Shown here: in pieces, positions 1-64,000 of the stretch
Numbering within the stretch: position 1 is the stretch's first letter
Layout: the number at the start of each line of letters is the position of its first letter
Assembly: GCA_028867785.1 (NCBI GenBank)
Contig: JAGWFS010000006.1
Span: 62,001 to 126,000 of the forward strand
From: Nitrososphaerota archaeon
GTDB taxonomy: Archaea > Thermoproteota > Nitrososphaeria > Nitrososphaerales > Nitrosopumilaceae
Length of the DNA stretch: 64,000 nucleotides
Direction of reading: 5' to 3'
Made by a program: the position numbers and the translations under genes
The notes under the pieces: model-generated
Databases searched by the model: none
What the model was told of the DNA's origin: nothing
The model's input: only the letters and a program-made list of their open reading frames with translations

Positions 1-372
1 ATGTTCAGACAAGAAGGAATTCATGTTCTTTAGAATAGCATCCAATCCGTCTGTATTCACGTTTTGTTTTGATAATGCATCCTTTGCACGAACAAAATCA
101 TCATAAATCGATAAAAATTTCAAAATCATGCCGTCAGTAATAGAGTTTACCTTGTTTTGAACATCTAGTTCGTTTCTTTTCTTTAAATTTTCAAAATCCG
201 CAAGTAAATATTGTATTTTTTTTTCTTGCGAGATAGTTTTTCCCCTTTCTTTTTCTAATTCATTTTTCAGCTCTTGAGTATTTTTGGTTTCTTGTTCCTC
301 GGTTTCTGCCGTCATGCCTTCTTCATGCAAGGATTTTCCCTCGGTTTCATTTTTGTTATCATCGCTAGACAA
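1..372 (-). CDS. grpE: GrpE nucleotide exchange factor, partial (3' end off window)
   Basis: GrpE releases ADP from DnaK (Hsp70) in the cytosolic chaperone cycle. The visible 124 residues are the N-terminal part: a charged, disordered lead rich in Glu/Lys, a long coiled-coil helix, then the family signature around 'ADFENLKKR' and 'FLSIYDDFVRAKDAL', which matches the GrpE dimerisation helices. The rest of the protein, including the beta domain that touches DnaK, lies beyond the left edge. The start is chosen as TTG at 370-372; the frame stays open for about a dozen codons upstream but has no ATG. A TATA-like element on the minus strand at about 398-407 sits 26-35 bases upstream, suggesting a nearly leaderless mRNA. 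dnaK/dnaJ probably follow outside the window. Confidence 0.85.
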   Translation of the reverse strand, partial: MSSDDNKNETEGKSLHEEGMTAETEEQETKNTQELKNELEKERGKTISQEKKIQYLLADFENLKKRNELDVQNKVNSITDGMILKFLSIYDDFVRAKDALSKQNVNTDGLDAILKNMNSFLSEH

Positions 373-395
373 ATCTAAACACCCTTTATTGCATA

Positions 396-411
396 CCTTT
401 ATTATAATATC
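396..411 (-). promoter_or_regulatory. TATA box (box A) for grpE
   Basis: Reading the minus strand, an AT run containing ATTATAATAAAGG lies about 26-38 bases before the grpE TTG start, the spacing expected for an archaeal box A with a very short leader. It overlaps the stop codon of the next upstream gene (402-404). Confidence 0.4.
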
Positions 412-1535
412 TCACACAAAGGGTTGGTTTTTATTATTATCACATCGGAATCTTTTCCATTTTTGACAACCTTGTCGTAGTCAATTTTTGAGCATGCAAC
501 TATGATGGTGGTTTTATCACTATGGAAAAGATCAAGACCTAGTACCTCTTGGACCTCTACATCTCCTATATAGTCACGCAGTTTTGTAACAAGAGAATTC
601 AACATGTCAACCTTGTCCCCACGCATCTCATAGGAATCCTGCGTCCAGACTAGAACTACCCTGGTCCTGCTTGCCTTGAGCTCGTTCTTTTTCAGCGTGG
701 ATCTAATCTCATCAATAAGTCTCTTGACATAACCTTCTATTCCCTTGATGCTACCGTTTACAAGATACATCATAGTGCCGGCACCCTCGACAGACGTACC
801 AAGCGATCTCAGATCATACAAGCCATTTGTCATGTCATCTAGAAACAAATCCTTGTAGTCTGTAAATACAAGATCATTTCGCGTAGCTGGATCTTGTGCA
901 AATTTGCAAACTTCAAGTATGCTTGCCAGACTCGAAAATTGTGTCAGAACTTTTATTGCATGAATGATTTCAGAAGAAGGCATGGAGACAAATTTTTTCG
1001 TCTTTTTCTCCACTTCTAACAGCTTGCCGAGTTTGTCGTCGGCCTTGCCATTAAAGGAACCAACAATTTCTGGAACGTATCCTTTTGAAAGAGGATAATA
1101 AAAGTATGATATTCCTTTTCCCATCTCGAGTCCTACAATATGTTCCAAAAGGGATATGGTTTCATTGTTGCCTCCAATACCAGTGGGAAGATTGTAAATG
1201 ACTGACCCGCCCTTTTTCATTGGAGATGTGGCATCTTTGAATTTAGAGTGAATTTCCATCTTTGCTTCCTGGCCGGTTTTTCTAATCCTTGGAGCAAAGA
1301 AGAGATACTCTGCGTGAGATATGGCCACGTCAATTGGTTCCACTCCAAGCAATGGCTCATCCTCTTTTAATGATGTAACATTTGGGTATGTCTTGGCAAT
1401 TTCAGCCTTGAGAGAAATTGCCATGTGAGCCGATTCGTCCACAATGAAGACATCTGCTCCCTTTATTGCCATTTGGCATGCGATTGAGTATCCTTCTGTA
1501 CTAAGTCCATAAACAACAACTTTTGTGGCAGCCAA
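402..1535 (-). CDS. Rossmann-fold NAD(P)-binding protein of unknown function
   Basis: A 377-residue protein starting with a beta strand and the turn 'VVVYGLSTEGYSIACQMA', a slightly degenerate G-x-G-x-x-G dinucleotide-binding loop, followed by an acidic strand end ('VFIVDES'). This order resembles the N-terminal domain of UDP-sugar or 6-phosphogluconate-type dehydrogenases. The middle holds 'NLPTGIGGNNETISLLEHI' and a helical region as in their C-terminal domains. I cannot assign a substrate. The gene lies just upstream of grpE on the same strand, with only about 30 bases between, but grpE seems to have its own TATA box. Its start ATG at 1535 faces the start of a divergent gene across a shared palindromic TATA element. 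Confidence 0.75.
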   Translation of the reverse strand: MAATKVVVYGLSTEGYSIACQMAIKGADVFIVDESAHMAISLKAEIAKTYPNVTSLKEDEPLLGVEPIDVAISHAEYLFFAPRIRKTGQEAKMEIHSKFKDATSPMKKGGSVIYNLPTGIGGNNETISLLEHIVGLEMGKGISYFYYPLSKGYVPEIVGSFNGKADDKLGKLLEVEKKTKKFVSMPSSEIIHAIKVLTQFSSLASILEVCKFAQDPATRNDLVFTDYKDLFLDDMTNGLYDLRSLGTSVEGAGTMMYLVNGSIKGIEGYVKRLIDEIRSTLKKNELKASRTRVVLVWTQDSYEMRGDKVDMLNSLVTKLRDYIGDVEVQEVLGLDLFHSDKTTIIVACSKIDYDKVVKNGKDSDVIIIKTNPLCEIL

Positions 1536-1581
1536 ATCATGCGAACTTAAGAGTGTAGGCTAAGAAAAACTTTGCCTACCA

Positions 1582-1592
1582 TACTTTAAAAG
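1582..1592. promoter_or_regulatory. Bidirectional TATA element
   Basis: The sequence TACTTTAAAAGG / CCTTTTAAAGTA reads as an archaeal box A on both strands. It lies between two divergent genes, about 50 bases from the minus-strand start at 1535 and upstream of the plus-strand gene. It also argues that the far upstream TTG at 1599 cannot be the plus-strand start, since that is too close to the box. Confidence 0.35.
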
Positions 1593-1652
1593 GTCTTTTT
1601 GGAGAAAATAAGTCAGTTTTTTAAAGTTTGGAACTTAAATGAATGTCATATT

Positions 1653-2168
1653 TTGAAGACACTACATCTTTCAATGATAATTGCAATGAGTGTAACAATC
1701 ACAATATTATCATCCTTCTTGTTATTATCTAGAGCAAATGAAAACATTATTTCTATAATACCGTTATTTCAATCAACTCTTAGGTATGGTTATAAGACAT
1801 ATGACCTAGCCCTATTTTCAAACGAGATTAATCAACCAGTTACTTTTGATGGAGTGACATTTGTTTATGAAGGAAATGCAACAATTCATGATGGTCACTG
1901 CAACACACCGTATTATGACCACACTCATCAGTCTCCGACAATGAACTTTAAAGTAACACTGCGAAATGGCACTACCATAAACGAAGATATGTGTTGGCCT
2001 CCTAATTACAATGGTTTTTGCCATACAGGATCGCATGGAGGAATAAGTTGTGATCCTCCACTGCGGTATAATATTGGATGGTTTGATGCCAATAAAACAG
2101 CCGCTGTGGCTTGGTGTAATTCTGGCCATTGTCCTCTTGGCTCTACCTTATATTTGGCAGAAAAATAA
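1653..2168 (+). CDS. Membrane-anchored or secreted hypothetical protein
   Basis: About 171 residues from the TTG at 1653. The N-terminus reads M-K-T-L followed by a strongly hydrophobic stretch ('MIIAMSVTITILSSFLLLS'), a signal peptide or anchor; the rest is polar, Asn/Thr-rich and has several Cys and His residues ('HDGHCNTPYYDHTHQ', 'CNSGHC'), suggesting an extracytoplasmic domain that could be disulphide-bonded or bind metal. The frame also allows TTG at 1599 and ATG at 1674; 1599 lies only a few bases from the TATA element. I do not recognise the family. Confidence is moderate that the gene is real because the topology is coherent and the divergent promoter fits. Confidence 0.6.
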   Translation: MKTLHLSMIIAMSVTITILSSFLLLSRANENIISIIPLFQSTLRYGYKTYDLALFSNEINQPVTFDGVTFVYEGNATIHDGHCNTPYYDHTHQSPTMNFKVTLRNGTTINEDMCWPPNYNGFCHTGSHGGISCDPPLRYNIGWFDANKTAAVAWCNSGHCPLGSTLYLAEK

Positions 2169-2335
2169 TAGATTGAAAAATGAAAACATCGTTTAATAAC
2201 TTCCATTTTTAAACCACAAAAAACACCACTCCTTCCCGGCTTCACTATAATTCCTTCGTAGGTACGAGGATCATTCTTAGCCCGAAAAAGGCTATAAGTA
2301 AAACTTTTTCCACCCTCAAATTCTATCAGAAATGT

Positions 2336-3361
2336 TTGAAAATTTGGTTTGATATACTTACACCAAAACAATTGCTATTTTTTGGTCCAATGATGCAAAA
2401 ACTTGGTAAAAATCACAAAATACTCTGTACTTCTAGGAATTATAGCCAGGTAGTAGATCTTGCAAAGATAAAGCACGTCAATCTCTTACTGGCGGGAAAA
2501 CATGGGGGTTTGGAAAGGAAAGAGAAGCTCAGAGCCAGTACACAGAGAATTGATCGGTTAACTGATATTGTGTCCAAGTTTTTGCCCGATCTAGTTATCA
2601 GTTTCTGCTCTCCTGAAGCGTCAAGAGTTGCATTTGGTCTTGGCCTCAAACACATAGTTTTTTCTGATTCCCCACATGCAGAAGCCGTAATGAGGCTTGC
2701 ACTTCCATTTGCACAAAAGCTGCTTATTCCATGGATAATACCAAAGAAAGAATTTGTAAGATATGGAATTTCAAAAAATAACATAATTCAATACAGAGCA
2801 ATTGATGCTGCGGTAATTGTAAAAAACAAATCAGACGTCAAACCAGTTGATGTAGATAGACGGAAAAAAACCATAGTAATTAGACCTGAAGAATCAGCTG
2901 CGGCCTATGTTCTCGGGAAAACTAGTACTAGCAATAGCATAATTTATGAATTCAGCAAGGAGGCAAAAAAATACAATGTCATAGTTTTGGCAAGATACAA
3001 GCCTAAGATAGACAGTCTCAGAAAAGAATTTGGAGACAAGGTAAGGATTATGAATAAGGTTGTTGATGGAAAGTCTCTTCTTTCTATTACTGATCTTTTT
3101 GTAGGATCAGGGGGGACGATGACTGCAGAGGCTGCCTTGATGGGCGTCCCGACCATATCTTATAATGCAGTACCCAACCATGTAGAAAAATATCTAGTGA
3201 AAACAGGTCTAGCAAAAAGAGAAACGAATCCTAAAAGTATTATTCAGGCAGCCAGAAAAATGCTTGAGAAGGGTTCAACAGATAAAGAAAAGGCGAAAAA
3301 AATTTTGAATTCAATGGAAGATCCTTACTCAAAATTGATGCGTGCGATTAAGACTTTGTAG
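2336..3361 (+). CDS. DUF354 family protein (GT-B glycosyltransferase/epimerase-like fold)
   Basis: A 341-residue protein opening with 'MKIWFDILTPKQLLFFGPM', the typical start of DUF354, an archaeal family related to UDP-GlcNAc 2-epimerase and GT-B glycosyltransferases. Two Rossmann-like halves are visible: an N-terminal half with 'PDLVISFCSPEASRVAFGLG' and a C-terminal half with the nucleotide-sugar loop 'DLFVGSGGTMTAEAALMGVPTISYN', which is the family hallmark. A role in modifying surface glycans or lipids is likely, but the sugar is unknown. The start is TTG at 2336, supported by the family N-terminus. It converges on the MoaD-MoeB gene with only seven bases between stop codons. Confidence 0.85.
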   Translation: MKIWFDILTPKQLLFFGPMMQKLGKNHKILCTSRNYSQVVDLAKIKHVNLLLAGKHGGLERKEKLRASTQRIDRLTDIVSKFLPDLVISFCSPEASRVAFGLGLKHIVFSDSPHAEAVMRLALPFAQKLLIPWIIPKKEFVRYGISKNNIIQYRAIDAAVIVKNKSDVKPVDVDRRKKTIVIRPEESAAAYVLGKTSTSNSIIYEFSKEAKKYNVIVLARYKPKIDSLRKEFGDKVRIMNKVVDGKSLLSITDLFVGSGGTMTAEAALMGVPTISYNAVPNHVEKYLVKTGLAKRETNPKSIIQAARKMLEKGSTDKEKAKKILNSMEDPYSKLMRAIKTL

Positions 3362-3368
3362 AGTGCTT

Positions 3369-4685
3369 TCAGGTTTTTACCAGTATCTTGTATAGTGCGA
3401 CTGCCGAATCTTCGTCCTTTTCTCCTACAATAACTGCGGAGCCTCGCTTTAGAAAGCTTACAAAGATATCATTTGTAGACATGGAAAGGCCAAGATCTCC
3501 CTGATTTTGAACCTTGAATCCCTTTGTTGAAGCCGCGTTTGTGATTTTTGGCACGTCAATCTCAAACATCTTTGTAGGAGTAATTGAGAATGTTCTCTTT
3601 CCCCTGTTACGACCGCATAGCTCTTCAATTATCAATTCTTTCTGCGGCAATTCTTCCTTCTTGCCTTTTCCGCAGACGGAACATTCATCAACTTTCTTAA
3701 ATTCAGCAGTGTTGAAATCCAGGTTGTCTAAATCTATGTAGAGTAATTTGTTTGCCAGGGTAGGAGGTCGTTCAATCAATACCTTGACAGCTTCGGCAAC
3801 TTCAATTCCACCCACAATAGAGAGAATGGATGGATGTACCCCTTCTGTACTGCATGTTGGCATTGAGTCTTCATCAAGCGATGGGAAAATACAGTGATAG
3901 CAGGCAGTCTGGCCAGGTAAAATAGTGAACACTTGTCCTGAAACGCCAACCGCAGCCCCTGTTACAAATGGAATGTTTTTTTTCACACATGCTTTGTTGA
4001 GCGAGTATCTTGCGTTTACGCTATCAAGTGCATCAATTACCACATCGCAACCTTCTACTATATCCAGAGCAGTGTAGTCGTTTACTGACACAGGTAGTGC
4101 CTCAATTATCACTTCAGAGTTCATTTTTTTCAGTTTTTTTTCGGCGGCCTCTACTTTTACCTGTCCGACATCAGATTCATCAAACATGGTTTGTCTGTGC
4201 AGGTTTGAGAGTTCCACAACATCCCTGTCTACGATCCTTATTCTGCCAATACCCATGGCTACCAATCTGCTTACTATGGGATTACCAAGTCCTCCCACCC
4301 CTACGACACATGCTTTTTTGTGCCTGATCTTGAGTTGTCCTTCGTAGCCTATTTCTTCAAGCATGACTTGCCTGGAATATCGTTCGAGTTCTTTGCTAGA
4401 TAATTCAGAACCGCCTGCCACTGCTGGAAGTATGTAAATTTCATCGCCATCTTTTAGGGCAGTATCCATACCGCCTGAAAATCGCATGTTTTTACCATTC
4501 ACGTATATGTTGATGAGAGAACGGGGGGTACCATCTGGATTTAAGACTCTACGTTTGAATTCGTCCCCTAGCTGTTCCGAGATCTTGTTGAATGCCTCGT
4601 TGAGGGTAGCGGCTGAAATGTCAATTTTTTTTTCGCCTCCGCCCTTGTTTAGAACCGATGGTATAGTGAATTTGATGTTAGACAT
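3369..4685 (-). CDS. moeB: MoaD/ThiS-type sulfur carrier fused to an E1-like adenylyltransferase (MoeB/ThiF)
   Basis: A 438-residue fusion. Residues 1-92 form a MoaD-like beta-grasp domain ending in the diagnostic Gly-Gly (91-92), and the next residues begin an E1-like domain: 'ELERYSRQVML', the ATP-binding loop GVGGLG (129-134), the adenylate Asp 'DRDVVELSNLHRQ', catalytic-type Cys278 ('MPTCSTEGV') and zinc-binding CYHC (262-265) paired with CSVCG near 335. A further domain of about 95 residues follows and is not recognised. In the family the E1 adenylates the carrier's C-terminal Gly, which is later thiocarboxylated. Here the Gly-Gly is internal, so it would need cleavage, or act in another way. 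The ATG lies one base after the thrC stop, implying translational coupling with thrC. Confidence 0.85.
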   Translation of the reverse strand: MSNIKFTIPSVLNKGGGEKKIDISAATLNEAFNKISEQLGDEFKRRVLNPDGTPRSLINIYVNGKNMRFSGGMDTALKDGDEIYILPAVAGGSELSSKELERYSRQVMLEEIGYEGQLKIRHKKACVVGVGGLGNPIVSRLVAMGIGRIRIVDRDVVELSNLHRQTMFDESDVGQVKVEAAEKKLKKMNSEVIIEALPVSVNDYTALDIVEGCDVVIDALDSVNARYSLNKACVKKNIPFVTGAAVGVSGQVFTILPGQTACYHCIFPSLDEDSMPTCSTEGVHPSILSIVGGIEVAEAVKVLIERPPTLANKLLYIDLDNLDFNTAEFKKVDECSVCGKGKKEELPQKELIIEELCGRNRGKRTFSITPTKMFEIDVPKITNAASTKGFKVQNQGDLGLSMSTNDIFVSFLKRGSAVIVGEKDEDSAVALYKILVKT

Positions 4686-4686
4686 C

Positions 4687-5904
4687 TTATCTCACCAGTG
4701 CAGCAATCTTGGCTACATCTGCCTGCATGGTCTGGGGCTTGGATAATACTTCCATCATTACCTCGGTAGTCTTCAGACCGTTTCCTGTTACATAGCAGAC
4801 AACAGAGTCGTTTTTGTCAATCTTGCCTGCCTCTACCATCTTTTGTAGTACTGATATCGACACTCCTCCGGCAGGTTCTGTAAAGATTCCTTCGGTTTTT
4901 GCAAGCAGCAATATGGCATCTAAAATTTCCCGATTTGATGATTCTTCGGCATAGCCATTGTATTGTTTTAATCTTTTTAGTACGTATTGGCCGTCCCCAG
5001 GGTCTCCAATAGCAAGACTTTTTGCAATAGTATCAGGGTTCTCTACAGGTATGACGTCAGTCTTATTTTTCTTAAAGGCCTCGACTACTGGAGCACAACC
5101 CTGTGGTTGTGCTGCAATCATGTGCATGTTAGACACGTTGCTTACTAGAGATAATTTTTCAAGTTCTTCAAATCCCTTGCATATGGCATTTAGCATGGCC
5201 CCACTTCCTACCGGTACAATCAGCTGATCTGGCATCTTCCAGTCAAGTTGTTCTGCGACCTCAAAGGCTAGCGTTTTTGATCCTTCAACATAGTAGGAGC
5301 GCATGTTTATGTTTACAATTCCTATTCCTTTGCTATCCCCTATCTGGGCCGCAATTCTATTTGCGTCATCATAGGTTCCATCAACTGCTATGAAATTGGC
5401 TCCATAGGAAAGGGCTTGTGTAATTTTTGCGTGTTCTATGTCGCTTGGAGCAAAGATATAGCATGGAAAACCGCCTTTTGCAGCATGGGCGGCAGTAGCC
5501 GATGCAAGATTCCCAGTCGATGCGCAACCCACTGCAGAAAGACCAAATTCCTTGGCTTTTGAGATTGCGACTCCTGCAGGTCTGTCTTTGAATGAAAAAG
5601 TAGGATTTACAGAATCATTTTTTATGTACAAATTATTTAGGCCGAGTCTTTCGCCAAGCTTGTCTGCTTTGACAAGTGGTGTGAGTCCAGCCCCGATGCT
5701 CACTATGTTTGATTTTGATTCTATAGGCAAGAGCTCATGATATCGCCAGTAAGTATGCTCGCGATTTGCAAATGTATCTTTGTTTACAGTAGGAAAATCA
5801 TAGTTTACGTCAAGAGGACCAAAACACTCCTCACAGATGTACCTAAATGTAGGTGCGTATTCTTTTTTGCATTCCCTACATTGTAATGATTTTATCTTAG
5901 CCAA
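4687..5904 (-). CDS. thrC: Threonine synthase (PLP enzyme), first gene of a two-gene operon
   Basis: Converts O-phosphohomoserine to threonine with pyridoxal phosphate. The 405-residue protein begins with a zinc ribbon (two C-x2-C pairs in 'CRECKKEY...CEECFG'), typical of archaeal ThrC. Then come the substrate loop 'GAGLTPLVKADKLG', the PLP lysine in 'NPTFSFKDRPAGVAISKA', the 'CASTGNLASATAAHAA' loop and the phosphate-binding 'PVGSGAMLNAICKG'. Start is TTG at 5904. The downstream MoaD-MoeB fusion starts one base after its stop. Such a pairing of a PLP beta/gamma-replacement enzyme with a sulfur carrier leaves open that this protein also takes part in sulfur transfer, but by sequence it is a normal threonine synthase. 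Confidence 0.9.
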   Translation of the reverse strand: MAKIKSLQCRECKKEYAPTFRYICEECFGPLDVNYDFPTVNKDTFANREHTYWRYHELLPIESKSNIVSIGAGLTPLVKADKLGERLGLNNLYIKNDSVNPTFSFKDRPAGVAISKAKEFGLSAVGCASTGNLASATAAHAAKGGFPCYIFAPSDIEHAKITQALSYGANFIAVDGTYDDANRIAAQIGDSKGIGIVNINMRSYYVEGSKTLAFEVAEQLDWKMPDQLIVPVGSGAMLNAICKGFEELEKLSLVSNVSNMHMIAAQPQGCAPVVEAFKKNKTDVIPVENPDTIAKSLAIGDPGDGQYVLKRLKQYNGYAEESSNREILDAILLLAKTEGIFTEPAGGVSISVLQKMVEAGKIDKNDSVVCYVTGNGLKTTEVMMEVLSKPQTMQADVAKIAALVR

Positions 5905-5952
5905 GATAATTCTGACTTTGTAAGATGATACATAAAAAATCCTAATATTAAT

Positions 5953-5967
5953 TTAAGTACTACTTAA
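5953..5967. promoter_or_regulatory. 15-bp palindrome upstream of thrC
   Basis: TTAAGTA-C-TACTTAA is a perfect inverted repeat centred about 56 bases before the thrC start, in a 234-base AT-rich intergenic region. It is a possible operator for the thrC-moeB operon, but AT palindromes also arise by chance in such regions. Confidence 0.3.
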
Positions 5968-6138
5968 TTTTAATATCTGTCGAATTCAGTAAAAATTAAT
6001 GCAAATACACGAATTAACATGAAAAAGATCAGGACAAATGAGGTTCACAGTATTGAAAATTATTGTGATCTAGGAATTTTATGAATTTTTTACAATTAGA
6101 AGAGATATTAATGATACCGAAGAAACGTTAAACGAAAA

Positions 6139-6621
6139 TTGAAAAAGCCCAAGAGTGCAAAAAAGAAAAATGCTGCAGGTGCAATAATTGCAGTAATTGT
6201 GGTAATAGCTGTTTCAGTTGGCATCATCTATTTTTACAACCAAAAGTCTGATTCCCAATACACGCAGTGGGCTGTCACATCTGGACCATTTTCAATCAAT
6301 AACAGCACGTACAGACTAGGAGATTACGTATTCATGACAGTCACGGGCTTGAAACCAACCGACGTTGGCAAGATAGTAGTATTTGATCCAAAAGGTGGAA
6401 TGTTCACCCAAGCCGCATTTAACGGCACAATGAAGTCTGACTTTAATTATATGTTCAAACCAAACACAGAGAAAATAGAAAAACTGTGTACGCCTCAGGA
6501 CTTGGTTGGAAACTGGACGATAGATTTTCAGGGAACTCAGTACAGATCCATATCATTTCAAGTCATAAATAAATGGGTAGAGGGCGCACAGGCAGAAATA
6601 AAAGCAATAAATCCGTGCTAG
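6139..6621 (+). CDS. Membrane-anchored extracytoplasmic hypothetical protein
   Basis: A 160-residue protein from a TTG start: a short Lys-rich N-terminus ('KKPKSAKKKN'), one transmembrane helix ('AAGAIIAVIVVIAVSVGIIYF') and about 130 residues outside, predicted mostly beta ('GDYVFMTVTGLKPTDVGKIVVFDPKG', 'LVGNWTIDFQGTQYRSISF'). The organisation suggests a single Ig-like or CARDB-like extracellular domain on a type II anchor, similar to many thaumarchaeal surface proteins. Two Cys residues (one near the C-terminus) could form a disulphide. It converges on hisI, with stops one base apart. Function unknown. Confidence 0.75.
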   Translation: MKKPKSAKKKNAAGAIIAVIVVIAVSVGIIYFYNQKSDSQYTQWAVTSGPFSINNSTYRLGDYVFMTVTGLKPTDVGKIVVFDPKGGMFTQAAFNGTMKSDFNYMFKPNTEKIEKLCTPQDLVGNWTIDFQGTQYRSISFQVINKWVEGAQAEIKAINPC

Positions 6622-6622
6622 C

Positions 6623-6952
6623 CTATTTTTCCAGTTGGTGGTGGAAGCACACTCTATCACCTGTATGACATGCAGGGCCAGACGGCTCAACCAAGTATAT
6701 TATTGCATCAGAGTCACAGTCGACTAGGATTTCTCTTACTTTTTGTACGTTTCCAGATTCTTCTCCTTTCATCCACAGTTTATTTCTAGATCTGCTCCAA
6801 AACCAAGAGTTTCCTGTCTTTTGAGTGAGCTCAAGCGATTCTTTGTTTGCATAGGCCAGTGTTAGGACCTCTTTTGTGCTAACATCTTGAACTATTATTG
6901 GAACAAGACCGTCCCCTTTTGTAAAGTCAATGTCTGAAATCTTCATTTTCAT
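6623..6952 (-). CDS. hisI: Phosphoribosyl-AMP cyclohydrolase
   Basis: Opens the purine ring of phosphoribosyl-AMP in step 3 of histidine synthesis. The 109-residue protein is a single-domain HisI: '[22 protein letters not shown]' at the N-terminus, '[16 protein letters not shown]' in the middle, the metal-binding 'VDCDSDAI' and the C-terminal '[12 protein letters not shown]' signature with zinc-binding Cys. It is the last gene of the his operon, 19 bases after hisF. There is no HisE (pyrophosphohydrolase) domain fused to it and no hisE in the cluster, so step 2 must be encoded elsewhere. Confidence 0.95.
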
Positions 6953-6971
6953 CTCATGTCATCTCTTTTTG

Positions 6972-7775
6972 CTATATTCTTACAGGTACGCCGTTTTCTT
7001 TAAGGTATTCCTTTACCCTGTCTACAGAGTGTGTCTTGTAGTGGAATATGGAGGCTGCAAGAGCCGCGTCCACATTGGTTTGCAAAAACACGTCAAGCAT
7101 GTGTTTTGGTTTGCCCGCCCCACCAGATGCAATGACTGGAATATTTACTGCGTTGACTATCTCCTTTGTAAGCTGGAGGTCGTATCCCTCCTTTGTGCCG
7201 TCCATGTCTATGCTTGTCAGCAAGATCTCCCCGGCGCCGCGTCTTTCTACTTCCTTTGCCCATTCTATAGCATCAAGTCCTGTCGGGGTTTTTCCGCCAT
7301 AGATGTATACTTCAAACCAGAATTTCTTAGAGTCTAAAGTAAAGATGTTCTTACCCTCTTTGATATCATAATTATGCTTTACATCCATTGCAACCACAAT
7401 GCATTGTTTGCCAAAAATTTCCATGAGTTTAGTGATTACATCAGGATTCTTTACAGCACCTGTGTTGATTGCAACCTTGTCTGCACCGCTGAGCAGTATA
7501 TCTCTTGCATCTTGAAGCGTCTTTACACCCCCACCTACCGTAAATGGAATATCAATCACCTGCGCCACTTTTTTTACTAGACTCTTGATGGTTTCCCGCT
7601 GCTGCTCTGAAGCAGTGATGTCAAGAAAGATTAGTTCGTCTGCACCTTCATTGCCATATTTTTCTGCAAGCAGAACAGGATCTCCTGCATCCTGTATTGA
7701 TTTAAAGTGCATTCCCTTGACAACTCTTCCATTGTCTACATCAAGACACGGTATGACACGCTTGGTCAGAGTCAA
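6972..7775 (-). CDS. hisF: Imidazole glycerol phosphate synthase, cyclase subunit
   Basis: With HisH it makes imidazole glycerol phosphate and AICAR from PRFAR and ammonia. The 267-residue (beta-alpha)8 barrel has all hallmarks: '[17 protein letters not shown]' with the first catalytic Asp, '[13 protein letters not shown]', '[12 protein letters not shown]', 'VAMDVK' with the second catalytic Asp and '[15 protein letters not shown]' binding phosphate. It overlaps the end of hisA by four bases. Length is normal for the family. Confidence 0.97.
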
Positions 7776-8488
7776 GCTATTGCTTTGACCTCCTCAATTG
7801 TAATTTTTTTGTCATATAATGCCTTGCCAAGTATAACACCTGTGACACCTATTTGTTTTACATCTATCGTATCCTGTAGTTTGGAAATTCCTCCGCTTGC
7901 TATGATTCTTGCCCCCTTGATAGCACAGGCTCTTTTTAGGGAATCAAGATCAGGTCCGTTGAGAGTTCCGTCTCGGTCAACGCTTGTGATGAGAAATTCA
8001 GAAAACCCCAGACTCAGAAATTCCTCAATTCCTGAAATTAGGCTTATTCCGGTGTTTTCTTTCCAGCCGCTTACCACTATTTTGCCATTTAATTGGTCGG
8101 CTGATATCACAATTCTATTGCTACCGATCTTTTTTGATATTTTCTGCAAAGTATCCCTGTTTTTGAATGCCATAGTACCAAGCACTGCCTTTGGTGCAAA
8201 ATCAAGTACGTTTTCTACAATCTCTTCCGTACGAAGTCCCCCTGCAACCTCCACAGGGATTGAGATCTCCTCAACTACTTTTTTTATTGTTTTTAAGTTG
8301 GAACCGCTGCCCAAAGTTGCATCAAGGTCTACAACATGCAGCGTATCTGCTCCTGCCTTCTCCCATCGTTTGGCAATTTCCACAGGATCATTGCTGTAGA
8401 CGGTCTTATTTTTTGGATCACCTTTCACCAGACGCACTACTTTACCCTCCATGATGTCAATTGCAGGAATAACTTTCACTTTTTGCAC
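7772..8488 (-). CDS. hisA: ProFAR isomerase (HisA)
   Basis: Isomerises the aminoaldose ProFAR to the aminoketose PRFAR, step 4 of histidine synthesis. The 238-residue half-barrel-duplicated TIM barrel shows 'VIPAIDIMEGKVVRLVKGD' with the first catalytic Asp, 'IPVEVAGGLRTEE', 'LITSVDRDGTLNGPD' with the second catalytic Asp and 'IIASGGISKLQD'. Its start overlaps the 3' end of hisH by 13 bases and its end overlaps hisF by four, consistent with one translationally coupled operon. Confidence 0.97.
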   Translation of the reverse strand: MQKVKVIPAIDIMEGKVVRLVKGDPKNKTVYSNDPVEIAKRWEKAGADTLHVVDLDATLGSGSNLKTIKKVVEEISIPVEVAGGLRTEEIVENVLDFAPKAVLGTMAFKNRDTLQKISKKIGSNRIVISADQLNGKIVVSGWKENTGISLISGIEEFLSLGFSEFLITSVDRDGTLNGPDLDSLKRACAIKGARIIASGGISKLQDTIDVKQIGVTGVILGKALYDKKITIEEVKAIA

Positions 8489-9075
8489 GTCCGCAAAAAG
8501 TTTTTAATCATTTCGGCTCCAATCTTGCCGGATTTTTCCGGGTGAAACTGTGTTCCAAAAAGAGTCCCGTTTTCCACCACTGCAGGAACGCTGATTCCGT
8601 AATCAGAATCGGCTTTTACAATCTCCTCATTTTTTGGTTTGACCCTATACGAGTGGACAAAGTAAACCCAAGAGCCTTCCTTTACTCCTTCTAGCAGTAT
8701 GCTTGGTTTCTTCACCTGCAAGTCATTCCATCCCATGTGGGGAATTTTGAATTTGTTTGGAAGTATTACAACTTCTCCCTCTAAAACTCCAAGCCCGCTG
8801 AGCTTGCCTTCCTCGCTCTTTTCAAAGAACATTTCCATTCCAAGACATATACCGAGAACCGGGACTTGCTTTTTTGTCAAGTCCCGGAATGAGGCTTTGT
8901 TGAGACTCTTGATTGCGGGATCAAAGTTTCCCACTCCTGGAAGGAGCAATCCAGAATAGCCATTCATTTTGTCCAAATCAGTGATGACGTTAACCTCGGC
9001 TCCGTTTTTTTCAAGAGACGACTTGAGACTGAATATGTTGCCTGCGCCATAATCAAAGATTGCCACTTTGACCAT
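8476..9075 (-). CDS. hisH: Imidazole glycerol phosphate synthase, glutaminase subunit
   Basis: A class I glutamine amidotransferase that feeds ammonia to HisF. The start is set at the ATG at 9075, giving 'MVKVAIFDYGAGNIFSLKS', the usual HisH N-terminus; the frame is open 60 bases further upstream but that would overlap hisB. The catalytic triad is visible: nucleophile Cys in 'VPVLGICLGMEMFF' and the His-Pro-Glu of 'GTQFHPEKSG'. Only one base separates its ATG from the hisB stop. Confidence 0.95.
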   Translation of the reverse strand: MVKVAIFDYGAGNIFSLKSSLEKNGAEVNVITDLDKMNGYSGLLLPGVGNFDPAIKSLNKASFRDLTKKQVPVLGICLGMEMFFEKSEEGKLSGLGVLEGEVVILPNKFKIPHMGWNDLQVKKPSILLEGVKEGSWVYFVHSYRVKPKNEEIVKADSDYGISVPAVVENGTLFGTQFHPEKSGKIGAEMIKNFLRTCKK

Positions 9076-9076
9076 T

Positions 9077-9664
9077 TTACATGACACCTTTTGTGCTGGG
9101 AGTGCCTCTTTGCCGTTTGTCTTGGCTTGCGGCATTTCTCAGTGCTACCGCTAGTGCCTTGACTGCAGCTTCTATTTTGTGGTGATCATTTTCTCCGTAT
9201 TTGACTGACACGTGGACACACATGTTCAGGCTCTGGGCAAGAGATCTGAAAAAGTGCTCCAGATCTTCTTTTGATATTTCTTCGATCTTATCCCGGATTA
9301 CCGATAATTGGATTCTGTGATACTGTCTTTTTACAAGATCAAGCGAGGCATCTGCAAGCGCTTCATCCATGGGTACTGACGCATAGCCAAAACGCGTGAT
9401 TCCCGATCTGTTTCCAAGCGATTCGTCTATGACACTACCCAGTGCAATTGCGGTATCCTCAACTAGATGGTGATCTATGCCGTCCTTTGATACTGCACTG
9501 ATCTTAAGGTCAAACATGGAATGCTTTGCAAAAGATGTGACCAGATGATCAAGAAATGGCAGGCCTGTCTTTACAGAAATCTTGCCACTACCATCCAAGT
9601 TAATGGATATCGATACCTCCGTCTCCTTGGTTTTTCTAATAATTCGTCCTATCCTAGATTTCAT
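9077..9664 (-). CDS. hisB: Imidazoleglycerol-phosphate dehydratase
   Basis: Dehydrates imidazole glycerol phosphate to imidazole acetol phosphate with two Mn ions. The 195-residue protein has the duplicated metal motifs: '[16 protein letters not shown]' and '[14 protein letters not shown]' in the first half, and the second-half His cluster '[20 protein letters not shown]'. It is a monofunctional dehydratase without a fused phosphatase. The separate HAD gene immediately upstream, 23 bases away, probably provides the phosphatase. Confidence 0.97.
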
Positions 9665-9687
9665 GAGATCCCCCAGAGAGAAGTGGC

Positions 9688-10671
9688 TTATGCCCTGACT
9701 AGATTTAATGCCTTCGAAAGTAAACTAATTGATTCTAGTATCATGTCAGCTCCCCTTTGTTCAAAAAAGGCCCTCCGGGACTGTGGATCCTTGCTTGTTC
9801 CATATATACCGCAAAACAAGGTTGGGTTTCCAGACTCGTCTGCCTTGCGTGCCATGATATAGTCTTCCATGGAGTCCCCTACAAACATCGAACAGGCAGC
9901 CTTCATTCCAGTGATTGACAATATGAGGGACTGCGGATTTGGCTTTGCCATCTCGCGAGGCTCGTCCTCAAGGAACCTTGAATTTTGCAAGTTAAATTCG
10001 TCAAATAATTTTTTCAGGGAATGCCTTGCAGAGAGTACCCCCCTTCCTGTAACAATGGCAATTTTTCTGTCAAATCTTTTGTGCAGCTCATCTAGAATAT
10101 CGCGTGTTACAAGCACGACGTCATTTTCAATCAGTCCTCTTCCGCTAAAGAAATTGGGAGGTCTTTTGTAGAGCCGCGCATACAGATCTGCGCCATAAAA
10201 CATCTCGTCGAAGATTGATGAGAGCGGACTTGCAAACCTTTTTGCAGGGTAGGCAAGCTTATTTTTGATCTCTGTAAGGTCTATTTTTAATGAATCTAGG
10301 TATTTTTCAACTGATCTTATTCCCGTCGAATCTGCGTTTTTTGCAGCCTCAAAGACTAGCTCAGAAAAGTTTTTTTCCATTTTTTTTGATGCCATACCTA
10401 CAAGTATCAAGGCATATGTCACGTCAACTTCATCGTTGAACCCGCCTGTTTTTTTGAAGCTTTCTATCATCTCGGCTGTTACCTCTGGCAACTTTATTGC
10501 AGCAAATTCATTTGTGACAAACTCTGCTGTTTTTTTTATTGCAAGGTCATAGGAATGTGAAACGTCGATTAGCACCCCGTCGCAGTCGAATATTATCGCA
10601 TCGAGTTTTTTGATCTTGTCCATCTTTTGTGCATCCACGTATATGCCTTTGTCCATTTTTTGAAGAGTCAA
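9688..10671 (-). CDS. HAD-superfamily phosphatase, likely histidinol-phosphatase
   Basis: A 327-residue haloacid-dehalogenase-type protein. Motif I '[16 protein letters not shown]' holds the nucleophile and acid/base Asp; motif II is 'IAIVTGRG', motif III Lys in '[10 protein letters not shown]', and motif IV '[18 protein letters not shown]'. A large helical cap domain lies between motifs I and II. It sits between hisB and hisC, overlapping the hisC stop by four bases (TTGA), so it is surely part of the operon; histidinol-phosphate phosphatase is the one step otherwise missing besides hisE. The assignment by context is strong, but the activity is inferred. The TTG start at 10671 fits coupling; an ATG 48 bases downstream is an alternative. 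Confidence 0.8.
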
Positions 10672-11738
10672 TTTAGCAGATCACGTATTGCAGTTAGAAA
10701 TCTTGAATTCATTTCCTGGGTGCCTACAGTAACCCTTAGACATCCGTCGTATTTTCCAACCTTTCCGAGGTTCTTTATCACTATGCCTTGTTCTATGAGT
10801 GCCTTGTGGATTCGCTTGCCTGCACCGCCTGCTGCAAACAAGACAAAGTTTGCCTTGGAATCAAAGACCTTGAAGACTCGCATCTCCCCAAGCTTCTCAA
10901 TTATGCGAAGCCGCTCCCTTTTTACAAGATCTATCACATCTGTAAAGTATTTTGATTTCTTCAAAGCCAGTATTCCTGCCTCTATGGCAACGGTATTGAG
11001 CGGATAAGGGTATTGAATGACTCTGGAAAAGGCATCTACGGTTTTCTTGTTGGCCACAAAGTAGCCAATACGCAGTCCTGCAAGGCCAAATGATTTTGAA
11101 AGTGTTCTTAACACGATCAAGTTACCCATTTTTTTTGTCATGTCGGTAATTGTATAATCTGCAAACTCCACATAGGCCTCGTCAATAATTACAAGGCCGT
11201 TAAACGACTGGATCAATTTTTCAAGTTGTTTTCTCTGAAATTGGAACCCAGTAGGGTTGTTTGGAGAGTCAAGATAAAGTATGTCAGATTTCCTGGAACT
11301 TGCAAGAAAGTCCTCAAGGCGCAGGCTCATCTCGCCATTAAACGGGATCTTTGTTGTCGGTATGTCAAACAGCTTGCATCTTTCTTCAAAAAAACCAAAA
11401 GTTGGCTCGGATGTGAGTATCCAGGTCTCCTTTGACGCCAAGTTTCCAAGAACTAGATCAATTATCTGGTCAGAGCCGTTTCCAACCCCTACCATCTCCT
11501 TTGGCATTTTTACATAGTCTGCAAGTGACGCAACTAGTCTTTCGGTTCCTCCAAGAGGATATTCCCTTACATCCATCCTGTCCCGGGTTTGGTTTACCAG
11601 ATCCTGGAAGAAGGAGGGGTCAACTGCATAATTTTCATTAGAATCAAGCTTGATTACGTTTGAATACCTGTCAGGCTTTTTGTATCCGCCAAGTTTTGAT
11701 ATGTTTTCTATCTTTTTTTCAAACCAGTTTTTTTTCAT
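10668..11738 (-). CDS. hisC: Histidinol-phosphate aminotransferase
   Basis: Transaminates imidazole acetol phosphate using glutamate, with PLP. The 356-residue fold-type I protein starts 'LGGYKKPDRYSNVIKLDSNE', the usual HisC entry, and shows 'VGNGSDQIIDLVLG', 'DSPNNPTGFQF', 'VIIDEAYVEFADY' (Asp on PLP nitrogen) and the Schiff-base lysine in 'VLRTLSKSFGLAGLRIGY'. The C-terminal substrate Arg lies in 'GCLRVTVGTQEMN'. It overlaps hisD by four bases and the HAD gene by four. The paralogous CobD-type aminotransferase elsewhere in the window differs by its HGG motif. Confidence 0.95.
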   Translation of the reverse strand: MKKNWFEKKIENISKLGGYKKPDRYSNVIKLDSNENYAVDPSFFQDLVNQTRDRMDVREYPLGGTERLVASLADYVKMPKEMVGVGNGSDQIIDLVLGNLASKETWILTSEPTFGFFEERCKLFDIPTTKIPFNGEMSLRLEDFLASSRKSDILYLDSPNNPTGFQFQRKQLEKLIQSFNGLVIIDEAYVEFADYTITDMTKKMGNLIVLRTLSKSFGLAGLRIGYFVANKKTVDAFSRVIQYPYPLNTVAIEAGILALKKSKYFTDVIDLVKRERLRIIEKLGEMRVFKVFDSKANFVLFAAGGAGKRIHKALIEQGIVIKNLGKVGKYDGCLRVTVGTQEMNSRFLTAIRDLLN

Positions 11739-13006
11739 AGCCTTTTCCTCACTGCCTCGTAGTGATTTGGAAGCCCTTCTGCGTAGGTAAAAGCTTTCAT
11801 GTATTTTGATATCCTGTCAAGGGAGTTCCTAGATGATTCCATCCTGGTTTGCAGCTTCATGTAATCCAGCACCCCAAGGGAGCCTCTTGTCTTTCCGAAT
11901 CCATTGGTCGGCAACACATGGTTTGATCCTAGGAGATAGTCGCTTGCGGAGGAAGGGGTATTGCTTCCGACAAGCACAAGTCCGGCAGACTTTATCCTTC
12001 TGGCTATCTTCTGGGGGTTTCTGGTCATGATTTCCAGGTGCTCTGGGGCAAGATTGTTTGCAAGGCCTATCATTTGGGCCTCGGTTTTACAGATGGCGAC
12101 AAATCCGTTATTTTTGAAGCTTTTCTTGACAATGCCAGATCGTTGTATGGAATCAACCCTTTTTTTGAGCAGTTTTATCACCTGCTCTTTTAGGAGTTTG
12201 GAATTTGTTATCAGGCAGCACATGGTATCGCTACTGTGTTCTGCCTGTGATATCAGATCAACTGCAACAAGAGCAGGATCTGCCGACGAGTCTGCAATGA
12301 TTGCAAGCTCTGTCGGACCTGCAATCATGTCAATTGAGACAACATTGCTGAGAAGGGATTTGGCAAGAGTGACAAATATTCCTCCAGGGCCCACTATCTT
12401 GTCCACTTTTGGAATGGACTGGGTGCCATATGCAAGCGCAGCTATTGCCTGAGCCCCACCTATTTTGTAAAACTCGTTTACTCCACATATGTCAGCTGCC
12501 ACTAGTGTAAGGGGGTCAACCATTCCTTTTGGATCGGCTGGCGATACAGCAACTATTCTTTTTACTCCAGCCACTTTGGCAGGTATGACCGACATTACGA
12601 CGGTACTTGGATAGCGGGCCCCGCCACCCGGGATGTAGCACGCCACACTGTCTATTGGAGAAAATGTCTTTTTGATCTTTATTCCGTCAGCTGAGAGCGT
12701 AATGCCTTGCAGTCGTTTTTTTATCAGATTCTCAGGTTTTTCTAGTCTTTTCTTTGCAAGTTTTATCGCCTCGATTTGATCCTTTGAGACTCTGGTGTAG
12801 GCGTCTTTTACCTCGGCCCGTGTCACTTTAAATGATTTTAGGTTTGCCTTGCTAAACCTTTTTTCATATTCGCGCAGGGCCTTGTCCTTTCTTCTGTGTA
12901 CGTCTGAGATAATGGAGGCTACTTTCTTCTTGAGGTTTTCATCAGGTTGAGGCCTTAGAGATTCCAGGATGGAATCCATGTCTTTGACTGCTATGATCTT
13001 CATCAA
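11735..13006 (-). CDS. hisD: Histidinol dehydrogenase
   Basis: Carries out the last two oxidations, from histidinol to histidine, with NAD and zinc. The 423-residue protein has 'GIKIKKTFSPIDSVACYIPGGGARYPSTVVMSVIPAKVAGV' features (substrate and NAD loop), 'GPGGIFVTLAK', 'DMIAGPTELAIIADSSADP' and 'DLISQAEHSSDTMCCL' with the zinc-binding Gln/His, plus 'NLAPEHLEIMT' with the catalytic Glu-His pair. It overlaps hisG by four bases and hisC by four. Confidence 0.95.
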   Translation of the reverse strand: MMKIIAVKDMDSILESLRPQPDENLKKKVASIISDVHRRKDKALREYEKRFSKANLKSFKVTRAEVKDAYTRVSKDQIEAIKLAKKRLEKPENLIKKRLQGITLSADGIKIKKTFSPIDSVACYIPGGGARYPSTVVMSVIPAKVAGVKRIVAVSPADPKGMVDPLTLVAADICGVNEFYKIGGAQAIAALAYGTQSIPKVDKIVGPGGIFVTLAKSLLSNVVSIDMIAGPTELAIIADSSADPALVAVDLISQAEHSSDTMCCLITNSKLLKEQVIKLLKKRVDSIQRSGIVKKSFKNNGFVAICKTEAQMIGLANNLAPEHLEIMTRNPQKIARRIKSAGLVLVGSNTPSSASDYLLGSNHVLPTNGFGKTRGSLGVLDYMKLQTRMESSRNSLDRISKYMKAFTYAEGLPNHYEAVRKRL

Positions 13007-13980
13007 CGTTCCTCATCACGCTTTATCTCCTCAAGTGCGAGAATCTGCTTTGGCTCGTGCACGACCAAGCCTTGGGCTATCTTTCTTAGCTTTGGAACTA
13101 GCTTGTGGAATTCCGATTTTGGAATCACGGTGTTTATGCCATACCAGCCTTTCTCGCTTAGCGGACTTATGGTTGGACGCTTGAGTGAGGGCAATTCTTT
13201 GAGCAATCTGCCTAGATTTTCCTGTTTTACGTTTAGGAATATGTGCAGGTGCTTCTTGCCTTCTACTGCCCCGTGCAGCATGGTTACAATGTCATAGATT
13301 TTTTCACGCTTGGCCTTGTCTTTGAGCGACGCCTTGTTTGCGATCAAGACTGCGGTTGATTCCATTACGGTATCGACTATTTTCAGCTGGTTTTGCGTAA
13401 GCGTGGTGCCTGTCTCCGTTACGTCCATGATGGCATCTACGTCCTCAGGTGGCTTTGCCTCTGTTGCCCCAAAGGAGAGAAATATCTGGACGCTCTTGTT
13501 GGAGCCCAGTCTTAGCCAGGGGGTCACAATCATAGGCTGCTTTGATCCGTAAAGTTTTTTGTAGTTTTTACACTGTGTGATGAACTTTGCTGCAGTGGTA
13601 AGATATTCTGAAGATATTCTCAGGATTTTTTTCTTTTTTGCATAGGCAAGTATCATCTCATCGAGAGACTTGAAATTGTAGGAATCTGGAATTGCAATTA
13701 CAAGTTTTATTTTTCCATACTCCAGATCAAGAAGAGTGTTAACATCAGATTTTGTCTCGGCAACCCAGTCTCTGCCGGTTATTCCGACGTCATAAAGGCC
13801 GTCACTTACCAAGTTTGGAATCTCTTGCGGGCGTAGCATCTTGACTGAAATCTCTGGGTCGTCTAGCATTACCCTGTAGGTCCTCTCTCTTCGAACTATT
13901 CTGGTCCAGGACTTTTCCAGTATCCTGAAGGTTGATTCTTCGATGCTGCCTTTCGGTATTGCAAATTTTACTCTGGTCAA
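13003..13980 (-). CDS. hisG: ATP phosphoribosyltransferase, long form
   Basis: Commits ATP and PRPP to histidine synthesis. The 325-residue length and the C-terminal ACT-like regulatory domain (about residues 215-300) mark the long, homohexameric HisG, so no HisZ partner is needed and feedback inhibition by histidine is expected. The N-terminal domain starts 'VKFAIPKGSIEESTFRILE'; the PRPP loop is 'DAIMDVTETGTTL', and 'YDVGITGRDWV' is typical. First gene of the nine-gene minus-strand operon; the intergenic region before hmgA is about 40 bases and probably holds the promoter. Confidence 0.95.
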   Translation of the reverse strand: MTRVKFAIPKGSIEESTFRILEKSWTRIVRRERTYRVMLDDPEISVKMLRPQEIPNLVSDGLYDVGITGRDWVAETKSDVNTLLDLEYGKIKLVIAIPDSYNFKSLDEMILAYAKKKKILRISSEYLTTAAKFITQCKNYKKLYGSKQPMIVTPWLRLGSNKSVQIFLSFGATEAKPPEDVDAIMDVTETGTTLTQNQLKIVDTVMESTAVLIANKASLKDKAKREKIYDIVTMLHGAVEGKKHLHIFLNVKQENLGRLLKELPSLKRPTISPLSEKGWYGINTVIPKSEFHKLVPKLRKIAQGLVVHEPKQILALEEIKRDEER

Positions 13981-14020
13981 CGTAGTCTCCTACCAAGCCT
14001 TTTGGATATATATCTAGTCG

Positions 14021-15274
14021 CTAGAGTTCCTTGAGTATTTCCCGGGCTCGTGTAACTGAGACGTTGTTTTCCTTCACCATTCTTGAGACTATCTCATGTA
14101 TCTTGTTTTTTGGCACGCCTGCACTTGCGGCGATATTCTTTGCATGAAGCTTCATGTGTCCCTTTTGTATTCCCTCTGAGGCAAGGGCCCTGATTGCGCT
14201 AAAGTTTTGGGCAAGCCCCACTGCCCCGATTACACATCCCAGTTCCTTTGCTGAGTTTGTTCCAAGAATTTTTGTGCACACTTTGATCATCGGGTGTACA
14301 TTTACTATTCCGCCTACAATTCCCACAGGCATTGGCACCTCTATATCCCCGACTAGATTTCCCTGTTTGTCTTTTTTCCATCTGGTGAGCGAGGTATACC
14401 TTTTGTCTTTTGATGCAAATGCATGCGCGGCAGCTTCAATTGCTCTGGTATCCTGTCCTGTAGAGTTTGCAACCGCAATTATTCCGTTCATTACGCCTTT
14501 GTTGTGGGTTACTGCCCTGTATGGATCGTTTGCCGCAAAGTGATATGCGTGGATTATGTTATTGACAACATGTGTGCCGCCAACTTCTTCTTTATCAAAG
14601 ACAGCTCTGCCTCTGACCAGCCTCTTTGTTGAATAGTTCGATAAAATTTTGAGAATTGCTCTTCCTCCAGTAATCTCTTCTATCAAGGGGGCAACTCCCT
14701 CGCACATGGTATTTGTTACATTTGCACCCATTGCATCTCCGACATCGACAAGTATCTCCACAATCAGCATGGTTCCGGATTTTGTTTCCAGTTTTTTGCA
14801 TGTTATCTTCTTTGCACCCTTGTTCATCCTGGACAGCGTCTTGCTTTTTGAGTTGGCCAGACTGAGAATTTTTTTTGATGCCTTCGTGATCTTTGGAATG
14901 GCAGATCTGACATCCACGTCCACTAACTGAATTTGGCCGATACTGTATGACTCGTCAGACTCCATGACAAATCCGCCGTGCTTTCGTGCAATCTTTGCCG
15001 CCTTTGATGCTGCAGCAATAACCGATGACTCTTCAATCACCATTGGTATGAGATAGTCCTTTCCGTTTATCCTGAAATTGGTTGCAATTCCTAGCGGAAA
15101 TGACAGTGTGCCTATCACATTTTCTACCATGTGGTTTGCTTCTGCAAACGAGATTCCGCCGCTGCTTTTTAGAATTTCAATGTCTTTGTTTGAGAGCCTT
15201 GCAAAGGACTTGACTGCCTTGAGCCTCTCGTCCCTGCTCTTTTCGTGAAATTTCTTGGTGGATGATCTGGCCAA
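14021..15274 (-). CDS. hmgA: HMG-CoA reductase, class II type
   Basis: Reduces HMG-CoA to mevalonate for isoprenoid lipids. The 417-residue protein resembles the class II (bacterial-type) enzymes: 'MVENVIGTLSFPLGIATNFRIN' with the ENVIG motif and catalytic Glu, 'NTMCEGVAPLIEEITGG' with the catalytic-loop, 'NKGVMNGIIAVANSTGQDTRAIEAAAHAFA', where class I would have a different spacing, and the C-terminal 'MKLHAKNIAASAGV' with the catalytic His. Most euryarchaea have class I, so this type was probably acquired from bacteria in the thaumarchaeal line. One base separates it from the PQQ-dehydrogenase-like gene upstream, so the two are probably co-transcribed. Confidence 0.9.
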   Translation of the reverse strand: MARSSTKKFHEKSRDERLKAVKSFARLSNKDIEILKSSGGISFAEANHMVENVIGTLSFPLGIATNFRINGKDYLIPMVIEESSVIAAASKAAKIARKHGGFVMESDESYSIGQIQLVDVDVRSAIPKITKASKKILSLANSKSKTLSRMNKGAKKITCKKLETKSGTMLIVEILVDVGDAMGANVTNTMCEGVAPLIEEITGGRAILKILSNYSTKRLVRGRAVFDKEEVGGTHVVNNIIHAYHFAANDPYRAVTHNKGVMNGIIAVANSTGQDTRAIEAAAHAFASKDKRYTSLTRWKKDKQGNLVGDIEVPMPVGIVGGIVNVHPMIKVCTKILGTNSAKELGCVIGAVGLAQNFSAIRALASEGIQKGHMKLHAKNIAASAGVPKNKIHEIVSRMVKENNVSVTRAREILKEL

Positions 15275-15275
15275 C

Positions 15276-16370
15276 TTATCTTACAATCCTCAAAAGTTTA
15301 TCATCGGTTTTGTCAGGAAAGCCCATGCCGTCGGTATTTGATGTGAGGGCGTACAGGTACCCGTCTGGTCCTTCGTTGACATCCCTGATTCTTCCTACTC
15401 CATCCAATATGATTTTTTGTTCCAGTATGGTTCCATTTCCAATAGGCAGCTGGTAGAGACCGTGTCCTGTCAGCGCGGCCAGTACAAGACTGTTTTTGAT
15501 GTCAAGCTTGTCTCCGGAATAAAAGACAATTCCTGCAGGCCCAATGCTTGGGTTATAGCATACCAGTGATGCCTGGTACTTTGACGAGCCTGAGCATTCC
15601 TGGGCTGGCCAGCCATAATCCTGTCCGGGCTTGATTAGGTTTATCTCGTCGTTTCTTGTCGGTCCCTCTTCGGTCTCATACAGATTTCCCCTGTCATCCC
15701 ATGTCAGGCCCTGAGGGTTTCTGTGCCCATAGGAATAGACGGGGGAGTTTGGAAACGGGTTGTCTGAAGGTATTGAACCGTCATCATTTAGGCGGAGAAT
15801 CTTCCCTGCAAGGGACTTTAGATCCTGCGTAGCGTTTTGGTCTGTGGCATCGCCTGTACCTATGTAGAGTTTCTTGTCAGGCCCAAATTTCAGTACCCCG
15901 CCGTCGTCAAACTCTGCACCGGGTATTTTGTCCAAAATAACCTTTGCGTCAGTTATTTTGTCGTTGTATACCGTAACCCTCAGTACTTTGTTCCAGAGAC
16001 TGTCCCTGTCCTTGTATGTATAATAGACGTAAAGAAAATGGTTTTTCTCAAAATCAGGATGCGCTGCTATTCCAAGCAGACCTGCATCTGTCATGTCTGC
16101 GACATGGAGATCTGCAACAGGATCACTTGCAAGCGTGCCGTTATCAATCACCCTTATACGGCCCACTTTTTCCGTGAAGAATATTTTGTTGTCGGCAAAG
16201 CTCATGGCCCAGGGTTTTTGCAGGTTGGTTGCAATGATTTGCACTGCATCTGTTCCATTATGACTTGCAGTCGGCTGCGGAATTACAATGGAATTTGACG
16301 GCGATGTAATGATGATAATTGAGGCGGCAACTGCAGCAGCTATTGCTATGATTCTAGTTTTTTTGTCCAC
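15276..16370 (-). CDS. Secreted PQQ-dependent sugar (aldose) dehydrogenase-like protein
   Basis: A 364-residue protein with an N-terminal signal/anchor ('IIAIAAAVAASIIIITSPS') followed by a six-bladed beta-propeller of the soluble glucose/aldose dehydrogenase (GSDH, YliI) family. Signatures: 'LQKPWAMSF', 'EKVGRIRVIDNG', 'GLLGIAAHPDFEKNHFLYVYYT', 'GAEFDDGGVLKFGPDKKLYIGTGD', 'LAGKILRLNDDGSIPSDNPF', 'YSYGHRNPQGLTWD' (catalytic His region), 'EEGPTRNDEINLIKPGQDYGWP'. It would oxidise sugars outside the membrane and pass electrons to the respiratory chain if PQQ is available; cofactor use is inferred. It probably forms an operon with hmgA just downstream. Confidence 0.85.
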   Translation of the reverse strand: MDKKTRIIAIAAAVAASIIIITSPSNSIVIPQPTASHNGTDAVQIIATNLQKPWAMSFADNKIFFTEKVGRIRVIDNGTLASDPVADLHVADMTDAGLLGIAAHPDFEKNHFLYVYYTYKDRDSLWNKVLRVTVYNDKITDAKVILDKIPGAEFDDGGVLKFGPDKKLYIGTGDATDQNATQDLKSLAGKILRLNDDGSIPSDNPFPNSPVYSYGHRNPQGLTWDDRGNLYETEEGPTRNDEINLIKPGQDYGWPAQECSGSSKYQASLVCYNPSIGPAGIVFYSGDKLDIKNSLVLAALTGHGLYQLPIGNGTILEQKIILDGVGRIRDVNEGPDGYLYALTSNTDGMGFPDKTDDKLLRIVR

Positions 16371-16420
16371 TGGTCTGAAGCCTCTGAAATCTTATTAATT
16401 ATTTCTAAACTAGATAAAGC

Positions 16421-16429
16421 GTATATATC
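16421..16429 (+). promoter_or_regulatory. TATA box for the initiator tRNA gene
   Basis: GTATATATC lies 23-31 bases upstream of the first base of tRNA-Met, the correct spacing for an archaeal box A driving a tRNA without a 5' leader of note. Confidence 0.6.
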
Positions 16430-16470
16430 ACCCCGAAACTTCTTTTTACTTAGCGGGGTGGGGAAGCCAG

Positions 16471-16483
16471 ACTAAGGGGCTAG
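16471..16483 (+). other. Predicted tRNA intron 1 (D loop, 13 nt)
   Basis: Removal restores the initiator D arm. The exact borders are ambiguous by two bases because AG occurs at both ends. A short pairing AGCC/GGCT could form part of a relaxed bulge-helix-bulge for the splicing endonuclease. Confidence 0.7.
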
Positions 16484-16503
16484 GTCATCCCGGCGGGCTC
16501 ATA

Positions 16504-16520
16504 ATCAATCAAGATGAGAA
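16504..16520 (+). other. Predicted tRNA intron 2 (canonical 37/38, 17 nt)
   Basis: Lies directly after the anticodon-adjacent A37. CTCAT of the anticodon loop can pair with ATGAG at 16514-16518 in the intron, as in bulge-helix-bulge substrates. Removing it closes the anticodon stem. Confidence 0.85.
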
Positions 16521-16542
16521 ACCCGCAAGTCAGTAGTTCAAA

Positions 16543-16563
16543 AGGGACTTCAGTTCCGGAAAA
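16543..16563 (+). other. Predicted tRNA intron 3 (T loop, 59/60, 21 nt)
   Basis: Splits the T loop between TTCAAA and T60. The insert can fold into a small hairpin (GGGACT with AGTTCC). Removal recreates a perfect 5-bp T stem and 7-base loop. T-loop introns are non-canonical and known mainly in Thermoproteales and some thaumarchaea. Confidence 0.75.
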
Positions 16564-16593
16564 TCTACTCCCCGCTACCTTTTTAAAAAATAA

Positions 16594-17913
16594 TCAAAAA
16601 GTGTGGAACCACTTTCTCGAATCGTCAAACTCAGTTTTTGTGTTGAACTTTGAGATTCTCTGCAACGGTCTTGTCAGGTGCCTGTGGGCAGATGTAACTG
16701 GCAGATAGAGCTGTTCTTTTATTTTACGCGGTATATGTTCCAGTACTTTGTTCTCTGATGTTTTTCCGCATTTTTCACACTTGTAGCCTTGGTTTCTTCC
16801 TTTTGATTTCATGCGTTTTGTGCATCTTGTGCACAGGGGGTTTGCCGGTGCAGTATTTTCTGCAAGCTTGACAACCCCGATAAACTCTACGTTTATTGTC
16901 CTGCCATGCGTTTTTGAGGCCTTGCGCACTCCTCCGCCAATTCTTATCAGGTCTCCCTTGATCAAGCTTGATGCTACGTTTGTCAGTCCGGTTGGTTTGT
17001 AAACCGCACAGTCTGCTTTATGGCCAGACTTGGAAATTGCAAACGTCACGTGCCCTCCGGGCTCAGTTTTTGGCGATTTTGATACGCGACCTATGACGTA
17101 TCCGGACGAGAACGGCTTTAGGTCGTCAATGTCAAGTTCGTTTTGAAGATGGTCGCCTGTCCCTTGGTTTGATCGAAACACCATGTATCCTGAAAACTTT
17201 TCCGGTGACTTGACCAGTGATGCTCCCCTGACAACAGACCGGACGTCCTCTCCGCGCACTCCAAAAAAAACAGGATCAGGACCATGCGGGGCTATCAGTA
17301 TCCTGTTTTTGGTATCGTCATAGCTGTTAAACGTCTTGGGGTAGGTTAGCTTTTGCATCTTTTTTACACTGTCTTTGAGAATCAATCGTTTTTTGCCAAA
17401 ATTTGATTTGTGTCTGTACGAGATCAGCTCAAACGTATGATCATTGAACGGATATCCTATGGCACCTATTGCACCCACCAGTCCTTGGCCATTTCCCATA
17501 TGAAACGTCTCAATATTGTTTTGCGCTGCAAACTTCTTTGCCTTGTTTCTGCTTACGAGTGTACACAGTGCCATCCTGCCAAACTCGGAGAACTCTTTTG
17601 GGATGGAATTGTTTTCGTAAAAGACCAGGCCGGGATTTGCACCTTCGTGTATGGCAGAGTATTTTCTGATGAAATCAGTTATGCTTTTCTTGGTCATGCT
17701 GGGGTTTTGGGTCTTGATCTTCAGTGCAACGGCCCCGTTTCCCCTCGTCTTCCACGGAATATTTGGATTGAATCTTATCAGGTACGGATAGTCTAGGAAC
17801 CTGACTTTTTTCTTTCGCAGGTGCTCTACAATCTTGTAGGCAAGAAATGTGGTGCACATGCCGTTTCTAGAGTCGGTGTCGTCAAAGCCGACGTGGAGTA
17901 TGCTTTGCTTCAT
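16594..17913 (-). CDS. tiaS: tRNA(Ile2) 2-agmatinylcytidine synthetase
   Basis: TiaS joins agmatine to C34 of tRNA-Ile(CAU) so that it reads AUA rather than AUG. The 439-residue protein begins 'ILHVGFDDTDSRNGMCTTFLAY', the DDTDS kinase-like motif of the family, and contains 'LIRFNPNIPWKTRGNGAVAL', 'GNGQGLVGAIGAIGYPF', an OB-fold region and a C-terminal zinc ribbon (C-x2-C at 'CTRCTKRMKSKG' and 'CEKCGK'). It converges on the initiator tRNA-Met with 16 bases between, and overlaps the RAM-domain gene upstream by four. Confidence 0.93.
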   Translation of the reverse strand: MKQSILHVGFDDTDSRNGMCTTFLAYKIVEHLRKKKVRFLDYPYLIRFNPNIPWKTRGNGAVALKIKTQNPSMTKKSITDFIRKYSAIHEGANPGLVFYENNSIPKEFSEFGRMALCTLVSRNKAKKFAAQNNIETFHMGNGQGLVGAIGAIGYPFNDHTFELISYRHKSNFGKKRLILKDSVKKMQKLTYPKTFNSYDDTKNRILIAPHGPDPVFFGVRGEDVRSVVRGASLVKSPEKFSGYMVFRSNQGTGDHLQNELDIDDLKPFSSGYVIGRVSKSPKTEPGGHVTFAISKSGHKADCAVYKPTGLTNVASSLIKGDLIRIGGGVRKASKTHGRTINVEFIGVVKLAENTAPANPLCTRCTKRMKSKGRNQGYKCEKCGKTSENKVLEHIPRKIKEQLYLPVTSAHRHLTRPLQRISKFNTKTEFDDSRKWFHTF

Positions 17914-18140
17914 TCTATAACAGTCATTGTAAGAGTGGAACGTACATTTTTTAGTTGTCGTATATGGCTTGATATGGTCTTTTTGAGTATCTCTGTATCG
18001 GGGGCCTCTATCTTGACCACAAGGTCATAGGCGCCATAAAGAACGTAGACGTACTTGACGTGCTCGATTGATCTTACCTGGCTGAGTAGCTCGTTTTCTT
18101 TTCCAAGCTCTGCGTTGAGCAATACGAACGCTATCGGCAT
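17910..18140 (-). CDS. Stand-alone RAM (Lrp/AsnC effector-binding) domain protein
   Basis: Only 76 residues: the alpha-beta RAM/AsnC ligand domain ('AFVLLNAELGKENELLSQV', 'HVKYVYVLYGAYDLVVKIEA') without the usual DNA-binding helix-turn-helix. Such stand-alone domains form ring oligomers and can bind amino acids or modulate full Lrp proteins. Overlap of four bases with tiaS implies co-expression, although a functional link with TiaS is not obvious. A full-length Lrp/AsnC regulator with its own HTH occurs at 49522-49980. Confidence 0.85.
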   Translation of the reverse strand: MPIAFVLLNAELGKENELLSQVRSIEHVKYVYVLYGAYDLVVKIEAPDTEILKKTISSHIRQLKNVRSTLTMTVIE

Positions 18141-18221
18141 CAGTTGTTTTTGAAGGTAAGCGATATTAAATATTATGTACGTTCGTTTGGTTTAAATTAA
18201 AAAAACAATTTCCGATAGCGA

Positions 18222-19217
18222 TTGATAGTAATAGATGAGAAAAAAATCTTTGACGAGATTCAGAAAAGAAGACCTGTCTCGGTTGCTCTGAATGGACCTG
18301 ATGGGATCTTGCCAAAGATACAGGATACCGCATCCAGGATAATGGAAAGGTTTGGCATTCCGGCATATGTTCTTGCAGACAGCTGTTTTGGAACGTGCGA
18401 CATGAATACAAATGGTGCCAAGGTGCTTGGGGCAGAGATTCTCTTTCACATAGGACATACGGTAAACTCGACAAGTTTTGGCGATGACATTGTTCTTGTC
18501 GATGCATTTGACAACATTTCATTTGATGGCATTGCAAGAAAATGTGCCGAGGAATTCAGTGGAAAAACAATATCGCTTGTGACAGACAGCCAGCACCTGC
18601 ACGAGGTCGACAAGGTAAGGGCCATACTTGAGCAGGAGGGAATCAAAGTCATGGTAGGAAAAGGAAAAGGGCAACTAAATGACGGACAGGTGTTTGGCTG
18701 CGAGTTTTATCCCGTGATGGAGACAAGGGACAGTGTAGACGCCAACATATTTCTTGGCCAGAGCAATTTTCACGCGGCTGGAATTGCGCTGTCTACAAAC
18801 AGACCCACGTATGTTCTTGATCCATACTTTAACGAGATAAGGGAGGTGACAGAGTTTGCCCAGACGCTCCAGAAAAAGGCAATACTGTCAGTTTACAAGG
18901 CTGCCGAGGCCGAGTCGTTTGGAATCATCGTAGGCCTAAAGGAGGGGCAGTTCTCAAAGGTAACCGCACTCAAGTTCAAAAGGGAGCTTGAAAGTCTCGG
19001 GAAAAAAGTTCAGCTTTTTGCCCTGACTGACATAACAGACGACAAGCTGCAGAATCTAAGAGGAATTGATGCTTTCATACAGGTGGCCTGCCCAAGAATT
19101 TCAACTGACAACCACTTTCACAGGCCCGTGCTGTCCACGCCTCAGGCCAACGCACTTGTCAGGATACTGAAAAAGGAAAACGTGGATAATTTTCTCCAGG
19201 TTCCTCACTGGCTGTAA
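18222..19217 (+). CDS. dph2: Diphthamide synthase subunit Dph2
   Basis: Transfers the 3-amino-3-carboxypropyl group from SAM to the target His of elongation factor 2 through an unusual 4Fe-4S radical mechanism. The 331-residue protein has the three cluster-binding Cys at about 59 ('SCFGTCD'), 160 ('VFGCEFYPV') and 290 ('IQVACPRIS'), one in each of the three similar domains. 'PDGILPKIQDTASRI' at the N-terminus and 'LGQSNFHAAGIAL' in the middle also fit. TTG start at 18222; a plausible promoter lies in the 80-base gap after the divergent RAM gene. Confidence 0.93.
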   Translation: MIVIDEKKIFDEIQKRRPVSVALNGPDGILPKIQDTASRIMERFGIPAYVLADSCFGTCDMNTNGAKVLGAEILFHIGHTVNSTSFGDDIVLVDAFDNISFDGIARKCAEEFSGKTISLVTDSQHLHEVDKVRAILEQEGIKVMVGKGKGQLNDGQVFGCEFYPVMETRDSVDANIFLGQSNFHAAGIALSTNRPTYVLDPYFNEIREVTEFAQTLQKKAILSVYKAAEAESFGIIVGLKEGQFSKVTALKFKRELESLGKKVQLFALTDITDDKLQNLRGIDAFIQVACPRISTDNHFHRPVLSTPQANALVRILKKENVDNFLQVPHWL

Positions 19218-19284
19218 TTTTTGTCAGATAGGTCGGAAATACAGGCATAAACAATTATAATCATCAAAAACTCAATTCAGACCA

Positions 19285-19839
19285 TTGTCCAGCAAACAGG
19301 CCCTTCCGGGAGACAAGATTGCAATAATTGAGGAATTTGAGACCGGCCAGAATACATTTGATGACGGGCATTCAATAAGGTCTCTTGTAGTAGGTACGCC
19401 CGAATTTGACAAGACAAACCGTGTCGCTAAAATTAATGAGCTCAAAAAACCTGCAGTGCCAAAGCCTGGCAATGTCATAGTGGGAAACGTATCTGCACTG
19501 ATGAACAACATGTTTGCGATAAATGTAATGTACATAGACGGCAGGCCGACCCATGCCGGCCTTGAAGTCATCTGCCAGGCAAGGGGCGCAAAGAAAAGAA
19601 TTCTTGTGCGGGTAGGAGACATTGCGACGGCCAAGGTCATCAGCTTGTTAAATGGCGTGATTCATGCCACAATAAGCGAGCCGGAACTTGGCGTGTTGTT
19701 TTCCATGTGCAACAAGTGCGCGGGCAGCATAGTATCAATGGGCAGCAGCGTAAAATGCGTGGATTGCGGGTATATTGAGGAAAGAAAGCTGTCAACCAAG
19801 TTTGGAAACAGCGATTTTATAAAATTCGATTCCAATTAA
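19285..19839 (+). CDS. csl4: Exosome RNA-binding subunit Csl4
   Basis: Caps the Rrp41/Rrp42 RNA exosome. The 184-residue protein has an N-terminal domain ('ALPGDKIAIIEEFETGQNTFDDG', typical Csl4 start), an S1 RNA-binding domain ('PGNVIVGNVSALMNNMFAIN', 'ILVRVGDIATAKV') and a C-terminal zinc ribbon with two C-x2-C pairs (CNKC and CVDC). Starts with TTG. Five bases separate it from pheA, so they may be co-transcribed. Confidence 0.92.
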   Translation: MSSKQALPGDKIAIIEEFETGQNTFDDGHSIRSLVVGTPEFDKTNRVAKINELKKPAVPKPGNVIVGNVSALMNNMFAINVMYIDGRPTHAGLEVICQARGAKKRILVRVGDIATAKVISLLNGVIHATISEPELGVLFSMCNKCAGSIVSMGSSVKCVDCGYIEERKLSTKFGNSDFIKFDSN

Positions 19840-19843
19840 AAAC

Positions 19844-20659
19844 ATGCTCAAAGTAGCGTTCCAGGGAGAGCGTGGCGCGTACAGTGAGGCCGCTGCCACG
19901 GTCTTTTTCAGGGATTCGATTGAGACTGTGCCCCATCCCACGTTTCACGAAGTTTTGGAATCAACAGAGGCAGGCAGGACAGACTATGCAGTACTGCCTG
20001 TTGAAAACTCGCTTGAGGGAAGCGTTGGTGAGAGCTATGACCTGCTGCTAAACACCAGACTTTATGCGACTGGGGAGATTTACCACCGCATAAAGCACTG
20101 CCTCATAGGGTTTGACGGTCTTGAAAAGATTGATACCGTGTATTCCCACCCGCAGGCACTGGGCCAGTGCAGAAAGTTCATCCAGGACCACCGCCTCAAG
20201 GCAGTTCCCACATATGATACGGCAGGAAGCGTCAAGATACTCCTTGAGCTGAAAAAAGACAATCTTTCATGCATAGCAAGCAGAAGGGCGGCTGAGATTT
20301 ACAAGGTGCCAGTCATAAAGGAGGGAATCGAGGACAATGCCAACAACTATACAAGATTCCTGGTCCTCTCGAATCAGAGACACGGTGCAACGGCAAAAGA
20401 CAAGACATCGATAATTTTTTCAATAAAGCACACGCCCGGGGCTCTGTACAATGTCATTGAGAAGTTTCATGCAAACAGGATAAACCTTACAAAGATTGAA
20501 TCCCGTCCCACAAAGACCACCCCGTGGGAATACAACTTTTATGTTGATTTTGAGGGAAACCAGGACGACAGGAATATCCTGGATGCCCTTGAGAAGATAA
20601 GGCAAAACACGATATTCCTCAAGATCCTTGGTTCCTATCCCAGGGCGGAGATGAGCTAG
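19844..20659 (+). CDS. pheA: Prephenate dehydratase with ACT domain
   Basis: Makes phenylpyruvate from prephenate for phenylalanine synthesis. The 271-residue protein shows the catalytic domain with 'VAFQGERGAYSEAAATVFF', 'YAVLPVENSLEGSVGESYDLL', and the essential 'NNYTRFLVLS' Thr-Arg-Phe motif, then an ACT domain from about residue 187 ('SIIFSIKHTPGALYNVIEKF', 'INLTKIESRPTK', the ESRP Phe-binding motif), which indicates feedback inhibition by phenylalanine. Its stop overlaps that of the convergent membrane protein by four bases. Confidence 0.95.
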   Translation: MLKVAFQGERGAYSEAAATVFFRDSIETVPHPTFHEVLESTEAGRTDYAVLPVENSLEGSVGESYDLLLNTRLYATGEIYHRIKHCLIGFDGLEKIDTVYSHPQALGQCRKFIQDHRLKAVPTYDTAGSVKILLELKKDNLSCIASRRAAEIYKVPVIKEGIEDNANNYTRFLVLSNQRHGATAKDKTSIIFSIKHTPGALYNVIEKFHANRINLTKIESRPTKTTPWEYNFYVDFEGNQDDRNILDALEKIRQNTIFLKILGSYPRAEMS

Positions 20660-21120
20660 AATCCCCGCGGCTTTCGCAGTGAAAAGGCCGCACTGAATCC
20701 GATAATCAGGATTCCAGAGGTGATTACAATGACATGGGTTGCAAATATTATCGGGTCCTGGACTGCCTCTAGATTTCCTGTGACACGGAGTGGCGAGCCT
20801 CCGGTGTTTGTTATGTTGATGAAATGTTTTCCGTCTGCAAGACTGACCCAGTCAAAGCTTATCTCGCTTTCAAAATCCTTGTCCACCTGCAGACCGTTTG
20901 ACGGCGTGACAAGTTTTACATGAAAGGAGCTTCCGGTCACGTTGAGAACTTCGTGAAAGTGTTTTTGCGCGTCAAATTGAAAGATGTCGCTTTTGCCCGT
21001 GTCTACGGTATCATTGACTGTATTCTCATTAGAGAGGAGTGACTGCACCAGGAAAAAAGATCCGAGACCTATTACTAGCACTCCCACACCGATTCCTGTT
21101 GCAGTCTTTTTTGTCAGCAC
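20656..21120 (-). CDS. Two-TM membrane protein with an extracytoplasmic domain, unknown function
   Basis: A 154-residue protein with an N-terminal TM helix ('ATGIGVGVLVIGLGSFFLVQ'), about 80 residues outside that look beta-rich ('SDIFQFDAQKHFHEVLNVTG', 'SEISFDWVSLADGKHFINIT'), and a second TM helix near the C-terminus ('ATHVIVITSGILIIGFSAA') followed by a short basic tail. The domain resembles emp24/GOLD-like or other beta-sandwich folds seen in archaeal surface proteins, but I would not assign it. Only about 30 bases from guaB upstream on the same strand. Confidence 0.7.
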   Translation of the reverse strand: MLTKKTATGIGVGVLVIGLGSFFLVQSLLSNENTVNDTVDTGKSDIFQFDAQKHFHEVLNVTGSSFHVKLVTPSNGLQVDKDFESEISFDWVSLADGKHFINITNTGGSPLRVTGNLEAVQDPIIFATHVIVITSGILIIGFSAAFSLRKPRGF

Positions 21121-21152
21121 TAGGTGAGACTGGATTTTACACCATATTAAAA

Positions 21153-22592
21153 CTACATCAGTTCTACGTCGTGGGGCTGGCTTTCTGCATATCCGGCAGT
21201 TGACATTTTTATAAATTCGGCATTTTGCTGCATTTGCGGTATGGTGTCTGCCCCGCAGTAGCTCAGGCCTGAGCGTATTCCTCCAGTGAGCTGCTTTACA
21301 ATATCTACAACAGTCCCCTTGTATGGGACCATTGCCTCGACGCCCTCTGCCACATAATCATTTAGATCCTCGCTCATCGCGGCAGTTCCTGTCTCCTTTG
21401 ACTTTCTGCCAAGCGCTGCATAAAACGAGGCCATTCCCCGGTATATTTTGTACCTCTTGCCGTTCTTCATTACATACGAGCCCGGACTCTCGTCTGTTCC
21501 CCCAAGCAGGCTTCCCACCATTACAGTAGATGCTCCTGCAGCAAGCGCTTTTGTTGCATCCCCCGAGTTTCTGACCCCGCCGTCAGAGATTATAGGGATG
21601 TCATATTTCTTGCCTATCCCTGCACAGTCCACCACGGCCGTGAGCTGCGGTACGCCAGAACCGGTGATTACTCGCGTAATGCAGATTGAACCGGAGCCTA
21701 CTCCTACCTTGACTGCGTCAACTCCTGCCTTTATCAGGTCCTCGGCTCCCTGGGCCGTTGCGACGTTTCCTGCAACAAGCTCGCAGTTGGGAAATGCCTT
21801 TTTGATCAATCGTACGGTATTGATTGCGTTATCACTGTGGCCGTGTGCAATGTCAACTACTATCACGTCTGTTCCTGCATCAAGCAGGGCCTCTGTTCTT
21901 TCCATAAAGTCCCCCTTGACCCCCACTGCGGCTCCCACAAGCGGCCTTCCTTTCTTGTCCTTTGACGCATGCGGATAGTTTCCTGCGTTTAGGATGTCCT
22001 TGCTTGTTATCAGTCCCTTTACGTTTCCGCGCTCGTCGAGGAGCGGCAGTTTTTCAATGCAGTTCTTTCTGATTAGATCTCTTGCTTCCTGTATGCTTAC
22101 ACCGGACTTTGAGGTAATTACATCACCTGTCATTACCTCGCTTACCTGTTTTTTCTCGTCTGCAGGCTCTATCATTGCAATGTCCCTTCTTGTCAGTATT
22201 CCCACCAGCTTGCCCTGGGGATCTGTAACCAGCAGCCCCGAGACGCTTTTTTCTCTCATGTATTCGATTGCCTCCCGGACACTCTGGTTTGGACCTATCG
22301 TGTACGGGTTTTCAATGAGAATGCTTCCCGAGCGTTTGACTTTGAGCACCTCTGTGACTTGCTCTGATATTGTAAGAAATCTGTGTATTATTCCAATTCC
22401 GCCTTCCCTTGCCATTGCTACTGCCATTGCAGACTCTGTTACAGTGTCCATGTTGGCGCTCACAATCGGAATGTTAAGCGAGATATTGCGTGAGAGTTTC
22501 GTCTGTAAATTGGTTTGAGATCTGGTGACTATGCTGGAGCGTTTGGGAACAAGGAGTACATCATCGAAAGTTAATCCTTCCCTGATATCCAA
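21153..22592 (-). CDS. guaB: Inosine-5'-monophosphate dehydrogenase
   Basis: Oxidises IMP to XMP with NAD, the committed step to GMP; GuaA for the next step is at 29.6 kb. The 479-residue TIM barrel begins '[16 protein letters not shown]' and has '[29 protein letters not shown]'-type active-site elements, a CBS pair inserted at about residues 95-205 ('[20 protein letters not shown]', '[20 protein letters not shown]'), the catalytic Cys loop '[19 protein letters not shown]', '[20 protein letters not shown]' and the flap 'YRGMASFYA'. Length and order are normal. Confidence 0.97.
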
Positions 22593-22725
22593 TGAAACCT
22601 TCTTGATTAGCCTTGCATTCTGTTATAAGCCTTTCACTGTAGTTGCAGCTGGATTTATTATAATGAACTCGTCCCAAAACCCTCCGGCATATCATTGATC
22701 AAGTTTGTAGTAGAACTAGCCTTTC

Positions 22726-23607
22726 TTAGATTTGTCTTAGCTGTCGTGCAATTTCTATTGCATCGCAGGTTGCCTTGACATTGTGCGTCCTGATTATATC
22801 AGCTCCGTTTAGTACTGCAATGATCTCCGCTGCAAGCGATCCGTAAATCCTCTTGTCCGGATCTTTTTCATTTAATAAAGATCCTATGAATGACTTTCTT
22901 GAGACTGATATCAATAATGGCTGCCCGAGCTTTATCGACTTGAGGTTCTGTATCATGTCAAGATCTCTTTTGAGCCAGTCGGAATTTATTTTTGTAAAGA
23001 AGATTCCTTTTGCACTTTTTCTGAAAAAACCTATTGCCGGGTCCACTGCTATCCTGCTTTTTGGTATGCCTGACTTGACTGCAATTGATATGCTTCTACG
23101 CAGCAGTTTTCTTGCCTGTTCCACCTGGTTTCCGTAGGCGGACTCTTTGCTAAATGCACATACTATGACAGACGGGCAGTATTCTTCCAGTACTTTTGTC
23201 ATGTCCTTGTCGTGCTTGAGTCCCGTAACGTCATTTAGTATGTCAACCCCAAGGCCAAATGCAACCTTTGCAACACCTGCCCTACAGGTGTCAATCGAGA
23301 CTGGAAGGCACGATACCTTTTGTACTGCGTTTACTGCCTTTGTTATCCTCTCAATCTCGGTCTTTTCCGGTACAAGCGTCTTCAGGTATGGCGCAGTGGA
23401 CATGCCTCCCACATCGATAAAGTCTGCACCGTCTTCTTCCATCTGCTTTGCCACCCTTGCAATCTCTCTTTGCTCTGTGTGGACTGATTTTTTGTAGAAC
23501 GACTCTGGGCTTGAATTGATTATGCCCATGATTCGTACTGGGTTTGTGTTTCCTACAGGCACTGTACCAAGTCTGTTCATATAGTTTAATGACTGGAGTA
23601 TCGACAT
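22726..23607 (-). CDS. folP: Dihydropteroate synthase
   Basis: Condenses hydroxymethyl-dihydropterin pyrophosphate with an aminobenzoate-type substrate in folate or methanopterin synthesis. The 293-residue TIM barrel shows 'VRIMGIINSSPESFY' (pterin-binding Asn), 'ADFIDVGGMSTAPYL', 'LPVSIDTCRAGVAKVA', 'DILNDVTGL', 'AVDPAIGFF', 'PLLISVSRKSFIG' (SRKxF loop) and 'IIRTHNV' (the C-terminal RxH). Divergent from the MptE-like pterin pyrophosphokinase; both together supply consecutive pathway steps. In thaumarchaea the product is thought to lead to a tetrahydrofolate- or methanopterin-like C1 carrier. Confidence 0.92.
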   Translation of the reverse strand: MSILQSLNYMNRLGTVPVGNTNPVRIMGIINSSPESFYKKSVHTEQREIARVAKQMEEDGADFIDVGGMSTAPYLKTLVPEKTEIERITKAVNAVQKVSCLPVSIDTCRAGVAKVAFGLGVDILNDVTGLKHDKDMTKVLEEYCPSVIVCAFSKESAYGNQVEQARKLLRRSISIAVKSGIPKSRIAVDPAIGFFRKSAKGIFFTKINSDWLKRDLDMIQNLKSIKLGQPLLISVSRKSFIGSLLNEKDPDKRIYGSLAAEIIAVLNGADIIRTHNVKATCDAIEIARQLRQI

Positions 23608-23615
23608 TTAGACCT

Positions 23616-24359
23616 ATGAGATTGCAGGGGTGGGACCGCAGGTATGGTACGATACTGCGCGAGTTTGGGTTTAGCAGAAGAGAGGACCTGCGGGCAGCCA
23701 GGCTTCTCAATTCCTTGCTTGAGAGAAAGGAGCCTCTTGACAAACTTGAGCGCAAGATACGCGGGCGGACGGTATTTGTGATTGGTGCTGGTCCGTCCCT
23801 TTCTTTTGCCATACCGCAGATAAAAAAATTCAAACAGGTGACAAAGATTGCAGCAGATGGTGCTACAAAGGCCCTGATTGAGAACGGCATCAGGCCTGAC
23901 ATTGTTGTGACCGACCTTGACGGCAACCTGGAATACCTGAAAAAAGCCTCAAAGAAGAATTCTATCATGGTGGTGCACTCGCACGGTGACAACATTGGCG
24001 TGCTTCCTCTTGCCCTGCTGTTTAAACATTGTATCGGTACGACCGAGGGAAAGCCGTTTGACAGGATAAGAAACTTTGGCGGGTTTACGGACGGCGACAG
24101 GTGCGTCTTTCTTGCAAGATACTTTTGTGCAGAAAAGATTGTTTTGTTTGGAATGGACTTTGGGAAAAGGGTTGGAACATATTCAAAGGAGGGAAGATAT
24201 GACAGAAAAGTAAAGATTGCAAAGCTTGCCAAGGCAAGGGAGCTTTTGGAATGGCTTGCATCAGGAAAGGAGTGCGAGTTTTACACCACGTCTGAGAAGA
24301 TGAAAGGATTTGAGAAGATCAGGCTTCCAGATCTTTCAGAGCGGGTAAAAAAATATTGA
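23616..24359 (+). CDS. mptE: 6-hydroxymethyl-7,8-dihydropterin pyrophosphokinase, MptE type (DUF115)
   Basis: Activates hydroxymethyl-dihydropterin for the FolP-type reaction. From the ATG at 23616 the protein is about 247 residues, starting 'MRLQGWDRRYGTIL'; the frame extends upstream over the folP start but that is less likely. DUF115 marks: 'TVFVIGAGPSLSFAIPQI', 'KIAADGATKALIENGIRPDIVVTDLDGNL' (metal Asp residues), 'VVHSHGDN', 'FGGFTDGDRCVFLARYF' and 'IVLFGMDFG'. Its pairing with a divergent folP only eight bases away strongly supports this role. Confidence 0.9.
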   Translation: MRLQGWDRRYGTILREFGFSRREDLRAARLLNSLLERKEPLDKLERKIRGRTVFVIGAGPSLSFAIPQIKKFKQVTKIAADGATKALIENGIRPDIVVTDLDGNLEYLKKASKKNSIMVVHSHGDNIGVLPLALLFKHCIGTTEGKPFDRIRNFGGFTDGDRCVFLARYFCAEKIVLFGMDFGKRVGTYSKEGRYDRKVKIAKLAKARELLEWLASGKECEFYTTSEKMKGFEKIRLPDLSERVKKY

Positions 24360-24718
24360 CATTATAGGCTGCAGAGATTTTCTATAAAAATCTCTGCTGA
24401 AACTCGGGAAAAAGTCACGAAACGCAGTAGGGCAGAAATCTGCGATCTGATCAAAAGTGACTTAACTAGTCAAGTGGATTTCGGCCCGAATTGACCTGTT
24501 TTCGGACAGTTTTGTTCGTAAAATCTGTCCGCATTTTTAGCAATTTTTTTCTTGTATCATTAATTGTTTGCAGTATAGATACGTCATGCTGACCAATAAG
24601 TGTGTTGAAAAACAATTTGCAAAAAACCACTTGTATATATGTATTAAAACTTCAAGAAATCTGATCCGTCAAATTTTTAATACATAAAAGGGAGTGTCAC
24701 CTTTTTCAGCTGGAAAGA
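24360..24718. other. Non-coding region rich in inverted repeats before the terminase genes
   Basis: 359 bases with no convincing ORF. It contains an 11-bp perfect hairpin (24371-24397), a GCAGA-AA-TCTGC dyad near 24435, AGTCAC/GTGACT arms about 45 bases apart, and a CGGACAG...CTGTCCG dyad near 24504-24533. A TATA-like ATACATAAAAGG is close to 24682-24693, about 25-35 bases before the first gene of the pair. Confidence 0.5.
24371..24397. repeat. Perfect 11-bp inverted repeat (hairpin)
   Basis: GCAGAGATTTT, a 5-base spacer CTATA, and AAAATCTCTGC. It starts 11 bases after the mptE stop and could be a terminator for that gene or a binding site at the border of the accessory region. Confidence 0.6.
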
Positions 24719-25219
24719 ATGAACAACCGTAGGCTACGTCGTGATCCAAAAATAATCGCGTTGGTGACTCTGTCTATGTTGCTTCCTGCAGACATTAGCA
24801 AGAAAATGCTAAAAGAAGCAAATTTGGGAATCAGTGAAAAAACTTTGCAACGTATTAAAAGTGACATAAAGAATCTTGGCATCGGACACATGACTGAGAA
24901 GGTTCACAAGATTTACATGCTGACCACGATGGACTCGTTGACCGATGCTATGAAATTAAAAGAGGGCCTATTTCAGATCATCAATGATCCTGACTCGAAC
25001 AAACGGGAGAAAATAAAAGCTTCTCAAGTTCTTTTTAACATTCTCAAAGGCATTCCAGATCTATACGATCCAGAAATTTCGGAATCGATTCAATCCGCAT
25101 ACAATACAGAAAAAAATGAAAGGTATGAGGCAAGCGGAGGATTAGATGTTGGTAATGATGCCAGTCAGACAGGTAGGAATCATGACAGCGGTCATGATGC
25201 CATACACGATTCAACATAG
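24719..25219 (+). CDS. Terminase small subunit-like protein
   Basis: A 166-residue protein: basic N-terminus, predicted helix-turn-helix ('MLLPADISKKMLKEANLGISEKTLQRIKSDI'), a central helical part ('MDSLTDAMKLKEGLFQIINDPDS', 'IKASQVLFNILKGIPDLYD') and a disordered acidic/His-rich tail. HTH plus oligomerising helices plus position directly before terL, 14 bases apart, is the usual pattern of TerS, which recognises viral DNA and recruits TerL. No sequence signature proves this, so it rests on architecture and context. ATG at 24719 follows a TATA-like element at about 24685. Confidence 0.6.
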   Translation: MNNRRLRRDPKIIALVTLSMLLPADISKKMLKEANLGISEKTLQRIKSDIKNLGIGHMTEKVHKIYMLTTMDSLTDAMKLKEGLFQIINDPDSNKREKIKASQVLFNILKGIPDLYDPEISESIQSAYNTEKNERYEASGGLDVGNDASQTGRNHDSGHDAIHDST

Positions 25220-25233
25220 GGACGTTCGTTTAC

Positions 25234-26817
25234 GTGAAGAGGACCAGAAGAGCACTCAAAAAATACCAAGATGTAAAAAGGGCTGCCTTGAAACAAAGCC
25301 TCAGGCCAAGCAGTGGCTTTTCATGTGTAAGCTATGACAATCTTGCATCATGGTCTGAAGGGATAAGATTGATCAAGGGGAGGAGGTTCTCTCTTGCAGA
25401 CAGGCCGCATCTGAGAAAACTATACAATCTTGACTATAGGGAGATCAACATAGTCAAGGGCCGCCAGACGGAGATGACAGAGTTTGCGCTGAACTGGCTG
25501 CTCTTCGACCTAACCAGGAATGCAAATACGATAGGCCTGTACATGTCCGACAGGCAGGACCACGTATCGATATTTTCCAGGCTCAGGCTGCAGGGGGCAA
25601 TAGAACAGTCGCCATATCTGCAGCAGCAGGTAAGGAGGGGCGAGCACAACGTAAGATGGCAGTCTTTTGTCAACGGTTCGCATCTCTACATGTATTCCGG
25701 ATGGGGAGACTTTGAGGCAGCCCGCTCGATTCCGGCTGACTTTGTAGTCATCGATGAGATGCAGTCACAGAACGTTGGAGCCATACCCGTGGTGAAGGAA
25801 TCAATGGCCCATTCCAGGTTCAAAAAAATAATCAAGATCGGGACCGGCTCTGACGAGGGAGATGCATGGCACAGGGAATGGAATGCTGGAACGATACTCG
25901 GGTGGGATAAAAGAACAGAATCGTGGATTCCAAGGCCGGATGTGTCTGGGATGCCTGGTGTTGCGTCGTTGCACATACCGCAGTCAATGATGGAATATGT
26001 CAATCCAAATATCGGTGCGGAAATTGAGCAGAAAAAGATGACATACACGCATAGAAATTTTGTCAACGAGGTGGAAGGCTGGTTCTACAAGGGAATGAGA
26101 AAACCGCTGCTGGAATCCGACATACGCGCACTCATGGACAGGAACCTTGACTTCACGGCAGCAATCGACATAGACCATACAATGCCGGTATACGTAGGAG
26201 TCGATTGGGGGGGAGGACTGCAGGCATTCACGGTTGCGTGGGTCTGGCAGCTGATAAACAGGGACCTTCCCAGATTCCAGCTGCTATACGTCAAAAAATA
26301 CGACGACCGTTCTACAGAGGTGCAGGCAGACAAGATAATCACACTCATCGATGCAGTGGAAGCAGACCGCGTAGTTGTCGATGCAGGAGGAGGACCGAGA
26401 CAGGTTGAGAAATTGTCAGACAGATACGCAGAGCGCGTTTTCAAGTGTCATTATCTCTCAAGGCCCGAGCAGCCGTTTGAGCCGATATCAGACGAGAGGA
26501 GAATAAACGTAGACAGGACATGGATTATTGAAACTATGATTGATTTGATTACAAGACCTGAGACAAGAGACGACTTTCCACATCCCATTCCAAGATTGAT
26601 AATACCAGGAGTACCGCACAGGCTGGACGAGATTGAATGGATTATAGACCACTTTACATGCATTGAAGCCGAGACATCAAACGCTGCGGGAAGGCCAAGA
26701 ACCATTTACACGCATCCTGATGATACGACGGATGATGCCATACACGCTGCATGCTATGCCTATCTCGCGTGGTTGCTGGACGACAGGACAAGATGGGACT
26801 GGGTAAGATTCGGATAA
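25234..26817 (+). CDS. terL: Terminase large subunit (DNA-packaging ATPase/nuclease) of a head-tailed virus
   Basis: A 527-residue TerL. The ATPase half has a Walker A-like loop at 75-82 (KGRQTEMT, lacking the usual G-K-T), Walker B VVIDE (171-175) and a coupling motif around 201-206 (KIGTGS). The RNase H-like nuclease half shows Asp324 in 'VGVDWGGG', Asp383 in 'VVVDAGGG' and the Asp cluster 496-501 in 'HPDDTTDDAIHAA', so all metal ligands seem intact. It would pump and cut concatemeric virus DNA. No capsid, portal, tail or integrase gene is nearby, so this is an orphan pair with the TerS-like gene. The frame begins with GTG at 25234. The gene appears undamaged. Confidence 0.85.
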   Translation: MKRTRRALKKYQDVKRAALKQSLRPSSGFSCVSYDNLASWSEGIRLIKGRRFSLADRPHLRKLYNLDYREINIVKGRQTEMTEFALNWLLFDLTRNANTIGLYMSDRQDHVSIFSRLRLQGAIEQSPYLQQQVRRGEHNVRWQSFVNGSHLYMYSGWGDFEAARSIPADFVVIDEMQSQNVGAIPVVKESMAHSRFKKIIKIGTGSDEGDAWHREWNAGTILGWDKRTESWIPRPDVSGMPGVASLHIPQSMMEYVNPNIGAEIEQKKMTYTHRNFVNEVEGWFYKGMRKPLLESDIRALMDRNLDFTAAIDIDHTMPVYVGVDWGGGLQAFTVAWVWQLINRDLPRFQLLYVKKYDDRSTEVQADKIITLIDAVEADRVVVDAGGGPRQVEKLSDRYAERVFKCHYLSRPEQPFEPISDERRINVDRTWIIETMIDLITRPETRDDFPHPIPRLIIPGVPHRLDEIEWIIDHFTCIEAETSNAAGRPRTIYTHPDDTTDDAIHAACYAYLAWLLDDRTRWDWVRFG

Positions 26818-27138
26818 AGCCGTCCGTTGAAAAATACTTGGATTGTTGCGCACTTGATTTTTTGTATTTTTTTCATTGAGCCACTTTATCGCATCTTCGG
26901 CGTTGTCAGAGTTTACGTACTTGCCCTTGCCTGACTCAAACCTCTCTATTGCCTTCAATTCTCTAGGGGTCAGATCAGGACTTGGTTTTAGGCGGGTCTT
27001 ACTTTTCGGTATGCTCTTCTCTGATGTATTTCTAATCAAGTTTGTGTACAAGAGATTCAGTAGATCTTGTGTGTTCCGACACGCTTCCCACGTTCTTTTT
27101 TGAATCTCTGAGCTGAGATGCTTAGTCTTGCCTGCCAC
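26677..27138 (-). CDS. Hypothetical protein, 3' part antisense to terL; probably truncated
   Basis: The first about 107 residues (27138 down to 26818) look like a normal small, basic helical protein ('HLSSEIQKRTWEACRNTQDLL', 'DLTPRELKAIERFESGKGKYVNSDNAEDAIKWLNE'). The last about 46 residues run antisense through the end of terL and have an unlike composition. The simplest reading is that the original gene lost its 3' end when the terL segment arrived, and now reads through to a chance stop. The 'LTPRELKAIERFESGKGKY' segment resembles small antitoxin-like proteins but I cannot place it. Confidence 0.5.
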   Translation of the reverse strand: MAGKTKHLSSEIQKRTWEACRNTQDLLNLLYTNLIRNTSEKSIPKSKTRLKPSPDLTPRELKAIERFESGKGKYVNSDNAEDAIKWLNEKNTKNQVRNNPSIFQRTALSESYPVPSCPVVQQPREIGIACSVYGIIRRIIRMRVNGSWPSRSV

Positions 27139-27254
27139 ATATGCAGGTGATGTTACAAAGTTATTACTGCAATCACTGGTTCCAGAATTCGTGTCATCCC
27201 AGGTGATTATACCTGATGTTTCCCAACGGAAGCCTATCTGAGCCCAATAAGTGC

Positions 27255-27626
27255 CTAAACTAACTTGACTCCTGTGAGTCCCTTGAGGTCATCATCACCT
27301 GTATACAGTTGTGCAGAATATTTACGTGCTGTTGCGTAGACTAGGGCGTCTGAGAAGTGAAGATCATGTTCAAGACTGTAATCGGCGGCTTCCAATGAGA
27401 GTGTTTGATCCACAGGTACAACTTCAGTTTGACTCAGGGCAGCAATTGCCTCAAGCGCAACCTCTTCTCCCCTCACCTGCTTCACCTTTTTGTATACTTC
27501 GTACAAGACAACCACTGATGTGATCAGCTCTTGTGGCTTGGTTCTCTCTATGATTTGGTTATACTGCGGGGCTTTTGGTCCATCAGTGAACCGTTCGATC
27601 CAGCCGTAGCTGTCAACACTTATCAT
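27255..27626 (-). CDS. vapC: PIN-domain ribonuclease toxin (VapC)
   Basis: A 123-residue PIN domain with the acidic active site in place: Asp5 ('MISVDSYGWIERF'), Glu43 ('VVLYEVYKKV'), Asp93 ('LHFSDALVYATARK') and Asp111-113 ('YTGDDDLKGL'). VapC toxins cleave tRNA or rRNA and are held inactive by VapB. Its start overlaps the antitoxin gene by four bases (27623-27626), so it is translated only after VapB. Part of the toxin-antitoxin-rich accessory region. Confidence 0.92.
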   Translation of the reverse strand: MISVDSYGWIERFTDGPKAPQYNQIIERTKPQELITSVVVLYEVYKKVKQVRGEEVALEAIAALSQTEVVPVDQTLSLEAADYSLEHDLHFSDALVYATARKYSAQLYTGDDDLKGLTGVKLV

Positions 27627-27832
27627 ATCCTGTCTGTCTTGTCACGCAGAGCAGTCACATCGAGTCCCCGAATCATCCCCTTGGTTTCTTTTATCGAATG
27701 TATCGGGACATATTGTAGAATTCCATGCTTGGCGATAACCATCATCTTGTCGCCAGGCTTGATGTGGGCTTCATGACGAAGATTTTCAGGTATGACGACC
27801 TGATACTTTTTTGACACCTTTACTGTATTCAT
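27623..27832 (-). CDS. vapB: AbrB/SpoVT-type antitoxin (VapB)
   Basis: A 69-residue protein whose N-terminal half is a swapped-hairpin AbrB DNA-binding domain ('VKVSKKYQVVIPENLRHEAHIKPGDKMMVIA'); the C-terminal part ('GMIRGLDVTALRDKTDR') would wrap VapC. It binds the toxin and likely represses the operon. The region just upstream (27833-27870) contains an AT-rich stretch with TATCGATA-like dyads that could be its operator. Confidence 0.92.
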   Translation of the reverse strand: MNTVKVSKKYQVVIPENLRHEAHIKPGDKMMVIAKHGILQYVPIHSIKETKGMIRGLDVTALRDKTDRI

Positions 27833-28179
27833 CGTTAACCCTATAGTATTACGATATTGCTATCGATATAAGGTTTTCCCAGCAACCTACGATTAGCAAA
27901 ATGCACCGAGAACCACTACTTACCAGGCACGTATCGATTGGTTTATCCGATACTGTGAGCACAATTCATGGCATAATCCACAGGCGCATTCTGTCACATG
28001 CGTGGTACTGTCATGATGATCTTAGATCTTTCGGTAGAATACATTTGATTTGTCGATTCTGATTCTAGGTACGACCTAAACTCATACGGAAATATAATGA
28101 CACGCGTCATGACGTGGAATATGCGCGGATGCAATATTCTCGATGAGATAGTCAAGTATCTTTAGTCTGGGACGTAAAC
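27833..28179. other. Intergenic stretch with decayed sequence
   Basis: 347 bases between vapB (minus) and the hicA remnant (minus). It holds the vapB promoter region, a short plus-strand nuclease-like fragment (28097-28165), and an 11-base direct repeat TAAACTCATAC at about 28077 and 28176. I see nothing else. Confidence 0.35.
28097..28165 (+). pseudogene. Possible N-terminal fragment of an endonuclease/exonuclease/phosphatase family gene
   Basis: A 22-codon ORF reads 'MTRVMTWNMRGCNILDEIVKYL'-like residues (start M-T-R-V-M-T-W-N), very similar to the first beta strand of EEP-family nucleases (M-x-x-x-T-W-N-x-R-G). The frame then ends at a TAG, and no continuation is seen. It may be a decayed gene start or a coincidence. 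Confidence 0.25.
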
Positions 28180-28365
28180 TCATACATACAAAGATAGCAA
28201 ACCTATCAGATGCAAAATGCCAATAAGTATTCTGCTGTCATCTTGCTGAGGATTTCTCTTTTGGTATGCATGTGAACAGTGGCTTCCACTTTGTCTTACC
28301 GGATAGAAACCAAAATGACTCATGGCCTTGATAATCTCGCGCCAGCTGCGATTTCTAAGGCTCAA
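28180..28365 (-). pseudogene. hicA: HicA-type mRNA interferase, probably broken
   Basis: The first about 30 residues match HicA: 'SWREIIKAMSHFGFYPVRQSGSH' with the alpha helix, the 'GF.P.RQ.GSH' segment and the catalytic His. After GSH a normal HicA continues with a beta hairpin, 'PLHKGKEL' and 'GTLRSIL', but here the frame gives unrelated residues and ends after 61 codons. The other frames do not give a good match either, so a deletion or frameshift has probably removed the toxin's second half. It overlaps hicB by four bases, the standard arrangement. Confidence 0.6.
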
Positions 28366-28571
28366 CTTATTTCTATAATCTCTTTTCGTTTTGATTGTGC
28401 CTCTTCCTTTAATGCCTCAAGCACAAGCGAGACGGCCTCTTTCATGTTTTCTCTTAGTTCATCAATAGTCTTGCCATAACTAACTGCTCCTCTCAACTCA
28501 AGACACTTACCTGTATAGCCTCCTTCAGGCTCTTCTTGTATTATGATGGTGAACTTGTGTTTTTCTGTCAT
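28362..28571 (-). CDS. hicB: HicB-type antitoxin
   Basis: A 69-residue partial-RNase H-fold protein of the HicB/UPF0150 type: 'FTIIIQEEPEGGYTGKCLELRGAVSYGKTIDELRENMKEAVSLVLE'. The pattern of two beta strands with E-x-x-G-G-Y/F, then G-x-T-x-x-E-A/L is diagnostic. No C-terminal DNA-binding domain is present. It precedes hicA with a four-base overlap. As hicA appears damaged, hicB may now be an orphan immunity gene. Confidence 0.85.
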   Translation of the reverse strand: MTEKHKFTIIIQEEPEGGYTGKCLELRGAVSYGKTIDELRENMKEAVSLVLEALKEEAQSKRKEIIEIS

Positions 28572-28708
28572 AGTATGATATAGGCAGATATGTTATATTT
28601 CTAGTTGTTTGATCTTTTGGGTTGCATTAGTCCGGCCTTACCACTCTGATTTTTCTCTTGCAACAATGGCAACAAACTGATACAAATTGTATCCATTTTT
28701 TTTGAATT

Positions 28709-28981
28709 TTGTTGTTGTGGGCTGCAAGACTGTCACTCAAAAAGATTGCAAAGACACCAGAATTGCTTTACAGCCTCAGGCTGTCAACTGCATGCGTCAA
28801 TTCCTCGCTATGCAACACATCGGATGCCCTGAAACCACTCGTGTGTATCATAAAGCATGATGTCTGCAGTTCCGGCGCCGTAAATTTTGACGAGACATCA
28901 TACCCCAGGGCTACAGCCAATGCACTTTTTTTCCAAGATTACAATACGCAGAGCAATCTGTCGCAGTTTCAGCGTGCTTGA
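28709..28981 (+). CDS. Hypothetical ORF, doubtful
   Basis: A 90-codon frame from TTG with fairly normal composition ('LKPLVCIIKHDVCSSGAVNFD', 'NALFFQDYNTQSNLSQFQ'). It has no recognised domain and no good start. It may be the tail of a degraded gene at the edge of the accessory region. Included only because the stretch is otherwise empty. Confidence 0.25.
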   Translation: MLLWAARLSLKKIAKTPELLYSLRLSTACVNSSLCNTSDALKPLVCIIKHDVCSSGAVNFDETSYPRATANALFFQDYNTQSNLSQFQRA

Positions 28982-29017
28982 ACCAGAACCACATTTGGCT
29001 CAGCGTTTGGTTCATTT

Positions 29018-29030
29018 GAATATTTATTAT
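29018..29030 (+). promoter_or_regulatory. TATA box for the coiled-coil protein gene
   Basis: An AT run GAATATTTATTAT lies 22-34 bases upstream of the ATG at 29052, the position expected for box A of a leaderless transcript that probably continues into guaA. Confidence 0.5.
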
Positions 29031-29051
29031 CCGTTCATAAATAGACAATAC

Positions 29052-29618
29052 ATGGACTATCGCTCAGAAGACGAGATTCGCGACACCCTAGAGCTTCGTG
29101 AGTGGATAGCTGAAGAGATCGAAAGGCGCCAGAAGGAGATTGAAAAACTGACCCAGAATCTCCGGATTTTAGACTCGCTGGTAAAGCAGTCAAGCTTTAG
29201 CAAGGCGTCAAGCCTGGCGTCGTCCCCGCCTGCGGCCAGGATCCCGCAACCCGTGCAGGAGACTGCAAGTGTAATTCAGATGAAGGCTCCCGATAACCAG
29301 ATAATTGCCAATGCCCACATCACGCCTGACGAGCTTGTAATCATACCGTCAGAAGAGATATCGCTTGATATTGAGACGCAGCCGTTCAAGTCATTTTTCC
29401 TGGGCAGGATAATTGGAAACATGGAGACACAGGACAGTACCGATATCAAAAGCGGCAAGATCTCGCAGAATCTGGCCATAAGGTGCATGGTAAACAGGGA
29501 GGGAGGGAGGATAAGAGAGATTCTGATCAAAAACTATAGGGAAAGAGACAGGGCAAACGAGATAATCAATACGGCAACATGGTCATTTTCAAGAATGATT
29601 GAAAACTCGAAAAAGTGA
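29052..29618 (+). CDS. Coiled-coil protein of unknown function upstream of guaA
   Basis: About 188 residues from the ATG at 29052 (a longer frame exists but has no support). The N-terminal 55 residues form an acidic-basic coiled coil ('ELREWIAEEIERRQKEIEKL'), followed by a Pro/Ser-rich linker and a folded alpha/beta C-terminal domain ('IIPSEEISLDIETQPFKSFFL', 'RCMVNREGGRIREILIKNY', 'ANEIINTATWSFSRMIE'). It looks like a small regulatory or assembly factor. Four bases separate it from guaA, so they share an operon. I do not recognise the family; it seems typical of thaumarchaeal conserved unknowns. Confidence 0.8.
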   Translation: MDYRSEDEIRDTLELREWIAEEIERRQKEIEKLTQNLRILDSLVKQSSFSKASSLASSPPAARIPQPVQETASVIQMKAPDNQIIANAHITPDELVIIPSEEISLDIETQPFKSFFLGRIIGNMETQDSTDIKSGKISQNLAIRCMVNREGGRIREILIKNYRERDRANEIINTATWSFSRMIENSKK

Positions 29619-29622
29619 ACAC

Positions 29623-31146
29623 ATGGACAAGATAATCGTTCTAGACTTTGGTTCGCAGTACAGCCACCTTATCTGCAGAAGAATCCGAGAGTTTTCCGTA
29701 TATGCGGAGCTTGTGCCGTTTGACATACCGCTTGAGGAGCTGAAAAAACTCAACCCCAAGGGAATCGTATTCAGCGGGGGGCCTGCCAGTGTGTACGGCA
29801 GGGACTCGCCGCAGCCTTCCCCTGAAATATTTGAGATGGGCCTGCCCGTACTTGGAATCTGCTATGGTCACCAGTTGATTGTAAATAATTTCGGGGGCAA
29901 GGTAAAGCGTGCAAACAAGGAGTATGGTTCCTCCACGCTGAAGATAGACAACGGTTCTGATCTTCTGGCAGGGATGGGCCAGTCGACAAGGGCCTGGATG
30001 AGCCACGGCGATGCTGCAGAGAGCCTTCCTGAGGGATTTGAGATAATAGGGCATACCGATGGCTCCTTTGCAGCGGCAATTGCCAACAGGCAGAAGCTGA
30101 TCTATGGCATACAGTTCCACCCGGAAGTGGTACATACGGAAAACGGGGTGCAGGTACTCAAAAACTTTGTACTGAATATATGCAAGGCAAGACAGGACTG
30201 GACGCTTGAGAACTTTATCGACAGTACTGTATCAGAGATATCAAGGATTGACGGAAATGTATTATGTGGAATAAGCGGCGGGGTGGATTCCACAGTGGCC
30301 GCCCTCCTGATTCAAAAAGCAATAGGCGGCAGGCTAAAGTGCGTCTTTGTGGATAACGGTCTTCTCAGGTTAGACGAGGAAAAGGAGGTGGAAGACATGT
30401 TCAGGAATAATTTTGGCATGGACTTTACTGCAATCAATGCAAAGGAAAGGTTTCTTTCAAGACTAGGGGGAATTACAGATCCCGAACAGAAGAGAAAGAT
30501 TGTGGGCGAGGAGTTTGTCAAGGTGTTCACCGAGTTTGCAGAAAAGAGCGGCCCGTTCAAGTGGCTGGCGCAGGGGACGCTTTATCCCGATGTAATCGAG
30601 AGTGGGGTCTCAAAGGGGCCTGCTGCTGTCATAAAGACGCACCACAATGTCGGGGGACTGCCGTCATGGCTTGGCCTCCAGGTGCTGGAACCGCTGAGGT
30701 TCCTGTACAAGGATGAAGTAAGAAAGGTTGGAAAGATTCTCGGAGTGCCTGGGAATCTTTTGTACCGTCATCCGTTCCCCGGTCCAGGTCTTGGCGTCAG
30801 GATAATGGGCGAGGTGACGCGGGAAAAGCTGCAGATATGCAAGCAGGCAAGCAGGATAGTGGAAGACGAGCTCTTGGCTGCAGGATGGTACGACAGGGTC
30901 TGGCAGGCCTTTGCTGCAGTGGGTGACGACAGGGCAGTGGGCGTGGTAGGAGACGAGCGCAGGTACGGGCATGTTGTCCTTGTGCGCATAGTTGACTCGG
31001 TTGATGCCATGACTGCGGACTGGACAAGGCTGCCCCCCGAGATATTGGAGAAGATAAGCAACAGGATAACAAACGAGGTTGAGGACGTGGCATGGGTGAG
31101 CTATGTGATATCAAGCAAGCCGCCTGCAACCATAGAGCCGCAGTAA
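29623..31146 (+). CDS. guaA: GMP synthase (glutamine-hydrolysing)
   Basis: Aminates XMP to GMP. From the ATG at 29623 ('MDKIIVLDFGSQYSHLI') the 507-residue protein has the whole bacterial-type architecture: class I glutamine amidotransferase with Cys in 'VLGICYGHQLI' and His/Glu in 'GIQFHPEVVHTE'; the ATP pyrophosphatase P-loop 'CGISGGVDSTVAALL'; and the C-terminal dimerisation domain with 'HPFPGPGLGVRI' and the terminal 'KPPATIEPQ' (usually ...IEWE). Many archaea split the two halves into separate genes; here they are fused. Confidence 0.96.
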   Translation: MDKIIVLDFGSQYSHLICRRIREFSVYAELVPFDIPLEELKKLNPKGIVFSGGPASVYGRDSPQPSPEIFEMGLPVLGICYGHQLIVNNFGGKVKRANKEYGSSTLKIDNGSDLLAGMGQSTRAWMSHGDAAESLPEGFEIIGHTDGSFAAAIANRQKLIYGIQFHPEVVHTENGVQVLKNFVLNICKARQDWTLENFIDSTVSEISRIDGNVLCGISGGVDSTVAALLIQKAIGGRLKCVFVDNGLLRLDEEKEVEDMFRNNFGMDFTAINAKERFLSRLGGITDPEQKRKIVGEEFVKVFTEFAEKSGPFKWLAQGTLYPDVIESGVSKGPAAVIKTHHNVGGLPSWLGLQVLEPLRFLYKDEVRKVGKILGVPGNLLYRHPFPGPGLGVRIMGEVTREKLQICKQASRIVEDELLAAGWYDRVWQAFAAVGDDRAVGVVGDERRYGHVVLVRIVDSVDAMTADWTRLPPEILEKISNRITNEVEDVAWVSYVISSKPPATIEPQ

Positions 31147-31311
31147 AAAAATAGAACACCCCCACCTTACTCGTGAAAATCTGACGTTTCTCGTAATGGT
31201 GCGGTCCCCTCTAGAATGAGAACACCTCATACCATGCAGTTTTTGAACATTACTGGAGGAATCATATCATGGTAAGAAGCAAAATTATGTGAAAACTTAT
31301 TGCGATACGAT

Positions 31312-31764
31312 TTACGCAGATGAACTATGTGACATAAGCCTCATTATGTATTTGTGTAAATGTGGGGCAGTTTTAATTTCACTCAGAGTCTTAATTATTT
31401 TTAAATCCATGGTGTCTATTTCGATGCCAATTTGTAACGATAATGCTATGAGTTGTCTATCTGCTTCTGTCAATTTTTCTTTGAAACCAGACAGATTACG
31501 GTAGAGATTTTTGTATTCATGTTCAAGTGTATATTTGTGCCTAGAATTGACAATGAATCCCTGTTGAATTCCCTCTTTTAACAGTCTATGATATTCGATG
31601 GTCTGGACTTCGTTATCTAATGCTTCTTCAACTTCAGCTCTTACGCCATATGGAATGTAGAGCAGCTCATTTTTCTTTCTTAGTTGTTGTAGGTATGTTG
31701 AGAGTGAGTTACCTCTAACATTATCTATCAACTTGTCAGATGCTATTGCGATTGATTTTCGCAC
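31312..31764 (-). CDS. PIN-like hypothetical protein
   Basis: A 150-residue protein from GTG. An Asp near the N-terminus ('IAIASDKLIDN'), a conserved-type Glu ('YGVRAEVEEAL') and the C-terminal 'KLTEADRQLIALSLQIGIEIDTMDLKIIKTL' follow the spacing of a PIN ribonuclease (x-x-D-x-x-L-I-A-L-A, then T-x-D-x-x). Not all catalytic acids are certain, so the call is tentative. It is divergent from an HTH-PIN gene with 77 bases between, in an AT-rich island. Possible roles include a toxin or an RNase modulating the neighbouring system. Confidence 0.55.
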   Translation of the reverse strand: MRKSIAIASDKLIDNVRGNSLSTYLQQLRKKNELLYIPYGVRAEVEEALDNEVQTIEYHRLLKEGIQQGFIVNSRHKYTLEHEYKNLYRNLSGFKEKLTEADRQLIALSLQIGIEIDTMDLKIIKTLSEIKTAPHLHKYIMRLMSHSSSA

Positions 31765-31841
31765 AGTTATCTGTGAGTGACTTTCTTTATAAGAGTTCCG
31801 AAAATAAGAACTAATATATACTTAGCCAATCTATTTACGAT

Positions 31842-32669
31842 ATGGAAGATCCAATCATCAATTTAGCAGCAATTAATGCGATTACGGAACCATATAGTGC
31901 AATTATTTTAGAAACTATTGCAAAGAAAAAACGTGTTACCTTCAAAGATCTGTCATCTATTACAGAATTACCAAATGAAAGTCTATCCAAGCAACTTGAG
32001 AAATTACAAAAATTCTCAATGATTAGAGGCGAATTAACGGATCCAGAAGGTGGTAGCTACTCATTCTATTATCTTACTAAATTAGGAGAAGAATTTCGTA
32101 TAATATTACACGAAATGTTACAAAAGACAATCGATGTCAAACCAGATCAAATATCCGATAAATTTGTAATAGATTCAGAAAGTTTCAAAAAGATATCAGA
32201 ACAAAAAACAATTAATGAAATAAAACAAATATTCAGTAGATGCAAGATAATCTTTACAAATCATGACTTTTCAACTTCAATGGAATTGGCGGTGGCAAAC
32301 AAAAATGAATCACTTGAATCGTTTCTCAATGACGAAAATTTAATAGAAATTTCTGAAACATATCATGATGAAGTAACTAGGACTCGCACAGAATACTATC
32401 TTAGGAGAATCAAAAGACTATTACCAAACAAGGCAAGACTTATAGCTACTGCAAAAGATCTCAAGGCTTCTATCATAACAGATGATGATAAAATTGCGTC
32501 TGCCGCTAGGGGTCTTGGTATTATGTGCGCAAAATCAAATCCTATCCTCGAGTTGCAAAAAGGTGAAATATTACGAGATAAATTCTTTGAGTTATCGGTA
32601 AGGGATCCTAGTATTGATATAGACTTACCAATACGAAACAACCCCCTTGCAACTTTAAAAAAAAACTAA
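31842..32669 (+). CDS. Winged-HTH plus PIN-domain protein, first part of a frame-shifted fusion
   Basis: 275 residues. Residues about 15-90 form an ArsR/MarR-like winged helix ('KRVTFKDLSSITELPNESLSKQLEKLQKFSMIRGE'). Residues about 105-235 resemble a PIN ribonuclease with Asp111 ('FVIDSESF'), Glu172 ('ISETYHDEV') and Asp214-216 ('SIITDDDKIASAARGLGI'). The stop TAA at 32667 lies straight after nine A, and the -1 frame continues open for about 450 codons into the next protein, so the true product may be a 730-residue fusion. AT-rich composition and codon use differ from the surrounding genes, suggesting transfer. Possibly an RNase-based defence or toxin component. Confidence 0.65.
   Translation: MEDPIINLAAINAITEPYSAIILETIAKKKRVTFKDLSSITELPNESLSKQLEKLQKFSMIRGELTDPEGGSYSFYYLTKLGEEFRIILHEMLQKTIDVKPDQISDKFVIDSESFKKISEQKTINEIKQIFSRCKIIFTNHDFSTSMELAVANKNESLESFLNDENLIEISETYHDEVTRTRTEYYLRRIKRLLPNKARLIATAKDLKASIITDDDKIASAARGLGIMCAKSNPILELQKGEILRDKFFELSVRDPSIDIDLPIRNNPLATLKKN
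32657..32666 (+). other. Run of nine A with A-AAA-AAC heptamer: likely -1 frameshift site
   Basis: In the zero frame the codons are AAA AAA AAC TAA; the last seven bases before the stop form A AAA AAC, a classic -1 slippery heptamer. A shift gives AAA then CTA ACT CCA and continues to the stop at 34027. Either programmed slippage, a true indel mutation, or a homopolymer sequencing error would explain it. Confidence 0.55.
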
Positions 32670-32926
32670 CTCCATTTCTCAATAAAAATCAAAAAGTTAA
32701 GTCTATAAAATTTGAAGAACTTTTACAAGAAATACTGAGTAATTCTTCAAAAGAGGCAGCTAATGAGATCATAGTCAGATTAAACGGTATACGAGAGGGC
32801 AACTATGTATCCAAGGTATCATACGATGTTTTCAAGCCTCTTGGAAGGATATATGAGAGAAGATATCAAAAAGATGCTAAAGAAAGTCTCGTTACACTTG
32901 AACCTATTCTAGGGGTACTAGACTCG

Positions 32927-34027
32927 GTGTTTATGGAATTAGCAAATATGCAAGGTAAAATGCATAAATCAGTTCAAAATAGCTTCATGATGGCTTACGG
33001 AGAAAGTACCTATAATGAATCGCTTGGTAAACTTGATGCCCCCGAACTAGAAAAAATAACTGACATGTTATCAAAATCTTCTAACAATGAAGGTTTACTA
33101 GTAGATCGTTTGTTGAATATGACAGAAGACATCAGAACAAGACGCATATTCGAATCTGAAAATGAATTATACTCTGACGTATTATATTCACTCGTTGCAT
33201 CCAAAAGAAAAATTGAACAAGAATTGGATTGGACCTTGTGTTCATTTGACAAGCAGGTATTTCCACTGATTAAAAAAACACATGTGCAGCAGATTGGTAA
33301 GATTACGTCTATATCAAATCCTTCTCATTACATTACTGTTTACGATAAAGACAGTTCTGAATTAGTAAACTCGTTAAACAAACGAATCAAAGAATACATG
33401 GATGATCCTCAGTGGAAAGATAGTCATGTTCTCTCATTACTTATAAAAAATAATTCAAAAACTCATGATGCATTGTATCTAGATAGTAAATCTATTCCTG
33501 ATGCAAACGATCTAGAAAAGGTAGTGCTTATTCCAAAATATATGGAAAGTGACAAAATAACAGCAAAAAAACTAGCGGAAAAAATGAAAGTTAAGCCAAG
33601 GATGGCTATGTATTATCTAGATGCGGCAGAAATGCTTGGGGTGGTTGAACGTGAAGGTAAATCATTTAAAGCAACTGATTTTGTTAAGAAACTTGAAAAT
33701 TATTCAGAGCATGATAAGAACGAAATTATTAGACATTTGGTTAATCAATTACCTGTGGTCAAAGCCTTTTCGCGATATTTGAATTCGCTGTCTATTACCA
33801 AATTTACCACACGCGATGTTATAAGATTCTTGGAATATAGTACCGACTTATCTCCAAGTACAGCTAAGAGACGTGCCTCTACCATATTCACTTGGTTAAA
33901 CAAGAAAGAAATTCTCAAGCATGATGGAAGTTTGTCATTCAAAGATAATAATGGAATTACTCTTGAACAATTTTTTAATCAAACTGAAGGTCTAGTTGAT
34001 TTGGCTAGTAAAGAACCTAGATTATAA
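32927..34027 (+). CDS. C-terminal part of the HTH-PIN fusion, with winged-helix domains
   Basis: The frame is open from the A run at 32657 but has no ATG, GTG or TTG until GTG 32927, so the region 32667-32926 encodes protein ('FEELLQEILSNSSKEAANEI', 'VSYDVFKPLGRIYERRYQKD') that lacks its own start. This supports translation as a continuation of the HTH-PIN gene. The C-terminal half has two wHTH-like segments: 'KITAKKLAEKMKVKPRMAMYYLDAAEMLGVVERE' and 'DLSPSTAKRRASTIFTWLNKKEILK', the latter resembling a domain often found at the C-terminus of restriction- or AAA-associated proteins. Its function is unknown; DNA binding is likely. Confidence 0.65.
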   Translation: MFMELANMQGKMHKSVQNSFMMAYGESTYNESLGKLDAPELEKITDMLSKSSNNEGLLVDRLLNMTEDIRTRRIFESENELYSDVLYSLVASKRKIEQELDWTLCSFDKQVFPLIKKTHVQQIGKITSISNPSHYITVYDKDSSELVNSLNKRIKEYMDDPQWKDSHVLSLLIKNNSKTHDALYLDSKSIPDANDLEKVVLIPKYMESDKITAKKLAEKMKVKPRMAMYYLDAAEMLGVVEREGKSFKATDFVKKLENYSEHDKNEIIRHLVNQLPVVKAFSRYLNSLSITKFTTRDVIRFLEYSTDLSPSTAKRRASTIFTWLNKKEILKHDGSLSFKDNNGITLEQFFNQTEGLVDLASKEPRL

Positions 34028-34265
34028 ATTCTCCAAAGTATCAGTAAACAGATGCAAATACTTTAAGTCTACTAGTCCTTGGGCGTGGAATAACATTTGG
34101 AAAGAATGCCTGTTCTTTAATTGCATATCAACGGGTTCGCGGGGAACTTTGGCAATACTATCTGTTTTCAAGACCTTATTCTTATCAGAATGTAAACAAA
34201 TGTAAATATTTTCTTGTTGGCAATTGTTTACTTTCAAAAAAGCAGGTAATCACAGTATTTCGAAT

Positions 34266-34715
34266 CTAAGTCGTCATCGAATCGACAAATTTTATAAATT
34301 CACTTGCATGAGAACCCTTTGTTTTGTCCCACACCTTTTTGAATTTTGGAATTGTCATTATGGACTTTATCATTTCCTTTGAGCGAAACCAGAGGTCTGG
34401 CTCAAGTATTTTTGATTTGTGCATGGAATGTAAAAATTCAAACAGATCAAGAAAAGCAATTATGGTATAATATTCCTCAGGAGTGTCAACCATCCTAAAG
34501 CGTTCCAAGAAGAGCGGGCTTTCCTGTGCCATTTTGGTAAAAGATACAGTTTTTTCAAGATTCAGTCTTGTTTCCATCAGTCTAGAGTATGTCTGCTGGG
34601 CAGTCTGTATGCGTAATTCTCGTTTTACTAAACGAAATTGCCATATGGATATGGCAAGAATGGTGGACAGGATCATAACTATGATGATTGACAGGTAATC
34701 CGACAGTGATTCCAT
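34266..34715 (-). CDS. Single-TM membrane protein, cytoplasmic helical domain
   Basis: 149 residues: N-terminal TM helix ('YLSIIIVMILSTILAISIWQF') followed by a helical, mostly cytoplasmic domain ('ELRIQTAQQTYSRLMETRLNL', 'VDTPEEYYTIIAFLDLFEFLH', 'DLWFRSKEMIKSIMTIPKF'). The layout matches bacterial and archaeal DUF4760-like proteins (TM followed by a four-helix region), but this is only a resemblance. Isolated gene without an evident operon. Confidence 0.65.
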   Translation of the reverse strand: MESLSDYLSIIIVMILSTILAISIWQFRLVKRELRIQTAQQTYSRLMETRLNLEKTVSFTKMAQESPLFLERFRMVDTPEEYYTIIAFLDLFEFLHSMHKSKILEPDLWFRSKEMIKSIMTIPKFKKVWDKTKGSHASEFIKFVDSMTT

Positions 34716-34948
34716 TTTACTATTGGATTTATGTAGTGTTTTGTAATAAGTTATACCTTGACAAGTTGGTAATCAAGCCCTGACATAACAAATGATAATT
34801 CCGGCAGCAGGAAACTTAGTTCCAGCTTGACTTCCTTTCATGAACAGATCTAGTGTGGCAGTAGAACACGTTTTGTTTGATTGTGCGGACGGTTTGTTGA
34901 TTGATATTTTAGTGCTTTAGAATCATACGACAATATGTAGTACAATGG

Positions 34949-35533
34949 CTAGATCCATAGGCCGCCCAAGCCACCATAACCAAAGCCGCCGTAACCCATG
35001 CCCATACCATACATCCCCATTCCACCTCCTCCAAGCATTCCCATCATAAGCATCTGATTCATCGTAGAACCTTGTGCTTGTTGTTGGTGTACTTGTTGAT
35101 GTTCTGTCAGCTCTTCATCGGATTTGAAGAGTAGTCCGTCCAGCCGGCATATCTTCAACGAAGAATCGATCTTGTTAACTATTTGCTCCCAAAGTTTTTC
35201 CTCGAACTTGTGTGCAGAATGAACGTCAGCTGCCGCTGCTATGCCAAGTGTTGCAAGTCCCTCAATGGCTGGAATGGCCATGTCTCTTCCCCAGATACCA
35301 GCATGCAGCTGAACCTCGAATTTTCCTTTGGTACCAGCAATGACAATATCAACATCCCTGACCCTTCCCATGATTATTCTAGCCGTATTGGATTTTTTTG
35401 CATGGATATCCCAGAATCCATCCTTTGTATCCTCTGATGTGATCTTGAATTCTTGCGATTGTAAGAGTTCTTTGACATGTAAATAAACATCTTTGGGGTC
35501 AATATCCCTCTCAACGAATCCGTGTCTTCGCAA
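34949..35533 (-). CDS. Conserved-type unknown protein with a Gly/Met/Tyr-rich tail
   Basis: 194 residues. The first about 145 form an alpha/beta domain ('VYLHVKELLQSQEFKITSEDT', 'RIIMGRVRDVDIVIAGTKGKFEVQLHAGIWGRDM', 'AIPAIEGLATLGIAAAADVHS'), reminiscent of START-like or lipid-binding folds. After a Gln/His-rich linker ('LTEHQQVHQQQAQ') the last about 35 residues are nearly all Gly, Met and Tyr ending in 'GGLGGLWI'. Such tails can serve membrane association or self-assembly. It is not recognised beyond that. Confidence 0.7.
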   Translation of the reverse strand: MRRHGFVERDIDPKDVYLHVKELLQSQEFKITSEDTKDGFWDIHAKKSNTARIIMGRVRDVDIVIAGTKGKFEVQLHAGIWGRDMAIPAIEGLATLGIAAAADVHSAHKFEEKLWEQIVNKIDSSLKICRLDGLLFKSDEELTEHQQVHQQQAQGSTMNQMLMMGMLGGGGMGMYGMGMGYGGFGYGGLGGLWI

Positions 35534-35687
35534 CTCTTCTCTCCGTGCGTGTACATCGAAATATACTACTAATAAAGCCTTGACATCATTCTATTGCATT
35601 ATTCTGGACGATATATTCTGCCTAGAGCTGTTTGCAGTGCACTCCAATGCGTACATACTGATTAAATCCCGCAAAAACAATCTAGCA

Positions 35688-35858
35688 ATGACTAGGATGG
35701 CATCAAGTAACAAGCTTGAACTCTTGAATTTCTTCGGGGTCAAAAGCTCAAGAAAGCATGTGCTCATATGCCTGAGGTGCGGCTCTGACCACATCCAGCG
35801 CGATCAGAATTCCATCAAGTGTATGGACTGTGACAAGGTCATATCCATAAGATCCTAG
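35688..35858 (+). CDS. Small zinc-ribbon protein
   Basis: 56 residues from the ATG at 35688, ending with two C-x2-C pairs ('CLRCGSDHIQRD' and 'CMDCDKVISIRS'), a compact rubredoxin-like zinc ribbon after a short basic helix ('NKLELLNFFGVKSSRKHV'). Such proteins often bind nucleic acid or act as adaptors in transcription. Convergent with the PfkB gene, 9 bases between stops. Confidence 0.65.
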   Translation: MTRMASSNKLELLNFFGVKSSRKHVLICLRCGSDHIQRDQNSIKCMDCDKVISIRS

Positions 35859-35867
35859 TCTTGAAAG

Positions 35868-36869
35868 TCATCTTTTTGCAAGTGAAAGAGCTTCGTCCAT
35901 TGTAGGTGGGATTCCCCTTGGATTTGATATGTATAGAGCCGCTGCAGCATTTGCAAAGTAAAGCCTTTCACCAGAATCAAGGCCTGCCATGTATCCAATG
36001 ACATTTGCCGCGTCCCAGACATCCCCCGCCCCTGTTACAAGTATGGGCTTTGCAGGAAGAGATTCTGCAAACTCTACCTCTTTTCCATCTGTCCAGTAGG
36101 AGCCGGTTGCCGTGTGCAGGTCTATTGATACGGAGGATTTTCTTGCAAGCTCCATTACAAGGTTTTTTGTCTCGCTTGTTCCAGAGATTTTCCCAAGCTG
36201 ATATTGCGCCAATAACATGTTGCATTCATTTTCATTTATGCACAAAGAGTCCAGGCTTGGGCCAATCTTTCCAAGCGAGTCCCTGAACTCCTTTGCTCTT
36301 GTTTGAATGTCTGCCGGGTCCAGAAGGTGGAGTGCGTTTTTTGATTTTTCAAATGCAAATTTTGCAAGCTCTGTTCCCTTTTTGTTGCTTGCCCAGTTTG
36401 TTACAATTACTGCAGATGCCTTTTTCAGCGCACCCTGCTCCTTTTTTCCAATCTTTTCAGGGCCAAACTTTTCATTGTCTCCAAGATCTGACAGCATGAT
36501 ATTTACAATGTCAGTGCCGTTTTGAAACTCTAGTGCGGTGGTCCTGCCAGGCTTGCCGTCAACTATATACAGTGCTGCCCCCTTGAACTCTGAAAATGTC
36601 TCCCTTAGCAGAATAGAGCCTGCCCTGTCAGATATCGTAATGAGTGATACCGGACAGCCAAGCCTTGCAAGTGCGTATGCAACATTTGTGGCGTTTCCCC
36701 CCTTGATGTCTTTTTGCTGCACGCCGCGTATGCTTCCGCCAAGGCTGATTTTTTCCATAATCTGGCTGTAGAAGATGCCGATGTCGGGCACGGAGAGTAT
36801 CCTGTCAAGAAAAAAGTCGTTTAAAACAACAACTGGGCCTAGCTTGGTTTTTCGCAGTTTTTCTAGCAT
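35868..36869 (-). CDS. PfkB-family carbohydrate/nucleoside kinase
   Basis: 333 residues of the ribokinase fold: 'GPVVVLNDFFLDRILSVPD' N-terminus, 'IKGGNATNVAYALARLG' (substrate GGN motif), central 'SAVIVTNWASN', and the C-terminal signature 'PILVTGAGDVWDAANVIGYMAGL' with the catalytic Asp of GAGD (commonly GAGDAF). The change of the residue after GAGD to V-W and the insert after it are unusual. Substrate unknown; archaeal relatives phosphorylate ribose, nucleosides or sugars. It sits 9 bases after the thermosome gene on the same strand. Confidence 0.88.
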   Translation of the reverse strand: MLEKLRKTKLGPVVVLNDFFLDRILSVPDIGIFYSQIMEKISLGGSIRGVQQKDIKGGNATNVAYALARLGCPVSLITISDRAGSILLRETFSEFKGAALYIVDGKPGRTTALEFQNGTDIVNIMLSDLGDNEKFGPEKIGKKEQGALKKASAVIVTNWASNKKGTELAKFAFEKSKNALHLLDPADIQTRAKEFRDSLGKIGPSLDSLCINENECNMLLAQYQLGKISGTSETKNLVMELARKSSVSIDLHTATGSYWTDGKEVEFAESLPAKPILVTGAGDVWDAANVIGYMAGLDSGERLYFANAAAALYISNPRGIPPTMDEALSLAKR

Positions 36870-36878
36870 GAAAGGGTT

Positions 36879-38510
36879 CTAGCCCATTGGTGGCATTGGA
36901 GGTCCGCCTCTTCCTCCGCCCTTGCCAGATGATGCAATTACATCATCAATTCTTAGAATCATGCATGCCGCCTCTGTTGCAGATTTTATTATCTGCTCTT
37001 TTACTGCAACCGGCTCTATGATATCAAGAGAGTACATGTCAGCCACTCTGGTGTTTCGTGCGTCAATTCCGGTCCATTTCTTGCCCTGGCTTTGCTTTGC
37101 GCGAAGGGTGACCATGGTATTGATTGGATCCATTCCGGCATTTTCTGCAATTGTCAATGGAATAATTTCCAGTGCCTCTGCATATTTTTTGATTGCAAGC
37201 TGTTCCCGTCCCTCAAATCTGTCTGCCCAGTCTTTGAGGTTCGATGAAAGGAATTCTTCTGGAGCTCCTCCGCCAGCTACAACGGCTGGCTTTTCGATTA
37301 CATCTTTTACTACCATTAACGAGTCATGAAGTGACCTGTCTACCTCGTCTACAACTCTCTGTGATCCACCCCTGATGAGTACGGTGATTGCACGCGGGTT
37401 CTTGCATCCCTCGATGAAGACCCATTTTTCTGTCTCCACCTTGCGCTGCTCCACTGTTTCGGCAGTGCCAAGGTCTTTAGATGTCATGTCATCAATGTTG
37501 CTGCTGATTCTTCCGCCAGTAGCTTTTGCAAGTTTTGTCATGTCGCTTTCCTTTACGCGTCTTACTGAAAGAATTCCTTGTTTTGCAAGGTAGTGCTGTG
37601 CAATATCGTCAATTCCCTTCTGGCAGATCAATACGTTGGCACCAATCTCGTAAATCTTGTCCACCATGGACTTTAGCATCCTGTTTTCCTCCTCTAGGAA
37701 CATCTGCATCTGCGTAGGGTCGGTGATTCTGATTTCGGCGCTCATCTCGGTCTTTTCAATCTCAAGGGCGGAGTTTAGCAGTGCAATCTTTGCCTTTTCC
37801 ATCTTTGTCGGCATTCCGCTGTGTACGACTTCCTTGTCAAGAACTATACCCTTGATTAGATGTGTATTTCGAATCGAGCCTCCGGCCTTCTTTTCCACCT
37901 TGATGTTGTCAAGGTCGACCTTGTTTCCGCGCTCTTCTTTTTCCACCACCTGGAGTGTTGCGTCAACTACAAGCTTTGAGAGCATGTCGCTGTCTTCTGA
38001 GATGAGCTTTGATTCCATGCTTGTCTTTGCAACCTTTAGGAGGACTTCTCTCTCGTTTGGGCTCACAGATTTGGCAAGCTCCTGAAGCAAGGACAGTGCC
38101 TTTTCTGATGCTGCCTGGAATCCCTCAATAATTACCGTAGCGTGAACGTCTTTTTCCAACAGTTCCTCTGCCTTTGCAAGAAGCGAGCCCCCAAAGACAA
38201 CAGACGATGTTGTTCCGTCGCCTACTTCGGTGTCTACTGTTTTTGAGATCTCTACCATCATCTTTGCTGCAGGATGCTGCACGTCGATCTCCTTTAGAAT
38301 GGTAGCTCCGTCGTTTGTAATTGTAACATCCCCCAAAGAATCTACAAGCATCTTGTCCATTCCTCTCGGACCTAGGCTTGTACGTACAAGTTCAGCAACC
38401 AGTTTTGCTGCTGCAATGTTATTTTTCTGGGCATCCCGTCCCTTTTGCTGCAAGGCACTCTCCTTGAGCACCAGAACCGGGCCCTGTGGTGTTTGTTGAA
38501 TTGAAGCCAA
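36879..38510 (-). CDS. thsA: Thermosome subunit (group II chaperonin)
   Basis: 543 residues of the CCT/TCP-1 family that forms two-ring folding chambers driven by ATP. Visible: '[39 protein letters not shown]', '[21 protein letters not shown]' (P-loop-like GDGTT follows in '[12 protein letters not shown]'), '[20 protein letters not shown]' and a Gly/Pro/Met-rich tail '[15 protein letters not shown]' as usual. In thaumarchaea one or a few subunits make the complex. The intergenic region upstream is long and probably carries heat-shock control. Confidence 0.96.
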
Positions 38511-39197
38511 AATTATTCCCTGAGATCGGTAGTCAAATTTCCCCTTTTAATAGGTTATGTCAGGCCGTCATACAGGTTATCTTGCCATGTCATTCCAAAT
38601 TACCGTCCGTTTGGATGATAACTTGGGACGGTGAAAACTCTATAGTCAAATTTATTAACTCATCTTAAAACTGCCTTTCTTCGAGAGAAAATGAGTGGTT
38701 GTGGCTTTTCTGCTTAGACTGGGATCGAAGTTGCCAATTTTGAGGCATTTTTAGGGTTTTGAGACGAGTTCACTCCAAGATATTCGCTTTTGCTGTGACC
38801 GGTAATCAACTTGTAAAAAAACCAACCCGACACTCGGTGGAATGTGGCTTTCCTTTGGAGCGGTTCCACGGTTTTGCATCTTTTGGTGCTTCTAGGTTTG
38901 CCCCCACTGACAGTTGTGAAGATTCATGTGTGTTGCCACACGCTCTCCCGTGCACAAGTGCCAGTGTTCGCGTGTCTTGCAAGAAGATCGAGCCTTCGCT
39001 CAGTCTCCGGATTCGACATGCGCATCATCACCTTTGCCGGTCGGGTTGTTCAGATAGCAACAATATGATGCGACAATCCATTGACTGTCAAACACTGCCC
39101 CTCCACTTGCGGGTTCGGTGTTTTGCATCTACTGTTGCTATCTGTAGTATAATACGTAATCATTCCATAAAAGGCTGATCCATAGGTTCTGTTAGCA
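38511..39197. other. Long intergenic region with GC-richer, hairpin-dense DNA
   Basis: 687 bases. The first about 150 hold the thermosome promoter side. From about 38690 to 39150 the base composition is richer in G+C than other gaps and several stems are visible: GTGTG-TTGC-CACAC at 38928-38941, GAGC-CTTC-GCTC at 38990-39001, GTGGAA/TTCCAC at 38837/38864, and a nested 12-bp repeat at 39051-39144. No ORF looks protein-like. A structured RNA, perhaps related to the adjoining tnpB gene, is possible. Confidence 0.4.
39051..39144. repeat. Nested inverted repeat downstream of tnpB
   Basis: Outer arms CAGATAGCAACA (39051-39062) and TGTTGCTATCTG (39133-39144) match over 12 bp; inside are AAACAC (39090) and GTGTTT (39118), flanking CCC/GGG. 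It lies 53 bases past the tnpB stop on the side where IS605-type elements carry their right end and omega RNA. Confidence 0.6.
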
Positions 39198-40367
39198 TCA
39201 TACCGAGACCAACTTGCTTCCATCTACTCCAAGGATTATCGGAATTAAGTTGTCCGAGTTCCCCTTCATCACTTCAACTGAAAGCCCTCTAGGATGGCAA
39301 AACCTACTCCACCCCTTGTGAGCAATATTCATGGATGCCACTACATCTCTGTCCATGGACCTGCCACAATTATTGCACCATAATTTGCGATGTTGAAATC
39401 TGTCCTCTTGGATTCTCTCTCCGCATATTGGACAGAGTTGGCTGGTGCGTTTTGGATCTACAAACTGTACCGGTATTCCTTCCCATGCTGCTTTATACTG
39501 TATCTGTCTTTGCAATTCGTAGAAAGACCACGAATTTAATCGTCTTCTGTATTTTCTTCCCTGACCGTTTCCCTTTCTGTACAGTTTGCGGATTCCCTTG
39601 ATCTCTTCAAGTACAATCATGGATTCTGACTCTTTGGCTTTGTTTACGATATCCTTTGATATTTTATGTAGATACTGCTGTACCCGCCTTGACTGCCTGT
39701 TTTTTCTCTGCGTAAAGAATCCATTTCGTACTCGCAAGTCATTTCTCCTAAACGATGCCCTCACAAATTGAGAGTTTTCTTTTATCGACAGCAATTTGTT
39801 GGTTTTGTACATAATGGAACTTGCAGGCGTGGACATGGTTACATTTCTTAGGTTCCTGTCTATTCCAATTACATTTTTAGGAATAATTTCCTGTACCTCT
39901 TTTCTTACTGAGAGAGATAATGAGTCTGGATTAATTGTAAATGACCTCAGTTCTACACCCTTCTCTGAGAGCTTTTGTACAGCATGTCCGTTGAGCACGA
40001 TATTGAAAAACTCTCTGTTTGCAACAGGAAATGAGAGCATCATCCCATTTATCTTGAATCCGTAACACGACACCAGAAACGGCCTTCTTACAAATGGAGA
40101 TCTTGACCTGTTGCCTTTCTTGATTGATCGTTTCATCTGTGAGAGCCGTCCACATGCCTGCGAGATGGCCGTTAGCTTGTATTTTGACTGGATATGATAG
40201 CAGTCAAGTTCATGGTAGAACGTTGAGGAAAAACGCCTCAGTGTTGATACGTTGCTTTCAAGTCCAATCCTGATGCAGTGGTTTACCATCTCTCTGAATG
40301 TGTTCATCATGGTACCAAGCTCAGGATCTGGATGATAAGACTGCTTGATGGATTTTATGGCATACAA
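39198..40367 (-). CDS. tnpB: TnpB-like RNA-guided nuclease (IS200/IS605 OrfB)
   Basis: 389 residues with the RuvC-like nuclease split motifs: Asp170 ('NVIGIDRNLRNVT'), Glu254/255 ('IVLEEIKGIRKL') and Asp341 ('SMDRDVVASMNIA'). The zinc finger lies between the second and third (CPIC at 312-315, CNNC at 331-334). All catalytic residues are in place, so the protein looks active. TnpB uses an omega RNA, usually read from its own 3' end and the adjoining element end, to cut DNA. There is no tnpA transposase nearby, so this is a stand-alone or immobile copy. The start is ATG at 40367. Confidence 0.92.
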   Translation of the reverse strand: MYAIKSIKQSYHPDPELGTMMNTFREMVNHCIRIGLESNVSTLRRFSSTFYHELDCYHIQSKYKLTAISQACGRLSQMKRSIKKGNRSRSPFVRRPFLVSCYGFKINGMMLSFPVANREFFNIVLNGHAVQKLSEKGVELRSFTINPDSLSLSVRKEVQEIIPKNVIGIDRNLRNVTMSTPASSIMYKTNKLLSIKENSQFVRASFRRNDLRVRNGFFTQRKNRQSRRVQQYLHKISKDIVNKAKESESMIVLEEIKGIRKLYRKGNGQGRKYRRRLNSWSFYELQRQIQYKAAWEGIPVQFVDPKRTSQLCPICGERIQEDRFQHRKLWCNNCGRSMDRDVVASMNIAHKGWSRFCHPRGLSVEVMKGNSDNLIPIILGVDGSKLVSV

Positions 40368-40475
40368 TTATCAAGTGAGGATCTGCATGCAAGAAAAGAA
40401 CTTGGTTATACTGTTATCGTACTGGAAATTCTGCAAACAACCGAAGAGTCAACAGAATCGATCTATATAGTACTG

Positions 40476-40496
40476 GTATCACTATATTTGTGATAC
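40476..40496. terminator. 7-bp inverted repeat at the end of ade
   Basis: GTATCAC and GTGATAC separated by TATATTT, overlapping the ade stop codon (TAG, minus strand, 40482-40484). It could be a terminator-like hairpin or mark the left border of the tnpB element. Confidence 0.35.
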
Positions 40497-42281
40497 ATTT
40501 CTGCGAGTCTGCTGATTTAGGATCTTAAGATAAGCTCTGTTTTTAACGTCAACAACCCCGCTGTACAAAATTCTGACCTCTGGCAGTGCAAGAAATGGAA
40601 GAAAGAGCGGGATCAGGTGGGGCTGTTTGAATTTGCAGCCTGATTCAACTAGCTTTTCGTCGATCTCGTTGTATTTTACTACCGCCTCCTCAAGAGGAAG
40701 TTTTGAGACAAGCCCTGCCACGGGCATTTCAAACCTGCATGTTATTTTTCCGTCTCTTGCGGCAGCCATGCCGCCCTGAGCTTTTATCAGTTCGTTTGCC
40801 ACCAGTGCCATGTCCTTCTCGCTTGAGCCAATCACTATCATGTCATTTTCGTGGAAGCTTTGCGTAGACCCAAACGCGCCAATGCTGGCACCAAGATTCT
40901 TCAAAAATCCTACACACTTTTTCCCGGTTCCATACGTCCTGTCTATTGCAGCGACCTTCCAGATGTCTTTTTCCTGCGAGGCTGCAACGTTTTCGTCCCT
41001 GACGTAGAGTTCCTCGATGTCTTTTTTTGTTATAATTTCAGTATCCATCCTGATTACGGTAGCCTGCACAGAGCTGCCCTTGCTGTGCACTAGAAAGTCC
41101 TTTTCTGCAAATTTATGTCGCACTCTTACTGTTTTTGTTATCCACTTGGAAAGCGCTGGTTTTGGACTCTTGGAGACAAGTTTTCCGTGTGCAACAAGCA
41201 GTCTTCCTCCCACGAAAACCTTGTCAGGCTTTAGCTTGTCCAGGTTGTCAAAGACCAGAATGTCTGCAAGCTTTCCTGGCGCAATTCCGCCCAGGTCGTT
41301 GCCCATTTTATAATATTCAAAGCAGTTTCTTGATGCAACAGTTATTGCATCTATTGGTTCCATGCCGATTGACACGGATTTTCTGATGCAGTGATCAATC
41401 ATGCCAAACTCTAGGAGATCTTTTGGTGTCACCCCGTCGGTGCAGAACATCAGCCTGTCAAGGTACGTCTTGTTTGACAGGACATTTGGCACTATACTCT
41501 CAAGGTCCCTTCGTATAGAGCCTTCCCTCATCATTACCCACATGCCTAGTCTCAGCCTTTCCATTACCTGATCATAATCGATTGGCTCGTGGCATGAAAA
41601 TATCCCGGATGCAATGTAGGCGTTTAGCTTCTTGTCGCTTGCACCTGCGGTGTGACCGTTTACAATCCCGCCATTTTCAAGAATATTGCTTATGTTTTGA
41701 ATCGTAATAGGGTCGTGCGTTGTAACCTTTGTCCAGGAAAACACCTCTCCCATTCCAAGAACGCCTGCAAGCTCAAATGCCTTTTTCTGCTCTGTTTTTG
41801 ATATTGTTCTTGCGTGACTGAACTTTCTGTCAACTGGTAGTCCCCCAGGTATCATTTGAAATATTCGAATTGGCAGCTCGCCGGTCATCCTGACGAACTC
41901 TCGAAATCCCCGATACCCGCAGACGCTTACGATATCAATAGGATCTGAAAATAATGCCGTAGTTCCACAAAGAAGAGCATGCCTTGCAAGCTCGGACGGC
42001 AAAATATACTGGTCTATGTGTATGTGCGAGTCTGCAAATCCTGGAGTGACAAACTTTTCTTCCAGGTCTATTATTGCGGTCTTTTCTCCTACGGTATGGG
42101 ATGCGTCCTTGCCGACATATGCAATTCTGTCTTTTAGAATGGCAATCTGCATTTGCGGTATGATCTCTCTTGAATATACGTTGACAAGCCTGCAGTTTTT
42201 CAGTACAATGTCTGACTTTTTCTCCCCCATTGCAACTTGGTTTAGGGGACCAATCATTTCTGCAAGAGAGCTTGTCTTCAC
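40482..42281 (-). CDS. ade: Adenine deaminase
   Basis: Converts adenine to hypoxanthine plus ammonia for purine salvage. 599 residues of the Ade branch of the amidohydrolase superfamily: metal His in 'VTPGFADSHIHIDQYILPSELARHALLCGTTALF', the cover loop 'GMGEVFSWTKV', 'VNGHTAGASDKKLNAYIASGIFSCHEP', Asp in 'DRLMFCTDGVTPKDLLEFGMIDH' and 'GIAPGKLADILVFD'; the C-terminal domain shows 'GSTQSFHENDMIVIG' and 'AQGGMAAARDGKI'. Full length for the family. No clear partner genes. Confidence 0.93.
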   Translation of the reverse strand: MKTSSLAEMIGPLNQVAMGEKKSDIVLKNCRLVNVYSREIIPQMQIAILKDRIAYVGKDASHTVGEKTAIIDLEEKFVTPGFADSHIHIDQYILPSELARHALLCGTTALFSDPIDIVSVCGYRGFREFVRMTGELPIRIFQMIPGGLPVDRKFSHARTISKTEQKKAFELAGVLGMGEVFSWTKVTTHDPITIQNISNILENGGIVNGHTAGASDKKLNAYIASGIFSCHEPIDYDQVMERLRLGMWVMMREGSIRRDLESIVPNVLSNKTYLDRLMFCTDGVTPKDLLEFGMIDHCIRKSVSIGMEPIDAITVASRNCFEYYKMGNDLGGIAPGKLADILVFDNLDKLKPDKVFVGGRLLVAHGKLVSKSPKPALSKWITKTVRVRHKFAEKDFLVHSKGSSVQATVIRMDTEIITKKDIEELYVRDENVAASQEKDIWKVAAIDRTYGTGKKCVGFLKNLGASIGAFGSTQSFHENDMIVIGSSEKDMALVANELIKAQGGMAAARDGKITCRFEMPVAGLVSKLPLEEAVVKYNEIDEKLVESGCKFKQPHLIPLFLPFLALPEVRILYSGVVDVKNRAYLKILNQQTRRNVSQI

Positions 42282-42456
42282 AAAATGATTCTAAGATGAT
42301 ATGCTATTAAAGCAAATTCAAAACACAATTTAAGGTTCTGACAGAGCTGCATCAATTATGAATGATTTTGTTGATTTTTCTGTTTCCTTCAGTTGATGGA
42401 TTTTAATTTCCATTAGACATTGACTTCTTTCAGTTTTAGATTTCGTTAACTGAAGT

Positions 42457-42708
42457 TTATGGAATCGTATGATATTTGACGCCCGCAGCACCGCATCCTA
42501 TGGCAAAAGCAACTACAACTGCCACTATAATTGCTCCGTACAGTTGTGCTGTAGCCATTGGAGTACATCCAATGTATGTGTAAGCTTGTGCTCCACATGG
42601 TTGTCCTGTTGATGTTGTCTGTGCAAAGACTAAGTTTGTACCTGCTATGGCAACTATGCTTATCGTCATGATGACGCCAGCTAGTTTTGCTGTACCTAGG
42701 TAAACCAT
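42457..42708 (-). CDS. Small two-TM membrane protein
   Basis: 83 residues: an N-terminal signal/TM segment ('LAGVIMTISIVAIAGTNLVFAQ'), a short loop with two Cys ('GQPCGAQAYTYIGCTP'), and a second TM helix ('LYGAIIVAVVVAFAIGCGAAG'). Signal cleavage after 'VFAQ' is possible, leaving a small one-TM subunit. It might be a small subunit of a membrane complex. The ATG follows a TATA-like TTTATGACATGG only weakly. Unknown function. Confidence 0.65.
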   Translation of the reverse strand: MVYLGTAKLAGVIMTISIVAIAGTNLVFAQTTSTGQPCGAQAYTYIGCTPMATAQLYGAIIVAVVVAFAIGCGAAGVKYHTIP

Positions 42709-42982
42709 GTCATAAATAGCACGTCGTGATATTTACGGATGTCTGGAACTTGCGATTTTTACATCAGAACAAGAAAACCGGGCACGAAGGAATTTGTTTA
42801 ACAGTCTTGGCTTCTGTAAAATATTCCAGCATTAAGACTTCATTAACTGGCCGTACAACGAAAGATGGTTACTGGCTAAAACTGCTCTCCTAAGTTTTAT
42901 TTAATTTGTAAATGACAGAAAGATGTTCTATTATATTACTTCCAGTTCTTCATAAGCAGAGTCATACTATTTCTACTCATAC

Positions 42983-43126
42983 ATGGCAGATGAAGGAACA
43001 GTCGTCTTTCTATTTCTGTGGGCTATCATAGCAACCATAGTTGTAATTGTTCTCATTCGCAGAAACAAGAGAACTGCACTTGATCTTCCAAACTTGAAGT
43101 CAAACAAACAAAAACATTCCAATTAG
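42983..43126 (+). CDS. Small single-TM protein (47 aa)
   Basis: A short ORF below the usual size cutoff: 'MADEGTVVFLFLWAIIATI', then 'VVIVLIRRNKRTALD' and a polar, Lys-rich tail. One TM helix of about 20 residues with basic residues after it (positive-inside), a typical small membrane protein. The ATG lies in a 470-base gap with no other plus-strand gene on the left. Likely real, function unknown. Confidence 0.5.
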   Translation: MADEGTVVFLFLWAIIATIVVIVLIRRNKRTALDLPNLKSNKQKHSN

Positions 43127-43176
43127 CCCAAAATACATTACGTGGCGATATTGCTCAGGTACTAGGTACTTTTTCC

Positions 43177-43455
43177 ATGTTAAATGATTATGAGGAATTG
43201 ATGCTTCTGTCAACCACTTCAAGACAAGGATCACTAGATTTGCTCGGCATAAAAGAGGACATGGTACATTTCATTGAGGTCAAGAGCAAGGATACTAATC
43301 TTTCAACGAAAGAACGAAAATTGAAGAAACTTGTTGATGCTGGCAGAGTTCAGTATATCGTAAAAGACGCTGAGTTACCAGCCGAGTTCAAATTGGAAGA
43401 TAGGTATTTGAGAAATAATCATTCCAACTTAACGCCTGAAACCTCTATGAGTTAG
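43177..43455 (+). CDS. PD-(D/E)XK-like nuclease fragment or small protein
   Basis: 92 residues from ATG. 'GSLDLLGIKEDMVHFIEVKSKDTNLS' has the spacing of a PD-(D/E)XK core (Asp, then E-x-K), as in VRR-NUC, Hjc-like and RecB-type nucleases. In the same frame upstream, sequence up to about 43084 stays open and reads 'RGDIAQVLGTFS' directly before the ATG, which looks like the missing N-terminal helix of such a nuclease, but no start codon precedes it. So the gene may be truncated or frameshifted at the 5' end, or start at a rare codon. Confidence 0.5.
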   Translation: MLNDYEELMLLSTTSRQGSLDLLGIKEDMVHFIEVKSKDTNLSTKERKLKKLVDAGRVQYIVKDAELPAEFKLEDRYLRNNHSNLTPETSMS

Positions 43456-43532
43456 GTAAAATCAACCGTAACTTTACATCCATTTTCTAATGCTAGAAAA
43501 CCAACCGCTTCTTTACAACCAAAACAAGTCAA
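43452..43532 (-). CDS. Very short ORF with CxxC motif, doubtful
   Basis: 26 codons from TTG: 'LTCFGCKEAVGFLALENGCK' then 'VTVDFT'. The C-x2-C and balanced composition suggest the end of a zinc-binding or iron-sulfur protein, perhaps a remnant. It overlaps the stop of the plus-strand nuclease-like ORF by four bases. Low confidence. Confidence 0.25.
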   Translation of the reverse strand: MTCFGCKEAVGFLALENGCKVTVDFT

Positions 43533-43617
43533 TGATTTGACCCTCTAACTATCACGTCAGATTTCACTAGGAGTGATTTTTTCACACTTAAATTACGGTC
43601 AGAAGCCGACATCTTTT

Positions 43618-43899
43618 ATGAACATGCCCAAGGAGATCAGAAGGTATTGCCCCAAGTGTAAGAAGCATACCTTACAGAAGGTTTCCTTGTACAAGGCAGG
43701 AAAGAGAAGAGGCTCTGCAATCGGTGAAAGAAGACACGCCGAGGACAAAAAGGGATACGGCGGTCAGAAATTCCCAAAGCTTGCCAAGCCGGCAAAGACC
43801 ACAAAGAAGATGACGCCAATCTTTCTGTGTCCCGAATGTAAAAAGAAATTTAACGTGGCAGGAATAAGACTAAGAAAGTTAGAGTTGGTAGCACAATGA
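43618..43899 (+). CDS. rpl44e: 50S ribosomal protein L44e
   Basis: 94-residue large-subunit protein starting 'MNMPKEIRRYCPKCKKHTLQK', with a zinc ribbon made of CPKC and CPEC, 'RRGSAIGERRHAEDKKGYGGQKFPK' in the centre and a basic end. It lies near the E-site. The ATG at 43618 is chosen over upstream in-frame ATG since the family begins here; a TATA-like TTAAATTA is about 28 bases upstream. It overlaps rps27e by four bases, the common archaeal L44e-S27e pair. Confidence 0.96.
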   Translation: MNMPKEIRRYCPKCKKHTLQKVSLYKAGKRRGSAIGERRHAEDKKGYGGQKFPKLAKPAKTTKKMTPIFLCPECKKKFNVAGIRLRKLELVAQ

Positions 43900-44093
43900 A
43901 AAAAGCTCATGTTCTCATCCCAAAGCCTGGAAGCAAGTTCCAGAGGGTCCAGTGCAAGGAATGCGGGGAGGAAAGCGTTGTTTATTCTCATGTATCTACT
44001 ACAGTTGCATGCAAGGCATGCGGCAATACACTGGCAGAGCCAACAGGTTCCATTGCGGAAATTAACGGCAAAGTACTAGGCAGTGCCGAGTAG
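43896..44093 (+). CDS. rps27e: 30S ribosomal protein S27e
   Basis: 65 residues with one zinc ribbon: C-x2-C ('VQCKECGEESVVYSH') and C-x2-C ('VACKACGNTLAEPTGS'), the family core. Usual order after L44e, overlapping by four bases. Its stop overlaps that of cobY (convergent) by about 18 bases. Confidence 0.96.
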   Translation: MKKAHVLIPKPGSKFQRVQCKECGEESVVYSHVSTTVACKACGNTLAEPTGSIAEINGKVLGSAE

Positions 44094-44660
44094 CTCAAAG
44101 TCCCTTTTTGTGTTAAGGTTTATCGCAACACGCTTGTCATCAATTATGATATATGATTCCCTTACGGATTTCATGTCTACGACATCTCTTGGGTTTACAA
44201 TAGATATTCCGGTAAATGCACATTCCTTTCCGTCATAGATTACAAGATATTCTGGTTTGACTCCAACCAGGTCCAAGAATTTCTTGCTTGCAAGAACACT
44301 TGCCCAAGGCTGCCTGCCTTCAAAATGATTTACAATTTTTTGCACAATTTCAGAATCCAGCAGTGCAAGATCCCCGGATACTACAAACACGTGTTCGCTG
44401 AAATTTTTCAGGGCCTCGCTTAGGTCCTCGACGTATCCGTTTCCCCCTGTTTCAATTGTTTGCATGCCAAGCCCCCTGACAAACTCTGCAGTCTTTGGCG
44501 CATTTCTGCTTGTAGCACAAATTATTTTTGTAAAGCACCCGGATTCTTCCAGTGCGGAAATGACGTGCTGTACCACGGGTTTTTTGTATTTCAAGAGCAG
44601 TTTCTCCTGGACAGATTCCATCCTTGTACCCTTGCCCCCACACATTACAAGTCCTATCAT
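44076..44660 (-). CDS. cobY: Adenosylcobinamide-phosphate guanylyltransferase, archaeal CobY
   Basis: Transfers GMP to adenosylcobinamide phosphate in the nucleotide-loop assembly of cobalamin. The 194-residue nucleotidyltransferase has 'LVMCGGKGTRMES' (GTP loop), 'EKLLLKYKKPVVQHVI', 'VSGDLALLDSEIV' (metal Asp) and 'FTGISIVN'. CobY replaces the bacterial CobU in archaea. It is the last gene of a five-gene cobalamin operon, overlapping cobS by four bases. GTP specificity is inferred from the operon. Confidence 0.9.
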   Translation of the reverse strand: MIGLVMCGGKGTRMESVQEKLLLKYKKPVVQHVISALEESGCFTKIICATSRNAPKTAEFVRGLGMQTIETGGNGYVEDLSEALKNFSEHVFVVSGDLALLDSEIVQKIVNHFEGRQPWASVLASKKFLDLVGVKPEYLVIYDGKECAFTGISIVNPRDVVDMKSVRESYIIIDDKRVAINLNTKRDFELLGTA

Positions 44661-45382
44661 CTTGATGCAAATACTATGAGAGATGCTAGTCTTACAAGTT
44701 CATTGCTTGCCCCAAAGACGTCTCCGGAAATCCCCCCAAAGCTCCTGTTTGAGACAGCAAGGAGCAGAAAGGACATGCCAACTGCTACACCAGTTACTAT
44801 AATTCCCGTAATGCCCCCAAGAACTACTGCTGGTACGATTGCCAGTGCAGAGGCTGCGGCCAGTTTGGCAGGACTTTTCATGTATTGGGCAAACGGAGAG
44901 CTGAGGCCCTGCCATGCAGATGAGCCTCGATTTGCCTGCAGTACCATTGCAAATTTTGCCATGAGCTCACTTACCAGTATGGCTTCAAAGAGCGCAAATC
45001 CCTTCATCATGGATATTGACATTATCATTCCTGCCACATACAGCACCACGGTAACCACCCCTGCCGAGCCCACTGCCGGGTCCCTCATTGCCTTGAGTTT
45101 CTTCTCCTTTGTTCCTTTTGCCATCATGCCGTCTGCAAAATCGCATAGTGCGTCGGTGTGGTGTATTCCTGTCATGATGACAAGTGCGCCTGTCAGAACA
45201 AGGCCTACAATGAGCGGCTGCACATACAGAGACAGTCCGTAACCCGCGCCGCCAATCAGTAATCCAATGATTGCGCCTGCAACCGGGAAGAGATACATGT
45301 TTTTTGCAACAACGTCAAGCTCAGCTCCCTTTGACGGAATAATTGTTAGAAATGAGATTACAGACGAGATTCCCTTAAGCAA
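44657..45382 (-). CDS. cobS: Adenosylcobinamide-GDP ribazoletransferase
   Basis: Joins adenosylcobinamide-GDP to the lower-ligand riboside (phosphate) to give cobalamin (phosphate). 241 residues, integral membrane (about five to six TM helices): 'ISSVISFLTIIPSK', 'HTDALCDFADGMMAKGTKEKKLKAMRDPAVGSAGVV' with the Asp-rich catalytic motif D-x-x-D-G, and 'SELMAKFAMVLQ'. Overlaps cbiB by eight bases and cobY by four. Confidence 0.94.
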   Translation of the reverse strand: MLKGISSVISFLTIIPSKGAELDVVAKNMYLFPVAGAIIGLLIGGAGYGLSLYVQPLIVGLVLTGALVIMTGIHHTDALCDFADGMMAKGTKEKKLKAMRDPAVGSAGVVTVVLYVAGMIMSISMMKGFALFEAILVSELMAKFAMVLQANRGSSAWQGLSSPFAQYMKSPAKLAAASALAIVPAVVLGGITGIIVTGVAVGMSFLLLAVSNRSFGGISGDVFGASNELVRLASLIVFASR

Positions 45383-46367
45383 GATTCCACCATCCCAGGT
45401 AATACAAAGCCATGATCACGGGAATTGCAAACAGCCCGGCAAACAGGACAGATGTAACTTTCATCACAGATATGGCTGTCTTGAAATGTTTCTCTGTGAA
45501 TTCCGTGCTGCCGTCACCCAGGATATAGTGATCCAGTTTTTCAAATTTCACCCCGAGTGCGCCTGCCATCGTGGCCATCGGATATCCTGCATTTGGACTC
45601 TCGGTTTTCGGGCCGTCCCGCTTCATCACTTCGGCAGAGTGCCTCCAGTTGCACCCTACAATCACGCTTGCAAGTACCATAATCATGCTTGTCAGCCTTG
45701 ACGGTACAAAGTTGAGTACCTTGTCGCAGTTTGCCCCAAACCAGCCCAGGTTCCTGAAAAGATCAGTCTTGTATCCAATCATGGAATCTGCAGTGTTTAC
45801 AGCCCTGTAGGCAAAGGCGCCTGCAAGCCCAAAGAATGCAAAGTAGAACAGCGGGCCCGTTATGCCGTCTACAATATTTTCGCTTATGCTCTCAAGTGTT
45901 GCAGATATGATGTGCTGTCTGTCCAGGTTCTTTGTGTTTCTTTTTACTATCATTGATAATTTTTCCCTTGCCCCGTCCAGATCATTTTTAGAAAGGGAAT
46001 CCATGATTTGCGACGCATGTCTTTGCATGCCCTTGATTGCAATCGTAGTTTTTAACAGTAGCCCAACTGCAGAGACAGAAGCTGTCAAGACTAGAACTTT
46101 GAAAATTCCATTTAGATCAAGAGTATCCACGTAGGCAAGCGTGTGGCCTACAGAATACGCCAGAGCAACAACAAGCGCAGTTACAGAAACGACGAGAATC
46201 GCTCCCGCCAGTTTTTCAAAGCGTGGACTGTCTGATCTTGCCAGTGGTGCAAGCTTGCCTATCAGGATTCCAATCCAGGCCGTTGGATGGTACCTGTTCT
46301 TTGGATCTCCAAGGACTAGATCTAGTGTGACAGCAAACACAATCGAAAGTACAAGTATCATCATCAT
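45375..46367 (-). CDS. cbiB: Adenosylcobinamide-phosphate synthase
   Basis: Attaches aminopropanol (phosphate) to adenosylcobyric acid. 330-residue membrane protein with multiple TM helices and the family motifs 'LDLVLGDPKNRYHPTAWIG' near the N-terminus, 'RQHIISATLESISENIVDG' in the middle (E-S-x-x-E-N-x-x-D), 'GPLFYFAFFGLAGAFAYRAVNTADSMIGYK' and 'PNAGYPMATMAGALGVK'. Adjacent CobD supplies its aminopropanol-phosphate substrate and CobQ supplies the corrinoid. Confidence 0.95.
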   Translation of the reverse strand: MMMILVLSIVFAVTLDLVLGDPKNRYHPTAWIGILIGKLAPLARSDSPRFEKLAGAILVVSVTALVVALAYSVGHTLAYVDTLDLNGIFKVLVLTASVSAVGLLLKTTIAIKGMQRHASQIMDSLSKNDLDGAREKLSMIVKRNTKNLDRQHIISATLESISENIVDGITGPLFYFAFFGLAGAFAYRAVNTADSMIGYKTDLFRNLGWFGANCDKVLNFVPSRLTSMIMVLASVIVGCNWRHSAEVMKRDGPKTESPNAGYPMATMAGALGVKFEKLDHYILGDGSTEFTEKHFKTAISVMKVTSVLFAGLFAIPVIMALYYLGWWNLA

Positions 46368-47200
46368 TTCAAGAGATCTCCTATTGCTTTCATGTCAAGA
46401 CTGGATTTTACAACGCGACTTAAATGCTCTATCTCCCGGTCAAGCAGTTTGATATATTTTGCAGTAAATGATACTTGTTTTGGGTTTGCGTGCAACGAGT
46501 CCTCTTCGGGTATGTCAAATTTTAAGAGTGGAACTGTTCCAAGCACGGGCCTGCCAGTCTTGCGTTTTAAAAATGAAAATCCCGGTCGCAGAATCTTGGG
46601 ATCTCCCCGGAATTTGTTTATCACATAGCCCTTGACGAGCCTCCTGTCTTCAAGCAGTTCCAGCGTACCTACTAGGCTGGCAAAGGTTCCCCCCCTGTCT
46701 ATGTCAGATACTAGGATTACGGGCGATGAGCAGTGTTTTGCCATCTTCATGTTGGCAATATCGTATTTTTGCATGTTTATCTCTGCAGGAGAACCTGCAC
46801 CTTCCAAGACGACCAGATCGTATCTAGACCTTAGACTGTCAAGGGACTTTGTTGCAATATCAAGCCCTTTTGTCAGAACAAATCTTTTGTAATATTCATC
46901 GGCGTGCATTTTTTTGTAGCGCTTTCCCATGACAAAGACCTCGCTTTTGTAGTCCCCAAGAGGCTTTAGCATGATTGGATTCATGTGTGGAGAGATCTCT
47001 GTCCTTGCTGCAATGGCTTGGATTGCCTGGGCCCGGGAGATCTCAAAACCTCTTCCACGATAAGAATAGGACGACATGTTTTGTGACTTGAATGGAGCTG
47101 CCCTGTAGCCCTTGTCTGCAAAAATTCTGCACAGTGCTGTCACAAGAGTCGTCTTGCCTGCGCCAGAAGATGTTCCCTGGATCATCAGTGTCTTTGTCAT
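46364..47200 (-). CDS. cobQ: Cobyric acid synthase, synthetase half only (no glutaminase domain)
   Basis: CobQ (CbiP) amidates four side chains of adenosylcobyrinic acid a,c-diamide. The N-terminal ATP-dependent synthetase is clear: 'LMIQGTSSGAGKTTLVTALCRIF' P-loop, 'APFKSQNMSSYSYRGRGFEISRAQAIQAIAA', 'NPIMLKPLGDYKSEVFVMGK', 'VVLEGAGSPAEIN' and 'VSDIDRGGTFASLVGT'. A complete CobQ has about 480-510 residues with a C-terminal class I glutaminase; this one is only 278 and has no Cys/His/Glu of such a domain. The next gene overlaps by four bases, so the domain is not simply split off downstream. It may use free ammonia or a separate glutaminase. Confidence 0.85.
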   Translation of the reverse strand: MTKTLMIQGTSSGAGKTTLVTALCRIFADKGYRAAPFKSQNMSSYSYRGRGFEISRAQAIQAIAARTEISPHMNPIMLKPLGDYKSEVFVMGKRYKKMHADEYYKRFVLTKGLDIATKSLDSLRSRYDLVVLEGAGSPAEINMQKYDIANMKMAKHCSSPVILVSDIDRGGTFASLVGTLELLEDRRLVKGYVINKFRGDPKILRPGFSFLKRKTGRPVLGTVPLLKFDIPEEDSLHANPKQVSFTAKYIKLLDREIEHLSRVVKSSLDMKAIGDLLK

Positions 47201-48276
47201 ATCTTTCCCAATTCTCTGACAAGTTTTTGGTTTTCGCCGTGGGTTCTTACGGCAACTCGAATGAACTTGTCATTTAATCCCTTGAACGAGCTGCAGTCTC
47301 GTATCAGTATGTTTTTTTTCAACAGTTTTTTTTGTAGTTGTTTTGAGTTTTTCTGTGACTTTATCAAGACAAAGTTTGCATCAGAGTCATAGCACTGAAA
47401 TCCGCTAATCTTTGATATTGAATTTTTCAGGAATTTTCGCTCTTTTTCAACCAGTCTTCTTGTCTTTTCTAGGTGTGATCTGCTCGACAATGCCTTTGTT
47501 GCAGCCTCCTGGGCAATGCCGCTCACATTCCATGGAATCTTTATCCTGTTTAGGATCTCAACCATCTTTTTGCTCCCAAGCCCATATCCCACCCGAAGGC
47601 CTGCAAGCCCAAAGGATTTCGTCATCGACCTCAGGATGAAGAGATTGTCAAATTTGCGTAATTTCGATACAATGCTTTCCTTTGGATTTGACGCAAGTTC
47701 AATGAAACATTCGTCAACAAAGACCAGAGCAGAACTGGCGTGTGATGCATCCAGTATCCTGAGCATGTTTTTTTGGCTTACAAGTACTCCGGTCGGATTG
47801 TTGGGATTGCAGACAAAGATGCAATGATTTTTTGGAATAGCTTTGAGAAAGTCGTCAATGTCATAATTGAGATTCATGGTTTCAAAGTGTGAGACCTTGG
47901 CGTCATTGAGTCTTGCAGCAGATTCGTATTCCCCAAAGGTAGGTATTGGAATTAGCGCATTACGTTTGCCCAAGAATGCCTTGCAAAAGTTGTAGATTAT
48001 CTCGGTTGCGCCGTTGCCTACAATTATCTGATCTTTTTGAATACCAGTGTATTTTTGCAAGCTGCTTTTCAGTTTGGCTGAATCAGAATCTGGATATATG
48101 GAAAACAACGCCGAGGTTTTTTTCAAGTTGTTTCTTATCGATGCAGGAAATCCGAGTGGGTTCACATTTGAGCTAAAGTCCAGTATCTTTGGATCAAACC
48201 CCATTCCCGCAGAGTATATTCCGCCATGAGCTACGTTCCTGTGATTTGCAACAGATGGTGATACTCCCAGCCTCAA
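47197..48276 (-). CDS. cobD: L-threonine-O-3-phosphate decarboxylase
   Basis: PLP enzyme that makes (R)-1-amino-2-propanol phosphate for CbiB. 359 residues of the aminotransferase fold-type I, with the CobD-type N-terminal 'NVAHGGIYSAGMGFDPKILDFSSNVNPLG' (HGG motif), 'VGNGATEIIYNFCKAFLG', 'CNPNNPTGVLVSQ', 'VFVDECFIEL' and the Schiff-base Lys in 'LRSMTKSFGLAGLRVGYGLG'. HisC is a paralogue in this window, but the HGG motif and the operon context point to CobD. First gene of the operon; 89 bases from the divergent asd. Confidence 0.88.
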   Translation of the reverse strand: MRLGVSPSVANHRNVAHGGIYSAGMGFDPKILDFSSNVNPLGFPASIRNNLKKTSALFSIYPDSDSAKLKSSLQKYTGIQKDQIIVGNGATEIIYNFCKAFLGKRNALIPIPTFGEYESAARLNDAKVSHFETMNLNYDIDDFLKAIPKNHCIFVCNPNNPTGVLVSQKNMLRILDASHASSALVFVDECFIELASNPKESIVSKLRKFDNLFILRSMTKSFGLAGLRVGYGLGSKKMVEILNRIKIPWNVSGIAQEAATKALSSRSHLEKTRRLVEKERKFLKNSISKISGFQCYDSDANFVLIKSQKNSKQLQKKLLKKNILIRDCSSFKGLNDKFIRVAVRTHGENQKLVRELGKI

Positions 48277-48365
48277 TATCTTCCTGATATCACGCGGGTA
48301 TTTACTTGTATTTTGGATTTGCCACAGCTAAAGGAATATTAATTGTATGAGGAGAATTTTTCATT

Positions 48366-49445
48366 ATGAAGAAACGGGTAGCTATCATAGGCGTTACCGG
48401 GGCAGTAGGACAAGAGTTCGTAACAGCCCTGAACAACCACCCACTGTTTGAGGTAAAACAGATAGCTGCGTCTGAAAGATCTGCGTCAAAAAAGTTTGTA
48501 GATGCGATAAGGGATCCAAACAGCGGAATTCTCAGATGGCACATCAGGGATGCAATTCCCGATTATGTCAAAGATATGACAATAGAGTCGGTAGACGACA
48601 TCAAGCCTGAAAATCTTGATTTGATATTTAGTTCCGTAGAAAGCGAGGCTGCAAGGGAGATAGAGTCCAAGTTTGCAAAATATGTGCCTGTAATCAGCAC
48701 CTCTGCAGCACACAGGTACGAGCCTGACGTACCCATTCTGATTCCTGGAATAAATGATGATCATGTCGCGCTCTTGGATCAGCAGAGAAAAAACAGGGGA
48801 TGGAAGGGATTTGTCGCACCGCTGCCAAACTGCACCACCACAGGCCTTGCAATCACTATGAAGCCCCTTTTGGACAAGTTCGGGGTTCTAAAGATAATCA
48901 TGACGTCAATGCAGTCAATGTCCGGGGGAGGAAGGTCTCCCGGCGTATCCGCGTTGGATATCACAGATAACATTATTCCATATATTCCAAAGGAGGAAGA
49001 CAAGGTAAGGCTTGAAACCGGGAAGATCCTCGGCAAGCTGGTGGACGGAAAGATAGATCCCGCCAAGATGCGAGTCAGCTGCACGTGCACAAGAGTACCG
49101 GTGATTGATGGGCATACAGAGGCTGTCTTCATAGAGACGGCAACCCACACCGATCCAGAAGGCGTAAAGAATGCAATGAAAGAATTTTCCAACAAGGTCA
49201 GCGTAGCGGGCCTGCCTTCTGCTCCAAAGGAATACCTCATGGTCAACGAGGATCCGACAAGGCCACAGCCAAGACTGGATCGTGAAATAAATGACGGCAT
49301 GACAACAGTTGTTGGCAGGATCAGAGAAGACACGGTCTTTGACAACGGGATAAAATACGTACTGTTTTCACACAACGAGAAGATGGGTTCTGCAAAGGGA
49401 GCCGTGCTGCTGGCCGAGATGTTGCACAAGAAGGGATACATCTAA
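48366..49445 (+). CDS. asd: Aspartate-semialdehyde dehydrogenase
   Basis: Reduces aspartyl phosphate for lysine, threonine and methionine synthesis. 359 residues of the archaeal/fungal-type Asd: 'RVAIIGVTGAVGQEFVTALN' (NADP loop), 'VISTSAAHRYEPDVPILIPGIN', the nucleophile Cys in 'APLPNCTTTGLAI', 'SMQSMSGGGRSPGVSALDITDNIIPYIP', then the His-containing 'RVPVIDGHTEAVFIET'. Divergent from cobD, with a shared 89-base intergenic promoter region. Supplies the precursor that ends in threonine (ThrC here at 4.7-5.9 kb), whose phosphate form is CobD's substrate. Confidence 0.96.
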   Translation: MKKRVAIIGVTGAVGQEFVTALNNHPLFEVKQIAASERSASKKFVDAIRDPNSGILRWHIRDAIPDYVKDMTIESVDDIKPENLDLIFSSVESEAAREIESKFAKYVPVISTSAAHRYEPDVPILIPGINDDHVALLDQQRKNRGWKGFVAPLPNCTTTGLAITMKPLLDKFGVLKIIMTSMQSMSGGGRSPGVSALDITDNIIPYIPKEEDKVRLETGKILGKLVDGKIDPAKMRVSCTCTRVPVIDGHTEAVFIETATHTDPEGVKNAMKEFSNKVSVAGLPSAPKEYLMVNEDPTRPQPRLDREINDGMTTVVGRIREDTVFDNGIKYVLFSHNEKMGSAKGAVLLAEMLHKKGYI

Positions 49446-49521
49446 ACCGGAAGCAAATTTTGGAAAAATTATAATAACAAGTTTATTAAGATCCATTTAT
49501 TCACAATAAATGGTGTTTTGA

Positions 49522-49980
49522 ATGGCAAAAGTTGATGATTTGGATATGATAATTTTATCGGAATTATCCCAGGATGCAAACATATCGGTACCGCGAATTT
49601 CAAAGAAGATCAACGTAAACTCGTCCGTTGTCTACAGCAGAATCAAGAGGCTCATCAAGAGGAAGCTCATTGAACGCTTTACCATAGTGGTAAATGACAG
49701 GGAGCTTGGTTACACTGTAAAAGCACTGACAGGCATAAACATGGACTCTAAGATGAGAGATCACGTGATTGAGGAATTATTGAAGATATCAGAGGTAAGA
49801 GAGATTTCAGAGGTAACGGGCAGGTTTGACATCATAGTTACAATGTATGCCAGGAATCTCGACGAGATGCACAGGCTCATCTCAGAAAGGGTCGGGCGCA
49901 TACAGGGGGTCCAGCGCTCCGAGAGCTTCATTGAGATGAAAAGGACCACAAAACCCATGCCTTACAAGGCTAGCAAATAG
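49522..49980 (+). CDS. Lrp/AsnC-family transcriptional regulator
   Basis: 152 residues: N-terminal winged HTH ('DDLDMIILSELSQDANISVPRISKKINVNSSVVYSRIKRLIKRKLIERF') followed by a RAM ligand-binding domain ('KALTGINMDSKMRDHVIEELLKISEVREISEVTGRFDIIVTM'). It probably binds an amino acid or other small ligand and controls metabolism genes. Starts ATG at 49522 with AT-rich upstream (TATA-like ATTATAATAAC at 49468-49478). Neighbours asd and ctaB give no clear target. Confidence 0.93.
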   Translation: MAKVDDLDMIILSELSQDANISVPRISKKINVNSSVVYSRIKRLIKRKLIERFTIVVNDRELGYTVKALTGINMDSKMRDHVIEELLKISEVREISEVTGRFDIIVTMYARNLDEMHRLISERVGRIQGVQRSESFIEMKRTTKPMPYKASK

Positions 49981-50029
49981 TCCGCATTTTCAAGCTATAA
50001 ATAACAAAAGGCTCAAAAAAGAGAAGAGC

Positions 50030-50938
50030 GTGCTAACAACAAAAGCCAGTTCAAGAATCAAGACGTACTATGAAGTAACCAAGCCGAAGATATGGTACCT
50101 TCTGGTCTTTACCGCAATGGGCGCGACGTATACTGCTTCTAATATTTATCACATCCCGGTCTCTGCACTGACGTGGGCACTTGTCACCTTTGGAGTCATT
50201 GCAGGCTCTGCTGCAGCCAACACACTGACAAACTACAATGACAGAGACATTGATGCAATAATGGAGAGGACAAAGGAGAGACCGCTTCCAAGCAGGAGAA
50301 TCTATCCTGCAAACAAGGCGCTGTACTTTGGATTAATTCTTGCTGGGATATCTCTTGTTTGTGCATTTGCAATAAACACATGGGCAGGCATCTTCATGGC
50401 GTTTGGACTTGCAGACAACATCCTGGTTTACAGCAAACTGCTAAAGCGAAGAAGCAGAACCAACATTGTTCTTGGAGGATTCTCAGGCGGGGCTCCTGCA
50501 ATGATTGGCTATGTTGCAGTAACAACAACAGGACTCTGGGATCTGGGGCTGGTCATGGCGGGACTGGTCTTTGTCTGGATTCCAATGCACATCTGGAGTC
50601 TGACATTGCATGTCAAGGACGATTACAACAAAGTAAAGGTACCCATGCTTACTGCAGTCGAGTCTGAAAAGACATCGGTTCGGGTAATTGCCGGAACTAC
50701 ACTGATGATGGTGCTGTTCAGCGTATTGCCATTTTTCATGGTAGACAGTTCCGGAAAGCACCTGTTTCACGAGATCTATCTTTACAGTGCGATAGCATCA
50801 GGTGCGATAATGGTTGCACTGAGTCTGTGGCTACTTGTCAAGCCTTCTGAGAGAGCATCATGGACGCTCTTCAAGTTTTCAAGTCCGTATCTTGCAATCT
50901 TGTTTATTGCGTTGATGGTGGACTCTGTCCTAAGATAG
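50030..50938 (+). CDS. ctaB: Protoheme IX farnesyltransferase (heme O synthase)
   Basis: Adds a farnesyl group to heme B, giving heme O for terminal oxidases. 302 residues with about nine TM helices of the UbiA superfamily. First Asp-rich motif 'TNYNDRDIDAIMERTKERPLP' (N-x-x-D-x-x-D) and the CtaB signature around 'WIPMHIWSLTLHVKDDYNKVKVPML' (the second, D-D-Y-x-K-x-x-x-P-M) are clear. GTG start at 50030. Its stop overlaps ubiD's by nine bases (convergent). Suggests a heme-copper oxidase with A/O-type heme in this organism. Confidence 0.95.
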   Translation: MLTTKASSRIKTYYEVTKPKIWYLLVFTAMGATYTASNIYHIPVSALTWALVTFGVIAGSAAANTLTNYNDRDIDAIMERTKERPLPSRRIYPANKALYFGLILAGISLVCAFAINTWAGIFMAFGLADNILVYSKLLKRRSRTNIVLGGFSGGAPAMIGYVAVTTTGLWDLGLVMAGLVFVWIPMHIWSLTLHVKDDYNKVKVPMLTAVESEKTSVRVIAGTTLMMVLFSVLPFFMVDSSGKHLFHEIYLYSAIASGAIMVALSLWLLVKPSERASWTLFKFSSPYLAILFIALMVDSVLR

Positions 50939-52270
50939 CTTTAGATAATTTTTAAGAGATATCTTGTCCGAGTGCGGAATCTTTGCAATCTCAAATCCCT
51001 CCGGGCGCTTTGAGAAGGACCTGGTCGCGTCTATTCCCATCTTTGTTGTAAGCAGGTTTTTCTGATCACTTGACGGATCAAGGCTTGAACCGCGTACTTT
51101 GGGCACTATGACAAGGTTCTTGTCTGCCTGAAACCTGGTAGCTATTGCATATTCAACTTCCACTGGATTTGACGGATTGATGTCATCGTCTACCACAGTG
51201 ACGTGTTTGAGCGACCTGTGCGCTCCAAATGCTGCATCAATTGCCTTTTTCGGATCAGATTCTTTCCTCTTTGAAATTTGTACAACGGCATGCAACCAGT
51301 TGCATCCCCCGTCGCTTAGCACAACCCTCTTTATCTGTGGAAGCGTCTGTTTGAGACTTTTGTTTAGTTTTGCCTCAATTGGCATGCCCATCAATAACCT
51401 ATGCTCTGCATAGCCCGACAGGATGTCATGAAATATAGGATTGTTTCTAAAATACATCCTTTCAAGCTCAAAGACCGGCTGTTCCCGCTTAAAGTCGTAG
51501 GTGCGCAACATCTCCACCATCCATTCCTTGTGGGTCTTGTCCTTGAGTATGCGCCCCTCCAAGACAATCTCTGCCTCGGATGGCACGAGTATGCCGGAAT
51601 ATGGACACATGGCAAGTGTGAGTTTCTTGTTTAGCAGGACATTTGCAATCTCAAGCTCGTCTTTGCCCCAGTCTGCCTGGTATGCGCCTGCTATGGATAC
51701 GGCAGGATGAACCCCTACGGTAATGGCCACGCGCAAATCTTTGCCGCGCTCCTTGGCATACACGTATGATCTGTGCAGATGCCTTCCCTCCACCATCCTC
51801 ACTGAGAAGTGGCGCTCGTCGAGCCGAAGCAGCCTGTGGAAGGATGAGTTTTGGGTTCCAGTCTCTTGATTTTGCGTGTAAATTACAGACGACGTAATAA
51901 AGGCGCCGGGTTCTTTTTCAAAGTGCGTTATAATGGGCAGATCATAGAGGTTTTTTGAGCGGTTTTCCATGAACTTGGCTTTTGTTGTTATTTTTGGCTT
52001 TGATGCATGGTTGATGGCATGGCTTACCTTGTCGTGAATCTTGTCTTCTGTTGCACCTACTGCAACTGCAAATCTTTTCTTTGTACCAACAAGATTTGAT
52101 ACAACACGGAACTTGCTTTCTTTGATGTTTTCAAACAAAATGGCCTTGGAACCGTCAAGTTTTGCAGTAATGGCCGCTATCTCATATTTTGTGGATACCC
52201 CTTTTTTTACAATTGCCAGTTCCTTTGCCTTTGAAATCTGGCTTAGATATCCCCTCAAATCTGCAGTCAT
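50930..52270 (-). CDS. ubiD: UbiD-family decarboxylase (prenylated-FMN dependent)
   Basis: 446-residue UbiD-like enzyme; the family uses prenylated FMN to decarboxylate aromatic or unsaturated acids. Visible family elements: N-terminal 'MTADLRGYLSQISKAKELAIV', 'KESKFRVVSNLVGTKKRFAVAVG', the middle 'LPIITHFEKEPGAFITSSVIYTQ' and 'RVAITVGVHPAVSIAGAYQADWGKDELEIANVL' (prFMN/metal region), 'PSEAEIVLEGRIL', 'HAVVQISKR', 'HVTVVDDDINPSNPVEVEYAIATRFQADKN'. Substrate unknown; a quinone-biosynthesis role is likely but not proven. Coupled upstream with a small unknown protein by a four-base overlap. Confidence 0.9.
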   Translation of the reverse strand: MTADLRGYLSQISKAKELAIVKKGVSTKYEIAAITAKLDGSKAILFENIKESKFRVVSNLVGTKKRFAVAVGATEDKIHDKVSHAINHASKPKITTKAKFMENRSKNLYDLPIITHFEKEPGAFITSSVIYTQNQETGTQNSSFHRLLRLDERHFSVRMVEGRHLHRSYVYAKERGKDLRVAITVGVHPAVSIAGAYQADWGKDELEIANVLLNKKLTLAMCPYSGILVPSEAEIVLEGRILKDKTHKEWMVEMLRTYDFKREQPVFELERMYFRNNPIFHDILSGYAEHRLLMGMPIEAKLNKSLKQTLPQIKRVVLSDGGCNWLHAVVQISKRKESDPKKAIDAAFGAHRSLKHVTVVDDDINPSNPVEVEYAIATRFQADKNLVIVPKVRGSSLDPSSDQKNLLTTKMGIDATRSFSKRPEGFEIAKIPHSDKISLKNYLKLS

Positions 52271-52605
52271 TGTTTTATAATCTCCATTATTTCGTTCATC
52301 AGAGCCTTCATACTTTCAAGGTCTAACTCTTTTTGTATGTTTAATGAAAAAATACAGATTCCGTTTATAGTTGATGCCACCCTCTCCGAAACCATTTTCA
52401 GAAAAATTGTCTCAGATTTTGACGGTATTACTGTAGCAGTACTGGTTCGACCTACAGAACCAATTGAAACAACAAGCGTTCCAATTTTTTCAGCGCCTTC
52501 GGTCACAGAAATAAAATTTCCATTGTCGAAGGGAACTATTTGTACCAAGAACTCCCGATGATCCACTGTGACGGTTTTTTTTCTGTAACCGACCTGCGAT
52601 ATCAT
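52267..52605 (-). CDS. Small alpha/beta protein coupled to ubiD
   Basis: 112 residues: alternating strands ('FLVQIVPFDNGNFISVTEGAEKIGTLVVSIG', 'SETIFLKMVSERVASTINGICIFSLN') then a C-terminal helix ('LDLESMKALMNEIMEIIKQ'). The pattern recalls proteasome-assembly-chaperone (PAC3/4-like) subunits, but similarity is weak. It overlaps the ubiD start by four bases, so co-expression with ubiD is certain, yet a functional link is unknown. Confidence 0.7.
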   Translation of the reverse strand: MISQVGYRKKTVTVDHREFLVQIVPFDNGNFISVTEGAEKIGTLVVSIGSVGRTSTATVIPSKSETIFLKMVSERVASTINGICIFSLNIQKELDLESMKALMNEIMEIIKQ

Positions 52606-52623
52606 CAGCTTACGTCAGCTGTG

Positions 52624-52860
52624 CTACGCCTTTATTGCTATCGCTTCTAGTTGATCAGCTTCAACTCTAGCACGTAGTTTTGCCTTGTACTTGAGGTTTC
52701 GTGGTTTAGTTCTGAGTCTGTATCCGCAGCATGGACACCAAAGACCTTCCCATTTGATGAAGATCTCACAAATTTGACATCTTTTTTGTCCTGACGCGTA
52801 ACGTCCCGTACCTACTGGCTTTTGCGCCTTGTATCTTGTGCATATTCCTTTACATGTCAT
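52624..52860 (-). CDS. Thaumarchaeal small zinc-binding protein
   Basis: 78 residues, very basic, with Cys at 'MTCKGICTRYKAQ' and two C-x2-C pairs ('KRCQICEIFIK' and 'WCPCCGYRLRTK'). Such short zinc ribbons with a basic tail are frequent and multi-copy in thaumarchaea; function unknown, nucleic-acid binding is plausible. A TTACAC-CTT-GTGTAA palindrome is 10-24 bases before the ATG (52860). Confidence 0.8.
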   Translation of the reverse strand: MTCKGICTRYKAQKPVGTGRYASGQKRCQICEIFIKWEGLWCPCCGYRLRTKPRNLKYKAKLRARVEADQLEAIAIKA

Positions 52861-52869
52861 ATTCTGTCA

Positions 52870-52884
52870 TTACACCTTGTGTAA
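52870..52884. promoter_or_regulatory. 15-bp palindrome upstream of the small zinc-protein gene
   Basis: TTACAC-CTT-GTGTAA, a perfect dyad immediately upstream of the start at 52860, where a repressor would block RNA polymerase. The related TTACAC also occurs near 52964, 80 bases further. Confidence 0.4.
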
Positions 52885-52988
52885 TTTTATTATAGTATTA
52901 GTATGATTTAAGCATGGATCAGAAATTTCTATAATTTAACTCATTAATTTTTATAAAAATTACACATGGTCTGCCATGATAGGATCAA

Positions 52989-53007
52989 CAGTTTTCAGGA
53001 AAAACTG
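52989..53007. repeat. Perfect 7-bp hairpin in AT-rich intergenic DNA
   Basis: CAGTTTT, spacer CAGGA, AAAACTG. It sits mid-way between the zinc-protein promoter and the stop of the RuvX-like gene; either a terminator or a chance dyad. The rest of 52861-53117 is AT-rich without genes. Confidence 0.35.
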
Positions 53008-53117
53008 AAAAATGTTCTATAAATATGTATGCTCTTTCAAAAATCAAATTTTTTCGAATTTTTGACAATTTTTTCAAACAGATATTTAAGCATTCTTGAT
53101 CACTTTTACGATTTTTT

Positions 53118-53732
53118 TCAACCTATTCTTGAAAGTGGCAGGACAAGGTGACGATATCCCTCCCTTTGGGTAATGTACCGTGCAGATATCTTGTCGCGTA
53201 TTCCGCGCTTGTTGTAATTTTTCACCCTAAGTGATGTGCTTCGCTCGTCGACAAATTCCAGCTCAAAATGGGAGCAAAAATGGAGATTTAAAGAAGTGGC
53301 TATCTGTCTTGCAATCTCCATGTTACCGTTTCCTACCTTGACGACTTTGCGCTCGGCGTTCAGCCCGACAAGAATTTTTACAATGTGCAAGATCAGATCG
53401 TCAACTGATGTGTATATCGAGCTCTCTATCTCTTTTTCATAATAAAACACGGAGAGCCCTATCCTATTGCCAGGATCAATCCCTATTACCAGAGAGCTGC
53501 GGTGGATTCCTGATTCTAATTTTTTTACTATCTTGCCTCTTACTATGGCGGGATCATAGTCAAATTCATCATCAAACAGAACAAGACCAGTCGGTATCTT
53601 GGATGATTCCCGGACAGTTGTTAGAATTAATCTCTTGTCAGAGATTGTGACTTCTTCAGGCAGGACAGAATCATAGTCCAATTTCAGGTTCTTCAGGGTA
53701 TTTACAAATTTAAAATAAGATCTCCCGTACAC
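53118..53732 (-). CDS. RuvX/YqgF-like RNase H-fold protein
   Basis: 204 residues from GTG. Residues about 82-190 match the RuvC/YqgF nuclease fold: first Asp86 in 'LVIGIDPGNRIGLSVFYYE', a Glu at about 139, the RuvX-like 'ELEFVDERSTSLRV' (Asp162, Glu163) and Asp180 ('GIRDKISARYI'). The first 80 residues form a separate domain. The frame upstream, up to a TAA at about 53797, reads 'NNIAVATVYGRSYFKF' through the GTG and looks coding, so the real start may be earlier at a non-standard codon. A Holliday-junction or RNA-processing nuclease is possible. Confidence 0.65.
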   Translation of the reverse strand: MYGRSYFKFVNTLKNLKLDYDSVLPEEVTISDKRLILTTVRESSKIPTGLVLFDDEFDYDPAIVRGKIVKKLESGIHRSSLVIGIDPGNRIGLSVFYYEKEIESSIYTSVDDLILHIVKILVGLNAERKVVKVGNGNMEIARQIATSLNLHFCSHFELEFVDERSTSLRVKNYNKRGIRDKISARYITQREGYRHLVLPLSRIG

Positions 53733-53833
53733 AGTTGCGACCGCAATGTTGTTTTGGGTTTGATATGCTATGGTTAAACTTCCTTCTTTGAAAATTTAAA
53801 GTTTGTTTGTGCGTTGTTGTTGATCAGAGGGCA

Positions 53834-54175
53834 TCATTTAGTTGTCAACAACAGTATTGCCCTGGCCAGATCACCCTTGGCTTCGATTAGTGCCTTGGTT
53901 GCCTCTTCCGGGAAGACGCCGGCCTGCTGTGCTACAAGAGTAATGTCTTCCTGGCTGAATACAGGTACTTCTAGTTCTCTTTCTTCATAGCTTTCTGCTA
54001 TTACCTGAAAAATAGAGTTGTCTTTTGCCTTCATTTCTGTGACTGCGGGTTTTGCAATTATAATCTCCTTTGTGTCTGTCTTGATTATAACCTCCTGGAC
54101 GTTGCTCAGTTCCTTCATTTCCAAGCCCATCCTGTCCAGCATTCTACGCATTTCGCGGTTTCCGCCACGCATCAT
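53834..54175 (-). CDS. nac: Nascent polypeptide-associated complex protein (NAC)
   Basis: Binds polypeptides as they leave the ribosome. 113 residues: N-terminal Met/Arg ribosome-binding stretch ('REMRRMLDRMGLEMKELSNV'), NAC beta-barrel domain ('EVIIKTDTKEIIIAKPAVTEMKAKDNSIFQVIA') and a C-terminal UBA domain ('DITLVAQQAGVFPEEATKALIEAKGDLARAILLL'). Archaeal NAC forms a homodimer. The upstream PUA-domain gene is 17 bases away on the same strand, suggesting an operon. Confidence 0.95.
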   Translation of the reverse strand: MMRGGNREMRRMLDRMGLEMKELSNVQEVIIKTDTKEIIIAKPAVTEMKAKDNSIFQVIAESYEERELEVPVFSQEDITLVAQQAGVFPEEATKALIEAKGDLARAILLLTTK

Positions 54176-54192
54176 TTTCTACTCATCCTACC

Positions 54193-54651
54193 TCAATCTG
54201 GACTTTTTAAGCTATTCCTGATCCTCACAGCAGCCCCCCTCTTCAAGGAACGCATCATTTTTGATGAAACTACGGCCCTCCCTACGGCAATCACTTTGTT
54301 TCCATGCAAAACCGGCACATCAGAGCCAACCAAGATGTTTTTGCCGCACCATGTGACGTGACTACAGAATACAGAATTGCCACTTTCTACAAATGGCTTT
54401 GAATCGTCGTCTATCTCTACGCAGTTTTCTCGAAACTTCTTGCTTTTCATGAGCATCTGGGCAAAGTTTGGGGTTATTGCAAGCCCGCCGTCTATTCTCA
54501 GCGTGCACAACAGCACATCATCCCGATATACGTGCTGTATCCTGCCTGTTTTTTTCGAGTAGGTGAATCGTACGTTTTTTGGTAGATGCTTTGATACGCC
54601 AGGCCCAAAGAGAGCGTCAATGTTATGTTTTATCTTCAGAAGGGAATCCAT
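54193..54651 (-). CDS. PUA-domain RNA-binding protein
   Basis: 152 residues with a pre-PUA domain ('KHNIDALFGPGVSKHLPKNVRFTYSKKTGRIQHVY') and a PUA domain ('DDSKPFVESGNSVFCSHVTWC', 'NILVGSDVPVLHGNKVIAVGRAVVSSKMM'). The order is as in archaeal homologues of MCT-1/Tma20, which work in translation initiation and ribosome recycling. Followed by NAC in a translation-linked operon. Confidence 0.9.
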   Translation of the reverse strand: MDSLLKIKHNIDALFGPGVSKHLPKNVRFTYSKKTGRIQHVYRDDVLLCTLRIDGGLAITPNFAQMLMKSKKFRENCVEIDDDSKPFVESGNSVFCSHVTWCGKNILVGSDVPVLHGNKVIAVGRAVVSSKMMRSLKRGAAVRIRNSLKSPD

Positions 54652-54752
54652 CTCTCAAGCTAGTAACCTGTCAGGCCCTTATTTTTACAATAGGTTCTCT
54701 ACTATATAGTTAATCCGAAGAACTATATAGAATTGACAACAGCATATGTTGT

Positions 54753-55796
54753 ATGGGAAATATTGAGGAAATGCGAAAAATACAGTTTACCGGCAAGTCT
54801 TCCTATATTGTCTCATTGCCAAAACAATGGATTACTGACATGGGACTGCGACAGGGAGATCAGGTAGCCGTGGTCCGACAGGGTGTTTCCACATTACAGA
54901 TTGCTCCGCTAAAGCATCACAACAAGCCTGTGATTACCGAGGATGCAACTATTGAAATAAAACCAGATGACGAGGGGGCCGTAATCATCAGGAAGCTCAT
55001 ATCGCTTTATCTTCTTGGGTTTAACATCATAAATGTAAAACCAAAACTCGGAAGGTTAAAGCCGACCCAGAGAAACGCCGTAAAAAATGCGGTGAAGGGA
55101 ATTTTGATGGGCACAGAAATCGTTGCAGATTCTACAGAAGGCCTTACCATCCAGGTCCTGATAAACCTCTTCGAGTTGTCAGTCGACGGCGCCTTGAAGA
55201 GAATGCTGATAATTGCCAAATCCATGCAAAATGACGCGTTGCTTGCACTGGGAGAGGCCAACTATGACTTGGCAAAGGAAGTGATTGACAGTGACGACGA
55301 GGTGGACAGGTTCAGTTTTTACATAATACGACAGCTCAAAATTGCAATTCAAAACGAACACATGCTAAAAGAGATGGGCATAGAAAATGCGCATCATTGT
55401 CTTGGATACAGGCTAATTGTTAAAAACATAGAGCGGGTCGGGGACCACGCAACAGAATTAGCCAAGGATCTTTTGGAGTTTAAAAAACCCATCAAAAAAT
55501 CCGTGCTTGAGCCCATTCAGGAACTGAACACGTTTGCGCTGGCAGTGCTAGATGAATCATGCTTGTCCCTTTTTAAGAAGGACTTCAATCAGGCAGAAAC
55601 GACGGTAGAAAAGAGCGTAGAAATTTCCAAGTACGAGAGGAAGATTCTGGACAGCATCAAATCAATAAGGGACGACGAGGAGGTATATCGTGTCAGGCGT
55701 ATGAACGAAAACATACGCAGGATTGCGGAATATGCAAGCGATATTGCTGAAATCGTCATGAATATGACTATAGAAAAAAGCCTGCGAAAGCAATAA
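54753..55796 (+). CDS. phoU: AbrB-PhoU fusion, phosphate-transport regulator
   Basis: 347 residues: N-terminal AbrB/SpoVT-like DNA-binding domain ('RKIQFTGKSSYIVSLPKQWITDMGLRQGDQVAVV'), a middle linker, then two PhoU helical bundles ('LLALGEANYDLAKEVIDSDDEVDRFSFYIIRQLK', 'CLGYRLIVKNIERVGDHATELAKDLLEF' with the E-R-x-x-D metal motif, and 'MNENIRRIAEYASDIAEIVMN'). In archaea such proteins regulate phosphate uptake genes. The start is ATG at 54753; the upstream region has two ACTATATAG elements (54702, 54723) that may be TATA boxes. Confidence 0.93.
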   Translation: MGNIEEMRKIQFTGKSSYIVSLPKQWITDMGLRQGDQVAVVRQGVSTLQIAPLKHHNKPVITEDATIEIKPDDEGAVIIRKLISLYLLGFNIINVKPKLGRLKPTQRNAVKNAVKGILMGTEIVADSTEGLTIQVLINLFELSVDGALKRMLIIAKSMQNDALLALGEANYDLAKEVIDSDDEVDRFSFYIIRQLKIAIQNEHMLKEMGIENAHHCLGYRLIVKNIERVGDHATELAKDLLEFKKPIKKSVLEPIQELNTFALAVLDESCLSLFKKDFNQAETTVEKSVEISKYERKILDSIKSIRDDEEVYRVRRMNENIRRIAEYASDIAEIVMNMTIEKSLRKQ

Positions 55797-55821
55797 GATA
55801 CGAAGAGGGTGACAGTACACA

Positions 55822-56946
55822 TTGAGAGATTCTGCCATTTTGATTACATATGAAAGAGAGGATGTGGCAAAGGAGGCGCTAGCCCTCTGTGATGCGGCAG
55901 GTTATGACTTGAAAAAAGTAATACGACAGAAATTTCTCAACAAGTCAAAGTTTGGACTTGGAGAAGGAAAGGTTGACGAGCTCAAAGAGCTTGTCAGTTC
56001 GCTAAGGCCAGATGTCGTGATTTATGATGAAATACTAAGACCCAGCCAGAATTATAATCTAGCTTCTGCCATAAAAACCAAAATTCTAGACAGGGAAATG
56101 CTCATCTTGGAAATTTTTCAGCGCAGGGCCAGGAGTTCAGAATCAATGCTGCAGGTGAAGATGGCACACCTGAGATACGAAATGTCAAGGGCCAAAGAAC
56201 GTGTAAGGCTTGCAAAGATGGGAGAACAACCCGGATTCATGGGCATCGGAAAATTCGAAGTTGATGTCTACCACAACGACATAAAAAACAGGATGAACGG
56301 TACCAAGGCCAAGCTTGCCAAATCATCAAAGCAGCGCGAGCTTCACAGACAGGCAAGAAAAAGGATTGGATTTAAGACCATTTCCCTTGCAGGATATACA
56401 TCTGCAGGAAAAACCACGCTGTTTAACACACTGACGGGGGAGCAAAAAGAAGAAAGCCCCAACCTCTTTACCACCCTCTCAACTACCACAAGAAAGATAG
56501 CTATTCGGAACTTGGAGATACTGATATCTGATACTGTCGGATTCATAAGCAAGCTTCCTGCATACATGATTGAGGCATTCAAGTCCACGCTTGAGGAGCT
56601 GGTTTACACAGACATTGTCATGGTTGTAATAGATGCAAGCGATCCCTTCCCTGAACTGAAGAAAAAGTTCAAAAGCTGTGTATCTACCCTGGATGAGATC
56701 GGGGTAAACCAAGACAGGATAATTTTTGCACTAAACAAGTCAGATCTCGTTTCAGAAGAAGAGACAGCTGAAAAGGCGAGTCTTCTTGGTTTTGGGGAGA
56801 ATAAAAAGTGGCTTGCAGTGTCAGCAGTAACAGGACAGAATATCTCATCCCTGAAAGACCTGACCTATCACATTCTTGAGAATCAACCCATACTGGATGA
56901 GAAAAACACAATAAAACAAAAAATAGAAATCAACTATGAAGATTGA
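55822..56946 (+). CDS. hflX: GTPase HflX
   Basis: A ribosome-associated GTPase that splits stalled ribosomes. 374 residues: N-terminal HflX domain ('[33 protein letters not shown]'), a helical linker ('[34 protein letters not shown]'), G1 '[19 protein letters not shown]', G3 '[23 protein letters not shown]', G4 'NKSD'. TTG start at 55822. Its end overlaps the trm56 start by 11 bases. Confidence 0.95.
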
Positions 56947-57481
56947 AGTTCTACGAATAGGCCAGAGGCTTGTGAGGGACGACAGGGTAACTACCCATGT
57001 TGCGCTGGTATCAAGAGCGTTTGGTGCATCAAAGATACTGATGTATGACGCCAATCCAGAAATCAAAGACACCATTTCCAAGGTAAACCGGATGTGGGGA
57101 AGCGACTTTCAAGTAGAGATAATAGAAGAGTGGAAGAAAGTTCTCAAATCAAAAAAATCTGACTCGTACAAGATTGTTCATCTTACAATGTATGGAGAAA
57201 ACATCAGTTCTGTAGAGGCCGGTCTGAGAAGCGAGGAGAGGATACTGGTCGTAGTCGGTGCCGAAAAGGTCCCAAGGGAGGTGTATGATTTTGCCGATTA
57301 TAACGTAGCCATAGGAAACCAGCCCCATTCCGAGATATCCGCGCTGGCCATCTTGCTTGACAGGATACTTGATGGAAAGCAGTTTCAGAAAAAACACTCC
57401 AATGCACAGCGTGAGATAATCCCTACGAAAAAGGGAAAAAGAGTAATGAATAAAGCCACGAGATCTGTCGATGCACGCTGA
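56936..57481 (+). CDS. trm56: tRNA (cytidine(56)-2'-O)-methyltransferase
   Basis: Archaeal SPOUT enzyme that methylates the 2'-OH of C56 in the T loop. 181 residues: '[29 protein letters not shown]', '[12 protein letters not shown]', and the trefoil knot '[45 protein letters not shown]'. The family's R-x-x-R-D-x-R-x-T-T-H-V motif is exact. Overlaps hflX by 11 bases and may be translated with it. Its target in this organism includes the initiator tRNA, whose T loop is interrupted by an intron in the gene, so splicing must come first. Confidence 0.95.
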
Positions 57482-57588
57482 ATAACCTCAACTTTTTTGT
57501 AAGATAATCTTGAACTTGGAGCGATAGTTGTGAAGTCAGGGCGCTAGGGTGAGGATTTACAAGACATCAGATCTTATAATGATTAATC

Positions 57589-57597
57589 TTTTATAAG
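57589..57597 (+). promoter_or_regulatory. TATA box for the secreted Hcp-like gene
   Basis: TTTTATAAG lies 27-35 bases before the ATG at 57624, an ordinary archaeal box A for a leaderless transcript. Confidence 0.6.
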
Positions 57598-57623
57598 GCA
57601 ATATTCTGCAATTTTGTACAGGT

Positions 57624-58199
57624 ATGGTCATGAGAGGAATCATAAAATATTCAATAATTCTTGCTGCAACACTTGGATTGATTGTAGCTGGAACCTCAAG
57701 CTCTTATGCAACTGATACTTCTGGTTCCGATCCAATCTTTATGAAAATTAGTGGTGTAACTGGAGATAGTAAAACAAAAGAATTTCCGGGTGATATAGAA
57801 TTACAAAGTTTCCAGTTCGGAATTCAACATCAGATAGACCCTGCCACTGGCCAGAGTTCGGGCAGAACAGTCTTTGAACCTATCGTAGTCACAAAATCAA
57901 TGGATGGTACATCTCCCAAAATATTTACCGACGTTGCTGGCGGGACAGTCATACCTCGAGTCGACATCTACTTTGCCAAAACAACTCCTTCCGGACTCCT
58001 CCAAACATATGCACATTATGTTCTAACAAATGTCATAATTTCATCCTATTCTGTCTCAGCCGGTGTTGATGCCCCCACTGAAAATCTTAGCTTGAATTTT
58101 CAAAAGATTCAGTTTGAGTTTTCAACAACAAATCCAGATGGAACACTGGCTTCCCCCGGCGTTGCCTCGTGGGATCTAGCATTAAACACACCATCATAA
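57624..58199 (+). CDS. Secreted Hcp-like (type VI secretion tube family) protein
   Basis: 191 residues: signal peptide ('IIKYSIILAATLGLIVAGTSSSYA'-like, ending near residue 30) then about 155 residues of the Hcp fold. Matches to the family: 'DPIFMKISGVTGDSKTKEF', 'IELQSFQFGIQH', 'SSGRTVFEPIVVTKSMDGTSPKIFTDV', 'HYVLTNVIISSYSVSAGVDAPTENLSLNFQKIQFEFS'. In bacteria Hcp forms stacked hexameric rings and is not made with a signal peptide. An archaeal, Sec-exported Hcp with no other type VI gene nearby must work differently, e.g. as an extracellular assembly or glycan-binding module. A 68-base gap separates a second, longer relative. Confidence 0.8.
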   Translation: MVMRGIIKYSIILAATLGLIVAGTSSSYATDTSGSDPIFMKISGVTGDSKTKEFPGDIELQSFQFGIQHQIDPATGQSSGRTVFEPIVVTKSMDGTSPKIFTDVAGGTVIPRVDIYFAKTTPSGLLQTYAHYVLTNVIISSYSVSAGVDAPTENLSLNFQKIQFEFSTTNPDGTLASPGVASWDLALNTPS

Positions 58200-58267
58200 T
58201 TAACTAGGCAAATTTACGATGAGATGATCGAGTTTCAATTTCTGCATTCTCTAACGGTTGATGCAAT

Positions 58268-59998
58268 TTGATCAAGTACCTGCTTGCCGGCATTTTTCTG
58301 GCATCTCTTTGTTTTACAATACATGATGCGCAAGGAGCTTTGTTTCTCAAGATTGATTCCATTCCCGGAGATTCAACCGTAAGTGGTCATGAAAATCAAA
58401 TTGAGATCTCAGGTCTGCAATTCGGAGAAGAAAATAATCCTGTAGTATCTGCTGCCACAGTAGAGTCAGGAAAGACTACTTTTGATGACATGCAAATCAC
58501 AAAATTCATGGACAGATCATCTACATCTCTTGTCAATGATTTAGTCACAGGAAAATCCATCCCAACAGTGGAACTATTTCTAACAAAGACTGTGAACGGT
58601 CATGAATTTACCTATAACCATATCACCCTAAACAATGTGATGATCTCAAGATATGTCGTCTCATCAGGAGGCAATACCCCATCTGAAATCATCAGCTTCC
58701 AATATGGAAAAATCTCTACAGCGTTTACCTTGCAAAATCCTGATGGCTCTCTAGGCCAAACAATCACGTCATGTTGGGACATTTCCATACAAGGACCATG
58801 CATAGACACTTCAATTCCTACGGTATCTGGCACTGTAAATATGACTGCAAACGCAAATGGCTGGTACAACCATACTCTCAGCATTGCATGGACTGGCAAT
58901 GATCCAGTAGATGGCATAAGCACTTGCGATCCACCCACAATATATTCAGGACCTGATGCAAAGGGAGCAAACGAGATAGGACATTGCACAGACAATTTTG
59001 GAAACGTTGGAACAGGTAGCGTACTGATAAACTATGACGCAACTCCCCCTACAATTACTGGAGGGCCTACAGTCCCGGCTAACTCGTATGGTTGGTACAA
59101 TACTACAGTCATCGTACATTTCACAGCATCTGATTCGATGTCAGGAGTTGCAAGCGTAACACCAGATACCACAGTTTCTACAGAAGGTACCAATCAGCAA
59201 GTCGCCGGAACTGCTACCGATTATGCAGGAAACTCTGCATCATATACTGTCTCTGGAATAAATATCGACAAGACTCCTCCTGTCACTACTGGAACTCTGT
59301 CTAGACTGCCTGACCATAACGGCTGGTACAATCATCCCGTTGCAATACAATGGAGCGGTACAGACAACCTGAGCGGTATTGCTTCTTGTGATCCGAATAC
59401 AAGCTATACAGGTCCTGACGGCCCCCTGATTTCACTTTCAGGAAGTTGTCTTGACAAGGCAGGAAACCGTGGCAGTTCGACAGTTACTTTCAAGTACGAC
59501 ATAACCCCACCAACTCTTGTTGTATCTGACAACATGACCGTATTTCCGACAAACCCCAACGGTGCCACAGTAAGCTATCCAAAAGCAAATGCAACCGATG
59601 ATGAGCCAAGCAGTGCATTGTGCACCCCGTCGTCTGGTTCGCAATTTGGATTTGGGCAAGATATCGTCTCTTGCATTGCAACTGACGATGCAGGAAATAA
59701 CGCCGCAAAATCTTTCTGGATAACAGTGCTGACACCGGCACAGGCAACGCAAAAACTTACTAGTATCATTAACGGCATGAGTCTACCTGGCGGCCAGGCA
59801 AACAGCTTTGATTCGAAGCTTGCAGCTGTTCTATCCTCTATAAACTCAGACGACAACAAAACTGCAACGAACCAACTAAACGCATTCATCAATGAAGTAA
59901 ACGCACAGGCGGGAAAGAAGATATCATCATCTGAAGCATCCCAATTGCTGCTTGACGCCCAAGATATATCAAACTCTCTACTGGTTTCTAAAAAATAG
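58268..59998 (+). CDS. Secreted Hcp-like domain protein with Ig-like repeats
   Basis: 576 residues: signal peptide ('IKYLLAGIFLASLCFTIHDAQG'), Hcp-like domain (about 25-185: 'LFLKIDSIPGDSTVSGHENQIEISGLQFG', 'SGKTTFDDMQITKFMDRSS', 'ITLNNVMISRYVVSSGGNTPSEIISF'), three related Ig-like units of about 85 residues, each with a N/Y-G-W-Y-N-x-T/P motif ('NANGWYNHTLSIAWTG', 'NSYGWYNTTVIVHFTAS', 'DHNGWYNHPVAIQWSG') and Cys pairs, then an HYR-like domain ('TPPTLVVSDNMTVFP') and a helical C-terminus. TTG start at 58268. No membrane anchor at the end is seen, so it is probably released or attached to the cell wall. It likely partners the preceding Hcp-like protein. Confidence 0.75.
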   Translation: MIKYLLAGIFLASLCFTIHDAQGALFLKIDSIPGDSTVSGHENQIEISGLQFGEENNPVVSAATVESGKTTFDDMQITKFMDRSSTSLVNDLVTGKSIPTVELFLTKTVNGHEFTYNHITLNNVMISRYVVSSGGNTPSEIISFQYGKISTAFTLQNPDGSLGQTITSCWDISIQGPCIDTSIPTVSGTVNMTANANGWYNHTLSIAWTGNDPVDGISTCDPPTIYSGPDAKGANEIGHCTDNFGNVGTGSVLINYDATPPTITGGPTVPANSYGWYNTTVIVHFTASDSMSGVASVTPDTTVSTEGTNQQVAGTATDYAGNSASYTVSGINIDKTPPVTTGTLSRLPDHNGWYNHPVAIQWSGTDNLSGIASCDPNTSYTGPDGPLISLSGSCLDKAGNRGSSTVTFKYDITPPTLVVSDNMTVFPTNPNGATVSYPKANATDDEPSSALCTPSSGSQFGFGQDIVSCIATDDAGNNAAKSFWITVLTPAQATQKLTSIINGMSLPGGQANSFDSKLAAVLSSINSDDNKTATNQLNAFINEVNAQAGKKISSSEASQLLLDAQDISNSLLVSKK

Positions 59999-60321
59999 AA
60001 ATTCGGTTCTCCCAGACCACCTTGTGATCATTTTATAATGTGAAAAGCCCGTGTCTGGATCATATTTGGAGAAATTGAAAAGAATTTGATTTTTAGCAAT
60101 TACTTTCTTGATAAAATAATCACATGGCACCAATAAAGGCCAAAGGATCCCGAATAATATAGCCGGTGCCTTGCATGGGGTAAATCAAATCTGGTAAACA
60201 GTATCCTAGATCCCTCATGAATGGGCTAAAACGCCTACTTTTTCTTTTTTAAAGTTATTTTATTTAAAACCCTAGGGTTTAAACCACTGATTAAATATGG
60301 AGATGGGAAGGGAGATTTTGA
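59999..60321. other. Intergenic region before tfe
   Basis: 323 bases with no ORF, mostly AT-rich, with the tfe promoter and overlapping palindromes (60267-60285) in its right part. A TATA-like TATTTAAAAC lies at 60261-60270. Confidence 0.5.
60267..60285. promoter_or_regulatory. Overlapping palindromes in the tfe promoter
   Basis: AAACCCTAGGGTTT (60267-60280, perfect 14-bp) and GGTTTAAACC (60276-60285, perfect 10-bp) overlap and lie directly after a TATA-like element, about 37-55 bases before the ATG. A repressor or autoregulator could bind here, overlapping polymerase entry. Confidence 0.4.
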
Positions 60322-60831
60322 ATGAATGTAGAGCATGAAGATCCTTTTGTAAAGATAGCTGCCCTGATTGGCGGTGACGAGTATCTCAAAGTAGCAAGAT
60401 CTCTGCTAAATACAGAGGATGCAACAGATGAGGAGATTGCAAGTTCTACAGGTCTCAGGATCAACATTGTAAGAAAAGTGCTCTACGATCTTTTTGGAAA
60501 AGCCCTGATAACCGGAATAAGGGTGAAGGACGAAAAGAAGGGCTGGTTCGTATACAGATGGCGAGCAAGAAAAGACGAAGTGGACAATTTTATTGAAAAT
60601 CAAAAGAAGAAGATTGTCGAAAGACTGCAACAGAGGCTAGATTATGAAAATTCCGCAGATTTCTACCACTGTGGAAACATGGACTGCCAGAAGCTCACTT
60701 TTGAGAAGGCCCTGGACCTTTCCTTCAAGTGTCCTACATGCGGAAAGCTTGTGAACTTGTCAAAAAATGACAAGTTGAAGAAATCCCTGCAGGGAAAAAT
60801 TGACCAGCTTCGAGACGATTTGAAACACTAG
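60322..60831 (+). CDS. tfe: Transcription factor E, alpha subunit (TFE)
   Basis: Helps RNA polymerase open promoters, like TFIIE-alpha. 169 residues: extended winged-helix ('YLKVARSLLNTEDATDEEIASSTGLRINIVRKVLYDLFGKALITGIRV'), a helix, then a zinc ribbon ('FYHCGNMDCQKLTFEKALDLSFKCPTCGKLV' with Cys pairs C-x4-C and C-x2-C). Length and order are normal for archaeal TFE-alpha. Stop overlaps arfC's by four bases (convergent). Confidence 0.95.
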   Translation: MNVEHEDPFVKIAALIGGDEYLKVARSLLNTEDATDEEIASSTGLRINIVRKVLYDLFGKALITGIRVKDEKKGWFVYRWRARKDEVDNFIENQKKKIVERLQQRLDYENSADFYHCGNMDCQKLTFEKALDLSFKCPTCGKLVNLSKNDKLKKSLQGKIDQLRDDLKH

Positions 60832-61475
60832 AGGACATAGCGCAGAACTATTTCGTTGTCCATCTTTTTGATCTGTTTTAGCTTGAAGGAATACGATATG
60901 CTGTCAAATCCATGTCCTTCCACCAGAGATACAGCACCCTTTCCACCCACAATGTAGGGAGTCACGGTTACAAGAATCTCATCAACTAGTTTTTCTTTCA
61001 GAAAATGCCAGTTGGTTGTCCCTCCCCCCTCGACAAGTATTTTTTTGATTCCCTGTCTTGACAGTATTGACAACAGCTTCTTCAGCTCAATTCCGGTTCT
61101 GCCACATCTGATTACTTGCAGCCCCTTTTTTGCAAAAAGCGATATTTTCCTTGGTGATGCCATATCAGATACAACTAGCATTGTTGGAATGGCATTGGAT
61201 GTCTTTACAACTTTTGAGTTGAGCGGGATGGTTGCTCTAGGATCCAGGACTATCCTAGCAGGATTTCTGCCTTTGACATGTCTGACAGTAAGAGAGGGAT
61301 TGTCCACGTGTACAGTGTTTTTTCCAACAAGTACGGCGTCTACCTTGCCACGAAGCTTGTGCACACGCATGAGATCTCTGTCGGAAGAAAGTCGCGATTT
61401 TTTTGTGCGCGTGGCTATCTTTCCATCTATGCTCATGGCTGCACCGAGTATCACATAGGGCCTAGATCTTGCCAT
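60828..61475 (-). CDS. arfC: Diaminohydroxy-ribosylamino-pyrimidine phosphate reductase (ArfC/RibD-C type)
   Basis: Reduces the ribose ring to ribitol in archaeal riboflavin synthesis. About 215 residues from ATG 61475; an in-frame ATG at 61493 would overlap the previous gene by more. 'PYVILGAAMSIDGKIATRTKKSRLSSDRDLMRVHKLRGKVDAVLVGKNTVHVDNPSLTVRHVKG' and 'PARIVLDPRATIPLNSKVV' (NADPH and substrate loops), and 'KILVEGGGTTNWHFLKEKLVDEI' (C-terminal motif) are all RibD-C. No deaminase domain is fused, so the deamination needs another gene; the next gene upstream is a good candidate. Confidence 0.92.
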   Translation of the reverse strand: MARSRPYVILGAAMSIDGKIATRTKKSRLSSDRDLMRVHKLRGKVDAVLVGKNTVHVDNPSLTVRHVKGRNPARIVLDPRATIPLNSKVVKTSNAIPTMLVVSDMASPRKISLFAKKGLQVIRCGRTGIELKKLLSILSRQGIKKILVEGGGTTNWHFLKEKLVDEILVTVTPYIVGGKGAVSLVEGHGFDSISYSFKLKQIKKMDNEIVLRYVL

Positions 61476-62652
61476 GCGCCATCTCCCCCTCAAACATGAC
61501 TGCCCTTATCGTATTCTCAGACATTCTATGCACAATGGCTGCATGAGGATTGTGCATCGGTTCCAGATCAATCGAATGTTTTTCCACAAAGATACAATCC
61601 GCAAAACTGTTTTTTTGAATTACTCCTATCTTGTCGCCAAATATTCTTGCGGCGTTAACCGTTGCCATTTGTAGTATAGATTTTGGAGGTATTCGGATTT
61701 TATTCATGCCCATAGAGACTTTCCATAGATAATCCATCTCCTTGAACATGTCAGGGGAGTTTACCATTACGTTATCGGTACCAATTGTTACATTGCATCC
61801 TGCCTTCATCATCAGGTTAACATCGGGTATTCCCTCTGCAAGGGCCCCGTTTGCGCGCGGGCAGACTGCAATGTTTGCCCCATTTCTGGCCGCAAGCAAC
61901 AGATCATTTTTTGATGCGTATGTCATGTGCACAAGCAGATTGGGTTTTGCAAGCAGGGCCCTCTGGGTCTCGGTTTTTCCGGTTGTCCTTTTGGATATGT
62001 TATTGCTCTCTTCTGTCTCTGCAGAGTGGATTGCACGCAGTGTCTTTTGTACTGCAAAGTGTTTTAGTGCAGAGCCGCTGAACTCGTTTGGACCGCTTAT
62101 TCCAAGGCCGTCGCAGCTTTTCAACAGGTCTGCAAGATCGGATTTCTGCGATCCTGGCAGTGGGGCGTTTTGCCTGATTAATTTTGAATCTTGGTAGTAA
62201 TTTATTCTGCCTAAGATTACAGGCCTTATCGGAATTCCAGACGACGCTTTTTTTAGCATGCGGACTCCCTCCAGTCCTCCCTCCCTGAAATCAATGAAGG
62301 TGGTTATCCCTTTTCGCACCATGGAAATGCAGGAACTTCGGACAAAATTCACAAGATGGGAGGCTTCGGAATTTTTCAGTATCCTTTGCTTGAACCCGCT
62401 TACAGGATGAATCTTTGACTCTACATCAGAGTCGATTCCAACATCTTTTCCTATCGAATCCCCAATGTGAGTATGCGAGTTGACAAATCCGGGCATCATC
62501 AGGAGGCCCTCGCAGTCAAGTGTTTGCTCCCTCCTGCTTGGCGTCAGGTCTTTTCCTATCTGCCCAATCCGTTTGCCGGAAATTCTTACATTTGTCCTGA
62601 CAACATAGTCCAGATCCCTGCCGTAAAGAAGACTAACATTTCGTATTAACAT
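61462..62652 (-). CDS. Deaminase-type amidohydrolase in the riboflavin operon
   Basis: 396 residues of the metal-dependent amidohydrolase superfamily (SsnA/TrzA/guanine-deaminase branch): His60/His62 in 'MPGFVNSHTHIGDSIGKD', His209 and Glu212 in 'AIHSAETEESN' (the HxxE of deaminases), His242 in 'LLVHMTYASKND', Asp293 in 'VTIGTDNVMVNSPDMFKE'. A mononuclear zinc deaminase of a heterocyclic amine fits. It lies between arfC and arfA with overlaps (arfC start 14 bases inside; arfA 7 bases), so it is operon-bound; deamination of the diamino-ribitylamino-pyrimidine phosphate is the missing riboflavin step. The activity is inferred, not shown. Confidence 0.8.
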   Translation of the reverse strand: MLIRNVSLLYGRDLDYVVRTNVRISGKRIGQIGKDLTPSRREQTLDCEGLLMMPGFVNSHTHIGDSIGKDVGIDSDVESKIHPVSGFKQRILKNSEASHLVNFVRSSCISMVRKGITTFIDFREGGLEGVRMLKKASSGIPIRPVILGRINYYQDSKLIRQNAPLPGSQKSDLADLLKSCDGLGISGPNEFSGSALKHFAVQKTLRAIHSAETEESNNISKRTTGKTETQRALLAKPNLLVHMTYASKNDLLLAARNGANIAVCPRANGALAEGIPDVNLMMKAGCNVTIGTDNVMVNSPDMFKEMDYLWKVSMGMNKIRIPPKSILQMATVNAARIFGDKIGVIQKNSFADCIFVEKHSIDLEPMHNPHAAIVHRMSENTIRAVMFEGEMAHGKI

Positions 62653-63398
62653 GTAAGCTCAAGAATTCGCTGTTCGTCTTTGCCGGAATCGCGCATCTCC
62701 CGTATCTTGTCAAGCGACTTGGTTGCCATCCTTGCAGCATCGCGGCCCGTCCTTGCCGTGCCTATTCCACAGTTGAACGATATTCCATGCTGTTCTTTTA
62801 TTATTTCAAGAAATCTGGCAATGCTTTCTTTCTCGACTTGAGAGCTAATTATCATAAAGTTATCCCCTCCCATAAAGAATGCAAGAGAGTTCTTCTTTAG
62901 AAAAAATTCCGACATGTCAGAATACAGGCTGATTATTAGTGACGAAATCTCATAGGGCGATTTCTTGGCCGAGATTGATGTCGAGCCGTCCACATCCATG
63001 TGTATTATCTGTACCAGGTCCTCACCGTTTTGCAGCGGCTGCCCGAAAATATTGTGTTCCTTGTCAAGTATAACCTTCATTCTTCGTGCGTTATCTGCGT
63101 TCGAGTTTGCCTCAAAAGGAGTTTTTCCCTGACCTATTGTCATGGACAGGCCCAGATCAAATGACTTGGCCAGCTTTTCTTGAATTTCCACGTGATCCTT
63201 TACTGCAAGTCCGTTTGTTACGACAAAAATTTCGTCAAACCTGTTGGGAAAGGCCAAGCAGTTTTTTTCTGAAAATAGGTTTTGAATCTCCTGGTACAGC
63301 GATGCCTGGAGCATCTGAAGTCTGTGCTCCCTGTCGCTTCCCAGAGTCAGGGTCCAAGGTCCGTATCCCGTAATTTTTATTATGGTAAGCTGGATCAT
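62646..63398 (-). CDS. arfA: GTP cyclohydrolase III (IIa) for riboflavin/F420 precursors
   Basis: Archaeal enzyme that opens the imidazole ring of GTP, making the formylamino-pyrimidine. 250 residues: start 'MIQLTIIKITGYGPWTLTLGSDREHRLQMLQASLYQEIQNLF', then 'PNRFDEIFVVTNGL', 'LSMTIGQGKTPFEANSNAD', 'VQIIHMDVDGSTSIS' and 'NSLAFFMGGDNFMIIS' with acidic residues of the nucleotidyl-cyclase-like palm (D and GGDN). Overlaps the amidohydrolase by seven bases. One base separates it from ribH. Confidence 0.93.
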   Translation of the reverse strand: MIQLTIIKITGYGPWTLTLGSDREHRLQMLQASLYQEIQNLFSEKNCLAFPNRFDEIFVVTNGLAVKDHVEIQEKLAKSFDLGLSMTIGQGKTPFEANSNADNARRMKVILDKEHNIFGQPLQNGEDLVQIIHMDVDGSTSISAKKSPYEISSLIISLYSDMSEFFLKKNSLAFFMGGDNFMIISSQVEKESIARFLEIIKEQHGISFNCGIGTARTGRDAARMATKSLDKIREMRDSGKDEQRILELTC

Positions 63399-63399
63399 C

Positions 63400-63816
63400 T
63401 CAAATCTTCCCTAGTTCATCATGTATTTTTTGTACTGCCTCAACCGCCCTTTCCGCAACAGGCCTTATTCTTTGATGGGCCTGCCTGTCGCTCATGCCCG
63501 GGCCTGTTATTCCAAGCGAGACTGGTTTCTGATATTTTAATGATAGCTCGGTTATTGCCTTTGCTGCAACGCCCGCAATTAGCTCGTCATGCTTTGTCTG
63601 CCCTTTTATCACTGCACCAAGTGTTATTACAGCATCCACCTCTTTCTTTTTTAGCAGGGCATCGATTATAATCGGCATATCAAACACGCCAGGTACCTTG
63701 CAGGTATGAATTACATTCATCTTGAGAGATCTTGCCTTGTCTAGTGCAACTTCAAGCATTTTTGAGGTTACTTCACCGTTGAATTCCGATACAACAATTG
63801 CTATATTCAAGATCAA
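63400..63816 (-). CDS. ribH: 6,7-dimethyl-8-ribityllumazine synthase
   Basis: Joins the pyrimidine with dihydroxybutanone phosphate. 138 residues: 'NIAIVVSEFNGEVTSKMLEVAL', 'VIHTCKVPGVFDMPIIIDALL', 'VDAVITLGAVIKGQTKHDELIAGVAAKAITELSLK' with the catalytic His and the 'PVSLGIT' loop. Shorter than bacterial types but usual for archaea. The TTG start overlaps the ribB stop (TTGA). Operon order ribB-ribH-arfA-deaminase-arfC. Confidence 0.95.
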   Translation of the reverse strand: MILNIAIVVSEFNGEVTSKMLEVALDKARSLKMNVIHTCKVPGVFDMPIIIDALLKKKEVDAVITLGAVIKGQTKHDELIAGVAAKAITELSLKYQKPVSLGITGPGMSDRQAHQRIRPVAERAVEAVQKIHDELGKI

Positions 63817-64000
63817 TGCTCCTTTGCGTATTCTACAAGCTGGCTGCCATCAAAGTATGGCATGGCATTTTGCCTAGCATATTCTTTGGCCTTTTCAGCA
63901 GATAGTGCTCCATATGTCTCCGAATCTAACATCTCACAGATGACAGTTACAGGGGACAGGCCTGCAAGAGTGGCCAGATAAACCGACATTTCAGTATGTC
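63813..64000 (-). CDS. ribB: 3,4-dihydroxy-2-butanone 4-phosphate synthase, C-terminal part
   Basis: The last about 62 codons of a gene that begins beyond the right edge. The fragment has 'TEMSVYLATLAGLSPVTVICE' then 'LDSETYGALSAEKAKEYAR', then 'MPYFDGSQLVEYAKEH', matching the C-terminus of RibB (H-T-E-x-S-x-x-L-A-x-L-A-G-L, E at the acidic loop, then S/D-L-x-x-Y). The stop overlaps the ribH start. Function: ribulose 5-phosphate to dihydroxybutanone phosphate plus formate. Confidence 0.85.
   Translation of the reverse strand, partial: HTEMSVYLATLAGLSPVTVICEMLDSETYGALSAEKAKEYARQNAMPYFDGSQLVEYAKEH

Follow-up and report, generated by a model that had tools for sequence, protein, structure and literature searches.

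Tandem Hcp-domain proteins with predicted Sec signal peptides in an archaeal genome free of a type VI secretion system

Hcp is read as an indicator of type VI secretion. The Hcp protein (TssD) of a type VI secretion system (T6SS) has no classical signal peptide and stays in the cytoplasm until the system fires (PMC2944823). In B. pseudomallei Hcp1, the loop from Asp40 to Arg56 makes the ring-ring contact, and its mutation stops stacking (PMC4650826). Exported bacterial Hcps exist but have been set aside, because PEP-CTERM-bearing Hcp genes were excluded before analysis from the large 2021 survey of Hcp effectors (PMC8262886). A paper on the haloarchaeal contractile system mentions neither Hcp nor the archaeal group studied here (PMC11566945), and nothing relevant on Hcp in these archaea was found among open-licence papers, in agreement with the original prediction that such a module had not been described in this group.

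The window analyzed here is a 64-kb stretch of a 133-kb contig from the 2.55-Mb genome of a Nitrososphaerota archaeon of the ammonia-oxidizer type (estimated to be 99.9% complete). Two tandem secreted Hcp-like proteins had been predicted in it. Both open reading frames exist as described, on the same strand (Table 1), both products match the Hcp profile PF05638, and a genome-wide search found these two Hcp genes only. The long gene starts with TTG, which is conserved in the sister genome. The position of a TATA-like element upstream of the short gene suggests a leaderless transcript; by eye, a TATA-like sequence is also present upstream in the sister genome (locus L043).

Table 1. Features of the Hcp locus (positions are those of the 64-kb window)
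Feature	Position	Strand	Basis or remark
TATA-like element, tttataag	57590..57597	+	about 27 bp upstream of the short gene ATG; by eye, without statistical test
Short secreted Hcp, 191 aa	57624..58199	+	open reading frame, profile and structure matches
Short Hcp, predicted Sec signal peptide, residues 1-29 (cleavage SSYA/TD)	57624..57710	+	hydropathy; cleavage site by eye
Short protein, Hcp domain, residues 39-166	57738..58121	+	Pfam
Short Hcp, extended loop, residues 67-87	57822..57884	+	equivalent of the T6SS Hcp ring-ring contact loop L2,3; alignments; loop role per PMC4650826
Long secreted Hcp-adhesin-like protein, 576 aa	58268..59998	+	68 bp downstream of the short gene
Long protein, predicted Sec signal peptide, residues 1-23 (cleavage DAQG/A)	58268..58336	+	hydropathy; cleavage site by eye
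Long protein, Hcp domain, residues 26-151	58343..58720	+	Pfam
Three Ig-like repeats with GWYN motifs, approximately residues 180-410	58805..59497	+	by eye; weak model matches (DUF7743, OmpL47-type)
HYR domain, residues 411-487	59498..59728	+	PF02494, 34.6 bits (cut-off, 21.7)
C-terminal helical FIMAH-like region, residues 505-567	59780..59968	+	PF22888, 21.8 bits, below the cut-off of 24.8; helices in model

PF05638 scored 109.1 bits for the short protein (E value, 2.4e-31) and 99.1 bits for the long protein (E value, 2.9e-28), against a cut-off of 23.5, and the model was covered essentially end to end in both. The NCBIfam model for the type VI secretion system tube protein TssD (TIGR03344; cut-off, 58.9) was passed by the short protein (59.4) and failed by the long protein (45.5). 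Matches in a PDB sequence search with both proteins were Hcp or Hcp fusions, the closest being Hcp/TssD. An AlphaFold model of the short protein had a pLDDT of 82, rising above 90 over most of the Hcp domain and falling below 50 in residues 1 to 33, which lie outside the fold. Foldseek placed Hcp crystal structures at the top of its matches to this model, with TM scores normalised to the target of about 0.8 to 0.92 (1y12, 0.87; 4tv4, 0.92; E value, ~1e-13). The structural check proposed with the original prediction thus returned the Hcp fold and not a different beta-barrel. The fold search was confined to the short protein; the model of the long protein had an overall pLDDT of 52, and its Ig-like repeat region formed beta-strands at low confidence. 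The adhesin-like layout claimed for the second protein is supported by an HYR domain above its cut-off and by Ig-like repeats recognized by eye, and only the long protein combines an export signal with Ig/HYR repeats.

Export signals were called with a hydropathy heuristic (the best 12-residue window on the Kyte-Doolittle scale) rather than SignalP, and cleavage is predicted. The maxima were 2.78 for the short protein and 2.52 for the long protein, supporting the earlier claim of Sec signal peptides on both. The N terminus was hydrophobic in 44/44 archaeal Hcp proteins in which it was complete (minimum, 2.16; median, 2.86), versus a median of 0.73 for 54 bacterial Hcps. The highest bacterial exception (1/54, at 2.04) was a window inside the Hcp domain, and separation of archaeal from bacterial proteins in this set was almost complete. 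In a second set of 50 Pseudomonadota frames, a single Hcp had a convincing signal peptide (L202:1060-1581, +). Planctomycete Hcps, considered as a bacterial parallel for secretion, had a signal peptide in 0 of the 29 loci sampled. A start-codon error was rejected as the source of the signal peptide, since a similar extension is present in every archaeal member examined (44/44).

The original prediction saw no type VI system nearby, and this holds genome-wide: searches of the window genome for TssC (VipB), the tail sheath (PF04984) and the VgrG OB domain (PF04717) were all empty. The genome therefore encodes neither the sheath TssC and spike VgrG of a T6SS nor the sheath and PF04717 spike of an eCIS, and a contractile system elsewhere in the genome was rejected. 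TssC was found in none of the 14 archaeal Hcp carriers tested and in none of the 250 genomes of the Nitrososphaerota family; among the closest bacterial relatives, 16 of 17 genomes had it. The only sheath match among carriers (genome G295) lies on a tailed-virus-like contig, separate from the contig of its Hcp genes. One of the 14 carrier genomes encodes a VgrG-like OB-domain protein (L168:10403-11065, -; G739/G399, contig C8). It has 220 aa, with an N-terminal signal or transmembrane segment and a VgrG-type OB domain (PF04717, 54 bits), and shares its 57-kb contig with a Sec-exported Hcp (L167:6953-7537); it is apparently a second T6SS part re-exported in an archaeon.

The window proteins are Hcp-domain proteins, yet they are not T6SS Hcps, because two defining features were tested and neither applies: a T6SS Hcp has no signal peptide, and its genome encodes a T6SS. 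Their identity as a T6SS-independent Hcp pair bearing signal peptides is almost certain. Compared with T6SS Hcp/TssD (PF05638, TIGR03344; PDB 1Y12, 3EAA, and 4TV4), the archaeal pair has the same fold, a full-length domain and the extended ring-stacking loop but differs in its Sec signal peptides, T6SS-free genome and recurrent adhesin-like tandem partner. It shares with evolved Hcp (Hcp-ET; PMC8262886) an N-terminal Hcp domain, a longer protein and variable C-terminal parts; unlike Hcp-ET, it has a Sec-type export signal, and the archaeal tails are extracellular Ig/HYR/TSP3/NHL modules, not toxins. Secreted Ig/HYR-repeat surface proteins resemble the long protein in their HYR and Ig-like repeats, their secretion and the even number of cysteines in the mature protein, but the archaeal repeats are fused to an Hcp domain and a stand-alone Hcp gene lies upstream. 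PEP-CTERM or other Sec-exported bacterial Hcps likewise combine an Hcp domain with an export or sorting signal, but the archaeal Hcp is paired with an Ig/HYR long partner and lacks a PEP-CTERM match. To our knowledge, these bacterial Hcps are not paired with such a partner, and they are apparently unstudied.

Of 398 genomes sampled across the phylum, 12 had an Hcp match above the cut-off; within the family, the count was 22 of 250. In eleven genomes, a short Hcp (~190 aa) and a long Hcp of 277 to 977 aa (one of these at least 417 aa) form a tandem on one strand, the short gene first, with a gap of 17 to 100 bp. Two further genomes, G295 and G315, have a divergent Hcp pair, and several carriers have single Hcps without a long partner. 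Long tails vary, comprising HYR with Ig-like repeats (the window), Big_3_5, HYR with TSP3, Big_7/Big_13 with HYR or NHL/beta-propeller, and short repeats. In another genome of the genus (G378), a 500-aa secreted protein (L031:8615-10117, -) contains a single strong Hcp domain; a second Hcp-like repeat, degenerate, was recognized by eye. In another family of the order (G390), Hcp matches are split over two frames (L042:9156-9473, -), and the gene is apparently broken.

Archaeal and bacterial Hcps interleave in a tree of 100 sequences and 164 columns, and its well-supported branches require the archaeal or bacterial label to change at least seven times; given the short alignment and the sampled bacteria, how many transfers took place, and in which direction, is uncertain. 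A supported 42-row set unites the window pair with Hcps of Alphaproteobacteria and Gemmataceae. The bacterial sequences nearest to the pair are Acetobacteraceae/Rhodopila and Gemmataceae Hcps (best segment, up to 45% identical), and the genomes they come from nearly all encode a T6SS. The simplest reading of the tree is repeated capture from bacteria, in which a signal peptide would have been gained each time. In three secreted proteins (L033:7032-8069, L163:7616-8668, and L166:8559-9599), a collagen-like Gly-X-Y stretch precedes the Hcp domain, for which the tree gives a planctomycete Hcp (L118) as nearest relative; the architecture is different, and the capture was apparently a separate event.

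In the window genome's genus, the pair is an inserted island. Of 30 genus loci examined, 24 have trmY and tfe as neighbors with 31 to 103 bp between them, and the Hcp pair lies between the two genes only in the window genome and the sister MAG REEA19. In the four other loci tfe was out of reach, and the two of these that were looked at contained different genes. The two genes are adjacent in another genus as well (G013), where a different single secreted Hcp (L029:9809-10354, -) lies 3 to 4 kb from the trmY-tfe site; the surroundings are possibly insertion prone. Contamination was rejected: the genes around the pair are archaeal (hflX, trmY, tfe, and ribD), and the sister genome carries the pair at the equivalent site. 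As to a virus origin, no relative was found in IMG/VR with the patterns used, though PHROG 27303 (function unknown) is matched by the short protein. Elsewhere in the window are a phage terminase large subunit (25234-26817, +; PHROG 675; E value, 3e-52), preceded by a 166-aa open reading frame without a match, and, by eye, an IS605/TnpB-like protein (39198-40367, -). The terminase region (24719-26817, +) is a possible virus remnant.

Flanks and tails change far more slowly than the Hcp parts, which are being replaced or diversified. In 150-bp windows over 7 kb, the mature short Hcp was 66 to 79% identical to its sister at the nucleotide level; other windows were 82 to 98% identical, except one just past the short Hcp (80.7%), and the signal-peptide codons of the short gene were 93% identical. 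For the mature short Hcp, dS was 0.87 and dN 0.30, versus 0.34 to 0.55 and 0.007 to 0.028, respectively, for flanking genes; dS was low (0.16) for the long gene. Between G029 and G739, a second sister pair (locus L044), nucleotide identity was 57 to 61% for the short gene and 64% for the Hcp domain of the long gene (dS, 1.6), versus 91.6 to 95% for the long gene tail and three downstream genes; the change from low to high identity comes close to where the Hcp domain ends. Most simply, recombination would have swapped the Hcp segment and kept the tail; diversifying selection may contribute as well.

Orthologous pairs from six genomes in which the long Hcp domains form one clade (100/98 support) were compared for similarity between partners. 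In this small sample, identity of the extended loop between short and long proteins was 0.37 within genomes and 0.245 between genomes (permutation P = 0.013), versus 0.37 and 0.36 for the rest of the Hcp domain (P = 0.16). Partner identity in a sliding window peaked at the extended loop. The loop effect was stronger across ten genomes (P < 0.001), but in that set shared ancestry of the partners contributes, and the effect extends to the rest of the domain. Matching was strong in two of the six pairs (G739 and G029), and the window's own pair, with a loop identity of 0.18, did not show it. Loop matching could arise by local gene conversion. Since partner-specific identity peaks at the loop that stacks T6SS rings, these alignments suggest that short and long proteins may stack on each other.

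The reading we prefer, at about even chances, is that T6SS Hcp has been made into a two-part, Sec-exported surface ring or tube with an adhesive stalk, independent of any machine. These archaea would have acquired the Hcp domain from bacteria on more than one occasion. Both proteins would be exported by the Sec route, as their signal peptides imply. Outside the membrane, the short Hcp would form hexameric rings able to stack, given its fold and retained loop, and the Hcp domain of the long protein could enter the stack through the same loop as a base or cap ring. From there the C-terminal Ig/HYR tails would extend outward as stalks and bind a surface, the S-layer or neighboring cells. The Hcp part would be the exposed, fast-changing piece, and the tail a conserved working or anchoring piece. 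Attachment of the long protein to the cell is unexplained by this reading, because no C-terminal hydrophobic or membrane segment was found in the paired proteins examined.

The main rival to the ring or tube model is a plain surface adhesin, which we regard as a real though lesser possibility. Here the same Sec-exported module would use Hcp only as a binding or adhesive beta-barrel (for matrix, polysaccharide or cell contact), without rings or tubes, and the two genes would be paralogous adhesins diversifying as exposed surface proteins or virus receptors. The adhesin-like tails, the single Hcps and the fast divergence typical of exposed proteins fit this account, as do archaeal Hcps with N-terminal extensions, collagen-like or otherwise (L033, L163, and L034 are collagen-like or coiled). 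A kept ring-stacking loop and partner-specific similarity, however, would be unexpected in a plain adhesin.

Sec-delivered antagonism, with the long protein as an evolved Hcp effector acting on neighboring cells and the short protein as its carrier, is improbable. T6SS Hcp does carry effectors or is fused to them (PMC8262886), and the Sec-exported or membrane-anchored VgrG-like protein of one carrier genome is in line with the idea, but no toxin or enzyme domain was found in any long tail scanned, the tails being Ig/HYR/TSP3/NHL modules. Nor did a third gene recur beside the pair across genomes, beyond close-relative synteny and common families, that could be a candidate immunity gene. Among the functions first proposed, the surface tube and the matrix or contact module fit best, and the antagonism device, for which no toxin domain was found, is not supported.

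A very improbable further reading is that these surface Hcps protect the archaea as decoys when a T6SS attacks: rings captured from bacterial T6SSs and displayed on the outside would co-assemble with or cap the attacker's incoming Hcp tube. If true, it would account for both the repeated bacterial capture and the fast turnover of the Hcp part and stacking loop on a conserved stalk. That the Hcps form the working tube of a contractile injection system that escaped detection is scarcely credible and largely refuted by the genome-wide searches: the Hcp fold and the contractile injection systems of haloarchaea (PMC11566945) speak for it, but sheath, TssC and VgrG are absent from a nearly complete genome, TssC is absent across the family genomes, and assembly in the cytoplasm cannot be reconciled with Sec signal peptides.

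A recurrent Sec-exported archaeal Hcp pair without a machine shows that proteins of another kind are being annotated as T6SS by pipelines. For this widespread archaeal lineage, in which cell contacts are poorly understood, the preferred reading, of a Sec-exported ring or tube with an adhesive stalk, would supply a natural example of an injection-tube ring that came to serve as a surface structure.
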